A stretch of 64,000 nt of DNA from Natronorubrum thiooxidans (GTDB lineage Archaea > Halobacteriota > Halobacteria > Halobacteriales > Natrialbaceae), in the NCBI RefSeq assembly GCF_900156475.1, contig NZ_FTNR01000006.1, forward strand, positions 1 through 64,000, read 5' to 3'. The position numbers and the translations under genes were made by a program. The first letter of the stretch is position 1; each line of letters opens with the position of its first letter. The notes beneath the pieces were generated by a model. The model ran no database searches and had not been told where the DNA came from. It saw only the letters and a program-made list of their open reading frames with translations. Below are positions 1 to 64,000 of the stretch, piece after piece.

Positions 1-177
1 GTTCTCTCACGAGGACTGAAGAAACTAGGAGTGGTTCACTCCGAAGGTACGCCTGTGGAGACTGCGACCGCTGTGTCCACCGATGGTGGCGATTCTTCGT
101 CCATCGTCGTGGATGCAAGTTGCGTCACAGAAGCAGGAAGCTCCGCCCTCAATGAAGCGACGCCAGTCGCTGAGTAG
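1..177 (+). CDS. tnpB: TnpB (IS1341/IS200-IS605 family) C-terminal fragment, cut by the window edge
   Basis: An open frame enters from the left edge and stops at TAG 175-177, giving 58 residues. The low-complexity Ser/Glu/Thr/Val tail (LKKLGVVHSEGTPVETATA and onward, ending ATPVAE) is the kind of tail haloarchaeal TnpB proteins carry after the catalytic RuvC and zinc-finger parts. TnpB is the RNA-guided nuclease encoded by IS200/IS605-type elements. The catalytic region would lie outside the window, so whether the gene is intact cannot be judged. The codons near the stop overlap a strongly folding DNA segment (143-182) that resembles the scaffold of the element's guide RNA. The family call rests on the tail plus the characteristic right-end sequence that follows it. 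Confidence 0.7.
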   Translation, partial: VLSRGLKKLGVVHSEGTPVETATAVSTDGGDSSSIVVDASCVTEAGSSALNEATPVAE

Positions 178-192
178 GGCGGGGTAGTTCAC
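143..192 (+). ncRNA. Putative reRNA/omega-RNA scaffold at the IS1341-type right end
   Basis: Nested inverted repeats are visible: CCGCCCT (143-149) pairs with AGGGCGG (176-182), and inside it AGCGAC (156-161) pairs with GTCGCT (166-171) around a GCCA loop. The fold overlaps the last tnpB codons and its stop, then runs into GGTAGTTCAC (183-192), the conserved-looking right end. In IS200/IS605 systems the guide RNA overlaps the 3' end of tnpB and takes its guide from flanking DNA. Sense-overlapping transcripts at tnpB 3' ends are also known in Halobacterium. The guide would start about position 193. Transcription here is not shown. Confidence 0.5.
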
Positions 193-283
193 GCCAGCAA
201 AGAATCCGACCCGAGGAATCACCGATACGGATGCGTCTCAGTGATCGGGAGGTTCAGATTCTCGTTCGAATCGACACGACCGA

Positions 284-1108
284 TCATGCCGTCGGTTCGA
301 GTTGCTCGAGTTCGTCGAAGGCGTAATCAGGGTGATTCGTAACCAGCACGTCGGGACCGGCCTCGAGGGCGTCGCGGATGGTCCCTTTCGTATCGACGAG
401 TTTCCAGATACCAGCCGTCTGTCCTGCAGCTTTGACCTCCTCGATGAACTCGGAGGTGAGATGCGGCGCGTAATGACAGAACGCGCCATCGGTACCGTAA
501 TCGGCGGCATCGGTTGCCAGTTGAGATGTCGGTGCCGAGCCGATCAATCCAGTCGTAACGCCACGGTTGTGCGCCGGCTCGAGTGCCTCCGTCTCGAAGG
601 CGATGACTGTGAGCCGATCGCGCAGTCCGTATTCGGCGACCGTCTCGAGGACGGCGTCGGTGTACCCCGTCTCTTTCAACTCGAGATACAGCGACACGTC
701 GGTTTCACTGAGCACCTCGAGCGCATCCGAGAGCGTGACGAGCGGCTCACCGTCGATTCGAGCCCCCCGTATCTCGCTCCACGGCGTGTTCTGAATCCAG
801 CCCCGACCGGTCGAGTTCCAGTCGAGGACCGGGTCGTGAAACAAGAGGAATTCGCCGTCGCTGGTCCGTCGAACATCGAGTTCGACGCCGTCAACGCCGA
901 CCTCGAGTGCGCGCTTGATCGACGCGATCGTGTTGGGCGGTGCAAGCCCCTCCGCACCACGATGGCCGATAATCGTCGGCCGGGTGTCCGGAAGCGACTT
1001 GCTCTCTACGAGCGGTGAGAGCCCCCACACGGCAAGTGTCGACAGGCCTGCACCGGCTCCGGCCAGTAACCGCCGCCGAGAGAACGCCGGATAAACAGAC
1101 TGTGACAT
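284..1108 (-). CDS. Glycerophosphodiester phosphodiesterase, Tat-exported
   Basis: A 274-residue GDPD-family enzyme that hydrolyses glycerophosphodiesters to glycerol 3-phosphate and an alcohol. The N-terminus has a twin-arginine signal (SRRRLLAGAGAG, residues 10-21) followed by a hydrophobic stretch, so export is expected. The catalytic set is visible: H49-R50 in the HRG motif, E76 and D78 in ELDVRR, and H91 in the FHDP loop, with ELK near 143. A TATA-like CATATAG lies about 25 nt upstream of ATG 1108, which suits a leaderless transcript. The gene is divergent from the membrane protein at 1250. Length and motif order are normal for the family, so the family call is firm; the natural substrate is not shown. 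Confidence 0.9.
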   Translation of the reverse strand: MSQSVYPAFSRRRLLAGAGAGLSTLAVWGLSPLVESKSLPDTRPTIIGHRGAEGLAPPNTIASIKRALEVGVDGVELDVRRTSDGEFLLFHDPVLDWNSTGRGWIQNTPWSEIRGARIDGEPLVTLSDALEVLSETDVSLYLELKETGYTDAVLETVAEYGLRDRLTVIAFETEALEPAHNRGVTTGLIGSAPTSQLATDAADYGTDGAFCHYAPHLTSEFIEEVKAAGQTAGIWKLVDTKGTIRDALEAGPDVLVTNHPDYAFDELEQLEPTA

Positions 1109-1216
1109 ACAGACTAGTAATCGGTCCAGCTATATGAACGTTCGACTCCCAGTGATGACGGACGGCTGGGGTGGCCATTGGTAGCAACTCCCGGTTCAAT
1201 TCGGTCACCGAGCGAA

Positions 1217-1228
1217 ATTATTTTATTG
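1217..1228 (+). promoter_or_regulatory. TATA box for the gene at 1250
   Basis: An AT-rich ATTATTTTATTG block is centred about 28 nt before GTG 1250, the spacing expected for leaderless haloarchaeal transcripts, and it supports the GTG start. Confidence 0.5.
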
Positions 1229-1249
1229 TCAACGAAGTAAACAACGAGC

Positions 1250-1618
1250 GTGAGTCGACTCGAGTCCGCACGGACGTGGTTGCGAGATCATCCTGTCGGT
1301 GTCGTCTTTCTGTTGCTCGTCGCCGTTCCAGCGACGCTCGCCGTCTTCTCGTTTCGACAGCCGTTTCCGATCCCTGGTGCGGTCCTCTCGGCACTCGAGG
1401 TGTTGTTCCGGCTATTCGTCTACGCACCCGTCGCCGCAGTCAGAGCAGTCCTGTTCGATCCGCTTGGTCTTGACGTGCTGTTCTCGATCGCAGGGCTCAA
1501 TCAGACTGTGGTCTTGCTTATACTCCTGGGCTTTTATTACGGGCTCAGCGTCGTGATCGTCCGCGGATCTCGGTTCGTTCGTCATCGGCTCGACCTGGAG
1601 CGACAACGGCGAAACTGA
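1250..1618 (+). CDS. Small multi-pass membrane protein of unknown function
   Basis: 122 residues starting at GTG. Three hydrophobic segments are likely, at about residues 15-33, 43-70 and 84-104, bounded by basic residues; the tail is Arg-rich (residues 105-122), predicted cytoplasmic. I do not recognise a named family or catalytic motif. The start is supported by a TATA box about 28 nt upstream. It shares a divergent intergenic region with the exported GDPD gene, and its 3' end faces the convergent purN-purH gene 37 nt away. Confidence 0.7.
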   Translation: MSRLESARTWLRDHPVGVVFLLLVAVPATLAVFSFRQPFPIPGAVLSALEVLFRLFVYAPVAAVRAVLFDPLGLDVLFSIAGLNQTVVLLILLGFYYGLSVVIVRGSRFVRHRLDLERQRRN

Positions 1619-1655
1619 GACTGTGGCTGAACCGTGTTTCGAAGCAGCGTTTCGT

Positions 1656-3338
1656 TCAGTCGTGTCTGAAGCTCCGTTGCCCCGTAAACGCCATCGCAAT
1701 GTCGTGTTCGTCTGCGGCCTCGATCACGTCGTCGTCGTTGACCGAGCCACCGGGCTGGACGACCGCCTCGATGCCCGCCTTCGCGGCCTCCTCGATGCCG
1801 TCCGGGAAGGGGAAGAACGCGTCCGAGGCCATCACTGCGCCCTCGGCGTCTTTGCCCTCCGCGTGTTCGTCGGCTTTCATCGCCGCGAGTCGCACCGCGT
1901 CGACGCGGGAGACCTGTCCCATCCCGACGCCGACCGTCTCGGTGCCTTTCGTGAAGAGAATGCCGTTCGACTTGACGTGTTTGAGCGTCTGCCACGCGAA
2001 GACCATCGACTCGAGTTCCTCCTCGGTTGGCTCGCGTTCGGTGACGACCTCGAGGTCGTCGACCGAAACCGACTGCAGGTCGCGTTCCTGCACGAGTCGG
2101 CCGCCGACAAGCGGTTTCTCGGTGAAGCGGTCGGTTCGCTCGCCCAGCGCTCGCGGCTGTTCGCCGCTCGCATCCGAGGCGCTACGCGCCTCGCGGCCCA
2201 CGTCCAGCACGCGCAGGTTGTCCTTCTCGAAGAGGACCTCGAGGGCGTCGTCGGTGTAGCCGGGCGCGACGACGACTTCCTTGAACGAGTCGATGATCTG
2301 TTCGGCAGTGTCGGCGTCACATTCGCGATTCACTGCGACGATGCCGCCGAAGGCGCTCATCGGGTCCGTCGAGAGGGCCTTCTCGTAGGCCTCGGCGATC
2401 GAGTCGGCGGTCGCACAGCCGGCGGGGTTGGTGTGTTTGATCACCGCGGCGGCGGGCTCGTCGAACTCCTTGATCAGGTTGAGCGCGCCGTCGGCGTCGT
2501 TGTAGTTGTTGTACGACAGCGCCTTCGCGCCCTCGTTGAGCTGGTCGGCGTGGACGACGCTGGCCTCGTCGCAGGTGTAGTCGGCGTAGACTGCGGCGTC
2601 CTGGTGTGGGTTCTCCCCGTAGCGGAGCGTGTCGGCGCGGTCGTCGGAGACGAATCGTCGTGCGGCCAGGCCGTTGTGGTCATCGCTCTCTGTACTCGCC
2701 ACGTCGGCGTCGACGGTGACCTCGCCGGCCTCGAGGTCCACATCGACAGCGTCCTCTGCAAACCACTTCACTGCACGCGGGTACGCGCGGAACTCGCACT
2801 CGTAAAGGACGCGCTCTTTCAGGCGCTCGGCGTCGTCGCCTTCGTAGACCGGAATCGGCTCCTGCGTGACGATCGGGCCGCCGTCGACATCACTGTCGAC
2901 GACGTTGCCGTCGTCGTCGGTCGCATCCGTAACCACGTGGACCGTACAGCCCGTCACGGAGACGTCCGCCTCGAGCGCGTCGCCCCAGGCGTCCATGCCG
3001 GGGAACGACGGGAGCAGCGATGGGTGGACGTTCAGCGTCGTCGGCGTCTCGGCAAGGAAGGTGTCCGAGAGGATCCGCATGTAGCCATCGAGACAGACGA
3101 GGTCGAACTCGTAGTCGGAAAGTGCCTCGAGGACTGCCTTCTCGTGCTCGCTGCGGTCCATATCCTCGGCGAGCGGGACGACTTCGGTCGGAATCCCGCG
3201 CTCGGCCGCGGCCTCGAGTACCGGTGCGTCCTCGCTGTTCGTGAGGATTACGGCGAGTTCGGCTCCGCCCGGCTGTCTGTCGGCGATGTTCAACAGGTTG
3301 CGCCCTCGGTTGCCGGCCATCCCGGCGATTCGCGTCAT
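1656..3338 (-). CDS. purH: PurN-PurH fusion: GAR transformylase domain joined to AICAR transformylase domain
   Basis: A 560-residue bifunctional purine enzyme. Residues about 1-200 form a formyltransferase domain like PurN (N-terminal TRIAGMAGNRGRN, then NVHPSLLPSFPG near 103-114). The C-terminal part from about 227 is the AICAR-transformylase half of PurH (LRYGENPHQ, then AVIKHTNPAGC). The IMP cyclohydrolase (MGS-like) half of classical PurH is absent, so IMP closure needs another enzyme, in archaea usually PurO. This fusion is known from haloarchaea. I chose ATG 3338 because GGGAG lies 7 nt upstream and PurN proteins begin at this point; a GTG 60 nt further upstream (3398) is open in frame but has no such signal. 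purB, two steps away in the pathway, is divergent. Confidence 0.92.
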   Translation of the reverse strand: MTRIAGMAGNRGRNLLNIADRQPGGAELAVILTNSEDAPVLEAAAERGIPTEVVPLAEDMDRSEHEKAVLEALSDYEFDLVCLDGYMRILSDTFLAETPTTLNVHPSLLPSFPGMDAWGDALEADVSVTGCTVHVVTDATDDDGNVVDSDVDGGPIVTQEPIPVYEGDDAERLKERVLYECEFRAYPRAVKWFAEDAVDVDLEAGEVTVDADVASTESDDHNGLAARRFVSDDRADTLRYGENPHQDAAVYADYTCDEASVVHADQLNEGAKALSYNNYNDADGALNLIKEFDEPAAAVIKHTNPAGCATADSIAEAYEKALSTDPMSAFGGIVAVNRECDADTAEQIIDSFKEVVVAPGYTDDALEVLFEKDNLRVLDVGREARSASDASGEQPRALGERTDRFTEKPLVGGRLVQERDLQSVSVDDLEVVTEREPTEEELESMVFAWQTLKHVKSNGILFTKGTETVGVGMGQVSRVDAVRLAAMKADEHAEGKDAEGAVMASDAFFPFPDGIEEAAKAGIEAVVQPGGSVNDDDVIEAADEHDIAMAFTGQRSFRHD

Positions 3339-3515
3339 GGTCTGACTCCCGCCTGCAAGCATCAAAGTGGTTGCGGTCTCGATCATCGATGTATCCACGT
3401 TCGTGTATCACAACGCCACCATTTCCACACTGCCGTCTCGAGATATGCATGCTCGTGGTTCTCTCGGGCTCGTCGTTTCGATACGCTTTTGGACCGTGCT
3501 GGAAAGACTCGCACA

Positions 3516-4901
3516 ATGACTGAGACTGACGCCCTGTACGCCGTCTCACCGCTCGACGGCCGTTACGGCAGTCGGACCGCACCACTCTCGCCGTACGCGA
3601 GCGAGGCCGCGCTCATGCGAGCCCGCGTTCGCGTCGAAGTCGAGTACCTGATCGCACTCGCCGACCTCGAGGCGACGCCGCTTGAACTCGGCCTCGAGGA
3701 ACGCGAACACCTCCGCGGGCTCTACAAACACTTCGCCGAGGAGGACGCCCGACTGATCAAGAAACTCGAGACCGAGGGCCACGCCGGCTTCGACGCGACG
3801 AACCACGACGTCAAAGCCGTCGAGTACTTCGTTCGCCACCGCCTGCCCGAGGACAGCGACGCCTCGGCGTGGATTCACTTCGGACTCACGAGTGAGGACG
3901 TCAACAACCTCGCCCACCGGCTGCTCGTCCGGGATGCCGTCGACGAGGTGCTCCTGCCAGCGCTGTACGACGTCCGCGAGACGCTCGCCGAGATGGCTCG
4001 TGAGTACCGCGACCTCCCGATGCTCGCCCGCACTCACGGCCAGCCCGCGACGCCGACGACGTTCGGCAAGGAGATGGCCGTCTACGCGGCCCGCCTCGGG
4101 CGCGCGACGGGCCGGATTCGACGCGCGACCGACGAACTCAGCGGCAAACTCGGTGGGGCCTCCGGGACCTATGCGGCCCACGTCGCCGCCTATCCCGACG
4201 TCGACTGGTCGGCGTTCGCCGAGGAATTCGTCACAGGACTCGGTCTCGAGTTCGAATCACTCACGACGCAGGTCAACCCGTGTGACGACCTCGCCGCCGT
4301 CTTCGACGCGTTCCGTGGCGCAAACGACGTGCTCCTCGATCTGGATCTGGACGTGTGGCTCTACGTCTCCGATCGCTATCTCGGCCAGGAGGCCGTCGAG
4401 GGCGAAACGGGGTCGTCGACGATGCCGCACAAGGTCAACCCCATCGACTTCGAGAACAGCGAGGGAAACCTCTCGAAGGCCAACTCCGATCTGACCTTCC
4501 TCGCCGACTACATCACCACGTCACGCCTCCAGCGTGACCTCTCGGACTCGACAGTCAAACGAAACATCGGTGCCGCGTTCGCTCACTGTCTGATCGGCTA
4601 CGGCAAAACGGCGTCAGGGCTCGAGAAGGTCGTCCCCAGCGAGCCAGTCATGCGCGACGCACTCGAGTCGACCCCCGAGATCATCGGCGAGGCCGTCCAG
4701 ACGATCCTCCGGCGCGAGGGGCAGGCAGACGCCTACGAGCGCGTCAAGGCCGTCACCCGCGGGAAAGACGTCTCGCTCGACGACTTCCGTGAGATGTTCG
4801 ACGACCTCGAGGTCGACGGGGCCGTCCGCGAGGAACTCCACGCCCTGACGCCGACGGGCTACACCGGCGTCGCGAGCGACCTCGTCGACGACCTCGAGTA
4901 A
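3516..4901 (+). CDS. purB: Adenylosuccinate lyase
   Basis: 461 residues, normal for PurB, which catalyses fumarate release both from SAICAR and from adenylosuccinate. The N-terminal SPLDGRYGS, the THGQPATPTTFGKE segment and the fumarase/lyase signature GSSTMPHKVNPIDFEN are all present. The frame is also open upstream to about 1623, but that stretch is antisense to purN-purH and is not coding. ATG 3516 lies about 29 nt after a CGCTTTT TATA-like element. It is divergent from purN-purH, so the intergenic 3339-3515 likely carries both promoters. Its 3' end is convergent with the acyl-CoA synthetase, 27 nt apart. Confidence 0.95.
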   Translation: MTETDALYAVSPLDGRYGSRTAPLSPYASEAALMRARVRVEVEYLIALADLEATPLELGLEEREHLRGLYKHFAEEDARLIKKLETEGHAGFDATNHDVKAVEYFVRHRLPEDSDASAWIHFGLTSEDVNNLAHRLLVRDAVDEVLLPALYDVRETLAEMAREYRDLPMLARTHGQPATPTTFGKEMAVYAARLGRATGRIRRATDELSGKLGGASGTYAAHVAAYPDVDWSAFAEEFVTGLGLEFESLTTQVNPCDDLAAVFDAFRGANDVLLDLDLDVWLYVSDRYLGQEAVEGETGSSTMPHKVNPIDFENSEGNLSKANSDLTFLADYITTSRLQRDLSDSTVKRNIGAAFAHCLIGYGKTASGLEKVVPSEPVMRDALESTPEIIGEAVQTILRREGQADAYERVKAVTRGKDVSLDDFREMFDDLEVDGAVREELHALTPTGYTGVASDLVDDLE

Positions 4902-4928
4902 AAACGAAACCCGTTGCGGCTCGCGTCG

Positions 4929-6587
4929 TTAGTCGTGGTCCGGCGCAGCGTCTTCCGGAACCTGTCCCTCGACGAGCGACTGGTCGGCGTACTCCTCGCG
5001 GATGTCCTTCTTCGAGAACTTGCCCGTCGCCGTCTTCGGCACTTCCTTGATGAACTCGACCTCGTCCGGCAGCCACCACTTCGGATACTCGTCGGCGAGC
5101 AGCTCGGAGACCTCGTCGACGAGCGCCTCTCGATCAGCGTCCGCCGTCGGCACGACGAACGCGACCGGTCGCTCCTGCCAGCGCTCGTGTGGCACGCCGA
5201 CGACGGCCGCCTCGGAGACGTCGTCGTGGGCCATGATCGCGTTCTCGAGTTCGACCGACGAGATCCACTCGCCGCCGGATTTGATTACGTCTTTCTCTCG
5301 GTCGACGATCTTGATGTAGCCGTGTTCGTCGACGGTGACCACGTCACCGGTCTTGAGCCAGCCGTCCTCGAAGTCCGACTCGTTCGCGTCGGGCCGTTTG
5401 AAGTACTCCTTCGTGACCCACGGGCCGCGGATCCACAGCTCACCGAACTCCTCGCCGTCCCAGGCGATCTCCTCGTCGTTTTCGTCGATGACCTTGAACT
5501 CGAGGCCGGGCACCATCAGCCCCTGTTTGCTGCGCTTGTCGACCTGCGTGTCGTAATCTGCGTCCTTCAGATCGGCTTTGAGATGCGACACCGAGCCGAT
5601 CGGTGCCAGTTCGGTCATCCCCCAGGCATGGAGGACCTCGACGCCCTGATCGTCGAACCACTCGATCATCGACTTCGGGGCCGCCGAGCCGCCGACGATC
5701 ACGGTCTCGAGCGTCGAGAGGTCGACCTGGTTCTCCGAACAGTACTCCATCAGGCCCAGCCAGACGGTCGGGACGCCGGCACTGATCGTCACGCCCTCGT
5801 TTTCGATGAGTCCAGCGAGGTCTTCGGGGTCCGGCGAGGGGCCGGGGAAGACCTGTTTGGCACCGCCTGCGGTCGCCGTAAACGGCATCCCCCAGGCGTT
5901 GACGTGAAACATCGGCACGACGGGCATGACGACGTCGTCGTCGGCCATCGGAATCCCCTGTGGCGTCTGGGAAGCCATCGTGTGGCTCCAGAGCATCTGC
6001 TGGGTGTACTCGACGCCTTTCGGGTTGCCGGTCGTCCCGGAGGTGTAACACATCCCTGCGGGCTGTTCCTCGGAGACGTCGGGCCAGTCGTAGTCGGTCG
6101 AGTGCTCGTCGATGAACGACTCGTAGGCGGTCGACTCGAGATCGTCGGATTCCTCGCTGCCCATGACGACGAAGTCGACATCATCGAACTCGTCGTCGGC
6201 GTCGGCGACCGCACCCGCGAGTTTCGGCGCGAGCGACTGGTCGACAAAGATCAGCTGATCGTCGGCATTGTCGACGATGTACTGAATGTGTGCGTCGGGG
6301 AGCAGCGGATTGATCGTGTGGAGCTGGGCTCCCATCGAGGGGACGGCAAAGTACGTCTCGAAGTGTCGCGAATGGTTCCAACAGAACGTGCCGACGCGGT
6401 CGCCTTCCTCGATCCCGTACTCGTCGAGTGCGTTCGCGAGTTGGGCTGTCCGGTCGTCGTACTCACTGTAGGTGTATCGCTGCAGTCCGTCGTGATTTCG
6501 GGAGACGACCTCCGTGTCGGAATACAGTTTGGCTGCACGCCACAAAAACGGTCGAAGTGTTTGGTCAGTTCCAGCAGGCATCTTCAT
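4929..6587 (-). CDS. Acyl-CoA synthetase (AMP-forming), long/medium-chain type
   Basis: 552 residues of the ANL superfamily. It activates a carboxylic acid to an acyl-adenylate and then a CoA thioester. The P-loop-like YTSGTTGNPKGVEYT, the adenylate-binding DGWLKTGDVV, IVDREKD and the C-terminal lysine motif KTATGKFSK are present. The start ATG 6587 sits about 9 nt after the predicted transcription start from a TATAAAAAG box (6618-6626), so an in-frame extension to 6710 is unlikely; ATG 6581 is an alternative. No other fatty-acid gene is adjacent. The exact acid cannot be told from sequence. Right after the stop, the minus strand reads into a T5 tract that overlaps the end of purB and may act as terminator. 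Confidence 0.88.
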   Translation of the reverse strand: MKMPAGTDQTLRPFLWRAAKLYSDTEVVSRNHDGLQRYTYSEYDDRTAQLANALDEYGIEEGDRVGTFCWNHSRHFETYFAVPSMGAQLHTINPLLPDAHIQYIVDNADDQLIFVDQSLAPKLAGAVADADDEFDDVDFVVMGSEESDDLESTAYESFIDEHSTDYDWPDVSEEQPAGMCYTSGTTGNPKGVEYTQQMLWSHTMASQTPQGIPMADDDVVMPVVPMFHVNAWGMPFTATAGGAKQVFPGPSPDPEDLAGLIENEGVTISAGVPTVWLGLMEYCSENQVDLSTLETVIVGGSAAPKSMIEWFDDQGVEVLHAWGMTELAPIGSVSHLKADLKDADYDTQVDKRSKQGLMVPGLEFKVIDENDEEIAWDGEEFGELWIRGPWVTKEYFKRPDANESDFEDGWLKTGDVVTVDEHGYIKIVDREKDVIKSGGEWISSVELENAIMAHDDVSEAAVVGVPHERWQERPVAFVVPTADADREALVDEVSELLADEYPKWWLPDEVEFIKEVPKTATGKFSKKDIREEYADQSLVEGQVPEDAAPDHD

Positions 6588-6617
6588 CTCATTCAGAGGC
6601 ACAAACAGTGCATTATT

Positions 6618-6626
6618 CTTTTTATA
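6618..6626 (-). promoter_or_regulatory. TATA box of the acyl-CoA synthetase gene
   Basis: On the minus strand this reads TATAAAAAG, a strong archaeal TATA box, predicting transcription start near 6596 and a leader of only about 9 nt before ATG 6587. Confidence 0.6.
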
Positions 6627-6711
6627 CGTTGAGTGATATTTGCACGCACAGTAACTTTCTAGTCGGCCGGTTTGACAGGCCAGACGGGCGAACTGTTCGC
6701 TCGAGCACACT

Positions 6712-6752
6712 CTCTCAAGTCGGGTCGTATTGAGCGCGAGTAAACTTGAGAG
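6712..6752. repeat. 9-bp inverted repeat in the divergent promoter region
   Basis: CTCTCAAGT (6712-6720) and ACTTGAGAG (6744-6752) are perfect inverted copies separated by 23 nt. They lie between the divergent acyl-CoA synthetase and CPBP genes, some 35-40 nt before the TATA-like tract (about 6786-6793) of the latter. A regulator site or a hairpin are both possible. Confidence 0.5.
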
Positions 6753-6816
6753 CTGTTTAGATACGTTGTCCAGATCGTTTGAACATCTTTTTTGGTGGAG
6801 CCAACGACCGAGACGT

Positions 6817-7590
6817 ATGTTCTCGACCCAGTGGCTGCTGAGTGCAGTTCCGCCACGCGTTCGTGCGCTCGGGCTCTGTCTCGGCCTCGGAATCGCCGGC
6901 TGGCTGACTGGGTTTGCGGCGACGCTCGGCGTCGAGGGTCATCTGCTCGTCGTTGGCTACCGTGCCCAAACCGTTACTCAGATCGCGTCATCGGTCGCGT
7001 TCAACCTCGTCGGTGCTGGCGGCCTCGCGCTGACGTACCTCCTCTTGCGTCGTAACGGATTCGATCGGACGTTCATCCTCGAGTTCCTTCGGCTTCGAAT
7101 CCCTGATCGCTGGGATCTGGTATGGATCGTTGCCGGCCTGTTCGGCGCGTTCGTCGTCGCGATCAGCTACCAGCTGGCGATCGACCTGTTCGACCCGTTC
7201 GGCGCGGGGGGTGAGGGAACGACACACTCAGGCATCGAGCAGGGACGTGAGTACCCCCTCTTGTTGTTGCTCGGCATCCCGATCGCCATTCTACTCACCG
7301 GACCCGGCGAGGAGTTACTCTACCGTGGAGTCATCCAGTCACGCCTCGGTGAGACGTTTCCGACCGCGCTGGCAGTCGCGCTCACCGCAGTCGTGTTCGC
7401 CGTCGTCCATCTTCCCGTGTATCTGGGCAGCGATATCGGTGCTGTGTTCGTCAGTCTCGGGACGGTCACGGCACTTGGCCTGTATCTTGGCGTTCTCTAC
7501 GAACTGTCCAACAATCTGGTCGTTCCGGCCCTGGTTCACGGCGGATTCAACGCTGTCGTCTATCTACAGAACTTCCTCCAGTATATGTGA
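6817..7590 (+). CDS. CPBP/CAAX-type intramembrane glutamic protease homologue
   Basis: 257 residues with about seven or eight membrane segments. The CPBP (Abi/Rce1-like) signature is visible: EELLYR at 165-170, H198 in the VVHLP segment and HGGFN near 243, all placed in membrane helices as in Rce1-type glutamate proteases. The family includes prenyl-protein endopeptidases and bacteriocin-immunity proteins; the substrate here is unknown. ATG 6817 is preceded by a CTTTTTT tract about 27 nt upstream, which supports this start over an in-frame extension to 6730. It converges with the membrane protein at 7613. Confidence 0.85.
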   Translation: MFSTQWLLSAVPPRVRALGLCLGLGIAGWLTGFAATLGVEGHLLVVGYRAQTVTQIASSVAFNLVGAGGLALTYLLLRRNGFDRTFILEFLRLRIPDRWDLVWIVAGLFGAFVVAISYQLAIDLFDPFGAGGEGTTHSGIEQGREYPLLLLLGIPIAILLTGPGEELLYRGVIQSRLGETFPTALAVALTAVVFAVVHLPVYLGSDIGAVFVSLGTVTALGLYLGVLYELSNNLVVPALVHGGFNAVVYLQNFLQYM

Positions 7591-7612
7591 CGACGCGTGG
7601 AGACGTCCGTTC

Positions 7613-8509
7613 TCACTCGTTCGAGTCACACTCCCGATCAGTGTCGATCTCCCACTCCCAGTCGTCGACGTCCCACTCATCGGTGGTCGCTTCATCTCGC
7701 CACCGCGCCTCGCCACCGGCTTGGCCGTTCCACTCCATACTCGAGTCGCGAGCCGTCTCGAGTCCACGATCGCTCGGTGTGGCCGTCGTGGACTCCAGTT
7801 CGTTCGCAGTCGCGTCGTGCTCGTTCGAACGCCAAATCTCGGAGTCGACTGCGTTATCAGTTTCCCACTCGACGCTCGATCCATCGGCCGTCGCTGAATC
7901 CGCTGTCGACCCGTCTTTGAAGCCGTTGCCAGCACGGTCGTGGTGCTCATCATCACTGCCGATATCGAATCGCCGTCTCACAACGGCTCCGATCCCGACA
8001 GTTGCCACTCCCAGCACTACGACCGTGCCCAGAACCGGCACGAGTTGGCTTGAGGCGATGACGACCGTTCCAATTACGAGAGCCAGCCAGAGCGACGGCG
8101 ACTCGCGGCCGAATCGACTAACAAGCCAGTTTCCGACGGCGATACCGCCGAAACAGCCGCCGACGACCAGCAATATGGCCCAGAGAACCAGTCCCGGGAG
8201 GGAAACAACGGCTCCGACCGCGAGGAGTGCCGGGTGCTCGAGAATCGTCATGGCAAACAGCGGCACCGAGACGACGACGAGAAGCCCGAAGAAAACGACG
8301 AAGCCGACCGGGAACACCCGATCTAGCTGTGCTGTGATATCGTCTCGAATCGCTCGCGTACTCGAGGGAAATCGCGCGATCACGAGTCCACCGACCACGA
8401 GGGTAAGGAGCGTCCAGCCGGCCGCCACACCGAGTGCTCGAGCGACGTCTGAGACGGCAACGGCGAGCACGCCGTCGCTCGAGGTTGTGGCAACGACTGT
8501 CGGTCCCAT
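7613..8509 (-). CDS. Membrane protein with long acidic Ser/Asp/Trp-rich cytoplasmic tail
   Basis: 298 residues. Five or so hydrophobic segments occupy the first 190 residues; then VRRRFDIGSDDE begins a polar tail of about 110 residues rich in Asp, Glu, Ser and Thr, ending with repeated W-containing acidic patches (EWDVDDWEWE). No catalytic motif is visible and I do not assign a function. Two starts are possible: ATG 8509, and a GTG at 8545 twelve codons upstream. A TATA-like element (about 8553-8562) is too close to 8545 for a leaderless start and fits 8509 better. The tail may be a low-complexity, halophile-adapted interaction region. Confidence 0.7.
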   Translation of the reverse strand: MGPTVVATTSSDGVLAVAVSDVARALGVAAGWTLLTLVVGGLVIARFPSSTRAIRDDITAQLDRVFPVGFVVFFGLLVVVSVPLFAMTILEHPALLAVGAVVSLPGLVLWAILLVVGGCFGGIAVGNWLVSRFGRESPSLWLALVIGTVVIASSQLVPVLGTVVVLGVATVGIGAVVRRRFDIGSDDEHHDRAGNGFKDGSTADSATADGSSVEWETDNAVDSEIWRSNEHDATANELESTTATPSDRGLETARDSSMEWNGQAGGEARWRDEATTDEWDVDDWEWEIDTDRECDSNE

Positions 8510-8709
8510 GTGCGTCACGTCAGCGCCGACGACAGCAGGAAACACGAATTGATGTATACGTAATCCAGTACCGACAAAAACCGTGCGGTCGTGGCGATTG
8601 ACGACGACGCCTGTGAGCCCGACAGCGATGCGTGAACGCGGGCTCGGCGAGTGGTGAAAGCAAAACCGATTTGTTCAGTTACACCCAACGATCGGTAACG
8701 GGTGATGCG

Positions 8710-8808
8710 ATGATCGACTATCTCTATCCGGAAATCGCCACGGCCGCACTGTTCGCGCTGACGATCCTCGGGATGATCGCACTACTGTATATATCCACCA
8801 AATTATAA
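8710..8808 (+). CDS. Single-pass 32-residue membrane micro-protein (candidate)
   Basis: ATG 8710 to TAA 8806-8808 encodes a short acidic head (MIDYLYPE), one uninterrupted hydrophobic helix (about residues 9-28) and a polar STKL end. GGTGATG just upstream resembles the anti-16S sequence, although the spacing is short. It lies alone between a minus-strand membrane gene and the EamA pair. The clean head-helix-tail layout argues for a real gene; function is unknown. Confidence 0.5.
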   Translation: MIDYLYPEIATAALFALTILGMIALLYISTKL

Positions 8809-8920
8809 GCTGGTAGACACCTGTCACGGTCGCCACGGACCTCGAGGCGAGGTACAACGGGAACGGCCGGCAGTAACAGGGACACGACGTGTGTTATCGC
8901 AGACGGGTCGATCCGACCGG

Positions 8921-8927
8921 ATATACA
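8921..8927 (+). promoter_or_regulatory. TATA box of the EamA pair
   Basis: ATATACA centred about 27 nt upstream of ATG 8951; it supports a leaderless transcript and rejects an in-frame start at 8891. Confidence 0.55.
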
Positions 8928-8950
8928 TCGCGACGGAATCACTGAAAGGC

Positions 8951-9373
8951 ATGGACTATCTCCTGTGGGTCGCCATTGCGCTCGTCGCCTACGGGTTGGT
9001 TCCGCCGCTGACGAGCGTCGTCACGACGGCCGTGCCACCAGCAGTCGCATTGTTTCTCTCCACGGCGGTGTTTCTGACCCTCACGCTCGGCGTCCTCCTC
9101 GTGACGGGAACCGCCGACCCGACGGACGTGACGACGCCAGCCGCGGGGTACGTCTACGTGGCCGGCCTCTTTCTCGCCGTCGGCATTCTCGCGTACTACT
9201 CCGCACTCGAGGCCGGCCCAGTGAGCGTCGTCGTCCCGGTCTACGGGCTGTTTATTGTCGGCAGCTCCGTCGTTGGCATCGTCTTTCTCGGCGAGGAGTT
9301 GACCGGCACCCGCGCTGCCGGCATCGCGATGGCCGTACTCGCGATCTATCTGGCCGCGAGTGGTGATCGCTGA
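8951..9373 (+). CDS. EamA/DMT-type transporter half, first subunit
   Basis: 140 residues, four to five membrane helices, about half the length of a normal ten-helix drug/metabolite transporter. The repeat-unit features are present: a helix ending YYSALEAGPVSVVVPVYGLF, then GIVFLGEEL, then a last helix ending YLAASGDR. It overlaps the next gene by one base (TGATG) and the two products are homologous, so they probably pair as a heterodimer, as small-multidrug-resistance-like pairs do. A TATA box about 27 nt upstream supports ATG 8951. Substrate unknown. Confidence 0.8.
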   Translation: MDYLLWVAIALVAYGLVPPLTSVVTTAVPPAVALFLSTAVFLTLTLGVLLVTGTADPTDVTTPAAGYVYVAGLFLAVGILAYYSALEAGPVSVVVPVYGLFIVGSSVVGIVFLGEELTGTRAAGIAMAVLAIYLAASGDR

Positions 9374-9789
9374 TGCGACGGTATCTCGCCCTCTCGGTGG
9401 TTGCCTGTCTCACCTACAGTCTCGTGGCCCCGCTGCTATCGATCGCCATGACTGACATCCCGAGTACGACCGCCGTTTTCCTCTCGAACGCGGTGATGCT
9501 CGTCACCGTCGGGCTCGTGATCGTCGTCCGAAATCTGCCGGTACAGCCCTATCTCACCCACCGATATAGCCCCCACATCCTCGCGATGGGGTGTCTGTTG
9601 GCCGTCGGCCTCTTGAGTTACTATCGCGCGCTCGCACTCGGTCCCGTCAGCATCGTCGTCCCGATCTTCGGGCTGTTCATCGTGATCAGTTCGGTCGTCG
9701 GCATCCTCGCGTTCGAAGAGGCCGTCACGCCCCGCAAAGTGGCTGCTATCGCGGCCAGCGTGCTCGCAATCGTGTTGATGGCGATCTGA
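9373..9789 (+). CDS. EamA/DMT-type transporter half, second subunit
   Basis: 138 residues, four to five helices, homologous to the preceding gene: YYRALALGPVSIVVPIFGLF and GILAFEEAVTPRK match the equivalent segments of the partner. Its ATG overlaps the partner's TGA by one base, implying translational coupling and a matched dose. The paired-gene layout is common for EamA-like half transporters in haloarchaea and bacteria. The 3' end converges with dapE, 32 nt away. Confidence 0.8.
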   Translation: MRRYLALSVVACLTYSLVAPLLSIAMTDIPSTTAVFLSNAVMLVTVGLVIVVRNLPVQPYLTHRYSPHILAMGCLLAVGLLSYYRALALGPVSIVVPIFGLFIVISSVVGILAFEEAVTPRKVAAIAASVLAIVLMAI

Positions 9790-9821
9790 GGAACAGTCTC
9801 GGCGTCGAAAACTCGTCTTCG

Positions 9822-11000
9822 TTACTCGAGCAACGCCGCGAGCGTCGCCTCGAGGGCGTCTGCAGCGGCTTCTACCTCGGCGACTTGAACGTACTCTCGT
9901 GGCGCGTGGGCGACGGCTCCGTCGTCGTCGGCGAGCACACCGGGGCCGAAGACGACCGTCGGCGCATCCGCCGCGAAATACGACGCTTCCGTCGCCGCAG
10001 TAAACGGCCGCACGTCGCCGCCGGCGGCGTCCGCGAGCAGGTCGACGACCCGCGCGTCGGGGTCGGTATCCCAGGCCTCGAGAAACGGCGTCGGTCGGTC
10101 GGTAAACCGGAACTCGACGCCGATATCGTCGGGCACCGCCGTCTGCAACTGGTCGGTCAGTGCAGCATGGAACGCCTCGGCCGTTTCCGGGGGCACGCTC
10201 CGGCGGTCGACCGTCAGCGCGCAGTCGGCCGGCACCTGATTGGTCGCGTCGCCGCCCTCGACGACCGTCGGCGTCAGCGTTGCCGCGCCGAGTTGGGAAT
10301 GCGTCGGTGGCGCGTCCTCGCGGTCGCCGAACGTCCGGATCGCCTCGAGGACGCCCTCGAGGGCGGCGACGGCGTTGACACCGGTATGGGGTTCGGCCGC
10401 GTGGGCGTTGGCCCCTGTCAGGTGGATCGTGCCCTGAAAGCGACCTTTCGCCGCCGTACAGACGTCGAGGTTCGTGGGTTCGCCGACGATCACGGCGTCG
10501 GCGTCACGCGTGGGGCAGTCGTCGCCCGTTACGAGTTCGTACGCGCCCGTCGAGAGCACTTCCTCGTCGGGCGTGATCGCGAGCGTGACGCGGCCGTCGA
10601 TGGGATCGACCGCAAAAAAGGCAGCTAGCAACGCGGCGAGCGGTCCTTTCGCGTCACACGACCCGCGACCGCGGATCACGTCGCTCCCGCCGGCTTCCAC
10701 CCCATCTCGGTCGCGTTCGAACGAGACGTGCGGCGAGACGGTGTCGATGTGTGTGTTCAACACGACGTGCGTGTCGGCGTCGGCCGAGCCACGAGTCGCG
10801 AGCACGTTCCCACCGTCGTCGACGCGGGGCTCGATGCCGTGGACCTCGAGCGTCTCACAAAGGAACTCCCGCATCGGGCTGACGTCCTCGTGGGAGGCCG
10901 TCTGGACGGCCGTCTCGAGGAAATCGATCGGGTCGAACGGCTGGTCGCCGACGTCGCTGGCGCTGTCAGTGACCGCCGCGTCGGATCGGTCCCCAGTCAC
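9822..11000 (-). CDS. dapE: Succinyl-diaminopimelate desuccinylase-type M20 peptidase
   Basis: 392 residues. It hydrolyses N-succinyl-L,L-DAP in the succinylase branch of lysine synthesis. M20 metal ligands are visible: H84 and D86 in NTHIDTVSP, D116 in GRGSCDAKGP, and the E146-E147 pair in TPDEE; GEPTN follows. The call as DapE rather than a related M20 deacylase rests mainly on context: its start overlaps the dapF stop by four bases (ATGA), with lysA just upstream. It is the last gene of the lysA-dapF-dapE run. Confidence 0.88.
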   Translation of the reverse strand: MTGDRSDAAVTDSASDVGDQPFDPIDFLETAVQTASHEDVSPMREFLCETLEVHGIEPRVDDGGNVLATRGSADADTHVVLNTHIDTVSPHVSFERDRDGVEAGGSDVIRGRGSCDAKGPLAALLAAFFAVDPIDGRVTLAITPDEEVLSTGAYELVTGDDCPTRDADAVIVGEPTNLDVCTAAKGRFQGTIHLTGANAHAAEPHTGVNAVAALEGVLEAIRTFGDREDAPPTHSQLGAATLTPTVVEGGDATNQVPADCALTVDRRSVPPETAEAFHAALTDQLQTAVPDDIGVEFRFTDRPTPFLEAWDTDPDARVVDLLADAAGGDVRPFTAATEASYFAADAPTVVFGPGVLADDDGAVAHAPREYVQVAEVEAAADALEATLAALLE

Positions 11001-11827
11001 TGTTTGGCCGGCGATTCGAGGGCGAGTTCGCCGTCGAACTCGTGTTCGACGGGACCGGTAAGCGTCGCGCGACCGCGATCGTTGAAGCTGACCTGCAGGT
11101 CGCCACCCGGCGGAGCGACGTGGACCGGATCGGCGTCGGTAAGCCCGAGCCGGCGTGCGGCGACGGCGATGGCGACCGCGCCGGTGCCACAGGAGTCGGT
11201 TTCGCCTTCGACACCGCGCTCGAAGGTTCGCTGGCGGAAGCCGCCATCACCGTCGGAGCTGGCGATCGTCACGTTCGTTCCTTTCGGGAAGACATCGGCG
11301 TGACGAACCGGCGGGGCGATCGCCTCGAGGTCGACATCGTCGACGTCGTCGACGAACGCGACGGCGTGGGGGACGCCGGTGTTGACGACGGAAACCTCGA
11401 GGCCTTCGATCGGCTCCTCGAAGACGGGTTCGTCGGCGTCGACAGGGACGTCGTTGGGGGCAAACGTCGGCGTCCCCATCTCGACGGTAATCCCGTCGTC
11501 CGTGCGATCCGCACGCAGGGTGCCCGCCTGCGTGTCGATCATGACACTGTCCGTGTCGGTGCGTTGCATGGCCCACTCGGCGGCACAGCGTGCGCCGTTG
11601 CCACACATCGGGGCCGTCGAGCCGTCGGGCTGGACCAGCGTCATCACGACGCGTGGCGGGTTGAAGTCCTCCTCTAAGGCGAGATAGAGGATCCCATCGG
11701 CACCGACGCCGGTGTCGCGGTCACACTCGCGTTTGGCGAGTGCGGCCCGATCGGGGACGTATTCGGCCGCATGGATGATCAGAAAGTCGTTGCCGGTGCC
11801 GTGGTACTTTTGGAATGGAACGGTCAT
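10997..11827 (-). CDS. dapF: Diaminopimelate epimerase
   Basis: 276 residues. It interconverts L,L-DAP and meso-DAP using two cysteines, C75 in CGNGARC and C213 in DSCGTGAVA, both present. The N-terminal FQKYHGTGNDFLI is typical. It overlaps dapE by four bases and follows lysA after 126 nt, so co-transcription is likely although the gap could hold a weak promoter. meso-DAP made here is the LysA substrate; haloarchaea lack murein, so the role is lysine supply only. Confidence 0.93.
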   Translation of the reverse strand: MTVPFQKYHGTGNDFLIIHAAEYVPDRAALAKRECDRDTGVGADGILYLALEEDFNPPRVVMTLVQPDGSTAPMCGNGARCAAEWAMQRTDTDSVMIDTQAGTLRADRTDDGITVEMGTPTFAPNDVPVDADEPVFEEPIEGLEVSVVNTGVPHAVAFVDDVDDVDLEAIAPPVRHADVFPKGTNVTIASSDGDGGFRQRTFERGVEGETDSCGTGAVAIAVAARRLGLTDADPVHVAPPGGDLQVSFNDRGRATLTGPVEHEFDGELALESPAKQ

Positions 11828-11953
11828 CGTTCGGTAGGCTGTCTTGCTGTCGGGAGTCGGGGGTGGTTCAGGGCCGGGTAGTCGTCTGGCGCGTCCTCGC
11901 TTCGTCGAGGCGGGTACGTCGATCGCTTTCGCGCCCGCGGCGATCGAGATGAA

Positions 11954-13234
11954 TCAACTCTCGCGTTCGACGCTGGTAACGTCATCGATCGTTTCGCGTC
12001 GACGGGCGAGTCGAACCGTGCCGTCTTCGATGACGACCGACGCGGGCCGGGGTCGAGAGTTGTACTGGTTGGCCATCTCGTAGCCGTACGCGCCGGCGTT
12101 GCCGATCGCGAGGAGATCCCCGCGTTCGCTTTCGGGGAGTTCGCGGTCCGTACAAAAAACGTCCCCGCTCTCGCAGATCGGGCCGGTGATCGTCTGTGCA
12201 GTCGTCCCACGGCTGCGGTCGCCGTCGCTCGAGTCGGCCTCCGTGTCGGCAGTGAGATTTCGAATCGGATGGTACGCGTCGTACATCGCGGGCCGGAGCA
12301 GCGTCGTCATGCCGGCGTCGACACCGACGAGCGTCGTCTCGCGTGCGTCCTTGACCGTATTGACCTCGGTCAACAGGACGCCGGCGTCGGCGACGAAGTA
12401 GCGGCCGGGTTCGATCGTCAATTGCGCGTCTACGTCGCCGACTGCCTCGCGGGTCGCCTCGGCGACCGCCTCGAGATCCAGTGGCGCGTCGGCCTCGCGG
12501 TAGGGGACACCGAAGCCACCACCGATGTCGACGAACTCGAGGTCGCCGACCGCCGCCGTGACTGACCGGGCTAGCTCACCCATCCGCGAGACGAACTCCC
12601 GGTGGGCGTCGAGTTGGTCGCTCGAGACACCAGAGCCGACGTGGGCGTGGATACCGACGACGTCGAAGCCGCGGTCGGCAGCATCTGCGAGCACATCGAC
12701 GGCGCGTTCGGCTGGGACGCCGAACTTCGCGTTCGCACCGGTCTGGACCTTCTCGTGGTGTCCGGCCCCGATCCCGGGGTTGACCCGGAGGCAGAGTCGC
12801 CCGTCGTAGCCGCGCTCTTCGAGGCGGTCGATCGTGTCCTCGGCCCCAGCAGTGATCGTCAACTCGGGGTACGCTTCCCAGGCCTCGACAGCGATGTCGA
12901 GATCGCCCGCGGGCGGGTTGACGGCCGTATAATGGACGTCGGCCCCGCTGTCGGTCACGACGAGTGCACGCGATAGTTCGCCGGCCGACGCACACTCGAG
13001 GCCGATCCCCGCCTCGTGGAGCGTCTCGAGGGCGTCGCTAAGTGCGTTCGCCTTCACCGCGTAGAGAATCTCGGCGTCGGGAAACGCGGACTCGAGTCGG
13101 CGCGCGTTTTCCCTGACTCGATCGAGATCGAGGACGTACAACGGCGTTTCGTACTCTCCCGCAAGGGACTCGAGTCTCGTCGGCTCCCACGCTGTCAGCC
13201 GGCGAACCGCCGGCAACCCCTCGAGTGTCGTCAT
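11954..13234 (-). CDS. lysA: Diaminopimelate decarboxylase
   Basis: 426 residues of the fold-III PLP decarboxylase family; it converts meso-DAP to L-lysine. The PLP lysine is K61 in LYAVKANAL; HVGSGVSS, VDIGGGFGVPY and the late CESGDVF (substrate-binding Cys) are also present. I chose ATG 13234; the frame stays open to a TTG at 13264 but residues before MTTLEGLP are not family-like. First gene of the lysA-dapF-dapE run. The region just upstream (13235-13320) is bounded by a tnpB right-end relic. Confidence 0.92.
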   Translation of the reverse strand: MTTLEGLPAVRRLTAWEPTRLESLAGEYETPLYVLDLDRVRENARRLESAFPDAEILYAVKANALSDALETLHEAGIGLECASAGELSRALVVTDSGADVHYTAVNPPAGDLDIAVEAWEAYPELTITAGAEDTIDRLEERGYDGRLCLRVNPGIGAGHHEKVQTGANAKFGVPAERAVDVLADAADRGFDVVGIHAHVGSGVSSDQLDAHREFVSRMGELARSVTAAVGDLEFVDIGGGFGVPYREADAPLDLEAVAEATREAVGDVDAQLTIEPGRYFVADAGVLLTEVNTVKDARETTLVGVDAGMTTLLRPAMYDAYHPIRNLTADTEADSSDGDRSRGTTAQTITGPICESGDVFCTDRELPESERGDLLAIGNAGAYGYEMANQYNSRPRPASVVIEDGTVRLARRRETIDDVTSVERES

Positions 13235-13320
13235 TACCGCTTGTACGTAACCGCGCGAAGTCAAGACTTTGGATTCGAAAGCGCACAGAGCCGACGCGAC
13301 ATTTACCAGAAATGAGGCGA

Positions 13321-13386
13321 GAATGCCCCTTCCTCAAGGAGCGAACGGAGCATCGCGGAGTGAGCGAGTAGGGTGGGGTGGTTCAC
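13321..13386 (+). mobile_element. Solo relic of an IS1341-type tnpB 3' end
   Basis: In frame from 13321 the DNA reads ECPFLKERTEHRGVSE then TAG (13369-13371), the typical haloarchaeal TnpB C-terminus, followed by a GGTGGGGTGGTTCAC right end that matches the one at 183-192 (GGTAGTTCAC). No tnpB body is present upstream: the preceding bases belong to the lysA upstream region. The segment can fold (CCCC...GGGG outer pairing with short inner stems). The element end abuts the last codons of the metallophosphoesterase gene on the other strand (stop at 13383-13385). Confidence 0.65.
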
Positions 13387-14723
13387 TCGGCCGGCTGTGG
13401 TTCTGCGACCACCGCCTCGTCTTCGATCACCGTCCCGTCGGGCAACTCGAGTTCTGGCTCTCGGCCGACGGTGAACAGCCGTTCGGTGAGCGTGAGTTCC
13501 TCGGCTTTCGGGCTCGGTTTCTCGACCGCCTCGTAGTCGACGACGATGCCGCCAGCCTCGGGTTCGGCAGCGATACGGACCGTACACAGCTGGTAGGACG
13601 GGTAAAACACCGGCGGGAGGATGCCGGTGATCCCGTCGCGTCGATGGAGGCGTTTGAGCCACGTCCCAGTGTTGACGGCCACGCCACCCTCGAGTTCCTG
13701 GAGTCGCGGGCGGTGGGTGTGGCCGTAACAGAAGATGGCTGTCTCCGGGCGCTCGTCGAAGATTTCGCGGGCTGCTTCGGCATAGGGTGTCTCAGCATCC
13801 ACGGTGAGTTCGGTCTCGAAGACCCCAAATCGGCTGATCGTCTGCCTGACGTCCCGGCGGATGAAATACAGCGGGATGCCGACGAGCAACACCAGCCCGG
13901 TAACCGTGACGTTGACCGCAAGCAGGTACCAGATCGCCGTGCCGGCCGTGCCGAACTGGCTGAGAAACGCCGTCGCCCGGTCGATCGGCATCGACCAGAT
14001 GTTCGCAGCGTCGAGTCCCGCCAGGATGACGAGGAGGATGCTGATGTTGAACAACAACAGAAACGGGACCAGCGCGTACCGAAGCAGCGGATTCATCTCG
14101 CGATAAAAGTACTTCGAGAGGAGCCACACCGGCATCCGTTCGGTGGGTGTCACCGCTTGTACGTCTTTCAGCCAGTTGTACCGCCCCCGATCGGAGAGCT
14201 GTCCTGCGCGGCTGGTGACGAGCGTATTATAAAAGTACCCGAGCGGCGTCGCGTACGGGTTTCCCCAGTCTTCGATCCGGTTGTTCGGGTCCTGTTGATG
14301 GCCGTGCTCGAAGTGAATCGTCCGGCTGCCGACCGGCCGCGTGATCGATTGTGCCTGGACGAGGTCGACGTTGTACTCGGCAAAGCGCTCGACGTACTCG
14401 TCGTAGGCGGCCAACTCGTGGTCGTGATTGCCCGGGACCATCGTGATCTGGATGTTCTCCCCGGTCGCCCGGAACTGCTCGAACAGCTCCGGATACGTCT
14501 CCTCGAGCGCGTCGAACTTCTCGATTCCCGAAATCCGGGTAAACTCCCACAGCCCGAACGCGTCGCCGTTGATCACCAACTCGGCCGGCTCGTCGGTCTG
14601 CTCGAGTCGCTCGAGAAAGTCCAGCAACTCGTTGAGAAACTCGACCTCCTCGAGTTGCTCGTCGCCGCCGATGTGGAGATCACTGATGATGTAGTAGACC
14701 CGATCACCGTCGGTCGTTCCCAT
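13383..14723 (-). CDS. Membrane-anchored metallophosphoesterase, catalytic domain split by a transmembrane hairpin
   Basis: 446 residues. Calcineurin-like metal motifs appear in order: D15 and H17 in SDLHIGG, D54 in NGDAFG, GNHDHE at 98-103, H140/H142 in EHGHQQD, and GHTH at 334-337. Between the fourth and fifth motifs lie two hydrophobic segments at about 214-238 and 262-287, so the protein is anchored in the membrane by an insertion inside the phosphoesterase fold. The order resembles UDP-diacylglucosamine-hydrolase-like phosphoesterases, but haloarchaea have no lipid A and the substrate is unknown. ATG 14723 is about 24 nt after a TTTATACTCG TATA box (14743-14750), giving a private promoter inside the lysine cluster. 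The last codons contact a tnpB relic. Confidence 0.85.
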   Translation of the reverse strand: MGTTDGDRVYYIISDLHIGGDEQLEEVEFLNELLDFLERLEQTDEPAELVINGDAFGLWEFTRISGIEKFDALEETYPELFEQFRATGENIQITMVPGNHDHELAAYDEYVERFAEYNVDLVQAQSITRPVGSRTIHFEHGHQQDPNNRIEDWGNPYATPLGYFYNTLVTSRAGQLSDRGRYNWLKDVQAVTPTERMPVWLLSKYFYREMNPLLRYALVPFLLLFNISILLVILAGLDAANIWSMPIDRATAFLSQFGTAGTAIWYLLAVNVTVTGLVLLVGIPLYFIRRDVRQTISRFGVFETELTVDAETPYAEAAREIFDERPETAIFCYGHTHRPRLQELEGGVAVNTGTWLKRLHRRDGITGILPPVFYPSYQLCTVRIAAEPEAGGIVVDYEAVEKPSPKAEELTLTERLFTVGREPELELPDGTVIEDEAVVAEPQPAE

Positions 14724-14796
14724 TAGGCCAGCCTCTCGCTCGAGTATAAAAACGATTTCGTGTTCGTGACCGCGCCCTCGCGCGGCTTGGATACTC

Positions 14797-15633
14797 CTAC
14801 TCTCGGAGCGCGTCTTCGCGTTCGGTCGCCTCGAGGGTTTCCGTCTGGAGGTCGGTCGCGACGACGGCGGGTTTGTACGCGCCGCCCTCGAAGAGGTCGT
14901 GGTCGCTGATCGAGGATTCGACGAAGCGAGTAAAGGCGCGTCTGTCGGCGGGCAGTTCACCGTAGAGCACTTCCTCTTCGACGAGGTCGTAGACCGGAAT
15001 GCGCGGTGTCAGCAGCGTGTTCTCGCCGACGACGCTGTTCTCGCCGACGACAAAGCCACTGGTGACCCGACAGCCAGCGCCCAGCGAGACGTTGTCCTCG
15101 ATGATGACCGGTGCGTTCTCGACTGGCTCGAGCACGCCACCGATGAGGGTGTTCGCACCGAGTTTGACGTTGGCCCCGATCTGAGCACAGGAGCCAACCG
15201 TATCACAGGAGTCGACCAGCGTGCCGTCGCCGACGTGGGCACCGATGTTGACGAACGCCGGACTCATCAGGATACAGTCCGAGCCGATGTGGGCACCGCG
15301 GCGGACAACGGTGCCGTCGGGCGTGTTGCGGCTCCCCCGGTCGCCGTAGTCGCTCGAGTCAGCCAGCGGGAGGACGTCGTTGTACGTGACGCCGCCGTAC
15401 TCGCGGGGCTCGGTCGCGCGCAGGCCGAAGTTGAGCAGAATGCCCTGTTTGACCCACTCGTTTGCCGCCCACGCGTCGCCGTGTTTCTCGGCAGCGCGGA
15501 TCTCGCCGGCCTCGAGGGAATCGAGGAAGGCGTCGAGGGTCGCGTGTTCGTCCTCGCCGGCAGTGTCGGCGCTGATCTCGTCGTTCTGGTACTCTCCCCA
15601 CAGCTCCGTGATTTCGCTCTCGAGTGCGCTCAT
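14797..15633 (-). CDS. dapD: Tetrahydrodipicolinate N-succinyltransferase
   Basis: 278 residues. It transfers succinyl from succinyl-CoA to tetrahydrodipicolinate, committing the pathway to the succinylase branch. The middle is a left-handed beta-helix of hexapeptide repeats (for example RRGAHIGSDCILMSPAFVNI, then DGTLVDSCDTVGSCAQIGA), with the SCDTVGSCAQIG region typical of DapD. ATG 15633 overlaps the dapB stop (ATGA), which rejects an in-frame upstream start at 15687. Third gene of dapA-dapB-dapD. Confidence 0.93.
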   Translation of the reverse strand: MSALESEITELWGEYQNDEISADTAGEDEHATLDAFLDSLEAGEIRAAEKHGDAWAANEWVKQGILLNFGLRATEPREYGGVTYNDVLPLADSSDYGDRGSRNTPDGTVVRRGAHIGSDCILMSPAFVNIGAHVGDGTLVDSCDTVGSCAQIGANVKLGANTLIGGVLEPVENAPVIIEDNVSLGAGCRVTSGFVVGENSVVGENTLLTPRIPVYDLVEEEVLYGELPADRRAFTRFVESSISDHDLFEGGAYKPAVVATDLQTETLEATEREDALRE

Positions 15634-16397
15634 TCGGCAATCACGTCCGCAAAGTCGTACCAGCCTGCCTTCTGTCCAGCGATCCACGCTGCTGCATCGA
15701 CGGCTCCCGCCGCGAAGACGCCGCGATCCTCGGCGCGGTGGGTGAGCCGAACCTCCTCGTGGTTGCCCGCGAGGAGCACTTCGTGTTCGCCCGTGATATC
15801 GCCGGCACGGAGCGCGTGGACGCCGATCTCGCCAGCCTCGCGCGGCTGTTCGCCCTCGCGGCCATGCGTGCGCTCGGTGAACTCACCGTTGGCCTCGATC
15901 TCGGTGAGCAAGCGGTTTGCGGTGCCACTCGGTGCGTCCCGTTTCGAGTTGTGGTGGGTCTCGACGAGTTCGACGTCGTACCCCGGCAGGTTTCGGACGG
16001 CCTCGCCGACGACGTTCAGCAGGGCCTGGACCCCGCGGGCGAAGTTCGGCGCGTGGAGGACGGCAACCTCTTCGCTTGCCTCCTCGAGGGCCTCGAGGTG
16101 GGCGTCGTCGAAGCCGGTCGTGCCAGTGACGAACGCGACGTCGGTCTCGGCGCAGGCTGTGGCGTACTCGACGGCAGACTCGGGCCCAGTGAAATCGATC
16201 ACGGCCGTCGGTTCGCGCTCGGCGAGCAGTGAGTCGAACACGTCTGCGGATTCGATCTCGACGCCGTCGACCGTCTCACCGTTTGGCTCCCGGTTGACGG
16301 CGAAGACAACCTCGCAGTCGGCGTGGTCGTCCACGGCGGCGATCACTTCTCGGCCCATCCGGCCCGTCGCGCCGGTGACGCCGACTCGGACCGTCAT
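15630..16397 (-). CDS. dapB: 4-hydroxy-tetrahydrodipicolinate reductase
   Basis: 255 residues. NAD(P)H-dependent reduction of HTPA to tetrahydrodipicolinate. The nucleotide-binding GATGRMGREV (about residues 9-18) and the DapB signature ETHHNSKRDAPSGTA are present, the latter holding the catalytic His and Lys. It overlaps dapA upstream and dapD downstream by four bases each (ATGA), a tightly coupled operon. Confidence 0.95.
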   Translation of the reverse strand: MTVRVGVTGATGRMGREVIAAVDDHADCEVVFAVNREPNGETVDGVEIESADVFDSLLAEREPTAVIDFTGPESAVEYATACAETDVAFVTGTTGFDDAHLEALEEASEEVAVLHAPNFARGVQALLNVVGEAVRNLPGYDVELVETHHNSKRDAPSGTANRLLTEIEANGEFTERTHGREGEQPREAGEIGVHALRAGDITGEHEVLLAGNHEEVRLTHRAEDRGVFAAGAVDAAAWIAGQKAGWYDFADVIAE

Positions 16398-17323
16398 CGA
16401 TCACCCTCTCCGCTGCCGTCTGCGACCGCGGTCGGTTCGGCCTCGAGGTCGGCGAGGACGGCCTCAAGCTCATCGCGGTACTCCTCGGCAAGTCGGGTCA
16501 GCGGCGAGCGCATCCGTGCTGGGCCGTAGCCCCGAATCTCCATCGCTTCCTTGACCGGGATCGGGTTGGTCTCGACGAACAGCGCCCGGAACAGCGGCCC
16601 GAGTTCGTGGTGAATCGCTCGAGCGCGGTCGTAGTCGCCGTCGAGGGCTGCATTGACCAGCGCACACGTGCGCTCGGGTTCGATGTTCGCGGAGACGCTA
16701 ATGGTTCCCGTGCCGCCGACGGAGACGACCGGCAGGGTGAGCGCGTCGTCGCCCGAGAGGACGGCGAACTCCTCGTCGGCCGTCCGCTCTGCGATCTCAC
16801 CGATCTGGCCGAGGTCGCCGCTTGCAGCCTTGAACCCAGCGATGTTCTCGTGGCTCGCGAGTTCGACGACGGTGTCGGGCTCGATGTTCTGGCCCGTCCG
16901 CGAGGGGACGTTGTAGACGATCTGTGGGAGATCAACTGCGTCCGCGATCGTCCGATAATGTTCGACGAAGCCGCGCTGTTCGGGCTTGTTGTAATACGGC
17001 GAGATCAGGAGCAGGCCGTCAGCGCCGGCCTCGGCGGAGCGCTCGGAGAGTTCGAGCGCCTCGCGGGTGTTGTTCGACCCGGAGCCTGCAATAACGGGGA
17101 TGTCGTCGACGGCCTCGATGACCGCTTCGACGACCTCGACGTGTTCGTCGTGAGTCAGCGTCGCGGATTCGCCCGTCGAGCCGACGGGAACGAGTCCGTC
17201 GACGCCGGCTGCCTCGAGTCGCTGGGCGTCGGCCTGCAGGGTTTCGAAGTCGATACTTTCGTCGTCGTTGAACGGCGTACACATCGCGGGGAAGACGCCG
17301 GTGAGGTCGATAGTGGATGTCAT
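16394..17323 (-). CDS. dapA: 4-hydroxy-tetrahydrodipicolinate synthase
   Basis: 309 residues, a class I (Schiff-base) aldolase condensing pyruvate with aspartate semialdehyde. TGESATLTHDEH, SPYYNKPEQRG (substrate Tyr) and the Schiff-base Lys in GFKAASGD are present. First gene of dapA-dapB-dapD. Its upstream region to htpX is 351 nt and has no clear TATA match at the leaderless distance, so the start could have a longer leader. Confidence 0.93.
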   Translation of the reverse strand: MTSTIDLTGVFPAMCTPFNDDESIDFETLQADAQRLEAAGVDGLVPVGSTGESATLTHDEHVEVVEAVIEAVDDIPVIAGSGSNNTREALELSERSAEAGADGLLLISPYYNKPEQRGFVEHYRTIADAVDLPQIVYNVPSRTGQNIEPDTVVELASHENIAGFKAASGDLGQIGEIAERTADEEFAVLSGDDALTLPVVSVGGTGTISVSANIEPERTCALVNAALDGDYDRARAIHHELGPLFRALFVETNPIPVKEAMEIRGYGPARMRSPLTRLAEEYRDELEAVLADLEAEPTAVADGSGEGDR

Positions 17324-17674
17324 GGGTTGTCTATTGCTGTGTGGGTCGGTCGTTGGCTACTTGATTATGGTGATTCACGCGCACTGAGTCGAACTCGAGG
17401 CGCTGCTCGAGTCCAGTGGGTTCCAACTCGCACCCGGGACGGGGTCGCTACGCCCGCCTCGAGCACACTCAGACGCGTTTACGTTTCGAAAAGTGAGAAA
17501 CGGCGTCGCTCACGACGGACGTCTCGGTTCGGTGAGCGACGTGACGCATATCCGACCGATTGGGCTCGAGTAACTTAGCCGTTGTGTCTTCGATCAGTAC
17601 GTCTACTGTGTCAGTGTCACACACTACCAATCCCTTTCGCGTAATTTATCCCGAAGCAGTACGTATCTTTGACT
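17324..17674. other. 351-nt divergent intergenic region between dapA and htpX
   Basis: No gene I can support. It should hold the dapA promoter (right part of the minus strand) and the htpX TATA element (TTTATC at 17645-17650). A perfect 10-bp hairpin lies at 17504-17541 (separate entry). A 26-codon minus-strand open frame (ATG near 17550, basic, ending KRKRV) overlaps the hairpin but has no independent support. Confidence 0.5.
17504..17541. repeat. Perfect 10-bp hairpin
   Basis: CGTCGCTCAC (17504-17513) and GTGAGCGACG (17532-17541) pair around an 18-nt loop. It is not followed by a T-run on either strand, so it is not an obvious terminator. Confidence 0.55.
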
Positions 17675-18499
17675 ATGACAGATTTCGGACTGAAAATCAG
17701 GATGGTCGTCGTTGGCGCCATCCTGTTTGCCTTCTACGTCGGTGCAGCAACGGTTATCGCACTGATGTTTGGCGTAAGCCCGCTCCTGGTACTCCCCGCT
17801 GGGATCATTATCTTGCCTGCGATCCAATATAAACTCGGCAAATGGATGGCACTCAGAGGTGCAGAAGAGCTGCCCGAGGACGGGCCATACCGTGACGTCC
17901 ACCAGATGACCGAATCGCTCTCCCGCGATATGGGCGTCAAAACGCCCAAACTGATGGTCATGGATATGGGCGTCCCCAACGCCTTCGCCGTCGGTCGGAA
18001 AGGCGCTGGTGTCGTCTGCGTCTCGACGGAACTCATGCAACTCCTCGAACGCGACGAACTCGAGGGCGTCATCGCCCACGAGATCGCCCATATCAAAAAC
18101 CGCGACGTCATCACCATGGTCGTCGGCCAATCGATCGGGATGATCGTCGGCTACGTCGCCTACTTCGCGGTCCTGATGGGTGGCGAGCGAAACATCGGCA
18201 CCTGGATCCTCGCGATGGTCGCCTCCTCGCTGGCGAACATGCTCGTGATGATCTTCGTGCTGGCCATCTCCCGGTACCGCGAGTACGTCGCCGACGACGA
18301 CGCTCGCCAGTACATCGGCAGCGGCGACCCGCTCGCTCGCGCCCTCGAGAAGATTTCCAGTGGCGCACAGGGCAAAGAGTCGACGATGGACGACAGCATG
18401 AGCGCGCTCTGTATCTTCAACGCCGACAAGAGTCTGATGGCACAGCTGTTTGCGACCCACCCGCCGACCGAAAAGCGCATTGAGAAACTCCGCAGCTAA
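17675..18499 (+). CDS. htpX: HtpX-family M48 membrane metalloprotease
   Basis: 274 residues. Two N-terminal membrane helices (about 8-30 and 35-52), the zinc motif HEIAH at 135-139, two more helices after it (about 150-175 and 182-205) and a later YREYVADDDA with the third ligand Glu. HtpX proteases remove damaged membrane proteins with the active site facing the cytoplasm. ATG 17675 lies about 28 nt after a TTTATC element. Downstream, a T6 run (from about 18545) may both end this transcript and serve as TATA of the next gene. Confidence 0.92.
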   Translation: MTDFGLKIRMVVVGAILFAFYVGAATVIALMFGVSPLLVLPAGIIILPAIQYKLGKWMALRGAEELPEDGPYRDVHQMTESLSRDMGVKTPKLMVMDMGVPNAFAVGRKGAGVVCVSTELMQLLERDELEGVIAHEIAHIKNRDVITMVVGQSIGMIVGYVAYFAVLMGGERNIGTWILAMVASSLANMLVMIFVLAISRYREYVADDDARQYIGSGDPLARALEKISSGAQGKESTMDDSMSALCIFNADKSLMAQLFATHPPTEKRIEKLRS

Positions 18500-18577
18500 C
18501 GACTGCTCGACACGTCGACCCTCGAGTCACCGGACGACCGACGTGATTTTTTACGCCCACCCACGACAGTGTAGTAC

Positions 18578-19075
18578 GTGACGGAAATTCATCCCGGCCA
18601 GCGCGTCGCCGTCCTCGTCGACGCCCAGAACCTCTATCATACTGCACAGAGCATCTACAGCCGCAACATCGACTACTCCGCGCTCCTCGAGAAAGCCGTT
18701 CAGGACCGCCAGCTCACCCGCGCGATCGCGTACGTGATCCGTGCGGAAGCGCCCGACGAGGAGAGTTTCTTCGAGGCACTGGTCGATATCGGCTTCGAGC
18801 CCAAAATCAAGGATATCAAGACGTTCGCCGACGGCACCAAGAAGGCAGATTGGGACGTCGGAATGAGCCTCGACGCAGTAACACTCGCCAATCACGTCGA
18901 CACGATCGTCCTCTGTACCGGCGATGGCGACTTCTCGCGGCTGTGTTCACACCTGCGCCACGAGGGCGTCCGCGTCGAAGTGATGGCGTTCGAGTCATCG
19001 ACCGCCGACGAACTCATCGAGGCGACGGATTCGTTCCTCGATCTCGGGGACCGCCCCGAGACGTTCCTGCTCTAA
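18578..19075 (+). CDS. NYN-domain (LabA/DUF88-like) putative RNase
   Basis: 165 residues starting at GTG. NYN domains are PIN-like nucleases; acidic residues expected for metal binding are visible in LVDAQNLYHTA (D15, N18) and in CTGDGDFSRLC. DNHV-type and VMAFESSTADEL segments also match LabA-like proteins. No partner domain is attached. A TTTTTTA element about 30 nt upstream supports GTG 18578 as a leaderless start. RNA substrate unknown. Confidence 0.85.
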   Translation: MTEIHPGQRVAVLVDAQNLYHTAQSIYSRNIDYSALLEKAVQDRQLTRAIAYVIRAEAPDEESFFEALVDIGFEPKIKDIKTFADGTKKADWDVGMSLDAVTLANHVDTIVLCTGDGDFSRLCSHLRHEGVRVEVMAFESSTADELIEATDSFLDLGDRPETFLL

Positions 19076-19092
19076 CTGCCGGCGCTCGAGTC

Positions 19093-19275
19093 TCAGGAGC
19101 GATTCGAGTACCGGCGCTGTGAGATGCCGATCAACAGCGCATAGCCCGTAATAAAAAGCGTCACACCCGTCAAGAGGTACATCACCGTCCCCGAGACGAA
19201 GGTGGCCGGACCGGCCAGCGTCAGGGTGCCGAACACGAGCAGCACCACCCCGAGCACGATTTGCGTGGCGTCCAT
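19093..19275 (-). CDS. Two-helix 60-residue membrane protein
   Basis: 60 residues: two hydrophobic segments (about 5-24 and 29-50) separated by a short Gly/Ser turn, then a basic tail QRRYSNRS. I do not recognise a family. The ATG is preceded by a TATA-like ATTATAATA block and, between it and the start, a perfect 14-bp palindrome (19289-19302), so the gene seems to have its own regulated promoter. Converges with the NYN gene 17 nt away. Confidence 0.7.
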   Translation of the reverse strand: MDATQIVLGVVLLVFGTLTLAGPATFVSGTVMYLLTGVTLFITGYALLIGISQRRYSNRS

Positions 19276-19288
19276 GCGATACTATTAC

Positions 19289-19302
19289 TACTCGATCGAG
19301 TA
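19289..19302 (-). promoter_or_regulatory. Perfect 14-bp palindrome between TATA box and start
   Basis: TACTCGATCGAGTA is self-complementary. It sits directly downstream of an ATTATAATA TATA-like element (about 19299-19309 on the minus strand) and 13 nt before ATG 19275, the place where a repressor would block transcription. Confidence 0.55.
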
Positions 19303-19425
19303 TTATAATGTTCGCTATCTCGTTTTTGTTCGTCGAACTGGACGGTCACCTGTCCTGTACCGTCGACCGCACAGTCGCGACACGAGGTCGAAGGGCTTTC
19401 GACGGCCCGCATGCAACCTCGCCCA

Positions 19426-19920
19426 ATGAGTGAGTCAGCCGACGAGAACGGGCAGGCGGGACTGGCGAACCTGCGAACGATCGCGGACTACCAGTTCGGT
19501 GCCGGCGCGGGCGCTGCGTTGTTCCCACCCACCGAATCGCTGACGATCAAACGCACCACGTCGGGACGCCCCCAGCAGGTCCACGCCGAAACCGGCCGCC
19601 TCGTCTCCTTTGGCACCGACGGCCGATTCACCCTCGGCCTCGAGGGCGGGCAGCGACTCCACGACGCCCTCGAGCACCCGGCTTACCGCGTCGTCGTCGA
19701 CGACGAGAGCGAACCGTTCGTCCGCGACGAAAAGAACGTCTTCGCGAAGTTCGTCCTCGAGGTCGGCGACGAGATCCGACCGGGCGACGAGGTGTTGGTG
19801 GTCCACGAACGCGGCGAGTTGATCGCGGTCGGTACAGCACAGCTCGGGGCTGGCGCGATCGCAGACTTCGATACCGGAATGGCCGTGACCGTCCGCGAAG
19901 GCGCGCCTGCATCCCAGTAG
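19426..19920 (+). CDS. PUA-domain RNA-binding protein
   Basis: 164 residues. The C-terminal half (about 85-160) has the PUA pattern: FVRDEKNVFAKFVLE, IRPGDEVLVVHERGELIAVG, ending VTVREGAPAS. The N-terminal half (LRTIADYQFGAGAGAALFPP) resembles the region before the PUA domain of archaeosine transglycosylase-type proteins. It likely binds tRNA or rRNA; no catalytic motif is seen. ATG 19426 is used; five in-frame codons upstream (19411) are possible. Confidence 0.75.
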   Translation: MSESADENGQAGLANLRTIADYQFGAGAGAALFPPTESLTIKRTTSGRPQQVHAETGRLVSFGTDGRFTLGLEGGQRLHDALEHPAYRVVVDDESEPFVRDEKNVFAKFVLEVGDEIRPGDEVLVVHERGELIAVGTAQLGAGAIADFDTGMAVTVREGAPASQ

Positions 19921-20272
19921 CTGGCGAATCAGCGCTTGCAGTCGCGCTCGAGCGCCGTTTTCTCCGCGCCCGAGACGCCGGGATCGTCTGCTGCTGTGAG
20001 CGACATATCCCCCGTGTACGCTGCCACGAGATCGGACGCACCATCGAGGTGGCCCCGATCGTGGGCGACTCCGGTGACTCGATCTCCCGGCAGTCCCATC
20101 CGGCGTTCGTCTTTCGACTCGAGCAGTTCGAGGAGTCCATCGATTCGTCGGCCGACGGGTCAAGCGGCGGCTCGCAGCCGGTCGAACACGGCGGTTCTCG
20201 AGTGCCGCTTGCGTGTCGGATTCCGTACGCCGAACGACAAAGTAAAAGGTCGCGGGTGGCGACGTGTCGGAT
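19921..20272. other. 352-nt intergenic region before NAC, with a possible decayed minus-strand gene
   Basis: The right end holds the NAC TATA element (AAGTAAAAG, centred about 20244). On the minus strand a frame from 20099 (ATG) to a TGA at 19929-19931 encodes 56 acidic residues (MGLPGDRVTGVAHDRGHLDG and onward) with GC-rich third positions; the frame continues upstream to a TGA stop without a start codon. It may be a shortened or decaying gene. No promoter supports it. Confidence 0.3.
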
Positions 20273-20656
20273 ATGTTTGGAGGAGGCGGCGGACTGAACC
20301 CGCGCAAGATGGAACAGATGATGAAACAGATGGGGATCGATGTCGAGGATATCGAGGCCGAAGAGGTCATCATCCGCACCGACGAGTACGATCTCGTCTT
20401 CGACGACGCCGAGGTCACGAAGATGGACGCCCGCGGCCAGGAGACCTACCAGGTCATCGGCTCGCCGGCACAGGTCGAGTCCGGCACAGCGGGTGCAATC
20501 GACGAGAGCGGCGACGATGACGACACCTCGAGTGCGATCCCCGACGACGACATCGAACTCGTCGCGACCCGCGCCGGCGTCAGCGAGGACGAGGCCCGCG
20601 AGGCACTCGAGCAAAACGACGGCGATCTGGCCGCCGCAATCGGTGCCCTCGAGTGA
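20273..20656 (+). CDS. nac: Archaeal nascent polypeptide-associated complex protein
   Basis: 127 residues, homodimeric archaeal NAC that binds nascent chains at the ribosome exit. The N-terminal part ([20 protein letters not shown], then the beta-rich NAC domain to about 65) is followed by an acidic linker and a C-terminal UBA domain (about 93-127, [19 protein letters not shown]). I chose ATG 20273, about 29 nt after the AAGTAAAAG element; GTG 20264 three codons upstream is the alternative. trmI starts 8 nt downstream, a common haloarchaeal pairing. Confidence 0.92.
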
Positions 20657-20663
20657 CGATCGC

Positions 20664-21461
20664 GTGAGTAGCGATCCAGATACCGACGAGGCGAGCGACA
20701 CGGAACCGGACACCGAGGACGCAGGCGGCCGCGTTCCCGTCTTGCTCGTCCGGGGCGACCGCGAGTATCTCGTCGCCCCCGGCGGCGAGCAAGGCACCGA
20801 CCTCGGCGTGCTCGAGGTCCCCGAGGACGTCCAGCCGGGCGAGACCATCGAGACCCATCTGGGCGATGCGTTCCAGGTGCGTCGACTGCGTGGCCCGGAC
20901 CTATTTCATCACTTCGAGCGCACGGGCGCACCGATGGTGCCCCGTGACGTCGGTCTGGTGATCGGCGAGACGGGGATTTCGCGGGGCGACCGCGTACTCG
21001 ACACTGGAACCGGCACGGGCGTCCTGTCGGCGTCGATGGCACGCGCTGGGGCCTCGGTCGTGACCTACGAGCGTAATCCGGAGTTTGCCGCGGTCGCTCG
21101 CGAGAACATGGAACTTGGCGGCGTTTCGGATGCCGTCGACGTCCGCACGGGCGATCTGACCGAGGAACTCGAGGAACTCGAGGACAAGTCGTTCGACGTC
21201 CTCACTCTCGATACCGGCGATGCACCGTCGATCGTCGCCCACGCCCCCGACCTGCTGGTCGAGGGAGGGTTCGTCGCGGTCTACAGTCCCTTCATCGAGT
21301 CGACTCGTGAGGTCGTCGAGACGGCCCACGAGGCCGGCTTATCGAACGTCCGCACGCGCGAGACGATTCAGCGCGAGATGCAGTTCGACGACCGCGGTTC
21401 CCGGCCGTCGACCGCGCCGGTCGGCCATACGGGCTATTTGACGATCGCTCGGAACGTGTAG
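20664..21461 (+). CDS. trmI: tRNA (adenine-N1)-methyltransferase, TrmI type
   Basis: 265 residues from GTG. The acidic N-terminus (about 30 residues) precedes a small beta domain and a Rossmann SAM domain with LDTGTGTGVLSASMARAG; DTGDAP in the later strand and the C-terminal PVGHTGYLTIAR match TrmI/GCD14-like enzymes that make m1A57/58 in archaeal tRNA. It follows NAC by 7 nt and is presumably co-transcribed. The frame is open upstream inside NAC but that part is out of phase with the NAC gene and not coding. Confidence 0.9.
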   Translation: MSSDPDTDEASDTEPDTEDAGGRVPVLLVRGDREYLVAPGGEQGTDLGVLEVPEDVQPGETIETHLGDAFQVRRLRGPDLFHHFERTGAPMVPRDVGLVIGETGISRGDRVLDTGTGTGVLSASMARAGASVVTYERNPEFAAVARENMELGGVSDAVDVRTGDLTEELEELEDKSFDVLTLDTGDAPSIVAHAPDLLVEGGFVAVYSPFIESTREVVETAHEAGLSNVRTRETIQREMQFDDRGSRPSTAPVGHTGYLTIARNV

Positions 21462-21655
21462 TGGCGACTCGGCCGGGCCCCGTCGGTGAGGGCTCGTTTT
21501 CGGTGATCGTGTCCCACTGAGCCACAGTGTATGCCACAGACTGGGCTGAGCACTGTACCCCACTCATCGTCACAACTCTCATTCAGGTTCGAGTTTCGAA
21601 TTGTGGCGACTGTTCGCAACCTTCTTTATTCGCTCGCCTGTCTGCGAACATAGAG

Positions 21656-23992
21656 ATGGCTGTACTCTGGCTGGACGAGATCAGTGCCGGCGACATAGAG
21701 AAAGTCGGCGGCAAAGGTGCTTCCCTGGGAGAACTCACGGGTGCTGGGCTACCCGTACCCCCGGGATTCGTAGTAACTGCCGGCACGTACCGTTCGTTCA
21801 TCGAAGAAGCCGAAATCGACGACGAACTGTTCGAAGCCGTCGATGTCGACGTCGACGACTCGAGTGCGCTTGCGGATGCGGCCGACCGCGCACAGGAACT
21901 CATTCTCGAGACGCCGTTTCCCGACGCACTGCGCGAAGAAATCCTCGCGTCCTACGCCGAGGTCGGTGACGGCGAGGCGTTCGTCGCCGTTCGATCCTCG
22001 GCGACGGCCGAGGACCTGCCCGACGCGTCGTTTGCGGGCCAACAGGACACGTACCTCAACGTTACCGAGGAGGCGCTGCTCGACCGCGTACGTGAGTGCT
22101 GGGCCTCGCTGTTCACCCAGCGGGCGATCTACTACCGGCAGGAACAGGGCTTCGATCACTCCGTGGTCAACATCGCCGTCGTCGTTCAGCAGATGGTCGA
22201 TGCCGAGAAGTCGGGCGTGATGTTCACGAGCCATCCATCGACGGGCGATCCGACGATGATCATCGAGGCCGCGTGGGGGCTCGGCGAAGCCGTCGTCTCC
22301 GGGGCCGTCTCGCCGGACAACTACGTTGTCTCTCGAGACGATCGAACGGTCGACGTCACCGTCGCCGAAAAGAAGGTGATGCACGAAAAAGACGACGAGA
22401 CGGGTGAGACCGTCGAACGTGACGTCCCCGAAGACAAGCGAAACGAGCGCGTGCTCGACGACGAGGAGATCAACCACCTGGTCGAACTGGGCGAACGCGT
22501 CGAGGACCACTACGAGACCCCACAGGACGTCGAGTGGGCGATCGTCGATGGCGAAGTCTTCATGCTGCAGTCTCGTCCCATCACGACGATCAGCGAGCAC
22601 GCTGACGACTCAACAGGTGTCGCAGCCGGTGGCGTCGACGTCTCGGAAGGCGTGACCGACGGCAGCGGAAGCACACAGGCTGCAACCGGTGGCAAGTCAG
22701 CGAGTGGGAGTGGGACCGGCGACGTACTCGTCGACGGACTCGGCTCGAGTCCGGGAACGGTCAGCGGCGCGGCACGGATCGTCGAAAAGCTCGACGACCT
22801 GGCCAAGGTCGACGAGGGTGACGTTATCGTGACCGAGATGACGATGCCGGACATGGTACCGGCGATGAAACGGGCCGTCGGGATCGTCACCGACGAGGGC
22901 GGCATGACCAGCCACGCCGCGATCGTTTCCCGCGAACTGGGCGTTCCGGCCATCGTCGGGACGACCAACGCGACGACGGTCTTAGAAGACGGTCAGGTCG
23001 TCACGCTCGACGGCGACAAGGGTGCCGTCCTCGAGGGGAAGACGGTCGATCCCGACGAGGAAACCGAACCGGTCGAGGAGGTTCGCCCGCAGTCGCCGGT
23101 CAAGCCGATGACCGCGACCGAAGTCAAGGTCAACGTCTCGATTCCCGAAGCCGCAGAACGTGCGGCCGCGACGGGAGCCGACGGCGTTGGACTCTTGCGG
23201 ACCGAACACATGATCCTCTCGCTGAACCAGACGCCGGAGAAGTTCATCGAGGAACACAGCGTGGACGCCTATATCAAGGAACTCATCCAGGGGATCCGAA
23301 CCGTCGCCGACGAGTTCTATCCACGACCCGTCCGCGTGCGGACGCTCGATGCGCCGACCGACGAGTTCCGCCAACTCGAGGGTGGCGCGAACGAGCCCGA
23401 AGAGCACAACCCGATGCTCGGCTACCGCGGCATCCGGCGCTCGCTCGACCGCCCCAACGTCTTCGCCCACGAACTCGAGGCGTTCCGCCGGCTCTACGAG
23501 ATGGGCTACGACAACGTCGAGATCATGCTCCCGCTGGTCAACGACGCCGAGGACGTCTACCGCGCAAAGGAGCTGATGAAAGACGCCGGCATCGACCCCG
23601 ACAAACGCAAGTGGGGTGCCATGATCGAGACGCCGGCCGCCGCCCTGTCCGTTGAGGGAATGGCCGAGGCAGGCATCGACTTCGCCTCCTTCGGGACGAA
23701 CGATCTCACCCAGTATACGCTCGCGGTCGATCGGAACAACGAGAACGTCGCCGACCGGTTCGACGAACTCCACCCCGCAATCCTGCGGCTGATCGGTACC
23801 GTCATCGAGACCTGCCGCGAACACGACGTCGACACGAGTATCTGTGGACAGGCCGGCTCCAAACCGGAGATGGTCCAGTTCCTCGTCGACGAGGGTGTAA
23901 GCTCGATTTCGGCGAACATCGACGCCGTCCGCGACGTCCAACACGAGGTCAAACGGACCGAACAGAAACTGTTGCTCGATTCGGTTCGCTGA
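21656..23992 (+). CDS. ppsA: Phosphoenolpyruvate synthase
   Basis: 778 residues. Converts pyruvate, ATP and water to PEP, AMP and phosphate for gluconeogenesis. Order: ATP-grasp domain (about 1-310), a Gly/Ser/Thr-rich linker at about 315-356, the phosphohistidine domain with H420 in GGMTSHAAIVSREL, and the PEP-binding barrel with GTNDLTQYTLAVDR and the catalytic Cys in SICGQAGS. The linker is longer and more repetitive than usual. ATG 21656 is about 28 nt after CTTTATT. A T6 run (24012-24017) follows the gene. pyk, the opposing enzyme, is 6 kb away. Confidence 0.95.
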   Translation: MAVLWLDEISAGDIEKVGGKGASLGELTGAGLPVPPGFVVTAGTYRSFIEEAEIDDELFEAVDVDVDDSSALADAADRAQELILETPFPDALREEILASYAEVGDGEAFVAVRSSATAEDLPDASFAGQQDTYLNVTEEALLDRVRECWASLFTQRAIYYRQEQGFDHSVVNIAVVVQQMVDAEKSGVMFTSHPSTGDPTMIIEAAWGLGEAVVSGAVSPDNYVVSRDDRTVDVTVAEKKVMHEKDDETGETVERDVPEDKRNERVLDDEEINHLVELGERVEDHYETPQDVEWAIVDGEVFMLQSRPITTISEHADDSTGVAAGGVDVSEGVTDGSGSTQAATGGKSASGSGTGDVLVDGLGSSPGTVSGAARIVEKLDDLAKVDEGDVIVTEMTMPDMVPAMKRAVGIVTDEGGMTSHAAIVSRELGVPAIVGTTNATTVLEDGQVVTLDGDKGAVLEGKTVDPDEETEPVEEVRPQSPVKPMTATEVKVNVSIPEAAERAAATGADGVGLLRTEHMILSLNQTPEKFIEEHSVDAYIKELIQGIRTVADEFYPRPVRVRTLDAPTDEFRQLEGGANEPEEHNPMLGYRGIRRSLDRPNVFAHELEAFRRLYEMGYDNVEIMLPLVNDAEDVYRAKELMKDAGIDPDKRKWGAMIETPAAALSVEGMAEAGIDFASFGTNDLTQYTLAVDRNNENVADRFDELHPAILRLIGTVIETCREHDVDTSICGQAGSKPEMVQFLVDEGVSSISANIDAVRDVQHEVKRTEQKLLLDSVR

Positions 23993-24011
23993 TCGTCACC
24001 GTCTAAACGCG

Positions 24012-24017
24012 TTTTTT
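24012..24017 (+). terminator. T6 run after ppsA
   Basis: TTTTTT 20 nt after the ppsA stop, before a GC-rich stretch; archaeal RNA polymerase terminates at such T-tracts. Confidence 0.45.
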
Positions 24018-24130
24018 GCGGCGGCTGGTCCCGAGCTACGGCGATACTCGAGTCGCAGCTTTGCCTCCTCACAGCGGGTGTGAATTCGACAAACAGAACG
24101 CATAAATCAGCCCGAATCGACGTACGTGAT

Positions 24131-25216
24131 ATGCAAATCGAGCCGCAGGCGTTCGATCGGGTGCTCTCCTCGATGTGTACGGAGCCCCACCCGGTAGCGC
24201 GCGAGGCGGCCAAGCGGTTTCTCGCGACGAACCCCGGTGATCCCGGAACCTATCCGGCCGTCACGGCACTCGAGGACGAAGCCATCGCGATGCTCGGCGA
24301 GCTTACCGGCCTCGAGGATCCATCCGGCTATATCGCCAGCGGTGGGACGGAGGCGAACATTCAGGCCGTCCGGATCGCCCGTGATCGGGCTGAGACGCGG
24401 ACGCCGAACGTCGTTATGCCCGAGTCGGGCCACTTCAGTTTTCAGAAGGCCGCCGACGTCCTCGGCGTCGACCTTCGAATCGTCCCCACGGACGAGACGT
24501 ATCGGGCCGATCTCGAGGCCGTCCGCTCGTGTGTCGACAGGGAGACGGCGCTGATCGTTGGCGTCGCGGGCACGACCGAGTACGGCCGCGTCGACCCGAT
24601 TCCGGCACTCGGCGAGCTCGCGGCGTCGGTCGACGCCATGCTCCACGTCGACGCCGCCTGGGGTGGGTTCGTCCTGCCGTTCACCGACTACGAGTGGCAC
24701 TTCGGCCACGCCGCGGTCGATACGATGACGATCGATCCCCACAAGATGGGGCAAGCCGCCGTCCCCGCTGGGGGACTGCTCGCTCGCTCGGCCGACCTGC
24801 TCGACGAACTCGCCGTCGACACGCCGTATCTCGAGTCGACGTCCCAGGCGACGCTGACCGGGACCCGCTCGGGAGCCGGCGTCGCGAGCGCGGTCGCAGC
24901 GATGGAGACGCTGTGGCCGGATGGCTACCGCGACCAGTACGTCCGCGCACAGCACAACGCCGAGTGGCTCGCCGACGCCCTCGAGAAACGCGGCTACGAC
25001 GTCGTCGAACCGACGCTGCCGCTCGTGGCAGCCGACGTCCCGCAGTCGACGTTCGACGCGTTGCGCGCAAAGAGGTGGCGCATCTCCCGGACTGCAACCG
25101 GCGAACTTCGGGTCGTCTGTATGCCCCACGTTACCCGTGAGATGCTCGCCTCGTTTATCGCCGATCTGGATCGGCTCGAGATGCGCGCAAGTGTGCCAAT
25201 GACGAGCGACGACTGA
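24131..25216 (+). CDS. mfnA: PLP-dependent aspartate/tyrosine decarboxylase, MfnA family
   Basis: 361 residues of group II decarboxylases. The PLP lysine is K205 in [10 protein letters not shown], with D174 in [19 protein letters not shown] at 70-80 binds cofactor. In archaea MfnA-type enzymes make beta-alanine from aspartate (for CoA) or tyramine in methanogens; since haloarchaea lack methanofuran, the aspartate 1-decarboxylase role is more likely (inference). A CATAAAT TATA box (24101-24107) lies 26 nt before ATG 24131. The next gene follows after 3 nt. Confidence 0.9.
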
Positions 25217-25219
25217 CGG

Positions 25220-25552
25220 ATGGCCATGGATCGATTCGATATCGTCGCGTTCACCGGGTTCGTTGGACTGGTCGCGGCGTCGACGGTGCTCGAGGGAATC
25301 GTGGTGGCGGCCGCGCTCGGCGGCTTTGCGCTCTCACTCTCGAGTTGGCGACTGCACGCCGGCCGCCCCTGGGAGGCGGTGGCCTGGCTGGCATGGGTCG
25401 GCGCGGCTGTCGTGCTCGTGATCAGTCCCGGCGAAACGGCGTTCTTGCTCGCCTTCTTCGGCTGTTTGCTCGTCGGGCTCGGACTCTTCTTTGGCAGCCG
25501 ACTGGCGGTGCTACCGGCCGTCTGGCGGGGAGAAGGGGACGATACCGACTGA
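25220..25552 (+). CDS. Small four-helix membrane protein
   Basis: 110 residues with four hydrophobic segments at roughly 8-27, 29-48, 52-71 and 74-95. Starts 3 nt after mfnA, so it is in the same operon; ATG 25226 two codons in is an alternative start. I see no recognisable family motif. Converges with the sodium symporter gene 13 nt away. Confidence 0.75.
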   Translation: MAMDRFDIVAFTGFVGLVAASTVLEGIVVAAALGGFALSLSSWRLHAGRPWEAVAWLAWVGAAVVLVISPGETAFLLAFFGCLLVGLGLFFGSRLAVLPAVWRGEGDDTD

Positions 25553-25565
25553 GGCCGATTAGTGG

Positions 25566-26933
25566 CTACTGATCGGCAAGCCAGTCGGCAAAGTCGACGG
25601 TGAGAAACTCGTAGTACTGGATAACGCCGAGTGCGAGGGCAACGAACAGGACCACCACGACCGGGACTCGGACGGCCCAGATCCAGGCCGCGCCGAGCGA
25701 GCCGAGATCCCCGATCCCGAGTTCGAGTTCGTCGACTGCGAGATTAGCGAGTGACCAGCCGACCAGAATCATCAACAGGAGTCCCCCGAGCACGAGCAGG
25801 ATCTGATCTGCGAACAGATCGAAGAGGTCGAGCAAGACGAGATCGGACGCTGAGGGGATGCCGAGCAGAAACAGCACGACGCCGACGCCGAGCGTCGCCC
25901 TCGTACGATCGATATCGCGCTCGTCGATCAGGTAGGCGATGACGACTTCCATCAGGCTGATCGCACTCGAGAGGGCGGCGATAGCGACCGTTCCGAAGAA
26001 GACCGCACCCATGAGCCATCCGAGCGTGAGATCACCGAACGCCGCCGCCAGCGAAACGAAGATCGCGCCAGCGCCGGGAGCACCGGGATCGACGCCCGCC
26101 GTAAAGAGGATCGGAAAGACGATTAAGCCGGTAATAAACGCGATCGCGGTGTCGAAGCCGATGATGATCGCACCGTCCTCGGCGAGGTTGCGATCCTCAC
26201 CCAGATAGGACGCGTAGGTGATCATTATCCCCATTCCGAGCGAGAGCGTAAAGAACGCCTGTCCGGCTGCTGCGGGGAGGATACTCGTCCACTCGGCAGC
26301 GATCGTTCCCCACTCGGGCGAGAGATAGTACGCGTACGCCTCGCTTGCACCCTCGAGCGTGGACGCGTAGACGGCCATTCCGACTGTGATGACGACGATC
26401 AGGGGCACCAGCACTTTCACTGCGAGTTCGATCCCGCGCTGGATCCCGTAGGCGACGATGACGACCACGCTCGCCATGAACAGCGCGTGGAAGGCAATGG
26501 CCTCGAGCCCCGTTGCAAGGGTAACGAACTGGCCTTCCGCTTCGGCGGCGTCCGCGAGATATCCGTTCTGCAGTCCGAGGATCGTATAGCGAATCGTCCA
26601 GCCGGCGACGACGCTGTAGTACGAGAGGATGACGAAGGTGGTCACGATGAAGATCCAGCCGAGGTACTGCCAGAGCCCGCTGCCGATTTCCCGCAATGCA
26701 CCGACGGGGTTCCGTTCTGTGTAGCGGCCGACGACGAACTCGACGAGTATCGCCGGGAAGCCGACGAACGCGACGAACAGCAGGTAGATCAGTAGGAACG
26801 CGGCTCCACCACCTTGCCCGACCTGAAACGGAAACCGCCAGATGTTCCCGAGACCGACTGCGCTCCCGACGGCCGCGAAAATGAACCCGAACCGGGTCGC
26901 CCACTGCTCACGTGGGATGTCGACAGAGCTCAT
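25566..26933 (-). CDS. Sodium-dependent neurotransmitter-symporter family (SNF) transporter
   Basis: 455 residues, 11-12 helices. Helix 1 carries the LeuT-like signature GSAVGLGNIWRFPF and GGGAAFLLIYL follows; the central FFTLSLGMGIMITYASYL helix matches the helix-6 region. LeuT-type proteins import amino acids with sodium, which suits a high-salt cell; the substrate is not predictable. ATG 26933 starts at the first family-like residue (MSSVDIPREQWATRFG). A near-palindrome TTGATAT-AC-ATATCAA overlaps the TATA region. Confidence 0.92.
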   Translation of the reverse strand: MSSVDIPREQWATRFGFIFAAVGSAVGLGNIWRFPFQVGQGGGAAFLLIYLLFVAFVGFPAILVEFVVGRYTERNPVGALREIGSGLWQYLGWIFIVTTFVILSYYSVVAGWTIRYTILGLQNGYLADAAEAEGQFVTLATGLEAIAFHALFMASVVVIVAYGIQRGIELAVKVLVPLIVVITVGMAVYASTLEGASEAYAYYLSPEWGTIAAEWTSILPAAAGQAFFTLSLGMGIMITYASYLGEDRNLAEDGAIIIGFDTAIAFITGLIVFPILFTAGVDPGAPGAGAIFVSLAAAFGDLTLGWLMGAVFFGTVAIAALSSAISLMEVVIAYLIDERDIDRTRATLGVGVVLFLLGIPSASDLVLLDLFDLFADQILLVLGGLLLMILVGWSLANLAVDELELGIGDLGSLGAAWIWAVRVPVVVVLFVALALGVIQYYEFLTVDFADWLADQ

Positions 26934-26944
26934 GCTAGCTACTC

Positions 26945-26960
26945 TTGATATACATATCAA
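26945..26960 (-). promoter_or_regulatory. 7-bp inverted repeat overlapping the TATA region of the SNF transporter
   Basis: TTGATAT and ATATCAA arms flank a 2-nt centre, 12 nt before ATG 26933. The AT-rich core can serve as TATA box, and the symmetry suggests a site for a dimeric regulator. Confidence 0.45.
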
Positions 26961-27071
26961 AAGACCACGTGATCGTATAGACGAGTAATCACCGCTTTTC
27001 GAGCGCTCCGACCGATACAATCGTCGACGGGTGTGACTCGTGACAACAAACATATTTCATATCGGACTCCG

Positions 27072-27108
27072 CTGTGCTCGACCGTACCCGCCCTCTGTGC
27101 TCGACCGT
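27072..27108. repeat. 14-bp direct repeat upstream of metG
   Basis: CTGTGCTCGACCGT occurs at 27072-27085 and again at 27095-27108 (period 23), in the region between the divergent SNF transporter and metG. Confidence 0.6.
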
Positions 27109-27194
27109 GCTCGCACAGCGGTGACTGGTGACGGCGACCGGCTCGGTGCCGTCGATCGAAAACCGGCGGGTTTTACGCCCGCCGCCGACTCAGC

Positions 27195-29303
27195 ATGGGT
27201 ATGAGCAACGACGAGTTTCCGACGGACAGGCCTGCGGTCGTGACCTGTGGGTTGCCGTATGCAAACGGCGACCTTCACATCGGTCACCTGCGGGGGTATA
27301 TCGGTGCCGACGCGTTCAACCGCACACTCGAGACGCTGGGCCAGACGTCCGCCTACGTCTGTGGCTCGGACATGCACGGCACGCCGGTTGCCGTCAACGC
27401 CGAGAAAGAAGGCGTCGATCCTGAGGACTTTGCACTGGAGTGGCACCACCAGTACGAGGAGACGTTCCCCAAGTTCAACGTCGACTTCGACAACTACGGC
27501 CACACCCACGACGAGACCAACGTCGAGACGACCCAGGAGATCGTCCGCACACTGGACGACGAGGGGTACATTTACGAGAAGGAGATCCAGGTCGCCTACG
27601 ACCCCGACGCCGACCAGTATCTCCCTGACCGCTACGTCGAAGGAACCTGTCCGTACTGTGGCGAGAAAGCCCGCGGCGACGAGTGTGACGAGGGCTGTCA
27701 GCGCCACCTAGAGCCCGGCGAGGTCGAGGACCCGACAAGTACGATTACGGGCAACCCCGCGGAGTACCGCGAGCGCACCCACAAGTTCTTCGAAGTCTCC
27801 GAGTTTGCGGACTACCTCACCGAGTTTTTGGACGGCCTCGAGGGCACCTCGAACGCGCGCAACCAGCCCCGCCAGTGGATCGAAGACGGCCTGCAAGACT
27901 GGTGTATCACGCGGGATATGGACTGGGGGATCGATTACCCCAACGGAAACGACGAAGGCGGAGACGACCTCGTCCTCTACGTCTGGGTCGACGCCCCGAT
28001 CGAGTACATCTCCTCGACCAAACAGTACACCGACCGCGTCGGCGCCGACGAGTACGACTGGGAGCACGTCTGGCGCGAGGATGGAGACATCGTCCACTTC
28101 ATCGGCCGGGACATCATCCAGCACCACGCGATCTTCTGGCCGGCGATGCTCGAGGGTGCAGACTACAACGCCCCACGCGGGATCGCCGCGACCGGCTTCA
28201 TCACGATCAACGGCAAGGGGCTCTCGACCAGCCGCAACCGGGCGATCTGGGCGAAAGAGTACCTCGAGGAAGGCTTCCACCCCGACCTGCTGCGATACTA
28301 TCTGATGACGACGGGCGGCCTCCAGCAGGACGTCGACTTCTCCTGGGAGGCGTTCCAGGAGAAAGTCAACGGCGAACTCGTCGGCACGGTCGGTAACTTC
28401 TGGTACCGCTCGCTGCTGTTTGCCTACCGGAACTACGAGGGGACCCCCGAGACCGAGGTTTCCGAGGACGTCCACGCCCGCATCGAGGGGGCCATCGACG
28501 ACCTTCGCGACGCGGCCAACGACTACTCGCTTCGCGGTGTCGGGCAAGCTGCCACGGAACTCGCCCAGTTTGGCAACGAGTACATCCAGCGCAACGAGCC
28601 CTGGAAGCTCACTGACGACGACCCCGAACAGGCCGCACAGGTCATCCGCGACTGTGTCCAGATCGCCAAGGCCGTCGGCGTTCTCCTAGAGCCGATCGCA
28701 CCCGACAAGGCCCAACTGCTGTGGGAGCAACTCGGCGAGGACGGTGCGGTTGCAGACACAAATCTCGAGGCCGCCCTCGAGACCCCACCCCGACACTTCG
28801 AGGAACCTGGCGAACTCTTCGACAAGATCGAGGACGAACGCGTCGACGACCTCACGGCAAAACTCGAGGCACGCGTCGACGAAGCGTCGGACGACGGTGA
28901 CGAGGACGAAACCGAAAGCGACGACACTGGGGCGGACGAAGCCACGGATATGGCAGACACAGACGACCTCGAGCCACTCCTCGAGGACCGCATTGGGTTC
29001 GACGAGTTCCAGGATCTCGACATTCGCGTCGGCCAGATCGAGGCGGCCGACGGGATCGAAGGCGCAGACGACCTCGCACGCCTCGAGGTCGACATCGGCT
29101 TCGAGACGCGACAGGTCGTCGCGGGCATCAAGCAACTGCACGACCTCGAGGAACTGCCCGGCGAGAAATGTATCCTGCTGGCGAACATGGAGCCGGCAGA
29201 GCTGTTCGGCGTCGAATCGAACGGGATGATCCTCGCGGCCGGCGACGACGCCGACCTGCTGACGACTCACGGCGACGCCGAAATCGGCGAAAAAGTCCAG
29301 TAG
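27195..29303 (+). CDS. metG: Methionyl-tRNA synthetase with C-terminal tRNA-binding domain
   Basis: 702 residues. Charges tRNA-Met. HIGH is H28-H31 (DLHIGHLRG), the zinc knuckle CPYCGEKARGDECDEGC lies near 151-168, and the KMSKS equivalent is GKGLSTS near 340. The anticodon-binding helical domain follows, then an acidic linker (about 560-590, DEDETESDDTGADEATD) and an EMAP/Arc1-like OB-fold (FQDLDIRVGQIEAA to the end). Start ATG 27195 or 27201. The initiator tRNA it charges is at 60940. Confidence 0.95.
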   Translation: MGMSNDEFPTDRPAVVTCGLPYANGDLHIGHLRGYIGADAFNRTLETLGQTSAYVCGSDMHGTPVAVNAEKEGVDPEDFALEWHHQYEETFPKFNVDFDNYGHTHDETNVETTQEIVRTLDDEGYIYEKEIQVAYDPDADQYLPDRYVEGTCPYCGEKARGDECDEGCQRHLEPGEVEDPTSTITGNPAEYRERTHKFFEVSEFADYLTEFLDGLEGTSNARNQPRQWIEDGLQDWCITRDMDWGIDYPNGNDEGGDDLVLYVWVDAPIEYISSTKQYTDRVGADEYDWEHVWREDGDIVHFIGRDIIQHHAIFWPAMLEGADYNAPRGIAATGFITINGKGLSTSRNRAIWAKEYLEEGFHPDLLRYYLMTTGGLQQDVDFSWEAFQEKVNGELVGTVGNFWYRSLLFAYRNYEGTPETEVSEDVHARIEGAIDDLRDAANDYSLRGVGQAATELAQFGNEYIQRNEPWKLTDDDPEQAAQVIRDCVQIAKAVGVLLEPIAPDKAQLLWEQLGEDGAVADTNLEAALETPPRHFEEPGELFDKIEDERVDDLTAKLEARVDEASDDGDEDETESDDTGADEATDMADTDDLEPLLEDRIGFDEFQDLDIRVGQIEAADGIEGADDLARLEVDIGFETRQVVAGIKQLHDLEELPGEKCILLANMEPAELFGVESNGMILAAGDDADLLTTHGDAEIGEKVQ

Positions 29304-29469
29304 ACGTCTCGCCGTTCGGACGCTGCTTGGCCATTGTTGTCGTGTTCGGAACACCGCTTTTCACTCCAGTTTTCGAGCGCTATCGAACACAATTCAGCAT
29401 ATTGCCCCTCCGAACGGCAGAAAGCGCACCATCAAACAGATCTTTGTGTGATGACACAGACCGTCGTGT

Positions 29470-30240
29470 GTGGCCCTCGATAACGTTTGGCACTACTTCG
29501 ACCGACAAATTTTGCGTCGAACGCTGGTGCCGATCGGTGTCTTCGTTGTGACCGTCGTTGCGGGCGTCCTTGGGCTTTCGATGCTCGGGAACGTCGGCCT
29601 CGTCGAGGCAACGTTCTGGCTGGTGGATCTGACGAGTATCGATCTGCACTTCGAGGAACACACTGGCCCCGAACGGGCAACCAAAGCCTACGCGATCCTG
29701 GTGACGGTCGGACTCATCCTCTCGGGACTGTGGATCGGCGAGACGGTCGTTACCGAGGCGTTCGGGGGACGGATTCAATCGGAGGTATCACGAGCAACAA
29801 TGCACCGACGAATCGAAAACACCGACGATCACGTCATCGTCTGTGGCTACGGGATGTTCGGGCGGACGATCGCCAACCGACTCACCGAGGCGGGTCAGAC
29901 GGTGGTCGTCATCGAAATCGACGAGACTCACGCAGAACGTGTCCGTGAGGACGGCCATCTGCTGGTGACGGGCGACGCCAGACGCGAGCAAGTCCTGCGG
30001 TCGGCTGGCGTCGAACGAGCGACGAAACTCGTCGCTGCGATCGACGACTCGAACGTCAACATTCAGATCGCGATCGTCAGTGGGACAGCCACGTCGTCTC
30101 CCGACATCCTCGTTCGCGTCGGCAAGGAGATGTACGAACCAGTCGCGAGGGAAGCCGGTGCCGACGACGTCATCATTCCCGAGGTCGTCAGCGGCGAGCG
30201 CGTTACCCGCCTGCTCGAACCCGAGCGGCCGGCAGACTGA
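29470..30240 (+). CDS. TrkA-N (RCK) protein with two membrane helices, potassium-channel-like but without a filter motif
   Basis: 256 residues from GTG. Two hydrophobic segments at about 20-45 and 73-96 precede a Rossmann TrkA-N domain with G126-x-G-x-x-G131 (VIVCGYGMFGRTIANR) and the acidic end of strand 2 (VIEIDETHA). This is the layout of a two-helix RCK-gated potassium channel, but no TVGYGD-like selectivity filter is seen between the helices; the loop reads WLVDLTSIDLHFEE. It may be a regulatory subunit or a degenerate channel. A CTTTGTG element about 28 nt upstream is a weak TATA candidate. Confidence 0.8.
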   Translation: MALDNVWHYFDRQILRRTLVPIGVFVVTVVAGVLGLSMLGNVGLVEATFWLVDLTSIDLHFEEHTGPERATKAYAILVTVGLILSGLWIGETVVTEAFGGRIQSEVSRATMHRRIENTDDHVIVCGYGMFGRTIANRLTEAGQTVVVIEIDETHAERVREDGHLLVTGDARREQVLRSAGVERATKLVAAIDDSNVNIQIAIVSGTATSSPDILVRVGKEMYEPVAREAGADDVIIPEVVSGERVTRLLEPERPAD

Positions 30241-30356
30241 CTCGAGTGTGTCGTCTGTCTGGATGCACTGTCGTGGCACACTTCGGTCGGCACAAATAGT
30301 ACTCGAGACCGAGTTAATCACCTATCTTTTTGACGGTGCTTGCGCTACGTCGAGCC

Positions 30357-32114
30357 ATGAGAAACGCAAAAATCGTCTGCACGCTCGGACCAGCCTCGAG
30401 CGATCGGGAGACGATCGGGGACCTCGCGGACGCAGGGATGTCAGTCGCGCGGCTCAACGCAAGCCACGGGACGCGTGCGGATCGTGCCGATCTGATCGAC
30501 CGCGTCCGTACCGTCGACGAGAACCGAGCCGAACCCGTCGCAGTAATGCTCGATATGCAAGGGCCGGAAGTTCGGACCGCGCCGCTTCCCGAGGGGGAGA
30601 CGGTCACCCTCGAGACGGGGTCGGAGATCCGGTTCGTCGAGGGCGATGAGGCCTCGCCGAAGCAGGTCGGCCTCTCCTTGCCGATCGACGCCGTCGAGGC
30701 GGGTGATCGAATTCTGCTCGACGACGGGCTGATCGAGACGACCGTTCTCGAACGCGACGGCGAGACGGTCCGCGCTCGAGTCGATACCGGCGGCGAGTTG
30801 GCCGGGCGCAAGGGCGTGAACGTCCCGGGTGTCGACCTCGATCTGGATATCGTCACCGAAGACGACCGCAAGGACCTCGAGTTAGCTGCCGAGAAGGACG
30901 TCGACTTCGTCGCGGCGAGTTTCGTCCGCGACGCCGAGGACGTCTACGAGGTCAGCGAGGTTCTGGAGGAACTGGGCGCAGAAATCCCCCTGATCGCGAA
31001 GATCGAACGCGCGGGTGCAGTCGACAACCTCGACGAAATCATCGATGCCTCCTACGGGGTCATGGTCGCCCGCGGCGATCTGGGCGTGGAGTGTCCGATG
31101 GAGGACGTGCCGATGATCCAGAAACGAATCATCCGCAAGTGTCGCAACACGGGCTCGCCGGTGATCACGGCGACGGAGATGCTCGACTCGATGGTTCACG
31201 CCCGTCGGCCGACGCGGGCGGAGGCATCAGACGTCGCAAACGCCGTCCTCGACGGCACCGACGCAGTCATGCTGTCGGCTGAGACGGCGATCGGTGACCA
31301 TCCGGTCGCGGTCGTCGACGCGATGGACAGCATCGTTCGGCAGGTCGAAAACTCCGAGGAGCACGCCGAAGTGCTCGAGCAACGCGTCCCCGCTGCCGGC
31401 GAGGCGCGGACGGACGCACTGGCTCGGTCGGCGCGCTTTCTCGCACGTGATATCGGCGCGGACGCGGTCGTCGCCGCGACGGAATCCGGCTATACGGCGC
31501 TGAAGACGGCGAAGTACCGTCCCGGCGTCCCGGTCGTCGCCTCGACACAGAGCCACGGCGTTCGCCGCCAGTTGGCGCTATCGTGGGGTGTCACGCCGCT
31601 GTATGCGAACGTTTCAGATCAGGGGGCCGACGCCGTCGTCGAAAAGGCCGTTCAGGCGGCGCTCGATGCCGGCGTTGCCGAGAGCGGAGACACCGTCGTG
31701 GTCCTCTGTGGCATGATGACCGACCTCGAGGGGGCGAACACGACGAACATGATGAAAGTCCACGTCGCGGCGGAGGCGCTGACGACTGGCCGCGTCGTCG
31801 TCGAGGGCCGAGCAACTGGTCCGCTGGTGCACCTCTCCGATGGCGACCTCTCGGACGTGCCCGAGGGGGCAATCCTGGCGCTGCCGGCCGATTTCGACGA
31901 GGAGTTCGCGGGCGATCCAGCGACGATCGGCGGGATCATCGACGCCCAACGGGGACTGACCGGCTACCCGGCGCTGGTCGCCAGAGAGATGTCGATCCCG
32001 ATGATCAGCGGTGCCGTTCTCACCGACGCCGATGACGGCGATACCGTGACGCTCGATGCCGAACGTGGCGTCGTCTACGGCGGCGATATCAGCGACCGAG
32101 CCGATCGCTCCTGA
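30357..32114 (+). CDS. pyk: Pyruvate kinase with C-terminal PEP-utilising domain
   Basis: 585 residues. Forms pyruvate and ATP from PEP and ADP. RLNASHG, DMQGPEVRT, the active-site KIERAGAVDNLDEI and the VITATEMLDSM segment are present. After the usual end (about 475) an extra domain of about 100 residues (GRVVVEGRATGPLVHL to the end) resembles the phosphohistidine domain of PEP synthase, as in Bacillus-type pyruvate kinases, but no clear catalytic His is obvious. ATG 30357 follows a CTATCTTTTT element. Confidence 0.95.
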   Translation: MRNAKIVCTLGPASSDRETIGDLADAGMSVARLNASHGTRADRADLIDRVRTVDENRAEPVAVMLDMQGPEVRTAPLPEGETVTLETGSEIRFVEGDEASPKQVGLSLPIDAVEAGDRILLDDGLIETTVLERDGETVRARVDTGGELAGRKGVNVPGVDLDLDIVTEDDRKDLELAAEKDVDFVAASFVRDAEDVYEVSEVLEELGAEIPLIAKIERAGAVDNLDEIIDASYGVMVARGDLGVECPMEDVPMIQKRIIRKCRNTGSPVITATEMLDSMVHARRPTRAEASDVANAVLDGTDAVMLSAETAIGDHPVAVVDAMDSIVRQVENSEEHAEVLEQRVPAAGEARTDALARSARFLARDIGADAVVAATESGYTALKTAKYRPGVPVVASTQSHGVRRQLALSWGVTPLYANVSDQGADAVVEKAVQAALDAGVAESGDTVVVLCGMMTDLEGANTTNMMKVHVAAEALTTGRVVVEGRATGPLVHLSDGDLSDVPEGAILALPADFDEEFAGDPATIGGIIDAQRGLTGYPALVAREMSIPMISGAVLTDADDGDTVTLDAERGVVYGGDISDRADRS

Positions 32115-32217
32115 GACTGTCGGCCGGAGTCGATACGAAGTCGATCGGCCTCTCTCGAGTGACTCGAGTCGACCGTTCGGACCGCGGGTTTTTGATGCCG
32201 GAACGATTACCACAGGT

Positions 32218-32628
32218 ATGACGGACGATACGTCCAGTGGCGGTGGTGGCGACGACAGTACCCAGGAGTCGTCGCCGGGAGCGCCGGACGGCCACGATTC
32301 GGACACGACGCAGAATGAAGTCGCCGCCCACCGGAACGAGCGCGGGTTCGATGACCCAACTGAGCGCGACCGACGGATCGGGATCGGTGAAAGGAGCTTC
32401 CCGAACGAACGCAGTGACGATGGCGACGAATACCGAATCCCGCTGGATCTCTCGGAGACGCCCAACGAAGGAGAAACCGACGCGACAGAAGACGACCCGT
32501 ACGGGCCAGAACCCAGTTCAACACCGATCGAACCCGGCGAGCCCGCCCTCGAGAACGTCCTCTTCGTGTTCCTCGGTGCGGTTGCGATGGTGCTCGTCAT
32601 CTTCCGGGTCGTATCGATTCCGCTGTGA
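32218..32628 (+). CDS. Acidic protein with one C-terminal membrane anchor
   Basis: 136 residues. A disordered Gly/Ser/Asp/Glu-rich head, a conserved-looking RIGIGERSFPNE and EYRIPLDLSETP block near 60-85, and a single C-terminal helix (about 112-132) ending VVSIPL. Probably tail-anchored with the acidic part in the cytoplasm. I cannot name the function. Lies between pyk and nfeD on the same strand. Confidence 0.75.
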   Translation: MTDDTSSGGGGDDSTQESSPGAPDGHDSDTTQNEVAAHRNERGFDDPTERDRRIGIGERSFPNERSDDGDEYRIPLDLSETPNEGETDATEDDPYGPEPSSTPIEPGEPALENVLFVFLGAVAMVLVIFRVVSIPL

Positions 32629-32707
32629 CGTATCGACTGCGTTTCGGTGACCAGCCCGATGAGAGACCTCGGCAACCTTTACTTCCGGTGAGAACTTAGC
32701 TCGGCAC

Positions 32708-33340
32708 ATGCTCGAACTTCTCTTCGAGAATATGCCCCTCGTGCTCCTGGTCGCTGGTCTCATCCTGATGGGACTCGAGGCGCTCTCACCCGGTGCCCAC
32801 CTCATCGTCATCGGAGTCGCACTGGTCGGTGCCGGGTTGATCGGCGTGCTCTTTCCGTCCCCGTTGAGTCCGTTCGTCTTGGCGGCGCTCACGCTCGCCA
32901 TCGGGCTCACCGCGGCGTACGTTTACAACAGGTTCGATTTCTACGGTGGCAAGGGCACCGCCCAGACGACCGACTCGAGTTCTCTCGCCGGGTCGACGGG
33001 CTACGTCACGGAGGCCGTCACGACCAGAAGCGGCGAGGTCAAACTCGACCACGGTGGATTCGCACCGTACTACAGCGCCCGATCGACAAGCGGGACGATC
33101 GAAGAAGGAGAGGAGATCATCGTCCTCGATCCCGGCGGCGGAAACGTGGTCACGGTCGAATCGATCAGCGCAATTGGCGAAGACGAGATCGATCGTGCGC
33201 TCGCGGAGGGAGCTGCCGAAGCCGATTCTCGGGCCGACGAACAAACCGGTGAGCAGTCGTCGTCAGACGCTGAAACCGAAACTGAAACTGAAACTGAAAC
33301 TGGAACTGAGACCGAGACCGAGACCGAAAAATCGAACTGA
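32708..33340 (+). CDS. NfeD-like membrane protein with Glu-Thr repeat tail
   Basis: 210 residues. Three hydrophobic segments (about 9-27, 30-49, 55-75) then an OB-fold (about 95-155; GSTGYVTEAVTTRSGEVKLD) as in NfeD proteins. These membrane OB proteins are usually partners of SPFH/stomatin proteins, and such a gene follows 74 nt downstream. The last 30 residues are a Glu-Thr run encoded by a hexanucleotide repeat. No NfeD serine-protease domain is attached. Confidence 0.88.
   Translation: MLELLFENMPLVLLVAGLILMGLEALSPGAHLIVIGVALVGAGLIGVLFPSPLSPFVLAALTLAIGLTAAYVYNRFDFYGGKGTAQTTDSSSLAGSTGYVTEAVTTRSGEVKLDHGGFAPYYSARSTSGTIEEGEEIIVLDPGGGNVVTVESISAIGEDEIDRALAEGAAEADSRADEQTGEQSSSDAETETETETETGTETETETEKSN
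33271..33330 (+). repeat. Hexanucleotide tandem repeat encoding (Glu-Thr)n
   Basis: About ten units of TGAAAC and close variants (CGAAAC, TGAGAC, CGAGAC) run head to tail in the 3' end of the nfeD gene. Gain or loss of units keeps frame and changes only tail length. Confidence 0.8.
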
Positions 33341-33413
33341 CCGGGTCGAAATCAGCCCAACATGTTTCTAAAATAAGGGAACGCTTTTCCCCTCACCGCC
33401 GTAAGACCGGACT

Positions 33414-34562
33414 ATGGTCCTGGAACTACTTCCGCTGCAAACCGGTACCGGTGGTGCCTTGCTGTTCGTCGGTGCCCTCGTCCTTCTCGTCGTTCTCGCC
33501 GCACTGCTCAGTGCAGTCGAGATCGTCGACGCATACGAAAAACGAGCGCTGACCGTCTTCGGTGAGTACCGCAAACTCTTAGAGCCAGGGATCAACTTCG
33601 TCCCACCGTTCGTCTCGAACACGTATCGGTTCGACATGCGAACGCAGACGCTTGACGTCCCCCGACAGGAAGCGATCACGCGGGACAACTCGCCGGTGAC
33701 GGCCGACGCCGTCGTCTACATCAAGGTGATGGACGCGAAAAAGGCGTTCTTGCAGGTCGACGACTACAAACGGGCCGTCTCGAACCTCGCCCAGACCACC
33801 CTGCGTGCCGTGCTGGGTGACATGGAACTCGACGACACGTTGAACAAACGCCAGGAAATCAACGCCCGCATCCGCCAGGAACTTGACGAACCCACCGACG
33901 AGTGGGGGATTCGCGTCGAGAGCGTCGAAGTTCGTGAAGTCAACCCATCGAAAGACGTCCAGCGCGCGATGGAACAACAGACCTCCGCAGAGCGGAAACG
34001 TCGGGCCATGATTCTCGAGGCACAGGGTGAACGTCGCAGTGCCGTCGAGAAGGCCGAAGGTGACAAACAGAGTGAGATCATCCGCGCACAGGGTGAGAAA
34101 CAGAGCCAGATCCTCGAGGCACAGGGTGACTCGATTTCGACGGTTCTGCGCGCCCGCTCGGCCGAATCGATGGGCGAACGCGCGATCATTGACCAGGGGA
34201 TGGAGACGCTCGCCGAAATCGGCCAGAGCGAGTCGACGACGTTCGTCATGCCCCAGGAACTCACCTCTATGGTCGGCCGCTACGGCAAACACCTCTCGGG
34301 TAGCGACGTCAAAGACGACAGCGACCAACTCGAGAGTCTGGACTTCGATGCCGAGACGCGCGAACTGATCGGCTTGGACGACATCGCCGAAATCATCGGC
34401 GAGATCGACGAGGAAGCCGAGATGGATCTCGAGGCGATGGAGAAAGAAGCCCAGGCGATCAAGGAGGGGAAGGACGCCGGCACCATCACCGATCCGGACG
34501 AAGTCATCGAGGAGATGGACCAGGAGTTCGCCGGTGACGCCCAGTCCGACCGAAACTCATAA
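33414..34562 (+). CDS. SPFH/band-7 (stomatin-prohibitin family) membrane protein
   Basis: 382 residues. One N-terminal helix (about 15-35), the SPFH domain (about 37-200: EKRALTVFGEYRKLLEPGIN onward), then a long Glu/Lys/Gln-rich coiled coil with repeated AQGE/AQGD segments near 205-245, and an acidic tail. Stomatin-type proteins scaffold membrane microdomains and are usually encoded with NfeD, as here. A hairpin with following TTTT (34575-34611) marks the end of the unit. Confidence 0.92.
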   Translation: MVLELLPLQTGTGGALLFVGALVLLVVLAALLSAVEIVDAYEKRALTVFGEYRKLLEPGINFVPPFVSNTYRFDMRTQTLDVPRQEAITRDNSPVTADAVVYIKVMDAKKAFLQVDDYKRAVSNLAQTTLRAVLGDMELDDTLNKRQEINARIRQELDEPTDEWGIRVESVEVREVNPSKDVQRAMEQQTSAERKRRAMILEAQGERRSAVEKAEGDKQSEIIRAQGEKQSQILEAQGDSISTVLRARSAESMGERAIIDQGMETLAEIGQSESTTFVMPQELTSMVGRYGKHLSGSDVKDDSDQLESLDFDAETRELIGLDDIAEIIGEIDEEAEMDLEAMEKEAQAIKEGKDAGTITDPDEVIEEMDQEFAGDAQSDRNS

Positions 34563-34574
34563 TCTCCTGAACGT

Positions 34575-34611
34575 CAGGTTTCAGTGAGTAAAGCGGAGCG
34601 AAACCTGTTTT
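34575..34611 (+). terminator. Hairpin plus T-run after the SPFH gene
   Basis: CAGGTTTC (34575-34582) and GAAACCTG (34600-34607) pair perfectly around 17 nt and run into TTTT; located 13 nt after the stop. Confidence 0.5.
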
Positions 34612-34644
34612 ACCGTTCGTCTCATTTCTGACGGTACGCATAGC

Positions 34645-35262
34645 ATGACGAATCCAGATGGGGTCGACGACAAGAAACGAGCGACCCTGCGTCGCTTTGC
34701 GGCACTCGGTGCCGCGACACCGCTTGCAGGCCTCTCGGAACCGGCGGCGGCCGACAGCGGTGAGAGCGACGCACGTGATGCGATCGTCGGCTATCTCTCG
34801 ACGACACCCGGCGCTCACTTCTCGAAGATCCGGGACGACCTCCAGCTCGGGACTGGCGAAACCCAACACCATCTGCGCCGGCTCGAGGAACTCGAAGCGA
34901 TCGAACACTACCCCGATGGTGATTACAAGCGCTTCGTTCCAGCAGGCCGATTCGACGAGTTCGAAAAACAGGCGCTCGGCTATCTCCGACGGGAGACACC
35001 GCGTGGCATGTTGATTGAACTGCTACTCGACTCGGAGACGACGGCCGGTGATCTCGCCGCTGCACTCGATGTCTCCCCGCCGACGGTGAGCAAGTACGCC
35101 GGCGAACTCGAGGAGGCCGGGTTGCTCTCCCGCGACGACGGGTACGCCGTCGAACGACCCGAAACGGTACTGGTTTTGGTCGTCGGTCACGCCGACTCCT
35201 TTGGCGAATCGGCCCGCCGACTCGCCCGGAACGCGGATCAGTTCATCGACTACCACGGCTAG
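34645..35262 (+). CDS. Double winged-helix transcription regulator with Tat-like N-terminus
   Basis: 205 residues. Two winged helices are visible: about 45-100 (GAHFSKIRDDLQLGTGETQH, HLRRLEELEAI) and about 122-175 (LLLDSETTAGDLAAALDVS, TVSKYAGELEEAGLL). Before them lies KKRATLRRFAALGAATPLAG, which resembles a twin-arginine signal with a weak hydrophobic core ending AAA. A DNA-binding protein with an export-type signal is odd; the segment may instead be a cytoplasmic helix. Haloarchaeal MarR/ArsR-like regulators with two such domains are known. Targets unknown; no partner gene next to it. Confidence 0.8.
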   Translation: MTNPDGVDDKKRATLRRFAALGAATPLAGLSEPAAADSGESDARDAIVGYLSTTPGAHFSKIRDDLQLGTGETQHHLRRLEELEAIEHYPDGDYKRFVPAGRFDEFEKQALGYLRRETPRGMLIELLLDSETTAGDLAAALDVSPPTVSKYAGELEEAGLLSRDDGYAVERPETVLVLVVGHADSFGESARRLARNADQFIDYHG

Positions 35263-35455
35263 CGGTTTGAGGTTTGAGAGCGCCTGTAACAAGCGGACTA
35301 CCGCGAGTAAGATCGTATTACAGTGCACATTCGAGTCCGTTCTCGCGTTGGCGCTGCTCGAGGCGAAATTCAGAAACCGGGATCCGAAAAATAACGGTGT
35401 CGATGAGCGGCGTGCGTCGGCCGGCAAAACGCGTGTCGAACTGGCGTTCCGGTCG

Positions 35456-35689
35456 TTAAATATCGACCTTCCACGTCGTGCTCGAAGAGTAGCCCCACTT
35501 TTCGATTTCGACGTCGAAATTGCCGTTCTGGAGTGCCGTAATGTTCGATCCGACCTCTTTTGCCGTCATGCCGAGTTCTTGACCGATAAGCCGGGATTTG
35601 AAGTAGGTCTTCGTCCCAGCGTTGTCTCGGAGATAGGCGAGGATCTGGCGTTGTTTACTCGTGAGGTCGGCGGCCATTGCGGTGCTCAT
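35456..35689 (-). CDS. Small winged-helix-like protein (DUF7123-like)
   Basis: 77 residues. QRQILAYLRDN, then LIGQELGMTAKEVGSNITAL forms a helix-turn-helix, and the end EIEKWGYSSSTTWKVDI is the pattern I associate with small haloarchaeal HTH proteins of the DUF7123 type. Probably DNA-binding. ATG 35689 lies about 25 nt after a CCTAAAC TATA-like element; ATG 35677 is an alternative, and the frame upstream to 35845 lacks support. Confidence 0.75.
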   Translation of the reverse strand: MSTAMAADLTSKQRQILAYLRDNAGTKTYFKSRLIGQELGMTAKEVGSNITALQNGNFDVEIEKWGYSSSTTWKVDI

Positions 35690-35908
35690 ACTTCCACAGA
35701 CGGGGTGAACACGTTTAGGGGGTTTGGTACGTGCGGTTAACCCGCTGCCTGCTTGCGGTTTTGGTGGTGAGTAAGAGCGGAATAACCGGCCAGAAAGGTT
35801 CCGTTGGTACAGCCAGTTAAGATATGGCATTCGATGACTGTTCACGATGAATGACTCTCTCGATACAACGACTAGTCGACGACGACCGGTCGATCGAGAC
35901 AGCTCGGC

Positions 35909-36430
35909 TTACTGACTGTCGGCCGAGGATGTGACGAACGGCCCGAACGCACAGGCAACCGCTTCACCGAGTGCCTGGGTCCGACTCGTCAGCCCGGCCG
36001 TGAGCACGCCGGCAGCGCCGTCGGCCTCGGCGATCCCGTCGGTTCCGAGTCGGTCGTCCATCACCGGCCCGAGTTCGGCTCCGTCCTCGAGTCGGGCAGC
36101 GACGTCATCGGGGAGCGGCAGTGTCGGGCCGCCACCGCGTTCAATCCGCTCGCCGTCGGTCACGGCGGCCCACATGATCAACGACAGTCCCGGGACACCG
36201 TCAAGATGGGTGACTCCGCCCTCGAGGCCGACCCCATACTCGGCGTCGGTCGCCGTGCGTGCTCGCCGGGCTCGGTTTTCGGCACCCGTTACCGTTTCGT
36301 CGATCGACCACGGCTGTTCGGGAACGCCGGAGTCGACTGCGACCGCGGTCACGGTCGGCTCGAATCGCTCGAGTGTCCGTTCGACGGCGTCGACTTTGAC
36401 CGGGTTCGTGCTTCCGACTGCGACATCCAT
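35909..36430 (-). CDS. DUF84/YjjX-type non-canonical NTP phosphatase (inosine/xanthosine triphosphatase)
   Basis: 173 residues. GSTNPVKVDAVERTLERF at the N-terminus, GAENRARRAR and GVGLEGGV are the family's phosphate- and metal-binding segments. These enzymes remove ITP and XTP from the nucleotide pool. Length is normal. Divergent from tfb with 219 nt between them. Confidence 0.88.
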   Translation of the reverse strand: MDVAVGSTNPVKVDAVERTLERFEPTVTAVAVDSGVPEQPWSIDETVTGAENRARRARTATDAEYGVGLEGGVTHLDGVPGLSLIMWAAVTDGERIERGGGPTLPLPDDVAARLEDGAELGPVMDDRLGTDGIAEADGAAGVLTAGLTSRTQALGEAVACAFGPFVTSSADSQ

Positions 36431-36649
36431 ACGTGTGGTTCAAACGGCGTGGCTTTGGAGGCACCGATTCGGCGTTACGTCTTGGCGTTATTGTTTTGAT
36501 TGTTAATACTAGTTCCGCCGAATTACCCGTTCTCGAGTGCTGTCAGGCCGAGATTTCGAAACCCTTAACCCTCGAGTGTTAGAACGAGGTAGGTAACGAA
36601 TCCGTCCGGGCTTTTGCAGTCAGTTCGGCCGGTCAGCACTTGCCATCGC

Positions 36650-37630
36650 ATGACCAACACCACATCGAACACCAGAGTACGGCGTACCGGCCCCGAAACG
36701 AACGAAGAGACGACCGAGAGCGAACAGAGCGACCTCGTCTGCCCCGAATGTGCAGGGAACCTCGTCGTCGACGACGAACACGGCGAAACCGTCTGTGAAG
36801 ACTGTGGACTCGTCGTCGAAGAGGACTCCGTCGACCGTGGTCCCGAGTGGCGAGCGTTCGACGCCGCCGAAAAAAACGAGAAGTCCCGCGTGGGTGCGCC
36901 CACGACGAACACGATGCACGACAAGGGGCTCTCGACGAACATCGACTGGCGAAACAAAGACGCCTACGGCAACTCGCTTGGCTCCCGTCAGCGCGAGAAG
37001 ATGCAGCGGCTTCGCAAATGGAACGAGCGGTTCCGCACGCGTGACTCCAAAGAGCGCAACCTGAAACAGGCGCTGGGCGAGATCGACCGCATGGCCTCCG
37101 CGCTTGGTCTCCCGACGAACGTCCGCGAGACCGCCTCCGTCATCTACCGACGCGCACTCGACGAGGACCTGCTGCCCGGTCGCTCCATCGAAGGCGTCTC
37201 GACGGCCTGTGTCTACGCCGCCGCCCGACAGGCCGGCGTTCCCCGTAGTCTCGACGAGATCGCCGACGTCTCCCGCGTCGAGAAAAACGAGATCGCTCGC
37301 ACCTACCGCTACGTCGTTCGAGAACTCGGCCTCGAGGTCCAGCCGGCCGACCCCGAAAGCTACGTGCCACGCTTTGCCTCCGGACTCGACCTCTCCGACG
37401 AGGCTGAACACCGCGCCCGCGGCCTGCTCCAGAACGCCAAAGAGAAGGGCGTCCACAGCGGCAAATCGCCAGTCGGTCTCGCTGCCGCCGCCGTGTACGC
37501 CGCCGCACTGCTGACGAATGAAAAGACCACGCAGGCTGCCGTCAGCGACGTCGCCGACATCTCCGAAGTGACGATTCGAAACCGGTATCACGAACTCCTC
37601 GAGGCCGAGGAGACGCTGGGACTGGCCTGA
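36650..37630 (+). CDS. tfb: Transcription initiation factor TFB
   Basis: 326 residues. The N-terminal zinc ribbon has C31, C34, C49 and C52 (CPECAGNL, CEDCGLV), followed by the B-finger region (RGPEWRAF) and two cyclin repeats at about 125-210 and 220-310, ending with a helix-turn-helix that reads the BRE (EVTIRNRYHELL). Haloarchaea carry several TFBs; which paralogue this is cannot be told here. ATG 36650 gives the family-like start; an in-frame ATG at 36614 is not needed. Confidence 0.94.
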   Translation: MTNTTSNTRVRRTGPETNEETTESEQSDLVCPECAGNLVVDDEHGETVCEDCGLVVEEDSVDRGPEWRAFDAAEKNEKSRVGAPTTNTMHDKGLSTNIDWRNKDAYGNSLGSRQREKMQRLRKWNERFRTRDSKERNLKQALGEIDRMASALGLPTNVRETASVIYRRALDEDLLPGRSIEGVSTACVYAAARQAGVPRSLDEIADVSRVEKNEIARTYRYVVRELGLEVQPADPESYVPRFASGLDLSDEAEHRARGLLQNAKEKGVHSGKSPVGLAAAAVYAAALLTNEKTTQAAVSDVADISEVTIRNRYHELLEAEETLGLA

Positions 37631-37761
37631 TCAGCGGCAATCGATCCACGGTCCGTATTCCGGGCAACAGTCACTCTCCGCTTTTTTCTGCGTTCAGAAC
37701 ACGTCAGCGCGACGGTTTTACTCCGAGAGTATGCAAAGGGCTCTAAGTGAACGATGCTCGT

Positions 37762-37768
37762 GGGAGGT
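37762..37768 (+). promoter_or_regulatory. Canonical ribosome binding site deciding the UPF0058 start
   Basis: GGGAGGT ends 6 nt before ATG 37775, a near-perfect match to the 16S tail complement. It selects 37775 over the in-frame ATG 37754, which lies upstream of it. Confidence 0.7.
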
Positions 37769-37774
37769 CCTAGC

Positions 37775-38002
37775 ATGCGATCGCAGGAGTACATGCAGCT
37801 TCACGCGCTGCTTCAAGAAATCCGTTCGACCGTCGAAGAGGACCAACAGACAACAGACGCGTTTGCTGCGTACGACGCCCAGCCCATCCGGCCAGCACAC
37901 GTCCACCGTTCGAAAGCGGACCACAAACGGGCGATCTTCTTACTCCTCGCGGGAATCCGCGACACGATCGATGCACGAACCACCGCGGAAGTAGCGGCCT
38001 GA
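37775..38002 (+). CDS. UPF0058 family protein
   Basis: 75 residues. MRSQEYMQLHALLQEIR at the start and HVHRSKADHKRAIFLLLAGI in the second half are the UPF0058 pattern found across euryarchaea. All-helical and cytoplasmic; function unknown. A strong Shine-Dalgarno fixes the start, which is unusual here where most genes look leaderless, and implies a real 5' leader. Confidence 0.88.
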   Translation: MRSQEYMQLHALLQEIRSTVEEDQQTTDAFAAYDAQPIRPAHVHRSKADHKRAIFLLLAGIRDTIDARTTAEVAA

Positions 38003-38023
38003 TACGGTCTACTGTAACGAGTG

Positions 38024-38061
38024 ACCGCTGATCACCGACCCCGTCTCTGGTGATCGGCGGT
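38024..38061. repeat. 13-bp hairpin between UPF0058 and aroD
   Basis: Arms 38024-38036 and 38049-38061 (core GATCACC / GGTGATC) pair with one T-G position around a 12-nt loop, 22 nt after the UPF0058 stop. No T-run follows on the plus strand. Confidence 0.5.
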
Positions 38062-38200
38062 AAGTGACGACAGCAGTCCGTATGAAAGTGGCACCATCAC
38101 CGAGCCGTCCAATCCTGTTCGACTGGCCATTGACACGGGAGTGACTATCGCCAGCGCTTCGAGCAGACGCCTTTTTGTCGATCCGACCGACTCTTCGCAC

Positions 38201-38884
38201 ATGGACTTCGATTCGTTCGTCCTCGCCGCATCGACTGCTGATCTCACCGACGAACCCACCGCCCGCGAACACGCGGATGCGATCGAGTATCGGATGGATC
38301 TCGCCGACGAGCCACTGGCCGCCCTCGAGGCCTACGACGACGGGGACGGCGAACTCCCGATTCTCGCGACGAATCGCGCCGCGTGGGAGGGCGGCGAGTG
38401 GAGTGGTAACGACGAGCGCAGACTCGCAGTACTCGCCGAGGCGACTGCCATCGATGCCGTCGAGGCGATCGACATCGAACTCGAGGCGATCCTCGCGGGT
38501 GACGCCGACGAGCTCCTCGAGACGGCCCGCGAACGCGACGTTGCGGTGGTTGCGTCGGCCCACGATTTCGAGGGGACACCGACGCGCGGCGAGCTGGTTT
38601 CGACGCTGACGGAAGCACACAAGTACGCTGACGTCGCCAAGATGGCCGTCACCGCCGAGTCACACAAGGATACGCTTGCCGTGCTTGCGGCGACCGAACA
38701 GCTGACTGCCCACGGCGACCCTGTGGCAACGATGGCAATGGGAGAACTGGGCAGCCATACGCGTGCGGTCGCACCGGTGTACGGCTCGAAGATCGGCTAT
38801 GCGCCCGTCGATCCCGAAAATGCGACGGCCCCGGGTCAGTACGACCTCGAGACGCTCTCGAAATTAGTCTCGGAACTCAGCTGA
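38201..38884 (+). CDS. aroD: Type I 3-dehydroquinate dehydratase
   Basis: 227 residues. Dehydrates 3-dehydroquinate to 3-dehydroshikimate through a Schiff base on K147 (DVAKMAV), with H121 (ASAHDFEGTP) as general base; EYRMDL near 29-34 is the substrate site. ATG 38201 begins at MDFDSFVLAAS; an in-frame GTG at 38141 would add a basic non-family extension. Works after DHQ synthase II (40991) in the same region. Confidence 0.93.
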   Translation: MDFDSFVLAASTADLTDEPTAREHADAIEYRMDLADEPLAALEAYDDGDGELPILATNRAAWEGGEWSGNDERRLAVLAEATAIDAVEAIDIELEAILAGDADELLETARERDVAVVASAHDFEGTPTRGELVSTLTEAHKYADVAKMAVTAESHKDTLAVLAATEQLTAHGDPVATMAMGELGSHTRAVAPVYGSKIGYAPVDPENATAPGQYDLETLSKLVSELS

Positions 38885-39079
38885 TCACGCCGTCACTCGA
38901 GCGAGGCGGCTGTTGATTCCGGCCCGTCGGCGGCGATCGATACGTCCTCGAATGACTCTGTTTTCGCGACCCGGCAAACAGTGACAACAACCCACAGCCA
39001 GGCAGAGTTCGTGCCCGAATAGAAGATAAAATAACTGTACATATGAACCAATTCGTTGTTGGGCGTCGTTCACACAGCA

Positions 39080-40270
39080 ATGACTGTACGGATGAAAAGA
39101 TTGTCACGCTCGGCAGTAACGATCGCGATACTCATTGCCCTCGTCGTGAGTACGGCCGGGGTTGGGGCCGCAGTCCCCGGACCGGATACGACAGCAACGG
39201 ACGCCGACACCGCCACCGACGGTTCACCGTTTGACGTGTCGGAATGGCTGACATCGGTCGAGACAGACTCGAGTACGACCGATAGATCGCCGACAACCGA
39301 CGAGCGGCTATCGTTCGTCCAGCGCACGCTTACGAACGTCTTCTCGGGCCTGTTCGATGTTCCTGATCGGACGGACAGTCCCACAATCTCGGACGACGAC
39401 TCGCAAACGGATCGCGAGGACGCGAGCGACGATCCCACGGAGCGAGAGGACAGTGACACGGACGAGTCGGACATCGATGCGGGTTCGGAAGCAGATGATA
39501 CCGACAACGACAGCGCCGACCCCGTAAACGACGGCTCGAACGCCGACGACGATGAATCGTCCGAGCCACTCGACGATGCTGACGAACCGACCGGCATCGA
39601 GGACACCGATAGCACGGACGATGACGAGGACGAGCGTCCCACCGACGAGTCAGACGACGACTCCAGCAGTTCGGACGATGCAAACGACGTCGACGGCGAC
39701 GGATCGACCGACGGCACCGGGTCGGACGTCGACGACACGGACGAGGACTCGAGTGAGCCAGTCGACGACGGAGCTGACGACACTACCGACGACGGGACAG
39801 TCGATCGAGCGCTCGTCGAACGACACGTCCACGAGGCGATAAACGAGGAACGCACCGCTCGTGGCCTCGAGGAACTCGCGTTCGACGAGGACCTCCAAGA
39901 GATTGCCCGATCCCACAGCGAGGACATGGCCGAGCGCGGGTACTTCAGTCACACGAGTCCAGAGGGTGACTCGTTCTCGGACAGATACGACGAATACGGG
40001 TACGAGTGCCGTGCAGACACGGACGGCAGTGCCTACTATACTGGTGGCGAAAACATCGCGTACACGTACGTCGATCAACCGGTCCGAACGGACTCGGGAG
40101 ACGTCGTCGAGCACACGACCGAACGCGAACTGGCCGACGGCCTCGTCGAGCAGTGGATGAACTCGGACGGACACCGCGAGAATATTCTCGCCGACCACTG
40201 GACCAACGAGGGCATTGGGATCGCTGTGACCGACGACGACCGGGTGTACGCCACCCAGAACTTCTGCTAA
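39080..40270 (+). CDS. Secreted CAP/SCP-domain protein with long acidic linker
   Basis: 396 residues. A Sec-type signal (VRMKRLSRSAVTIAILIALV, ending near GVGA), then about 200 residues of Asp/Ser/Thr/Glu-rich linker, then a CAP domain from about 250: HEAINEERTARGLEEL, DEDLQEIARSHSEDMAERGY, GENIAYTY and SDGHRENILADHW. Two Cys (YEC and the C-terminal NFC) could form a disulfide. CAP proteins are extracellular; several bind lipids or act as proteases. The acidic linker likely spaces the domain from the S-layer. ATG 39092 is an alternative start. Confidence 0.88.
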   Translation: MTVRMKRLSRSAVTIAILIALVVSTAGVGAAVPGPDTTATDADTATDGSPFDVSEWLTSVETDSSTTDRSPTTDERLSFVQRTLTNVFSGLFDVPDRTDSPTISDDDSQTDREDASDDPTEREDSDTDESDIDAGSEADDTDNDSADPVNDGSNADDDESSEPLDDADEPTGIEDTDSTDDDEDERPTDESDDDSSSSDDANDVDGDGSTDGTGSDVDDTDEDSSEPVDDGADDTTDDGTVDRALVERHVHEAINEERTARGLEELAFDEDLQEIARSHSEDMAERGYFSHTSPEGDSFSDRYDEYGYECRADTDGSAYYTGGENIAYTYVDQPVRTDSGDVVEHTTERELADGLVEQWMNSDGHRENILADHWTNEGIGIAVTDDDRVYATQNFC

Positions 40271-40417
40271 CGGGCAGTAGCGACGCTATCACCACTTTTG
40301 AGCCGGCTCGAGCGTGGGACTGGCCGGCCGTGATCGATCGCCGCGAAACTGATCGGCGGACAAGACGAAAAGAGAAATCGGAATGTTAAGGGCGGCGGTC
40401 CCCTAGCACCACGTACG

Positions 40418-40864
40418 ATGACATGGCTCCGCGCGATCGCTGCCGCCGGCCTCTCAGTGCTCATGCCCGGTGCAGGCCACGCCCTGATCCGGGACTGGCT
40501 CCGTGCGCTCGTGTTTGCTGGCCTCTACTTTTCGGCGATCTTGTTCTTTTTCCCAACTGAGCAAATCGCCGCCGCCGGCTCGATGGACGAAGCAATGAAT
40601 GTGCTCACCGCAGAAACCGATACGATCTCCCAGTTCGCCCTCTCGTTTATCGTCCTGTTTGCGGCGATCGACGCCACGTTCCGAGCAGCCGGCTTTCCAC
40701 CGACTGGCAACAATTCCGGTGATGGCCCATCCTGTCCGCAGTGTGGCAAGGAACTCGACGAAGACCTCGAGTTCTGTCACTGGTGTACGACCCGTCTCGA
40801 GCCGATCAAGCCGGAGGATGCTGACGAACCCGCCCAGGATCGCGAAGAAACAGCACGACCGTAA
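40418..40864 (+). CDS. Membrane protein with C-terminal zinc ribbon
   Basis: 148 residues. Three hydrophobic segments (about 5-20, 27-46, 68-88) then a double-CXXC zinc ribbon CPQCGKELDEDLEFCHWC and an acidic tail. The N-terminal LSVLMPGAGHALIRDWLRAL resembles small membrane domains found in haloarchaeal zinc-ribbon proteins. Function unknown; a TTAAGG element about 25 nt upstream supports ATG 40418. Confidence 0.78.
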   Translation: MTWLRAIAAAGLSVLMPGAGHALIRDWLRALVFAGLYFSAILFFFPTEQIAAAGSMDEAMNVLTAETDTISQFALSFIVLFAAIDATFRAAGFPPTGNNSGDGPSCPQCGKELDEDLEFCHWCTTRLEPIKPEDADEPAQDREETARP

Positions 40865-40990
40865 GCAGACGGCCCTAGTCTCGCCGTCTCGGTTTGTTGA
40901 GGCCGGATCGATGTCCTATTTGTTCGACTCGATGAAAACGGTTCAATAGCGGGTCGTGACGACCGCCGTCGGTCCAGATCCGCAGCCGCG

Positions 40991-42190
40991 TTATTTTTCG
41001 ATGATGCTTTCTTCGACGGCCTCACCGAAGTGCCGAGCGGTGTCCTCGTAGTAGAGTCGGAGTTCGTCACCCGCCTTGAGGTCAGTCACGGCTTTGCGAC
41101 CGTCACGGGTGGCGACTTTGATCGTCTCTGCGTTCTGCAACAGCGTTTCGACGCGGTCGCCGTCGTCAGTCTCGAGGGCGACCCGGAACATCGGCCGTTT
41201 CTCGATTTTGACGCGGCCGACGATCGCTTCGCGGGTGTTGCCCTCGAGGTCGACGACCTGGACCTCGTCGCCGCTCTGGAGTTCCGAGAGGTACTTCGTG
41301 CCGCCATCAGGTGTGCGAACGTAGGCGTGGACAGCACCGGCGTTGACCCGGAAGGGGCGCGAGGCGACGTACGGTGAGTCGGCCGTCTCGGCGTGGACGA
41401 ACACGAGGCCGCGCGCCATCGACCCGACAAGCATTCCTTCGTCGTGTTCGAGCAGACTACCCGTATCGACACAGACCCGGTCTGCGCTGCCGATCTGCTC
41501 GACGTCGAGCACGTCGGCGTACTGGAGGTCCAGCGACTCGCGTTCGGCCTCGTCACGGACTTCGACGGTCTTGCGGATCTCGTCGGGATCGTCCGAGTCG
41601 AGCAGCACGGAGTCGGAACCGATCTCGAGCGTTTCGAAGGCTGTCTTGGCCTCTTCGGCGCTGGTGACGCCAGCGACGAGGTCGGTCTCCTCGCCGATGC
41701 GGGCGATCAGGTTCTCGAGGGGAATAATCGTCCAGTCGTCGCCGATGACGATGGTGTAGTCGGCCTCCTCGGCGGCGGTTTCGGCGAAGTGTTCGTACTC
41801 CTTGGCGAGGATGCGGACGTACGCGCCACGCTCTAGGTCGCCGTCACGACGGAGCGTCGAGAGGTCCGCCGAGCCGGAGAGATCCTCCGGGAGGTCGATC
41901 GTCGCATCACCCTCGCCGTCTTTGCCGACGATGACGGCGTCGGGTCGCTCGGTCGGTTCGGCCTCTTCGACGCCGTCATCATCCGCGTCGATATCGTCGA
42001 CCAGCGTCACGTCGCCGTCGGTGCGAAACGCTGCGACGTTGATGTCGCCGAGTTCGCGCACGCGGGCAACGTCTGCTTCGTCGACCAGTACCCAGTCTGC
42101 ACCCGCCTCGAGCGCGGCGGTGATCCGCGCGCGGCGGTCGTCCCAGTCGCCGACGGCGTCGTCGGCTTTTACCCAGACAGATCGCGTCAT
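40991..42190 (-). CDS. aroB': 3-dehydroquinate synthase II
   Basis: 399 residues. Archaeal enzyme that converts ADH (made by the gene at 45392) to 3-dehydroquinate with NAD-dependent oxidation, bypassing DAHP. MTRSVWVKADDAVGDWDDR, GADWVLVD, then SMARGLVFVHAET and FRVNAGAVHAYVRTPDGGT are characteristic. The frame is open upstream to 42703 but that portion overlaps the HAD gene and lacks family similarity; ATG 42190 is the family start. Confidence 0.93.
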   Translation of the reverse strand: MTRSVWVKADDAVGDWDDRRARITAALEAGADWVLVDEADVARVRELGDINVAAFRTDGDVTLVDDIDADDDGVEEAEPTERPDAVIVGKDGEGDATIDLPEDLSGSADLSTLRRDGDLERGAYVRILAKEYEHFAETAAEEADYTIVIGDDWTIIPLENLIARIGEETDLVAGVTSAEEAKTAFETLEIGSDSVLLDSDDPDEIRKTVEVRDEAERESLDLQYADVLDVEQIGSADRVCVDTGSLLEHDEGMLVGSMARGLVFVHAETADSPYVASRPFRVNAGAVHAYVRTPDGGTKYLSELQSGDEVQVVDLEGNTREAIVGRVKIEKRPMFRVALETDDGDRVETLLQNAETIKVATRDGRKAVTDLKAGDELRLYYEDTARHFGEAVEESIIEK

Positions 42191-42363
42191 AAATCGACCG
42201 ACGAAGGGCACTGGCTTGAACGTGGCGAATGCCACAGCCCTCACCGCCACGCAGTCGTGGCCAGCGCCGAGTGCCGGCGACTCGAGGCGGCTCGACCGTA
42301 CCGGCTGCATTGACCGCCGACAGCGGCGAAACGTTGAGAACGCGTGCCCTCGTAGTCGGAGCA

Positions 42364-43041
42364 ATGACTGCGTACGAGGCGATCTATTTCGATCTCGATC
42401 GGACACTCTGTGAGCCCACGCAGGACGCCGCGACGCTGCTCGAGTCGACGTTCGACCGGGTGGACATCGACCCGTTCTGTACGCCGGCGGATCTGCGGGC
42501 GGTCGTGCCGTCGCTGCCGACAGCCCAGACGGATCGGGAGTTCTATCGAAACCTGTTCGCCGAAGCCGCCAGCCGCGCCGACGTCGACCCGACTGTCTCC
42601 TCGTCGCTTGCAGAGCAGTATCTCGAGGAACAAGATCCAACCGCCGTCCGATTCCGTCCCGGCGCGAAGGCCGCCCTCGAGCACGCTCGCGAGTTCGGGC
42701 CAATCGGACTCATCACGAACGGCGGCCGGCCGACACAGACGAAGAAACTCGAGGCGCTCGACATTGCGGACGCCTTCGACGTCCGGGTCTTCACCGACCC
42801 GAGCGCCGGCATCGAACCGAAACCGAGTACGGTGCCGTTCGAGCGGGCGCTTTCGGAACTCGATATCGCCGCCGACGCGGCGATCCACGTCGGCGATTCG
42901 CTGCACGCAGACATCGCGGGCGCGAACGCGATGGGGATCGATTCAGCGTGGGTCGACACCCGAAGAGAGGGTCTCGACGGCGCTCCTCACGAGCCGACGT
43001 ACGAACTCCCGTCGCTCGAGGCGTTCGAAACGATCGTGTGA
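42364..43041 (+). CDS. HAD-superfamily hydrolase
   Basis: 225 residues. Motif I D10-x-D12 (YFDLDRTLC), motif II T in LITNGG, motif III K in EPKPST, motif IV HVGDSLHADIAGANAMG. A helical cap lies between motifs I and II. Likely a small-molecule phosphatase of the phosphoglycolate-phosphatase/pyrimidine-nucleotidase group; substrate unknown. Divergent from DHQ synthase II. Confidence 0.88.
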   Translation: MTAYEAIYFDLDRTLCEPTQDAATLLESTFDRVDIDPFCTPADLRAVVPSLPTAQTDREFYRNLFAEAASRADVDPTVSSSLAEQYLEEQDPTAVRFRPGAKAALEHAREFGPIGLITNGGRPTQTKKLEALDIADAFDVRVFTDPSAGIEPKPSTVPFERALSELDIAADAAIHVGDSLHADIAGANAMGIDSAWVDTRREGLDGAPHEPTYELPSLEAFETIV

Positions 43042-43059
43042 CGGGGCTGCAGGCGCGAT

Positions 43060-43593
43060 CTACTGATCCGGAAGAAGATCCGTGTGGACGACGGCCCGAT
43101 ACTGGTCGTCGGTCGCTGCCTCGAGTCGCTTGAGCAACGCGGTTCCCTCGCCGAACACCTCGGGAAGAACAAAGGGGTCGTCGTCGTGCTCGTCGCGTTG
43201 GGTGCAGCGCTTGACGAACGTGGCCAGCGTCGGATACGTTCCCGGTCGCGCGTAGACGACGCCGATATCCTCGGTCACCTGGTCAGTCCAGCGCTCGAGT
43301 ATCCGCTCGGTCTCGCGTCGCGGTTTTTGCTGCTTTTCTGCGAGCTTCGAGGCGTCGATTTCACTCTCGCCGAGAACCTCGTCGAAGGCGGCTTGCAGTT
43401 CGTCGGCGTCGTCTCCGACCGACTGCGCCTCGGCGTCGGCCTCGAGCAACTCGACGAACGCCTCGAGCTCTGCCCGTCGCGCGGCGATCGGATAGACGAA
43501 GTCGTGGGTGTCTTTCGGCAGTTTGTACGAGTGGCCGTCGACGCCCTGTTCGCCGGAACTCGATTGGCCAAGCATCAACTCGAGTAGTCCCAT
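43060..43593 (-). CDS. Conserved haloarchaeal protein of unknown function
   Basis: 177 residues, soluble, acidic and largely helical; no signal peptide or membrane segment. Segments such as KLPKDTHDFVYPIAARRAEL and QQKPRRETERILERW look conserved-type but I cannot name a domain. Convergent with the HAD gene, 18 nt apart. Confidence 0.75.
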   Translation of the reverse strand: MGLLELMLGQSSSGEQGVDGHSYKLPKDTHDFVYPIAARRAELEAFVELLEADAEAQSVGDDADELQAAFDEVLGESEIDASKLAEKQQKPRRETERILERWTDQVTEDIGVVYARPGTYPTLATFVKRCTQRDEHDDDPFVLPEVFGEGTALLKRLEAATDDQYRAVVHTDLLPDQ

Positions 43594-43687
43594 ACCCGAA
43601 CCAGGTGCCGGGAGTCGAATAAGTATTCCGTGGCTATCTCACCAGCCACACTCGGCAGTCGGTGACGGCGCGCCGAAATCAGCGCGC

Positions 43688-44266
43688 TTACCACTCCTCA
43701 CCGAGTGCCGACTTCGCGCCGCCGAAGCCACTCGCGGTCGTCCACGTTCGGCCGCTCTCGCCGTGTTCGACCTCGTAGCGACCACCACACTCCCCACAGC
43801 GGTACTGTGCCGGCGCTTTCACTGGTCTCGAGGCCCGATGCCGCCTCGCGTGCCAGTCACACTCGCCTTCGAGACACCGGAGGACGTACCGCGGCGCCGA
43901 AAACCGCTGGCAGTGACGCGGCGCGTCGAGGGTCGCTGCCTGTTCGCGAAATCGCGGTCCATGCCCCGACTCGCCAAAGCACTGGAACGCCCAGGCGTGG
44001 ACGAGTTCGTGTCTGACGACGCCCGCAAACGCCGGCCAGTCGTAGCGCTCGTAGGCCTGTCGCGTGAGCACGATCGTCGCCACCTCGCGGTCTGCGTCCC
44101 ACCGACACGCGCCCGCCCGCCGACGAGCGCGCGTCGTGACTGCCCACTCGAGCGCGTCGCGATCGATCTCGAGGGCGTGGTCGGCGAGCACCTCGCGGGC
44201 GTGAATACGGGCTCGAGCGAGGAGTTCGTCGTCGATCGTGAAGTCGGTATCGTCGCCGGCGGTCAC
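43688..44266 (-). CDS. SprT-like zinc metallopeptidase
   Basis: 192 residues from GTG. The zinc motif is H86-E87-x-x-H90 (VRHELVHAW) with H102 in SGHGPRF as likely third ligand; a C-terminal zinc ribbon has CLEGEC and CGEC pairs. SprT/Spartan domains cut DNA-protein crosslinks in eukaryotes; archaeal roles are less clear. The frame is open upstream to 44605 but that overlaps the divergent NUP gene and looks non-coding, so GTG 44266 is chosen. Confidence 0.82.
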   Translation of the reverse strand: MTAGDDTDFTIDDELLARARIHAREVLADHALEIDRDALEWAVTTRARRRAGACRWDADREVATIVLTRQAYERYDWPAFAGVVRHELVHAWAFQCFGESGHGPRFREQAATLDAPRHCQRFSAPRYVLRCLEGECDWHARRHRASRPVKAPAQYRCGECGGRYEVEHGESGRTWTTASGFGGAKSALGEEW

Positions 44267-44357
44267 GGACGGGCGGACGATGCCGGCGATAGAAATGCTT
44301 CCGATCGACCCCGTGAAAGCAGGGACTACTTTGCTCAGCCGTTCCCTGGTCCTCGCT

Positions 44358-45350
44358 ATGGACACCGACGAGACGCTCCCGACGCCGCATGCCCCCGATC
44401 CGAACGTCCCCGTTCGCCCCACCGGACTGGTCCTCACCGCCGCGTTCGAGCCGCCACTGGACGAACGACAGCCGTGGCTCGAGCGATACGAGTTCGCCGA
44501 CGCACTCGCGATCCCAGGAACGGAGACGCCACTGTACCTGACCGACTCCGGGATCTCCATCACGACGACCGGCATCGGCAAGAGCGACGCGGCAACGACG
44601 GTCACCGCGTTGCTCGCGAATTCGGGCGTCGATCTATCGTCGGCCTATGTCGTCTCGAGTGGCATCGCGGGCTCGTCGCCCGAGACGACCGCGCTCGGCT
44701 CGGTAGCGATCGCGGATGCAGTCGTCGACTGGGACCGAAAGCATCGGTGGGACCGCCACTCGGCATCGAACGGCAGCGAAGGGGTCGACTCGAGTGTCGA
44801 TCCGAACGCCGACGCGGCCGACGACCGCCCTATCGACCTCCTCGCGTACCGACCGCGGGACTACGTCCACCGCCTCGAGCCGGCTCTCGTCGACCGCGCG
44901 GTCGCCGCCGCAGAGGACGTCTCCCTTCGCGAGGACGAAACCGTTCGCGGCTACCAGAATCAGTACCTGACGGCGACGGACGCCGGGCCGACGGTCGAGT
45001 GCGGGACGACTGTCTGTGGCGACGAATTCTGGCACGGCTCCCAGTACGCCCGAGAAGTGGAGTGGCTCTGTAGCGAGTACGGCGTCGAGCCGTACGTGAC
45101 GACCCAGATGGAAGACGCCGCGACGGCGACCGCCCTCGAGCGATTTGACTGCCGTGAGCGCTATCTGAGCGTGCGCGCCGTCGCCAACTACGACCGACCG
45201 GCCCTCGGCCAGTCCGTCGAGGAGAGTTTCGATGGCAACCCGGCGAGTCTCGCGCTGGCGATCGACAACGCTGCTCGTGTCGGCTCGGCGGTCATCGAGG
45301 CACTCGCCGCGAGCGACCCGCTCGAGATCGGTGTGGACGGGAGGAAGTAG
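44358..45350 (+). CDS. Purine nucleoside permease (NUP) family, nucleoside-phosphorylase-like protein
   Basis: 330 residues. The pattern TTTGIGKSDAATTVTALL, SSGIAGSSPETTALGSVAIA, GDEFWHGSQYAREVEW, TTQMEDAAT and AVANYDRPALGQS matches the NUP family described from yeast nucleoside uptake. There are no membrane helices; the fold is phosphorylase-like, so an enzyme role is more plausible than a permease. Start ATG 44358. Divergent from the SprT-like gene. Confidence 0.82.
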   Translation: MDTDETLPTPHAPDPNVPVRPTGLVLTAAFEPPLDERQPWLERYEFADALAIPGTETPLYLTDSGISITTTGIGKSDAATTVTALLANSGVDLSSAYVVSSGIAGSSPETTALGSVAIADAVVDWDRKHRWDRHSASNGSEGVDSSVDPNADAADDRPIDLLAYRPRDYVHRLEPALVDRAVAAAEDVSLREDETVRGYQNQYLTATDAGPTVECGTTVCGDEFWHGSQYAREVEWLCSEYGVEPYVTTQMEDAATATALERFDCRERYLSVRAVANYDRPALGQSVEESFDGNPASLALAIDNAARVGSAVIEALAASDPLEIGVDGRK

Positions 45351-45391
45351 AAACAGCCGGTTGAGGTCTCGAAGCGGCTCGAGATGTCAGT

Positions 45392-46189
45392 TTAGGCCTC
45401 GAGCGCGAGGCCGGCTTCCGTAAGCGCCTCCTCAGTCGAGAGGTCGTCGTGGACGACGCCGGCGACGGCGCGGGCGATGGCTTCGGGGTCTTCGTGCTGG
45501 AAGATCGAGCGTCCCATCGAGACGCCTGCGCCGCCAGCGTCCATCACGCCGCGAACCATCTCGATCGTCTCGCGGTCGGTGCCTTTCGAGCCGCCGGCGA
45601 TGACGACCGGAAGCAGGGTCGACTCGACGACGTGCTGGAAGCTCTCGGCGTCGCCGCTGTAGCCCGTTTTGACGACGTCGGCACCGAGCTCTTCGGCGAG
45701 ACGAACCGCGTGGCCGAGCGCTTCGGGATCTTCGGAGTCGACACCCGGGCCGCGGGCGTAGGCCATCGCGAGGACCGGCATCCCAAGCTGTTTTGCAGTC
45801 GTGGTGACCTCCGAGAGCTGGGCGATCTGATCGGGCTCGTGGTCCGAGCCGACGTTGATATGGAAGGAGACGGCATCAGCGCCGACGCGAACGGCCTCCT
45901 CGACGGTTCCGGTCATCCGTTTGTCGTTTTCGTCGGGGCCGATCGTCGTCGAGCCGTTGAGGTGAACGATGTACCCTTTATCGTTTTTGTTGTCGTGGAC
46001 GCGGGGGGCGATCCCTTTCTGCGTGAGCACTGCGTCGGCTCCGCCGCTGGTGACCCCGTCGATGGTCGATTCGATGTCTTTCAGCCCTTGGCAGGCACCG
46101 ATCGTGATACCGTGATCCATGGGGACGATTACGTACGTGCCGTCTGTGCCGATTCGATCGAGTCGTGCGTCGATTCCTGTCGTAGTCAT
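45392..46189 (-). CDS. aroA': 2-amino-3,7-dideoxy-D-threo-hept-6-ulosonate synthase (ADH synthase), DhnA-type aldolase
   Basis: 265 residues, class I aldolase with the Schiff-base lysine K174 (DVVKTGYSGD) and D25 in VPMDHGI. In archaea without DAHP synthase this enzyme makes ADH, substrate of DHQ synthase II (40991). A fructose-bisphosphate aldolase role is the alternative in this family, but placement right behind trpA strongly favours the aromatic pathway. 24 nt separate it from trpA. Confidence 0.88.
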   Translation of the reverse strand: MTTTGIDARLDRIGTDGTYVIVPMDHGITIGACQGLKDIESTIDGVTSGGADAVLTQKGIAPRVHDNKNDKGYIVHLNGSTTIGPDENDKRMTGTVEEAVRVGADAVSFHINVGSDHEPDQIAQLSEVTTTAKQLGMPVLAMAYARGPGVDSEDPEALGHAVRLAEELGADVVKTGYSGDAESFQHVVESTLLPVVIAGGSKGTDRETIEMVRGVMDAGGAGVSMGRSIFQHEDPEAIARAVAGVVHDDLSTEEALTEAGLALEA

Positions 46190-46213
46190 TGCGGGAGTGT
46201 AGCAAGCTTGCAG

Positions 46214-47098
46214 TTATGGCTGTTCTGGTTCCGGGGCATCAATCTCGTCTTCGCCGGTGCCATCGGTACCGCGGATCGCACCGCGTTTGAGTTCCTCGGC
46301 TTTGGCCTCGAGGTCGATCGCCGGCGTGTCGCTCTCCGCGACGATATCAATGAGCGCGCTGCCGACGATAACGCCGTCCGCGCCGGCCTCGATGATCTCG
46401 GCCGCGTGGTCGCCTTTGCTGACACCGAAGCCGACCGCTTTCGGGACATCGTACGCCGAGAGTCGCGCGAGACTGTCGTGGGTGGCGTTCGAGACGTCCG
46501 CGCGTGCGCCTGTCGTGCCGAGTCGGGCCTGCACGTAGGCAAAGCCCGACACCTGTGACATGATCGTCTCGAGGCGTTCGCCCTCGGTCGTCGGCGCGAC
46601 GATGAAGACGAGGTCGAGGCCGTGCTCATCACAGGCCGCACGCAGCGGCTCCGACTCCTCGGCGGGCAGGTCGGGGACGATGATCCCCGAGAGGCCGACC
46701 TCGGCCGCGCGTTCGACGAAGAGACGAACGTCGGGTTTGCTCTGCGGCGGCGCCGCATCGCTCTCCGAGGCGCGTGGCGCCTCGCTGTCCCCGTACTGGA
46801 GGATCATATTATAATACGTCATCACCAGCAGCGGGGCCTCGGTCTCGAGTTCGTCGACGAGCTCGAAAAAGCCGGCCGGCGTCGTCCCGGCGTCGAGCGC
46901 GCGGTTGATCGCCGCCTGGATCGTCGGGCCCTCCGCGATCGGTTCCGAAAACGGCAGGCCGAGTTCGATCAGATCCGCGCCGCCGCGGTCGAGGGCTTCG
47001 ACGTACGCTTTGGTGTCCTCGAGCGACGGATCGCCCGCGGTCAGATAGGTGATGAGCGCGGGGTGGTTGTCGCGGATGGCCGCTTCGATGTCGCTCAC
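46214..47098 (-). CDS. trpA: Tryptophan synthase alpha subunit
   Basis: 294 residues. Cleaves indole-3-glycerol phosphate. [17 protein letters not shown] with the catalytic Glu near 46 and the later [10 protein letters not shown] phosphate loop are present. It has an insertion near residues 114-130 ([15 protein letters not shown]), absent from bacterial TrpA, in the flexible loop-6/alpha region typical of a halophilic variant. Overlaps trpB by four bases. Confidence 0.94.
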
Positions 47099-48360
47099 TG
47101 GCCAAACACCTCCACATCCGGAGCCGCCTCGAGGTCGCGTTTCTCGGTCTCCTCGAGCACGGTCTCTAAGTCCTTGTCGCCACGTCCGGAGACGTTGACG
47201 ACGACGAGGTCGCCGAGTTCGTCGTGCGACTCCTCCAAATAGCCGAGTGCGTGACTCGACTCGAGGGCAGGGATGATTCCCTCGAGGTTCGAGAGTCGGT
47301 GGAAGCCGTTGAGTGCAGCTTCGTCGCCGACGCTTGCAGGGGTGACGCGCCCGGTGTCGACGAGATGGGAGAGTTCGGGGCCGACGCCGGCGTAATCGAG
47401 GCCGGCGCTGACGCTGTGGGATTCCATGATCTGGCCGTCCTCGCTCTGGAGGAGTTTGGTCATCGCGCCGTGGAGCACGCCGCCGGTGCCCGTCGAGAGC
47501 GTCGCGGAGTTCGGAGCCAGTGCGTTTTCCTCGTCGATCTCAAGACTCGAGCCGCCGGCCTCGACAGCGTACAGGTCGACCGCGTCGTCAGGGACGAACG
47601 CGTGGAACGTCCCCATCGTGTTCGAGCCGCCGCCGGCGCAGGCGACGACGCTGTCAGGGAGTCGTCCCGCGCGCTCTCGAATCTGCTCGCGGGCTTCCTG
47701 TCCGATAACCGCCTGGAAGTCACGCACGAGTTTGGGGAACGGATGCGGGCCAACGACCGAGCCGATCACGTAGTGGGTCGTCTCGACGGTCGTCGCCCAG
47801 TCGCGCATCGTCTCGTTGATCGCTTCCTTGAGGGTGGCGCTGCCGGCCGTAACGGGATTGACCTCCGCGCCGTTCATCCGCATCCGGTAGACGTTCGGTC
47901 GCTGGCGGTTGATGTCCGTCCGGCCCATGTAGATCTCACAGGGCATCTCGAGGTGAGCCGCGGCCATCGCGGTCGCGGTGCCGTGTTGGCCCGCGCCGGT
48001 TTCGGCGATGATCCGCTCTTTGCCCATGTACTTCGCCAGCAGGACCTGTCCGAGCGCGTTATTCAGTTTGTGTGCGCCGCCGTGAAGGAGGTCCTCGCGT
48101 TTGAGGTAGATCTCCCGATCGTACCGCTCGCTGAGCCGGTCCGCACGCTGGAGCGGCGTCGGCCGCCCGCCGAAGTCGGCCATTCGCTCGCGGAACTCGT
48201 CCATAAAGCCGTCCTCGTTGTTGAGGACGTAGCGTTCGTAGGCGTCCTCGAGTTCCTGAACGGCCGGCATCAGGGCTTCGGGGACGTACTGGCCGCCGTA
48301 CTCGCCGAACGTGGCCTCACTATCGCGCTCGCGGTGGTGTTCGTGGTCGCTCTTGCTCAT
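47095..48360 (-). CDS. trpB: Tryptophan synthase beta subunit
   Basis: 421 residues. PLP lysine K98 in [12 protein letters not shown]; the ETGAGQHG loop and [10 protein letters not shown] phosphate-binding segment follow. Of the TrpB1 type that pairs with TrpA. Overlaps trpA (ATGA), and trpC ends 31 nt upstream. Confidence 0.95.
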
Positions 48361-48391
48361 GTGTTGTCTCTGGAGTCGTCTCGGTCGTTGA

Positions 48392-49183
48392 TCATGTCAG
48401 GTCAGTTCCGTCGTCTGCCCGGACCAATCGTCGCGTGTTCTCGCGTACGTCGCTGTCGCCGCCAGCGTGGTCCATAATGGCGCTGCCGACTAACAGGGCG
48501 TCGGCACCCGCCTCGCGCATTCGCCGGACGTCTGCCGGCGAGGCGATCCCGCTTTCGGCGATCAGCGTTACGTCATCCGGAACGTGGGGTGCAACCGACT
48601 CGAAGGTTTCGAGGTCGACCTCGAGTCGTGCCAGATCTCGGTTGTTGACACCGATGATGTCGGCACCGGCCTCGAGGGCGGTCTCGAGTTCCTTGCGATC
48701 GTGGACCTCGACCAGCGGCTGGAACCCGCGCTCGCGGGCAGCGGCGATCAGTCCCTCGAGGTCGTCCACGAAGCGGACGATCAACAAGAGCAGATCGGCT
48801 TCGACGACGTCCAGTTGGGCTTCCCGAAGGACGAAGTCCTTGCGAAGAACGGGGACATCGACGGCCTCGCGGATTCGTGTCAGCGCCGCCGGCGAGCCGC
48901 CGAAGTGGCTTGGCTCGGTGAGTACGGAGATCGCCGTGGCACCACCCGCGACCATCGATTCGGCCAGTTCGACGGGGTCATCCTCGCGCGTTCCGTCTGC
49001 GGTTGGGCTCGTCGGCTTTACTTCGGCGATCACCGGAACGCGGCCATCGGCGTCGGCCTGTGCCAGCGCATCGGAGACCGACCGCGCATCCACGGTTACC
49101 GCACCACCGTCGTCACCACCCCGCTCTCGAGCAGCCTCGAGAATGGAGGCTACTGCGGGAGCGAGCTCCGTCTCGGAGTTCAT
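48392..49183 (-). CDS. trpC: Indole-3-glycerol-phosphate synthase
   Basis: 263 residues. [11 protein letters not shown] carries the first catalytic Lys, VLRKDFVL the second, and [14 protein letters not shown] complete the barrel signature. First gene of trpC-trpB-trpA-ADH synthase. ATG 49183 lies 26 nt after a TATA-like ACATATG element that overlaps three phased GTAC motifs (separate entry), so transcription is probably leaderless and regulated. Confidence 0.93.
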
Positions 49184-49185
49184 TA

Positions 49186-49213
49186 TTGTACATCAACGTA
49201 CTCATATGTACAA
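49186..49213 (-). promoter_or_regulatory. Putative trp operator: three GTAC cores at 10-bp spacing over the trpC promoter
   Basis: TTGTACAT (49186-49193) and ATGTACAA (49206-49213) form a perfect 8-bp inverted pair, and a third GTAC sits exactly between them (49198-49201); the cores start at 49188, 49198 and 49208. The distal copy overlaps the TATA region and the proximal one nearly touches the start codon. Methanothermobacter TrpY binds TGTACA boxes, which the outer copies match. Confidence 0.6.
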
Positions 49214-49312
49214 AAGCCTTGCGCCATACGCGTCTGCGTCCGTGGCGGCGTGGTATCACGACAGCCAGAAATGATCGGCGACTATTCAAGTCCCTCTCTC
49301 CTACAACCCCAT

Positions 49313-49783
49313 ATGGAGGACGTTACGGACGCCGGAATCTACGCTCGCGAATCGTCGTATCTCGACCGATACGTCCAGTTCGGTGCTGCCAGTGGGCGCA
49401 TTTTGAGTGTGTCGTTTCCCACGACACCCGAAGACAACGCTGACTCTGATCATCCCGTTCTCGATCGACTCTTCGACTATCTCGACGGACTCGAGGAGAT
49501 CGACTTCGACGACGTACAGGTGGCTTTGACCGTCCCGACCGACCAACGCGCCGTCTTGGAACAGGTTCGAGAGATCCCCTACGGCGAGCAGGTAAGCGTC
49601 AACGCGCTCACCCGAATGACGCCGGAACTCGACCCCGACGACGAAGACGATATCATCCTCGTGCGAACGGCTCTCGACGAGAACCCCGCGCCAATTCTTA
49701 TTCCGGATCACCGCGTCCGTGACGGGCCAAGCGCTGCGCCGCCAGCCGTCGAACAGAAGCTTCGTGCGCTCGAGGGATTGTAG
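49313..49783 (+). CDS. Alkyltransferase-like (MGMT/ATL) DNA-binding protein lacking the catalytic Cys
   Basis: 156 residues. The C-terminal half is the MGMT DNA-binding domain: RAVLEQVREIPYGEQVSVNA, then ILVRTALDENPAPILIPDHRV. The PCHR motif of the suicide methyltransferase is PDHR here, with D132 in place of Cys, so it cannot accept a methyl group. ATL proteins with a replaced Cys (usually Trp or Ala) flag O6-alkylguanine for nucleotide excision repair. ATG 49313 fits a TATTCAAG element; an in-frame ATG at 49271 is possible. Divergent from trpC. Confidence 0.82.
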   Translation: MEDVTDAGIYARESSYLDRYVQFGAASGRILSVSFPTTPEDNADSDHPVLDRLFDYLDGLEEIDFDDVQVALTVPTDQRAVLEQVREIPYGEQVSVNALTRMTPELDPDDEDDIILVRTALDENPAPILIPDHRVRDGPSAAPPAVEQKLRALEGL

Positions 49784-49835
49784 CCTCGAGACGGATACTC
49801 GACGCTACGCATCTGGACCTGTGTCCGTCCTGTTC

Positions 49836-50186
49836 TTACTCGGTGTCCCAGACGGTGTAGATGTACAGCCCGATGCCGACGAAGACGACGACCGACGACG
49901 CTTGATCGAGCGCCGGCGCGCGGGTGAACAGAAACCCGAACTGGAGTGTGCCCCCCGCGACGAGACAGACTGCCGCGCCCAGAACCGCCGAGAGTCCGCG
50001 GTCCCGACCTGCCAGATACAGGACTGTCCCCACACTGACCGCGATCACGCCGAAGATGAACTCGGCTGCAAACATCGCCAGTGGCTCGGCTGTGAGCTGT
50101 GCGTACGCGAGCAACACGAAATAGAAGACGATCCCCAGGAAGATCAGCCGGGAAATCGACTCCGGGGCGTCGTCGAGGGCGTTCAT
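49836..50186 (-). CDS. Small membrane protein downstream of lonB-CPBP
   Basis: 116 residues, four hydrophobic segments (about 12-32, 35-55, 62-82, 92-111). No recognised family. Starts 25 nt after the CPBP gene on the same strand, so likely the third gene of the lonB unit. Confidence 0.72.
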   Translation of the reverse strand: MNALDDAPESISRLIFLGIVFYFVLLAYAQLTAEPLAMFAAEFIFGVIAVSVGTVLYLAGRDRGLSAVLGAAVCLVAGGTLQFGFLFTRAPALDQASSVVVFVGIGLYIYTVWDTE

Positions 50187-50211
50187 ACCCGTACTGAACG
50201 GCTCCGCCCGC

Positions 50212-51138
50212 TTAGCTTTCGAGGGTTTGTGCCCACTCGAGACCCACACCTTCGTGGACGACGAACTCGAGGGCGTTGATCAGGTAATGGGCAACGACGA
50301 CCACGAGGAAGCTCCCGGTGAGGATGAAGATCCCTGCGAGGACGAACCCGAGCGCACCCGTGACGACGATACCCACCGATCCCTGCATCCCGTGTCCGAG
50401 CGCGAAGGCAATCGAAGAGCCGACGGCAAGCAGCCACGGCGAAACCCCAAAGCCGGTCGAGAGCACACCAATCAGCGCCGCCCGAAAGAGCAGTTCCTCG
50501 AAGACCGCGATAACGGGAAGCACGACGACCAGCAGGGCCAGCCAGCCCCGTTTCGAGTCGGGTGCCAGCAGTTCCCGAAGCTGTTCGTCGTGATCGAAGC
50601 CGAATCGAGTCGCCGCCGCCGCACCGATCTCGTTTGCGACGTAGAGGACGATCCCGAAGGCCGTCCCCAGCACCAGTCCCCGCTCGAGGTAGGCGACGGA
50701 GAAGTCGATTCCCAGCGCGTCGGCGGGAACGGCGGTGTAGATCACGGCCCCGAGCAAGACCAGCGCGAACAGCCCCTGCGAGAGCGCGACGTTTGCTAGG
50801 AGTTCCCCGGTTGACAGCGATCGAGGATCGGCGTTAGCCGGCTGGCGCTGGGTGTCGCTGACGCCTGGCTCGGGACCTGTCGCCGCACTCGAGACGGTCT
50901 CGTCGGCGTTGCTCTCGGGACCGATTTCGTCACTCGAGTCGACGGCGTCGGTCACTGGTTCGGGAGCGGCCGCTGGCGCGTGACTTGACGGCGGTTCCGG
51001 TGATGGCTCGGTCGCTGGAATACGGCTGTCACCATCGTCGGACGAATCGGAAAACGCGGACTGTGTCAGCTGCGACAGACCCAGCAACAACACGAGGACG
51101 ACGCCCGTAATCCCGGCGAACGTCGTCCACTCAGTCAT
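50212..51138 (-). CDS. CPBP/CAAX-type intramembrane protease homologue
   Basis: 308 residues. One N-terminal helix (about 6-25), an acidic Ser/Pro/Glu linker to about 110, then the CPBP domain with FEELLFRAAL (Glu-Glu-x3-Arg), ALGHGMQG (His) and HYLINALEF. Starts 6 nt after the lonB stop, so co-transcribed with the membrane protease LonB. Whether it is an active glutamic protease is not shown. Confidence 0.85.
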   Translation of the reverse strand: MTEWTTFAGITGVVLVLLLGLSQLTQSAFSDSSDDGDSRIPATEPSPEPPSSHAPAAAPEPVTDAVDSSDEIGPESNADETVSSAATGPEPGVSDTQRQPANADPRSLSTGELLANVALSQGLFALVLLGAVIYTAVPADALGIDFSVAYLERGLVLGTAFGIVLYVANEIGAAAATRFGFDHDEQLRELLAPDSKRGWLALLVVVLPVIAVFEELLFRAALIGVLSTGFGVSPWLLAVGSSIAFALGHGMQGSVGIVVTGALGFVLAGIFILTGSFLVVVVAHYLINALEFVVHEGVGLEWAQTLES

Positions 51139-51144
51139 CGATCG

Positions 51145-53337
51145 TTACTGCGGGCTCGGGTTCGACCCGCTTGCGGAGCCGACGGTGCTCTGTCCCTGCT
51201 CGAACGCCGTGCCGGTGATCGACTTGAGCCGGTCGAGCAGCGAGTCCTTTTCGGGCTGGCCGATAAGGGCGACCTCGAGAACTTCGCTGATGTTCGAACA
51301 CGGGATGATCTCGATCATCTCCTCGTACTCGTCTTCAATCATCACGTCCTGTTCGTTGGCTTTCGGGATGATGACCGTCTCACAGCCGGCCTTGGCGGCA
51401 GCTTCGATCTTGTGGGTGACCCCACCGACCGGGAGCACGTCGCCACGCACCGACAGCGAGCCAGTCATGGCGATCGACTGGTCGACCGGGATGTTCTCTA
51501 AGGCGGAGATGACGGCGGTCGCCACCGTAATCGAGGCAGAGTCGCCGTCGACGCCACCTTCGCCGGCCTGGACGAACTGGATGTGGATGTCTTTCTCCGA
51601 GAGGTTGACGTCGGAGAACTTCTTGATGATCGCCGAGACGTTCTGGACCGACTCCTCGGCCATCTCTTTGAGTTGGCCGGTCGCGATGACCTGGCCGGGC
51701 CCCTGTGCAGGAGCGATCTCTGCCATCACGGGCAGCATGATCCCAGAGTCTTCACCCATGACGGCGAGGCCGTTGACGCGGCCTTCGACGCCGTCTTCGG
51801 TGACCTGCAGTTCGTAGTCCTTGCGGCGCTCGATGTAGTCGTCGGCGAGCTGTTGCTCGATCGATCGGGAGCGGCGTTTGGCCTGCAACACGTCCTCGCG
51901 GGTGGTACGTTCGCGGTCCTCGGAGCGGGCGATGTCTCCCGCGACGCGGACCAGTCCACCGAGGCTACGGAAGTGCAGCGTTAAGTGATTCTTGCGGCCC
52001 GAGCGACGCTTGGCCTCGAGGATGAGTTCCTCAACGGCGTCGTCGGTGAAGTGGGGCAGACGACCGTCTCGTTCGACCTCCTGGGCGACGAACCGGGCGT
52101 ACTTGCGCCGCATCTCGGGGGTGTCCTCGATGGTGTCTTCCATGTACACCTCGTATCCGTACCCTTTGACACGGTTACGGAGTGCAGGGTGCATGTTCTC
52201 CATCGCGTCCAAGTTCCCTGCAGCGATCATGATGAAGTCACAGGGGACGGGTTCGGTCTGGACCATCGCACCCGAGGAGCGCTCGGACTGGCCTGTAATG
52301 GCGAACTCGCCTTCCTGAATCGCCGTCATCAGCTTCTGCTGGGTACGGACGTCGAGCGTGTTGATCTCGTCGACGAACAGCACGCCTTTATTGGATTTGT
52401 GGATCGAACCGGGCTCGACGCGGTCGTGGCTCGGCGTCTCCATCCCACCGGACTGGAACGGGTCGTGACGAACGTCGCCCAGCAGCGCGCCGGCGTGGGC
52501 ACCGGTTGCGTCCTCGAACGGCGCAGTGCGCTGGTTGCCGTTGTTGACGATCATGTTCGGCACCATCGCGTCGGTGCCACGAGAGGTGTAGCGGAAGATC
52601 AGCCAGACGATCCCCGCCGCGAGGATGCCAAGCAGAATGCTGGCGGGACTGAGAATCGCGTAGCCGATGATGATCGCGATGATGACCCACATCAGGATCG
52701 AGCGCATCTGGTTGCGCTTGCGGGCCTCCTCTTTGTGGGCATCGATGATCTGTTCGCCCTTGCCCGCGGGGACGGTACGGACCTTCGGCGCGTTGCCGTC
52801 GTCCGGGTTGTGATAGACCAGGACGTCCTGCAGATCCTCTTGTGGAAGCAGCTGACTCATCGCCTTCGCCAGCATCGACTTGCCGGTCCCCGGCGAGCCG
52901 ATCATCATGACGTGGCGACGCTGTTTGGCTGCTTTGATGATAATATCCCGTGCCTCGTCCTGGCCGATGACCTGGTCGACGAGTCGGTCGGGGACTTCGA
53001 TATCCTCCGTTGAGTCGATCTTGAGACCACCAAGGAGATCGTCGTCAGCGATCTCCTCGTCTATTTCGACGCCTGGATCGACTTCGACCGTACTCCCGAG
53101 GTCGTCGACGGTCTCGATATCGTCGTCGGCCTCGGTCGACTCGGGTTCGAACCCGTCGATCGGGTCATCGAACTCGTCATCGTTGCCGACGTCGTCACCT
53201 TGGTCACTGCCCTCCTCGAGCGGCGACCGGTCTCCCTGACGCGCTGACTCCTGGTCCTGAGGCTGTGCCTGCTCCTCTGCAGGCCCAGCATCAGTGGCGT
53301 CTTCGGGAGGGTCGTCAACGTTCGTATCGTTACTCAT
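51145..53337 (-). CDS. lonB: Archaeal membrane-anchored Lon protease
   Basis: 730 residues. An acidic disordered head (1-115), AAA+ domain with Walker A GSPGTGKS at 147-154 and Walker B VLFVDEIN, a two-helix membrane insertion between them (about 218-255), and the Lon protease domain with catalytic Ser near 597 (GDSASITV) and Lys near 640 (THKIEAA). LonB degrades misfolded and regulatory proteins at the membrane and is essential in Haloferax. The start ATG 53337 follows a GTATATCA box (53377-53384) with a leader of about 18 nt. Confidence 0.95.
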   Translation of the reverse strand: MSNDTNVDDPPEDATDAGPAEEQAQPQDQESARQGDRSPLEEGSDQGDDVGNDDEFDDPIDGFEPESTEADDDIETVDDLGSTVEVDPGVEIDEEIADDDLLGGLKIDSTEDIEVPDRLVDQVIGQDEARDIIIKAAKQRRHVMMIGSPGTGKSMLAKAMSQLLPQEDLQDVLVYHNPDDGNAPKVRTVPAGKGEQIIDAHKEEARKRNQMRSILMWVIIAIIIGYAILSPASILLGILAAGIVWLIFRYTSRGTDAMVPNMIVNNGNQRTAPFEDATGAHAGALLGDVRHDPFQSGGMETPSHDRVEPGSIHKSNKGVLFVDEINTLDVRTQQKLMTAIQEGEFAITGQSERSSGAMVQTEPVPCDFIMIAAGNLDAMENMHPALRNRVKGYGYEVYMEDTIEDTPEMRRKYARFVAQEVERDGRLPHFTDDAVEELILEAKRRSGRKNHLTLHFRSLGGLVRVAGDIARSEDRERTTREDVLQAKRRSRSIEQQLADDYIERRKDYELQVTEDGVEGRVNGLAVMGEDSGIMLPVMAEIAPAQGPGQVIATGQLKEMAEESVQNVSAIIKKFSDVNLSEKDIHIQFVQAGEGGVDGDSASITVATAVISALENIPVDQSIAMTGSLSVRGDVLPVGGVTHKIEAAAKAGCETVIIPKANEQDVMIEDEYEEMIEIIPCSNISEVLEVALIGQPEKDSLLDRLKSITGTAFEQGQSTVGSASGSNPSPQ

Positions 53338-53599
53338 AGAACTCTGTTCAGTATCTGGTTCGAAGGGATTGGCACTGATATACTTTCTCCATGCGGAGGA
53401 TCGTGACAGTGGCTGAAAGCGGGACACACAGCGCTCGAAACGAGTGATTAGGGATCTGGACCGTCGGTTTCATCCGATACGTTCGTCGGCAAAATATGTG
53501 ACAAAAACGCGGACAGTCACACGCTCGAGTCAACGACGACCGGAGCGGTGGGGGTACGAACTCGCCACCCTTATACACGCTGCACGAACAGTTCACGGC

Positions 53600-54118
53600 A
53601 TGACCCGGGGGTTCTACATTGGTCGCTTTCAGCCGTTCCACAACGGCCACCTCAGTATGGTCGAGCAGATCGCCGAGGACGTCGACGAACTTGTCCTCGG
53701 AATCGGGAGCGCCGACGACTCACACACCGTCCGAAACCCGTTTACGGCGGGTGAACGGATCATGATGATCACGAAGGCACTCGTAGATTACGATCTCGTG
53801 ACGTATGCCGTCCCGATCGAGGACCTGGAACGAAACTCCGTCTGGGTGAGCCACGTCCAGAGTATGAGTCCGGACTTCGAGGTCGCGTACTCGAACAATC
53901 CACTCGTTATCCAACTGTTTCGGGAAGCCAATATCGAGATCCGCCAGTCGCCGATGTTCAACCGCGAGGTGTTAGAGGGCACCGAGGTCCGCGAACGGAT
54001 GATCAACGACGGCAACTGGGAGTCGCTGGTTCCCGAAGCCGTCGCCGACGTCGTCGACGAGATCGACGGCATCGAACGCATTCAAATGATCAGCGGCTCG
54101 GATTCGGACGGCAACTGA
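53600..54118 (+). CDS. nadM: Nicotinamide-nucleotide adenylyltransferase
   Basis: 172 residues. Makes NAD from NMN and ATP. GRFQPFHNGHLSM holds the nucleotidyltransferase HxGH motif; RSPMFNRE-type and SNNPLV segments match archaeal NadM. The TTATACA box at 53571-53577 places transcription start at ATG 53600 (leaderless), which rejects the longer in-frame start. Followed by the SAM hydrolase gene after 68 nt. Confidence 0.94.
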   Translation: MTRGFYIGRFQPFHNGHLSMVEQIAEDVDELVLGIGSADDSHTVRNPFTAGERIMMITKALVDYDLVTYAVPIEDLERNSVWVSHVQSMSPDFEVAYSNNPLVIQLFREANIEIRQSPMFNREVLEGTEVRERMINDGNWESLVPEAVADVVDEIDGIERIQMISGSDSDGN

Positions 54119-54186
54119 CACCTACCCCGTCTCGCTTCCGATCGAAAGCCACATTCACTTTCAGTGACCGCGCTGTAGCCGTGCCC

Positions 54187-55038
54187 ATGATTACGCTCGC
54201 ATCGGACTTCGGCACGCCGTACCCCGCGGCGATGAAAGGCGTGCTCTGTCAGCGGACGACTGCCAGGCTGATCGACGTCGCCCACGACTTCCCACGGCAG
54301 GACGTTCGCGCGGCCGCGTTCTGGCTCCAGGAGGTGTTGCCGTACTTCCCGCCAGCGACCCACCTCGTCGTGATCGATCCCGGCGTCGGCACCGACCGTC
54401 ACGCACTGGTGGTTCGTGCCGGCGAGCACACCCTCGTCGGTCCCGACAACGGCGTCCTGATCCCCGCCGCACGACGGCTCGCCGGGGACAGCACACTCGA
54501 GACGTACACGATCGACGAGACGCGCCTCGAGTCAGTGACTCCCACCGGGGACGGCGCACCCGCCTCGAGTGGGCGGGCCGGCTCACAATCGAACAGTCAC
54601 GGCGGGCCAGCGAGCAACACGTTTCACGGCCGGGACGTCTTCGCACCCGCCGCGGCGGGCGTCCACGAGACCGAACTCGATGGGCTCGCCGCCCTCGAGT
54701 GGCTCTCACCGCTCGAGGCGTCGCCCGTCGACCTCGAACTGCCCGAAGCAGCGCTCGCGGACGACCGTGCCAGCGGTGAGGTGTTGGTCGTCGACGACTT
54801 CGGGAACGTCATCACGAACGTCCCCGGTGGCTTCCTCGCGGGCCACAACCGGATCGCCGCGAACGACGACACCGTTCCCGTCGGCGAGACGTTCGCCGCC
54901 GTCGCGGCTGGGGAGCGACTCGCGACCGTCGGGAGCCACGGCTACGTCGAACTCGACGTCAATCAGGGCCGTGGTGCGTCGGCGTTCGGCCTCGAGGCAG
55001 GGGATCGGGTCGTTCTCGAGGCGGTACACGAGGCGTGA
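54187..55038 (+). CDS. DUF62/SAM hydroxide adenosyltransferase (SAM hydrolase)
   Basis: 283 residues. MITLASDFGTPYPAAMKG at the start, HLVVIDPGVGTDRH, and NTFHGRDVFAPAAA are the fluorinase-like family segments; enzymes of this group split S-adenosylmethionine to adenosine and methionine with water. A Ser/Gly-rich insertion (about 118-140) precedes the NTFHGRD block. ATG 54187; GTG 54181 is an alternative. Confidence 0.9.
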   Translation: MITLASDFGTPYPAAMKGVLCQRTTARLIDVAHDFPRQDVRAAAFWLQEVLPYFPPATHLVVIDPGVGTDRHALVVRAGEHTLVGPDNGVLIPAARRLAGDSTLETYTIDETRLESVTPTGDGAPASSGRAGSQSNSHGGPASNTFHGRDVFAPAAAGVHETELDGLAALEWLSPLEASPVDLELPEAALADDRASGEVLVVDDFGNVITNVPGGFLAGHNRIAANDDTVPVGETFAAVAAGERLATVGSHGYVELDVNQGRGASAFGLEAGDRVVLEAVHEA

Positions 55039-55407
55039 CTACGGGGTGGTCCGCCCGTCGCCGCTGCGATCCGGCTCGATCACGATTTCGCCGTCGGCGT
55101 ACACGGTCACGGTACAGTCAGCAAACGGAAACGTAATCGAGCCGTCGCCGGCCCGCGAGTCGGCCTCATACCAGTTGACGACCAGCGTGTTCAACGCGTC
55201 GGGATCGACACACGCCGACAGCGACTCGAGATCGTCGGGTTCGGTGCCGAGCACCGAGGCAACGGCCATGAGTATCGCCGTGCTCACCGGTTCGTAGTCG
55301 GTGGTAGCACACCGCGTATGATATGTCCCGTGGCGCTCGTCGTAAGTGAGTGGCCACACAGCAGTGTCGGCGACCGGTGGAAATCGATCTCGAGTTGTTT
55401 TGGACAT
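55039..55407 (-). CDS. HalOD1 (haloarchaeal output domain) protein
   Basis: 122 residues. DYEPVSTAILMAVASVLGTE, then DPDALNTLV, then ITFPFADCTVTVYADGEI is the HalOD1 pattern. These stand-alone domains are linked to response-regulator output but their biochemistry is not established. Adjoins the SAM hydrolase stop directly (convergent). Confidence 0.85.
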   Translation of the reverse strand: MSKTTRDRFPPVADTAVWPLTYDERHGTYHTRCATTDYEPVSTAILMAVASVLGTEPDDLESLSACVDPDALNTLVVNWYEADSRAGDGSITFPFADCTVTVYADGEIVIEPDRSGDGRTTP

Positions 55408-55480
55408 GATACGGGATCGAATACCATGCGTTAACACTTAACAATATTGGCCCGGTGACTGTCTCCGTCGCTAACTAATC

Positions 55481-55490
55481 AAAAAAAAAA
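55481..55490 (-). terminator. T10 terminator of the thermosome gene
   Basis: A run of ten A on the plus strand reads as T10 on the minus strand, starting 15 nt after the thermosome stop; a textbook archaeal terminator. Confidence 0.7.
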
Positions 55491-55505
55491 CGAACGATAT
55501 CGGCG

Positions 55506-57083
55506 TTATTCGGCGGCGATGACGTCGTCGATGCGGACGATCATCGTCGCGGCCTCGGTCGCGCTTTCGATGGCTTCGCGTTTGACGTCGGCAGGGTCGA
55601 CGACGCCGTGTTCGAAGGGATCAGCGATAGTGACGTCCTCGCCGGTGGTGATCAGGCCGGCTCGACCCTCGGATTCGTGGGCGGCACGAAGGTCCACGAG
55701 TGCGTCGATTGGGTCCTGGCCGGTGTTAGCGGCGAGCGTTCGGGGGACGATGTCGATCGCGTCGGCGAAGGCCGTCACAGCGAGCTGTTTGCGGCCTTCG
55801 ATACCGGCGGCTTCCTCGCGGATCTTGTCCGCGATCGCGATCTCGGTTGCCCCAGCGCCGGGGACGACCTCGCCGGAGGCGAGTGCCGTCGCGACGACGT
55901 CGAGTGCGTCACCGATGGCGCGCTCGAGTTCGTCGACGACGTGTTCGGTGCCACCGCGAACGAAGACAGTGACGGTCTCGGCGGCTGCGCCGCCCTCGAT
56001 GAACGCGAGATCGTCGTCGCCGAAGTTCTCGGCTCGGATGCGGTCGGCCGCACCGAAGTCGGCTTCCTCGAGGTCCTCGAGGGCACCGACGCGACGTGCG
56101 CCCGTCGCGGAGACGATATCTCGGGCGTCGCTGTTGCCGATATTCTCGAAGACGAGGATGCCCTCGCCGGCGAGATACGAGGAGACGCGGTCGTCGACGT
56201 CTTCGGTGGTGAAGACGACATCGGCACCGCTCTCGGCGACTTCTTCGGCGTAGCCGCGAACTTCGCTCTCCTCGGCGTCGATGGCCGTATTGAGCTGGTC
56301 GATCGAGTCGATGGCGTACTCCGCGTCGATATCGCCCGTGCGGACGCCGAGCTCGACGTCGAGCACGGCGATCGAGGCGTCTTCGACCGCCTGAGGCATG
56401 CTGTCGTGGGACGGCTCCTCGTCGAGGACGATTCCGGGGACGAGCTCCGTCGCGTTCGAGGACGCGCCAATCTGGGTGTGGACGGTGACGTTGTCGCGTG
56501 CGACACCAGCGTCGGTTTCGACGTGGCGGATCGCCTCGACGACCGTCTCGGCCAGCGATTCGGCGGTGAGGCCGCCGGTCCCTTTCCCGGTCATGCTCGA
56601 CTTGCCGACCTGTTTCAGGATTTCGTCGTCGACGTCGGCCTCGTTGACCTGCTCGGTGATCGCCTCGAGGGCGATCTCGGACGCCTCGTGATAGCCCTCG
56701 ACGATCGTCGTTGCATGGACGTCCTGTTCGATGAGGTCTTCGGCCTCACCGAGGAGGTTGCCGGCGATGACGGCTGCCGTCGTCGTCCCGTCTCCGACCT
56801 CTTCTTCTTGGGAGTCGGCGACTTCGACGATCATCTGGGCTGCGGGGTGTTCGATATCCATCTCGTTGAGAATGGTTGCCCCGTCGTTGGTGATGACGAC
56901 CTCGCCACCGGAGTCGACGAGCATCTTGTCCATCCCGCGCGGCCCGAGTGTCGTCCGTACCGCTTCGGCAACGGCCTTGCCGGCCATAATGTTCGACGAC
57001 TGGGCGTCGCGACCCTGCGTTCGCTGACTATCCTCGCTCATAATGAACATAGGCTGTCCGCCCATGCGTCGCTGTTGTGCCAT
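55506..57083 (-). CDS. Thermosome (group II chaperonin) subunit
   Basis: 525 residues. Nucleotide motifs [20 protein letters not shown] and GDGTTTA are present and [10 protein letters not shown] near 395 closes the site. It is shorter than the usual 550-560 residues and ends [11 protein letters not shown] without the acidic or Gly-Met tail, similar in length to the third chaperonin subunit of Haloferax. ATG 57083 is 15 nt downstream of the predicted start from TTTATATAG (57118-57126). Regulation by heat is usual for such promoters. Confidence 0.93.
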
Positions 57084-57117
57084 AGTTGAATCCTCACTAA
57101 CTATGTCGTCAGCACTT

Positions 57118-57126
57118 CTATATAAA
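57118..57126 (-). promoter_or_regulatory. TATA box of the thermosome gene
   Basis: Minus strand reads AAAAGATTTATATAG, a strong BRE/TATA pair about 40 nt before ATG 57083. Confidence 0.65.
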
Positions 57127-57215
57127 TCTTTTGCTCCCACCCTCGCCCCGTCTGGCGATTGCGCCCCCTCGAGGGTGATCCGTCGGTATCGCGTCAGCGC
57201 TCCCCCGTCAGACCG

Positions 57216-57227
57216 CTCAGCGCTGAG
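57216..57227 (+). promoter_or_regulatory. Perfect 12-bp palindrome beside the zinc-finger gene promoter
   Basis: CTCAGCGCTGAG is self-complementary, 8 nt before the TATATA element of the gene at 57266; the core TCAGCGCT recurs at 57194-57201. Position suits an activator contacting the TFB/TBP complex. Confidence 0.5.
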
Positions 57228-57265
57228 TCACAAAGTATATATCAGTATTCTTGTCTCGTTACTGT

Positions 57266-57409
57266 ATGGTTCGGTATCCTGACGGGCGGTGTCCTGACTG
57301 TGGGGAACGATTATTCGCTCGAGTTGATGGCTCCGTTCGTTGTTCGAACTGCGTCTCGCGTTCTGTGTCGGACAGTGCTAACGAACTTCTCGACAGTTCC
57401 CGTTCGTGA
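57266..57409 (+). CDS. 47-residue zinc-finger micro-protein
   Basis: ATG 57266 to TGA 57407-57409. Residues 9-12 are CPDC and 26-29 are CSNC, a complete four-Cys zinc finger (CPDCG-x13-CSNC), after MVRYPDGR and before a Ser-rich tail. A TATATA box (57236-57241) is centred 27 nt upstream, so a leaderless transcript starts at the ATG. Four spaced Cys in 47 codons of a proteome poor in Cys is hard to get by chance. Small CPXCG-type zinc-finger proteins are a known abundant class in haloarchaea. Divergent from the thermosome gene. Confidence 0.72.
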   Translation: MVRYPDGRCPDCGERLFARVDGSVRCSNCVSRSVSDSANELLDSSRS

Positions 57410-57571
57410 GAACTGTTCGGATATTCGTCACCGGCCCTATTCGGTCACCTGTTTGATCGCATTCGACAGTCGAGAACCGTTCGTCTCGAGCAGCGACTGT
57501 ACCACAAGCTGGCTGCTGGCTCTTCCGATCACACAGTCGCAACCGTCCGAACCGAAATCGGCGAGAACGGC

Positions 57572-58339
57572 TTAGCCGATATACCGCAGGTCGTCGTCCG
57601 TCGGCACGTCCATCTGCTGTTGTTGTTCCATCTCCTGGATCTTGCCCATGACCTCTTCCATCTCGTCGGCGCGCTCGTCGAGTGACTCGTAGTCGAGTTC
57701 GAATCTGAGTATCTCCTCGAGCACCTCGAGCACCGCGCGAGCGCTTTTCGGATCGACCAGATAGCCGCTGGTCTCGCCCATCAGACAGGCAGCCTCGAAG
57801 CCGCGGCGTTCGCCCAGACCGAGCATTAGGCCGGAGACGCCAACGATGCCGCCCGCAGGCTCGTCGTCGCGGAACTCGACGCCGACGTCTTCGAGCCCCT
57901 CGAGCAGCGAGTCGTCGCTGACAGCGCCGATGACGTCGTACTCGTCGATGAGTTCGCCGGTCGGAACACCACCGAGTGCGTACACCTCGGTTGCACCAAA
58001 CTCTTCGGCGATATCGAGGAACGCATCGGTGAGCACGTAGTGGCCCTCGTTGGTCTGGGCCTGATGGTCGCCGGTCAACAAGAGGAGATCCCGGCCATCG
58101 GGAACGGTGACGGCGTACAACTCCGCACACGTGAGCGACGAGACGCCGTCCTCGATACTTACCTGCGGGGGGAACTCCGTGGAGTAGACTCGTCGCACGA
58201 GCGTACTCTCGGCCTCGAGTTCCTCGAGCACGTGCTCGACAGCGAGACTTCCAACATGTCCGACACCTGGCAGCCCCTCGACGAGTACGGGGTCGTCTAC
58301 GTCGACCTCGGCGACTGCGTCGATCTCGAGTTCGTCCAT
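57572..58339 (-). CDS. PAC2-family proteasome-assembly-chaperone-like protein
   Basis: 255 residues. EGLPGVGHVGSLAVEHVL, YALGGVPTGEL and GVSGLMLGLGERRG are the family segments; the C-terminal 50 residues form an acidic coiled coil with a Met/Gln-rich end (KIQEMEQQQQMDVP). Archaeal PAC2 proteins resemble PbaA/PbaB assembly factors. Follows nop10 by 6 nt, hence in the translation operon. Confidence 0.88.
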   Translation of the reverse strand: MDELEIDAVAEVDVDDPVLVEGLPGVGHVGSLAVEHVLEELEAESTLVRRVYSTEFPPQVSIEDGVSSLTCAELYAVTVPDGRDLLLLTGDHQAQTNEGHYVLTDAFLDIAEEFGATEVYALGGVPTGELIDEYDVIGAVSDDSLLEGLEDVGVEFRDDEPAGGIVGVSGLMLGLGERRGFEAACLMGETSGYLVDPKSARAVLEVLEEILRFELDYESLDERADEMEEVMGKIQEMEQQQQMDVPTDDDLRYIG

Positions 58340-58345
58340 ACCATA

Positions 58346-58525
58346 TCAGCGATTGCGACGTTTAAGAGCGCGTCGGTACTCGCCGTGTGGGTCGGTCGGA
58401 TTGAACGGGGCCGGCGCGCTGTTTTCCGCCGGCTCGCCACACTCCGGACACGTCTCAGAAAGGGTATACACCGGGCAGTCGTGGACCTCGCGCCACGCCG
58501 AACACACCCGGATGTCTGACTTCAT
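58346..58525 (-). CDS. nop10: H/ACA RNP component Nop10
   Basis: 59 residues. MKSDIRVCSAWREVHDCPVY opens with a Cys pair, CPECGEPAENSAPAPFNP completes the zinc ribbon, and HGEYRRALKRR is the Nop10 C-terminus. It stabilises the Cbf5 pseudouridine synthase in H/ACA RNPs. Begins 3 nt after the aIF2-alpha stop, the conserved archaeal order. Confidence 0.92.
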   Translation of the reverse strand: MKSDIRVCSAWREVHDCPVYTLSETCPECGEPAENSAPAPFNPTDPHGEYRRALKRRNR

Positions 58526-58528
58526 ACG

Positions 58529-59329
58529 TTATTCGTCGTCCGTTTGTCGCTCGCGGTGGTACTCGCCCTCGCCGCCGTGGCTCTCGATGGCAGCGACCGC
58601 GCGGCGGGCGCTGTCCTCGAGTTGGGATTCGGCGGTTTTGTAGTTGGGCGCTTTCACTTTGATGCGGTACTCGGGGGCTCCGACGTAGCTGACCTCGAGG
58701 TTGACCTCGTCTGGCACCTCACCGTTGCCTTCGGCAGCCGACAGCGCCTCTCGAATGCCGTCGACGCCGCTTGGCGATGCGTTCTCTAAGTCGACGTAGC
58801 CAGTGACGTTGACGTACGGCACCGAGACGTTCTCGCGGGCGGTCTCAACGAGCGATTCGATTTCGTCGTCCGAGAGATCCGTGCCCTCGAGGGCTTCTTC
58901 GCCGTGGATCGCCGCCTGCTTGAACCCCTTATAGAGGCTCCCGTGGGCACCGATCAGTTCGTTGGCGATCGCGGTATAGATCTCGTCATCGACGTCCTCG
59001 CCGAGTGCGAGTGCCATCCAGTTGTCGGCCTTCTGCTCGTTTTTCCACTCCTGAATCTTATCGGAGCGCTGGTGGTCGTTGACGTCTTTCAGCGAGAGAT
59101 CGATCTGCTCGTGGGACTCGTCGACATCGAGGACCTTGCAGACGACGATCTGTCCCTCGCGGACGTGATCGCGGACGTTCTTGATCCAGCCACTCGCGAC
59201 CTCGGAGATGTGGATCAGACCGCGTTTGTCCTGGTACTCCTCGAGATCGACGAAGACACCGAAGTCCTCGATTTCGTCGATCTTGCCGACGACGAGTTCG
59301 CCGGGATCTGGCCAGCCGCTGTATTTCAT
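58529..59329 (-). CDS. eif2a: Translation initiation factor aIF2, alpha subunit
   Basis: 266 residues. N-terminal S1 domain ([35 protein letters not shown]), a helical domain and a C-terminal alpha-beta domain ([19 protein letters not shown]). Part of the aIF2 trimer that carries Met-tRNAi to the ribosome. ATGA overlap with rps27e upstream. Confidence 0.95.
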
Positions 59330-59499
59330 CGTGACTCGACTGTTTCGAGGACCTCGTGGTCGATCTCGGCTTTGCCGCCGGTCGGTCGCGCAAGCGTCGT
59401 GCCACAGACAGCACAGGCGACCTCCGTGGAGGCTTTGCCGAAGACGGTCTGTTCGTTCTCACAATCACTGCATCGAACGCTGTAGAAATTTCCTGCCAT
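59326..59499 (-). CDS. rps27e: Ribosomal protein S27e
   Basis: 57 residues. Zinc ribbon with CSDCENEQ and [11 protein letters not shown] 59499 ([10 protein letters not shown]) is the family start; upstream in-frame codons are in the L44e 3' end. Overlaps aIF2-alpha by four bases; 5 nt after rpl44e. Confidence 0.95.
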
Positions 59500-59504
59500 T
59501 GTAA

Positions 59505-59786
59505 TCACTCCTGGAACTTGAGTCGGCCGGCGCGCCATCCCTCGCGGAGGTGGGCTTTCCCACACTCGCTGCATCGGTACTTGAGGTTGGTCTTCTTGGT
59601 CGGCTTCTCGCCACCGGGCACCTTCGAGAAGCGACCGGAGTTACCGATGGACGAACTGTTGCGCCGCGTACGGCGAGCGTCCCATTTCATGCCCGAGGAA
59701 CGGCCCGAGCGGGCTTTCTCGGCTTCGTGTTCGTGGTGTTCGTTACAGTGCGGGCAGTACGTATTGAATCGGCGTGGCATCTCCAT
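59505..59786 (-). CDS. rpl44e: Ribosomal protein L44e
   Basis: 93 residues. [20 protein letters not shown], then [20 protein letters not shown]: the four Cys bind zinc and match Haloarcula L44e closely. Heads the rpl44e-rps27e-aif2a-nop10-PAC2 operon; divergent from the gene at 59943. Confidence 0.96.
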
Positions 59787-59942
59787 GGTTATCTCACTTG
59801 GCGTGGGCTAAGACAGCGCCGTTTAAAACCCGTTTGGTTCGTCGTCGGCCGCGGTTGTGAGTGTCGTGGCTGGCCCGACCCGTTCCTCGGCAGTGCCCGG
59901 TTCTTCGAAGCGTTTAATCGTTCCTCGTGTGAACCAGTGCCC

Positions 59943-60209
59943 ATGAAGCAGGTCATCATCTACGGCGATCCCGGGATCAGAAAAGGGGCCATCATCGACT
60001 ACGACGGCGAGGAACTGGTCTGTTTCGGGATCAACCGAAACGGTGAATGGCACGGCCCCGAGGAGGTCCAGCTGTGGTGTACCGTCGGCACCGAAGACGA
60101 GTACGACGATTACGAGCGGCGAAACTACGTCCCCCACTTTCTCGATGTCGATCGCGTCGACGCCGCGGCTGTCGACGTCGTGCGGCCGAAAGGCGATCTA
60201 GCGCTCTAA
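59943..60209 (+). CDS. Conserved haloarchaeal protein (HAH_0734-like)
   Basis: 88 residues, acidic, probably all-beta. The pattern KQVIIYGDPGIRKGAIIDY, NRNGEWHGPEEVQLWC and RRNYVPHFLDVDRV is one I associate with the haloarchaeal HAH_0734 family; no function known. ATG 59943 is chosen; the divergent position next to rpl44e is a recurrent neighbour in haloarchaea (recollection, not checked). Confidence 0.82.
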   Translation: MKQVIIYGDPGIRKGAIIDYDGEELVCFGINRNGEWHGPEEVQLWCTVGTEDEYDDYERRNYVPHFLDVDRVDAAAVDVVRPKGDLAL

Positions 60210-60308
60210 GCCGGCTCTCGAGACGATGCTGTCGGAGTCGTCGTGCTCCCGTTTCCCTGTCAAGGAAACAACTGTCTTTTATATCAATCGAGAACGACAC
60301 AGCTACTG

Positions 60309-60740
60309 ATGCACAATGATATTCTCGTGCCGACTGATGGTGGGGAACGAATCGACGACGTGATCGACTACGCGGTCGGGATTGCCACGCAGTCGGACGC
60401 GACAGTCCACTCTCTCGCAGTCGTCGACGAACGAGTGCTCTCCGATCTCGACGGCGACCTCGAGGAGTCCGTCCACGAGACGCTCGAGACGAAAAGCAAT
60501 CACTGGGTTGCTGCAGTCGCCGACGCAGCAACCAATGCGGGGCTCGAAACCGTCTCCGAAACCCGATTCGGTGATCCGTCGGAACAGATCCTCGAGTACG
60601 CCACCGATGCCGATATCGATCTCATTGTGCTCGGACAGCGGGGAGCCGACCACTACAACAACGAGCAACTCGGAAGCGTCTCGAATCGCATCGTCACCGA
60701 TACGTCCCATCCGGTACTGGTCTACCCCATTAGCCACTAG
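60309..60740 (+). CDS. Universal stress protein (UspA family)
   Basis: 143 residues. NDILVPTDGGER at the start, then VLGQRGADHYNNEQLGSVSN, the ATP-binding G-x2-G-x9-G(S) loop of USPs. ATG 60309 lies 27 nt after TTTATATC (60278-60285), a leaderless start. Single domain; stress role by family only. Confidence 0.92.
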   Translation: MHNDILVPTDGGERIDDVIDYAVGIATQSDATVHSLAVVDERVLSDLDGDLEESVHETLETKSNHWVAAVADAATNAGLETVSETRFGDPSEQILEYATDADIDLIVLGQRGADHYNNEQLGSVSNRIVTDTSHPVLVYPISH

Positions 60741-60907
60741 CAGTTCTGCGTGTCCTCGAGATCAGGACGGCTGCACTGATTGATTCGACTGCACTCGGCT
60801 CTTGGGGGTGATCAAGTTCTTCGTCGACCGTATTTGTGAGTGCCGGGACACGTTACACGTCTATCGAGACGAACGGTAGAAACCCGCATACGGTACCCGA
60901 ATCACAA

Positions 60908-60916
60908 CCCTTAATT
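60908..60916 (+). promoter_or_regulatory. TATA element of tRNA-Met
   Basis: CCTTAATTA centred about 28 nt before the mature tRNA 5' end. Confidence 0.4.
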
Positions 60917-60939
60917 AGCACACCGCGTTACGATATGGT

Positions 60940-61014
60940 AGCGGGATGGGATAGCCAGGAGATTCCGGCGGGCTCATAACCCGCAGATCGGTAGTTCAAA
61001 TCTACCTCCCGCTA
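60940..61014 (+). tRNA. Initiator tRNA-Met (CAT)
   Basis: 75 nt without encoded CCA. Acceptor AGCGGGA pairs with TCCCGCT; discriminator A. Anticodon stem GCGGG/CCCGC with loop CTCATAA gives anticodon CAT; the three G-C pairs at the base of the loop and the A1-T72 pair mark the initiator. T-arm GGTAG-TTCAAAT-CTACC. No intron. The 3' 21 nt recur downstream. Confidence 0.95.
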
Positions 61015-61106
61015 TATTTTGGCGCGAACAAATCCGTGAGCGCCGGATATAGCACGGTGGGAGTTTGAACCAGACGGCACCCGAACGTAGTGAGGGTGAC
61101 GCCGTG

Positions 61107-61127
61107 GTTCAAATCTACCTCCCGCTA
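61107..61127 (+). repeat. Exact 21-nt copy of the tRNA-Met 3' end (possible att site)
   Basis: Identical to 60994-61014, including the TTCAAAT T-loop and CCCGCTA end, but without any 5' tRNA half. Confidence 0.7.
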
Positions 61128-61192
61128 CTTTTCAGGGATTCACTCACGAACGAGGAGCACAGCGGCGAGTGAGTGCTGAATCGCTGAAAAGT
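61127..61192. repeat. Imperfect inverted repeat inside the tRNA-scar region
   Basis: ACTTTTCAG (61127-61135) pairs with CTGAAAAGT (61184-61192); the arms continue with GATTCA/TGAATC and CTCAC/GTGAG with small offsets. It starts at the last base of the second tRNA-end copy. Confidence 0.5.
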
Positions 61193-61248
61193 GTTTAGAG
61201 TAGATTTGAAGTAGACAACGAGGGAGCGACGCGACCGAAGTTGGCGGA

Positions 61249-61338
61249 GTTCAAATCTGCCTTCCGCTATATTTTGACGCTCACAACGCTGTGAGCACTG
61301 GATATCGCACAGTGGGAGTTTAGACCGGACGACACCCA
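61249..61338 (+). repeat. Third, diverged copy of the tRNA-Met 3' end plus downstream flank
   Basis: 61249-61269 matches the tRNA 3' end with two substitutions; 61270-61338 resembles 61015-61083 at roughly four of five positions by eye. Confidence 0.6.
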
Positions 61339-61371
61339 CCCGAGTGCGAGACATCGGTACAGCAGCCCGTC

Positions 61372-62664
61372 TCAGTCGTGGCGGAGACAGGACGCGTCCT
61401 GACCCGCATCAGTCGCTTCGAGCGTCGGTGCGTGCTGCTCACACGGCGTGGCGAACTCGGTTGCAAGGAGGTCGGCAGCGCGACCCGGATCGCCAGCGAC
61501 GAGACAGTCAAGTGCCGACTCGAGGATCGAATCAGCCCGTGCGTCCTCGAGTTGTTCGGGGAGGGCGAACTCCTCGCGAAGTTTCGCCGTCGGTTCTGTC
61601 TCCGACCGCTGGTCGGGACCGGTATCGTCATCGTGATCCATCACGGATTGATGACAGATCGTCTCGATGTCGACGGTTCCGTCCGCGAGGTGCTGGCGCA
61701 GGTCCATGATCCGTCGCCAGGTGCGTTGGTCGAAATCGTAGCCATCCGGTTGGATGAGCTCGGGACAACGGGTGTGGAATCGACAGCCACTCGGCGGGTT
61801 CGACGGACTCGGAACATCGCCCGTGAGCTCGACAGCCGTGCCGCGTTCTCGCGGATCAGTCGTCGGAATCGACGCGACCAATGCTCGAGTGTAGGGATGT
61901 TGGGGGTTTGTGAATACGTCCTCGACCGAACCCCGTTCGACGATCTCGCCTATATACATGACGGCAACACGGTCACAGAGCTGCCGGATAACGCCCAGAT
62001 CGTGACTGATAAGCAGAATGCTCAATCCGACCGTCGCGTGCAAGTCGTCCAGTAGCGCCAGGATCTCGGATTGCACCGAGACGTCGAGTGCAGCGGTCGG
62101 TTCGTCGGCGATAAGCAACTCCGGGTTCACCGACAGTGCGCGGGCGAGTGCGACGCGTTGTTGCTGCCCACCGCTGAGTTCGTGCGGATACCGATCGGCA
62201 TCAGCAGCCGACAGTCCGACGCGGTCGAGGAGATCCGTGACGATCTCACGCCGACGTGTCCGCTCTCGCATTCCCTGGACGGTCAGCGGTTCGGCGATCG
62301 CGTCACCGACGTTCATTCGCGGATCGAAACTCGAGTCGGAGTCCTGAAAGAGCAGCTGTGCGCGACGCCTGAACCGTTTGAGCGCCGACGTGTCGAACGC
62401 GGTAATGTCTTCCCCATCGAATACCACCGTTCCCGCGGTCGGCTCCTCGAGTCTGAGCAGTGACCGGGCCGCAGTCGACTTTCCACACCCACTCTCGCCG
62501 ACGATGCCAACCGTCTCGCCGGGATAGACGTCGAGATCGATGCCGTCGACGGCACGGACGCGGCCGACATCCGTGGCCAGGAGTCCGTCCGTGATGGGGT
62601 AGTGTTTCGTCAGGTTTCGGACCGACAAAAGCGGTTCGTCGTCCCCGGTATGCGGTTCAGTCAT
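61372..62664 (-). CDS. Oligopeptide/dipeptide ABC transporter ATP-binding protein (OppF/DppF type)
   Basis: 430 residues. Walker A GESGCGKSTAAR, signature LSGGQQQRVALARAL, Walker [13 protein letters not shown], switch His in LLISHDLGV, then the oligopeptide-transporter C-terminal zone CRFHTRCPE. About 100 extra residues follow (from QPDGYDFDQRTWRR) with two late Cys, longer than the usual 320-330 total. ATG 62664 overlaps the OppD stop by 8 nt. Frame open upstream is in OppD and not coding. Confidence 0.92.
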   Translation of the reverse strand: MTEPHTGDDEPLLSVRNLTKHYPITDGLLATDVGRVRAVDGIDLDVYPGETVGIVGESGCGKSTAARSLLRLEEPTAGTVVFDGEDITAFDTSALKRFRRRAQLLFQDSDSSFDPRMNVGDAIAEPLTVQGMRERTRRREIVTDLLDRVGLSAADADRYPHELSGGQQQRVALARALSVNPELLIADEPTAALDVSVQSEILALLDDLHATVGLSILLISHDLGVIRQLCDRVAVMYIGEIVERGSVEDVFTNPQHPYTRALVASIPTTDPRERGTAVELTGDVPSPSNPPSGCRFHTRCPELIQPDGYDFDQRTWRRIMDLRQHLADGTVDIETICHQSVMDHDDDTGPDQRSETEPTAKLREEFALPEQLEDARADSILESALDCLVAGDPGRAADLLATEFATPCEQHAPTLEATDAGQDASCLRHD

Positions 62665-63709
62665 GTGTGTCACCGCCATCTGTCCGCTCGCTCGGCCGTC
62701 GTGGTTCGACACCGGACTCGAGCACTGTTGGCTCGGCTGCCGTTCGGTAGTGGAGACACGACACCTCGTGGTCCTCGCCGACGACCGATTCGAACGCCGG
62801 TTGGTCGCCGGTCGAACAGTCGGGGACTGCGTCGGGACAGCGGTCGTGAAACCGACAGCCCGCCGGCGGGGCCATTGGATCCGGAAGCGAGCCGGGAATC
62901 CCGCCAAGCGAGCCGCGACCGGGGAGACAGTCGAGTAACGCTCGCGTGTATGGATGACACGGCGTCTCGAAAACGTCGTAGACGGTGCCACGCTCCATGA
63001 CCTTGCCGGCGTACAGCACGACGACGCGATCGGCGATTTCCGCGACGACACCAAGATCGTGTGTCACGAAGAGAATCCCGATACCGTACTCCGCTTGTAG
63101 ATCTTTTAACAGGCGGAGAATCTGGGCCTGAATCGTGACATCGAGGGCTGTCGTCGGTTCGTCTGCGATCAGCAGATCGGGCTGGCAGGCCAGTGCCATC
63201 GCGATCATCACCCGCTGTTTCATGCCACCGCTCAACTCGTGAGGGTACGCCTCGAGTCGATCACTCGCCTCGGAGATGCCGACGCGGTCGAGCAGTTCGA
63301 CCGCTTCGGCTCGAGCGGCCGCCCGGGAGACGTCCTGGTGGAGTTCAATTGCCTCGAGGAGTTGCCAGCCAATCGTATACACTGGGTTGAGTGCGTTTTG
63401 TGGGTTCTGGAAGACGTGGCTGATTCTGGCACCACGGATATCGGTGAGTTCGCGCTCGGAGCAGTTGGTTAACTCGATTCCGTCGAAGACGATGGAGCCA
63501 GCGGTGATCTCCCCTGGTGGGCGCTTGAAGAGTTGGGTAATCGACTCACACGCGACTGTCTTGCCGCTGCCACTTTCGCCGACGAGACAGACCGTCTCAC
63601 CGCGTCGAACCGTGAAGTCGACGCCGTCGACTGCGTTGACGGTTCCATCGTCGGTGTGAAACGACGTGTGCAAGTTCTCGACGGTGAGGAGTGGATCGTC
63701 TTGAGTCAT
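62657..63709 (-). CDS. Oligopeptide/dipeptide ABC transporter ATP-binding protein (OppD/DppD type)
   Basis: 350 residues. Walker [14 protein letters not shown], signature [15 protein letters not shown], Walker [22 protein letters not shown], and the C-terminal [14 protein letters not shown]. Pairs with the OppF-type subunit downstream; overlaps the permease gene stop by four bases (ATGA). The substrate-binding protein is outside the window. Confidence 0.93.
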
Positions 63710-64000
63710 GTAGTGCCACCTCCCGATCGTGGGTCGAACGCGTCTCGAAGCGCATCACCAATAAAGTTGAAGGCGAGAATCGTTCCGAAGAGGAACACGC
63801 CCGGGATCGTCGAGATCCACCACGCGTACTGGAGGTCGTTGCGTCCGGATGCGATGAGCCCACCCCACGAAGGGACCGTGGGATCACCGAGGCCGAGAAA
63901 CGCCAGACTCGCCTCGAAGAGTATCAGGCTCGGAATCAACAGTGTGGCCGCCGTGATGACGCTGTTCGAGACGTTCGGAAGGAGGTGACGACGAATCGTC
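63706..64000 (-). CDS. Oligopeptide/dipeptide ABC transporter permease (OppC/DppC type), C-terminal part
   Basis: 98 residues remain, cut by the right window edge. LLPNVSNSVITAATLLIP belongs to the EAA-loop region and SLAFLGLGDPTVPSWGGLI is the signature following it; the end FNFIGDALRDAFDPR is typical of OppC. The start lies outside. Membrane subunit of the transporter whose ATPases follow. Confidence 0.93.
   Translation of the reverse strand, partial: TIRRHLLPNVSNSVITAATLLIPSLILFEASLAFLGLGDPTVPSWGGLIASGRNDLQYAWWISTIPGVFLFGTILAFNFIGDALRDAFDPRSGGGTT

Follow-up and report, generated by a model that had tools for sequence, protein, structure and literature searches.

CPxCG-related small zinc fingers are proteins of fewer than 100 amino acids that carry a CPxCG, CPxCx or CxxCG pattern and, 7-40 residues away from it, a second Cys/His pattern (PMC2253796); micro-proteins of this kind are shorter than 70 amino acids (PMC6562870). 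In Haloferax volcanii, about 18% of the proteins with 40-60 amino acids are of the C(P)XCG kind (PMC11241148), and deletion phenotypes have been reported for 12 of 16 such genes (PMC6562870). Members include Brz of Halobacterium salinarum, the product of its own small gene, which regulates the neighboring gene bop (PMC2253796), and the single-domain proteins HVO_0758 and HVO_2753, both below 70 amino acids. The transcript of HVO_0758 is leaderless (PMC10716476), as are 72% of the protein-coding transcripts of H. volcanii (PMC4983044).

The locus considered here lies in a window of 64,000 nucleotides of Natronorubrum thiooxidans, the whole stretch of DNA that was analyzed, to which all coordinates of this genome refer. 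It encodes a protein with the following features:

57266..57409, plus strand: coding sequence of the zinc-finger micro-protein, 47 codons and a TGA stop; product MVRYPDGRCPDCGERLFARVDGSVRCSNCVSRSVSDSANELLDSSRS, CPxCG-type, with the finger at residues 1-32 and a variable tail at residues 33-47
57290..57304, plus strand: CPDCG (residues 9-13), the putative first knuckle of the metal site; its two Cys do not vary across 54 aligned members of the family
57341..57352, plus strand: CSNC (residues 26-29), the second knuckle; its two Cys and its Asn are unchanged in the same 54 members

The preliminary description had pointed to a 47-codon frame with CPDC, CSNC and a Ser-rich tail, and all of these elements are present, the tail following CSNC and ending directly at the stop. 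Judged by every sequence criterion of the class (PMC2253796), the protein is a CPxCG-related small zinc finger: the second pattern comes 12 residues after CPDCG, and the length of 47 amino acids is within the limits for both small zinc fingers and micro-proteins. It thus shares with Brz the size, the two cysteine patterns at the prescribed distance and a small gene of its own, and with HVO_0758 and HVO_2753 the single-domain C(P)XCG organization. HVO_2753, however, has four motifs, and HVO_0758 carries a helix of about 10 amino acids at its N-terminus and is found in over 200 haloarchaeal species, whereas the N. thiooxidans protein has eight residues before its first Cys and its closest type was found, among the genomes searched, only in Natrialbaceae. 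Its kind is already known and abundant in haloarchaea, and what it adds is a subfamily without a Pfam or NCBIfam model. Zinc-ribbon families of these two databases gave only sub-threshold matches (best 17 bits against cut-offs of 25-27), and a sequence search of the PDB returned only weak, cysteine-driven matches.

An ORF this short may arise by chance, and we considered how often this would happen. Scanning the window for ATG ORFs of 30-70 amino acids with a CPxCG-like pattern and a second CxxC at 7-40 residues yielded only this ORF and ribosomal protein S27e, while across 60 dinucleotide shuffles such ORFs averaged 0.03 per window and never exceeded one. A search of related whole genomes, which the preliminary description had proposed as a check, returned orthologues at the same locus, that is, in the interval between the thermosome and PAC2-family genes, in three Natronorubrum genomes (N. 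sulfidifaciens, N. bangense and G002), with 85%, 83% and 74-80% identity to the N. thiooxidans protein. Another orthologue, in N. halalkaliphilum, lies slightly further from the thermosome gene. In ten pairwise comparisons, pN/pS for codons 2-31 of the finger lies within 0.04-0.35 and third positions carry an excess of the changes, so that the finger is under purifying selection. For tail codons 33-47 the range is 0.5-1.3, with most pairs close to 1; values from the N. halalkaliphilum tail carry little meaning, as that tail cannot be aligned. The tail thus drifts, its Ser-richness being under no visible sequence constraint. In the three nearest orthologues (L009, L010 and L011) a fifth Cys is found near the C-terminus, at codon 45 (DSCRS, DGCRS and DDCRP), where N. 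thiooxidans has Ser. Such a freely drifting tail, as well as the patchy presence of the gene across the family, is what might be expected if the frame had no function and were either a product of chance or the decaying remnant of a paralogous finger. This explanation can hardly be credited, since it is contradicted by the pN/pS of the finger in all ten pairs, the low number of chance ORFs, the stop at codon 48 kept in four species and the conserved promoter block described below. The frame at 57266-57409 is, on these comparisons, a real gene.

The same frame is open further upstream, to a TTG at 57251. We favor the ATG at 57266 as the start, because the N-terminus MVRYPDG is conserved and the distance to the promoter fits. 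The promoter elements are as follows:

57225..57241, plus strand: promoter block GAGTCACAAAGTATATA, a BRE-like stretch with a TATA box; four species agree at 16 of its 17 positions, whereas the flanks have diverged
57236..57241, plus strand: TATA box TATATA, its center about 27 nt upstream of the ATG

The block is identical in three species and carries a single change in the fourth. Transcription is predicted to start at or just before the ATG, giving a leaderless mRNA, so that the promoter at leaderless spacing put forward in the preliminary description holds up, with its start site deduced from the spacing. Of 49 homologues that start with ATG, 22 have a perfect TATA-type hexamer whose first base lies at -33 to -29, compared with 6 of 1071 ATGs of the window (0.6%) that have one in the comparable zone; this contrast is overstated, as the control comprises all ATGs, which are mostly inside GC-rich genes. 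The sounder signal is that, over the 60 nt inspected, the hexamers cluster at -33 to -29.

The genomic neighborhood could suggest a different role. The features relevant to this question are:

55506..57083, minus strand: thermosome subunit gene, divergent neighbor of the zinc-finger gene
57118..57126, minus strand: thermosome TATA box, distinct from the zinc-finger promoter in the promoter alignment
57149..57162, minus strand: 14-mer GCAATCGCCAGACG, upstream of the thermosome TATA box; identical in eight of nine Natronorubrum genomes and one base short in the alignment columns of the ninth
57572..58339, minus strand: gene of the PAC2 / proteasome-assembly-chaperone family, convergent neighbor of the zinc-finger gene

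The PAC2 gene belongs to a minus-strand cluster at 57572-59574 with rpS27e, eIF2-alpha and Nop10, found in the same order in the relatives fetched. The zinc-finger and thermosome genes are indeed divergent, as the preliminary description had noted, with about 180 bp between the start codons. Together with the precedent of Brz and bop, in which a small zinc finger regulates its neighbor (PMC2253796), this arrangement could mean that the small protein controls the thermosome gene locally and is co-induced with it under stress. Direct adjacency of the two genes is, however, confined to four of ten genomes of the genus, and half of the genus lacks the zinc-finger gene near the thermosome. Starting from PAC2, the genes that follow at the N. 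halalkaliphilum locus (L043) are a second small finger, which belongs to a different type, then the zinc finger, an amidohydrolase-like gene (P0002; Pfam Amidohydro_2) and the thermosome; the start codon of the amidohydrolase gene abuts GCAATCGCCAGACG, a 14-mer that N. thiooxidans still has. All six genus members without direct adjacency have the amidohydrolase; each of the six matches adjoins PAC2 on the thermosome side, and the thermosome itself is seen in five. The four genomes in which the two genes adjoin gave no amidohydrolase match at any position. Because the amidohydrolase gene lies between the two genes in N. halalkaliphilum and is absent from all genomes in which they adjoin, deletion of the intervening gene is the simplest account of how the zinc-finger gene came to adjoin the thermosome. 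Conserved adjacency to a target gene, as expected for a Brz-type regulator, is thus not what is observed: the adjacency is that of four genomes out of ten, after gene loss. Moreover, the stretch running from the 14-mer up to the thermosome start codon, with promoter and leader, hardly differs among nine genomes, whichever gene is the neighbor. Searching the whole genome for a regulon of the GAGTCACAAAGTATATA block revealed no second exact copy, and four matches with up to three mismatches against two for a reversed control. Given the gene loss, the near-constant thermosome promoter and the unrelated neighbors of relatives elsewhere, none of which has a thermosome beside it, nothing supports the stress co-regulation suggested in the preliminary description, and a local thermosome regulator is very improbable. 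The 14-mer could itself be a regulatory site of the thermosome gene; it has a single perfect copy in the genome, and 73 matches with up to two mismatches compared with 23 for the reversed control.

Beyond this locus, the presence of the zinc-finger gene across the family is scattered. The neighbors of seven distant relatives of the same type, located on other contigs, have no gene in common, except for G036 and G056, which represent the same locus; this fits a self-contained unit. RYPDG.C..CG.R is invariant in the 11 closest relatives. Two related finger types of Natrialbaceae, one ending in VWCPNCALFRP and the other of the form YPYGRCxxCGERLYEH..GGYxCxNC, have the same Cys spacing, a CxNC second knuckle and about 36-66 amino acids, but differ in the N-terminus, linker and tail and form separate groups in the tree. 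The VWCPNCALFRP type occurs between PAC2 and the thermosome in several Natrialbaceae (L043:2564-2680, L095:1773-1883 and L042:2751-2861, all on the minus strand), and N. thiooxidans has one related copy of it, on contig 47 (L002/L049). The PAC2-thermosome locus seems to gain and lose small fingers. Two further relatives, on plasmids of Haloterrigena alkaliphila and Natronococcus occultus (L114:3001-3111 and L115:3001-3111), have no gene listed at the match in the PLSDB table, which is itself incomplete.

None of the 54 aligned family members departs from the four Cys or from the Asn of CxNC, an invariance partly built in, as the relatives were found by similarity; the selection test is free of that bias. 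Loss of the cysteines in relatives, which would have spoken against the proposed finger, was seen in none of those found, and a four-cysteine metal site is accordingly a likely feature of the protein. Binding of zinc is likely, not certain: of 14 purified H. volcanii proteins of this kind, nine bound zinc and five were zinc-free, three of the latter holding another metal (PMC11241148). The AlphaFold2 model has a beta-hairpin followed by a helix and is confident only around the knuckles (pLDDT about 85); confidence for the run on seven sequences was moderate (mean pLDDT 74.5, pTM 0.42), and AlphaFold2 cannot tell which such proteins have metal-binding geometry (PMC11241148). A Foldseek search against solved structures gave no match at E<=0.001. 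The weak matches it gave, all at E>1, involve the zinc ribbons of larger enzymes, NudC and DNA ligase among them. Since zinc ribbons often bind proteins and strong constraint is confined to the finger, these matches might hint at a dedicated subunit or inhibitor that acts post-translationally on one enzyme complex and is not a gene regulator. We consider such a role unlikely, if conceivable, as the structure matches are not significant and the relatives have no conserved genomic partner.

Taken together, these results favor, with a probability of roughly 0.65, a monocistronic gene with its own TBP/TFB promoter, a leaderless mRNA and, as its product, a stand-alone micro-protein with a C4 zinc ribbon, of the CPxCG type found in haloarchaea. 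The gene-level part of this reading draws on conservation, selection on the finger, the invariant cysteines and promoter spacing, and metal binding and mode of action are argued from tested relatives. By analogy, the function would most likely be that of a stand-alone regulatory or adaptor protein. Transcription from the TBP/TFB promoter would produce the leaderless monocistronic mRNA, and C9, C12, C26 and C29 of the product would hold one Zn(II) or possibly another divalent metal. The folded N-terminal part of about 32 residues, which is net positive (six Arg against four Asp/Glu), might then act as a small adaptor that sits on nucleic acid or on a partner protein, the tail being probably a disordered or solubilizing extension. 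Such an adaptor may tune the expression of unlinked genes, an effect that Brz, HVO_0758 and HVO_2753 exert either directly or by an indirect route; regulation of a neighbor, known for Brz, is not indicated for the 47-residue protein. A more elaborate scenario, in which leaderless micro-fingers of the RYPDG type duplicate specifically in Natrialbaceae as lineage-specific regulators and one copy, brought beside the chaperonin promoter by gene loss, comes under its influence, is speculative and improbable.

The chaperonin adjacency, explained by loss of a single gene, illustrates that neighborhood alone can suggest a false link. At the same time, a class of micro-proteins for which few functions are established gains a well-supported gene from this locus, together with a subfamily that no model covers and that has a clear signature at its N-terminus, MVRYPDG-x-C-x2-CGER.
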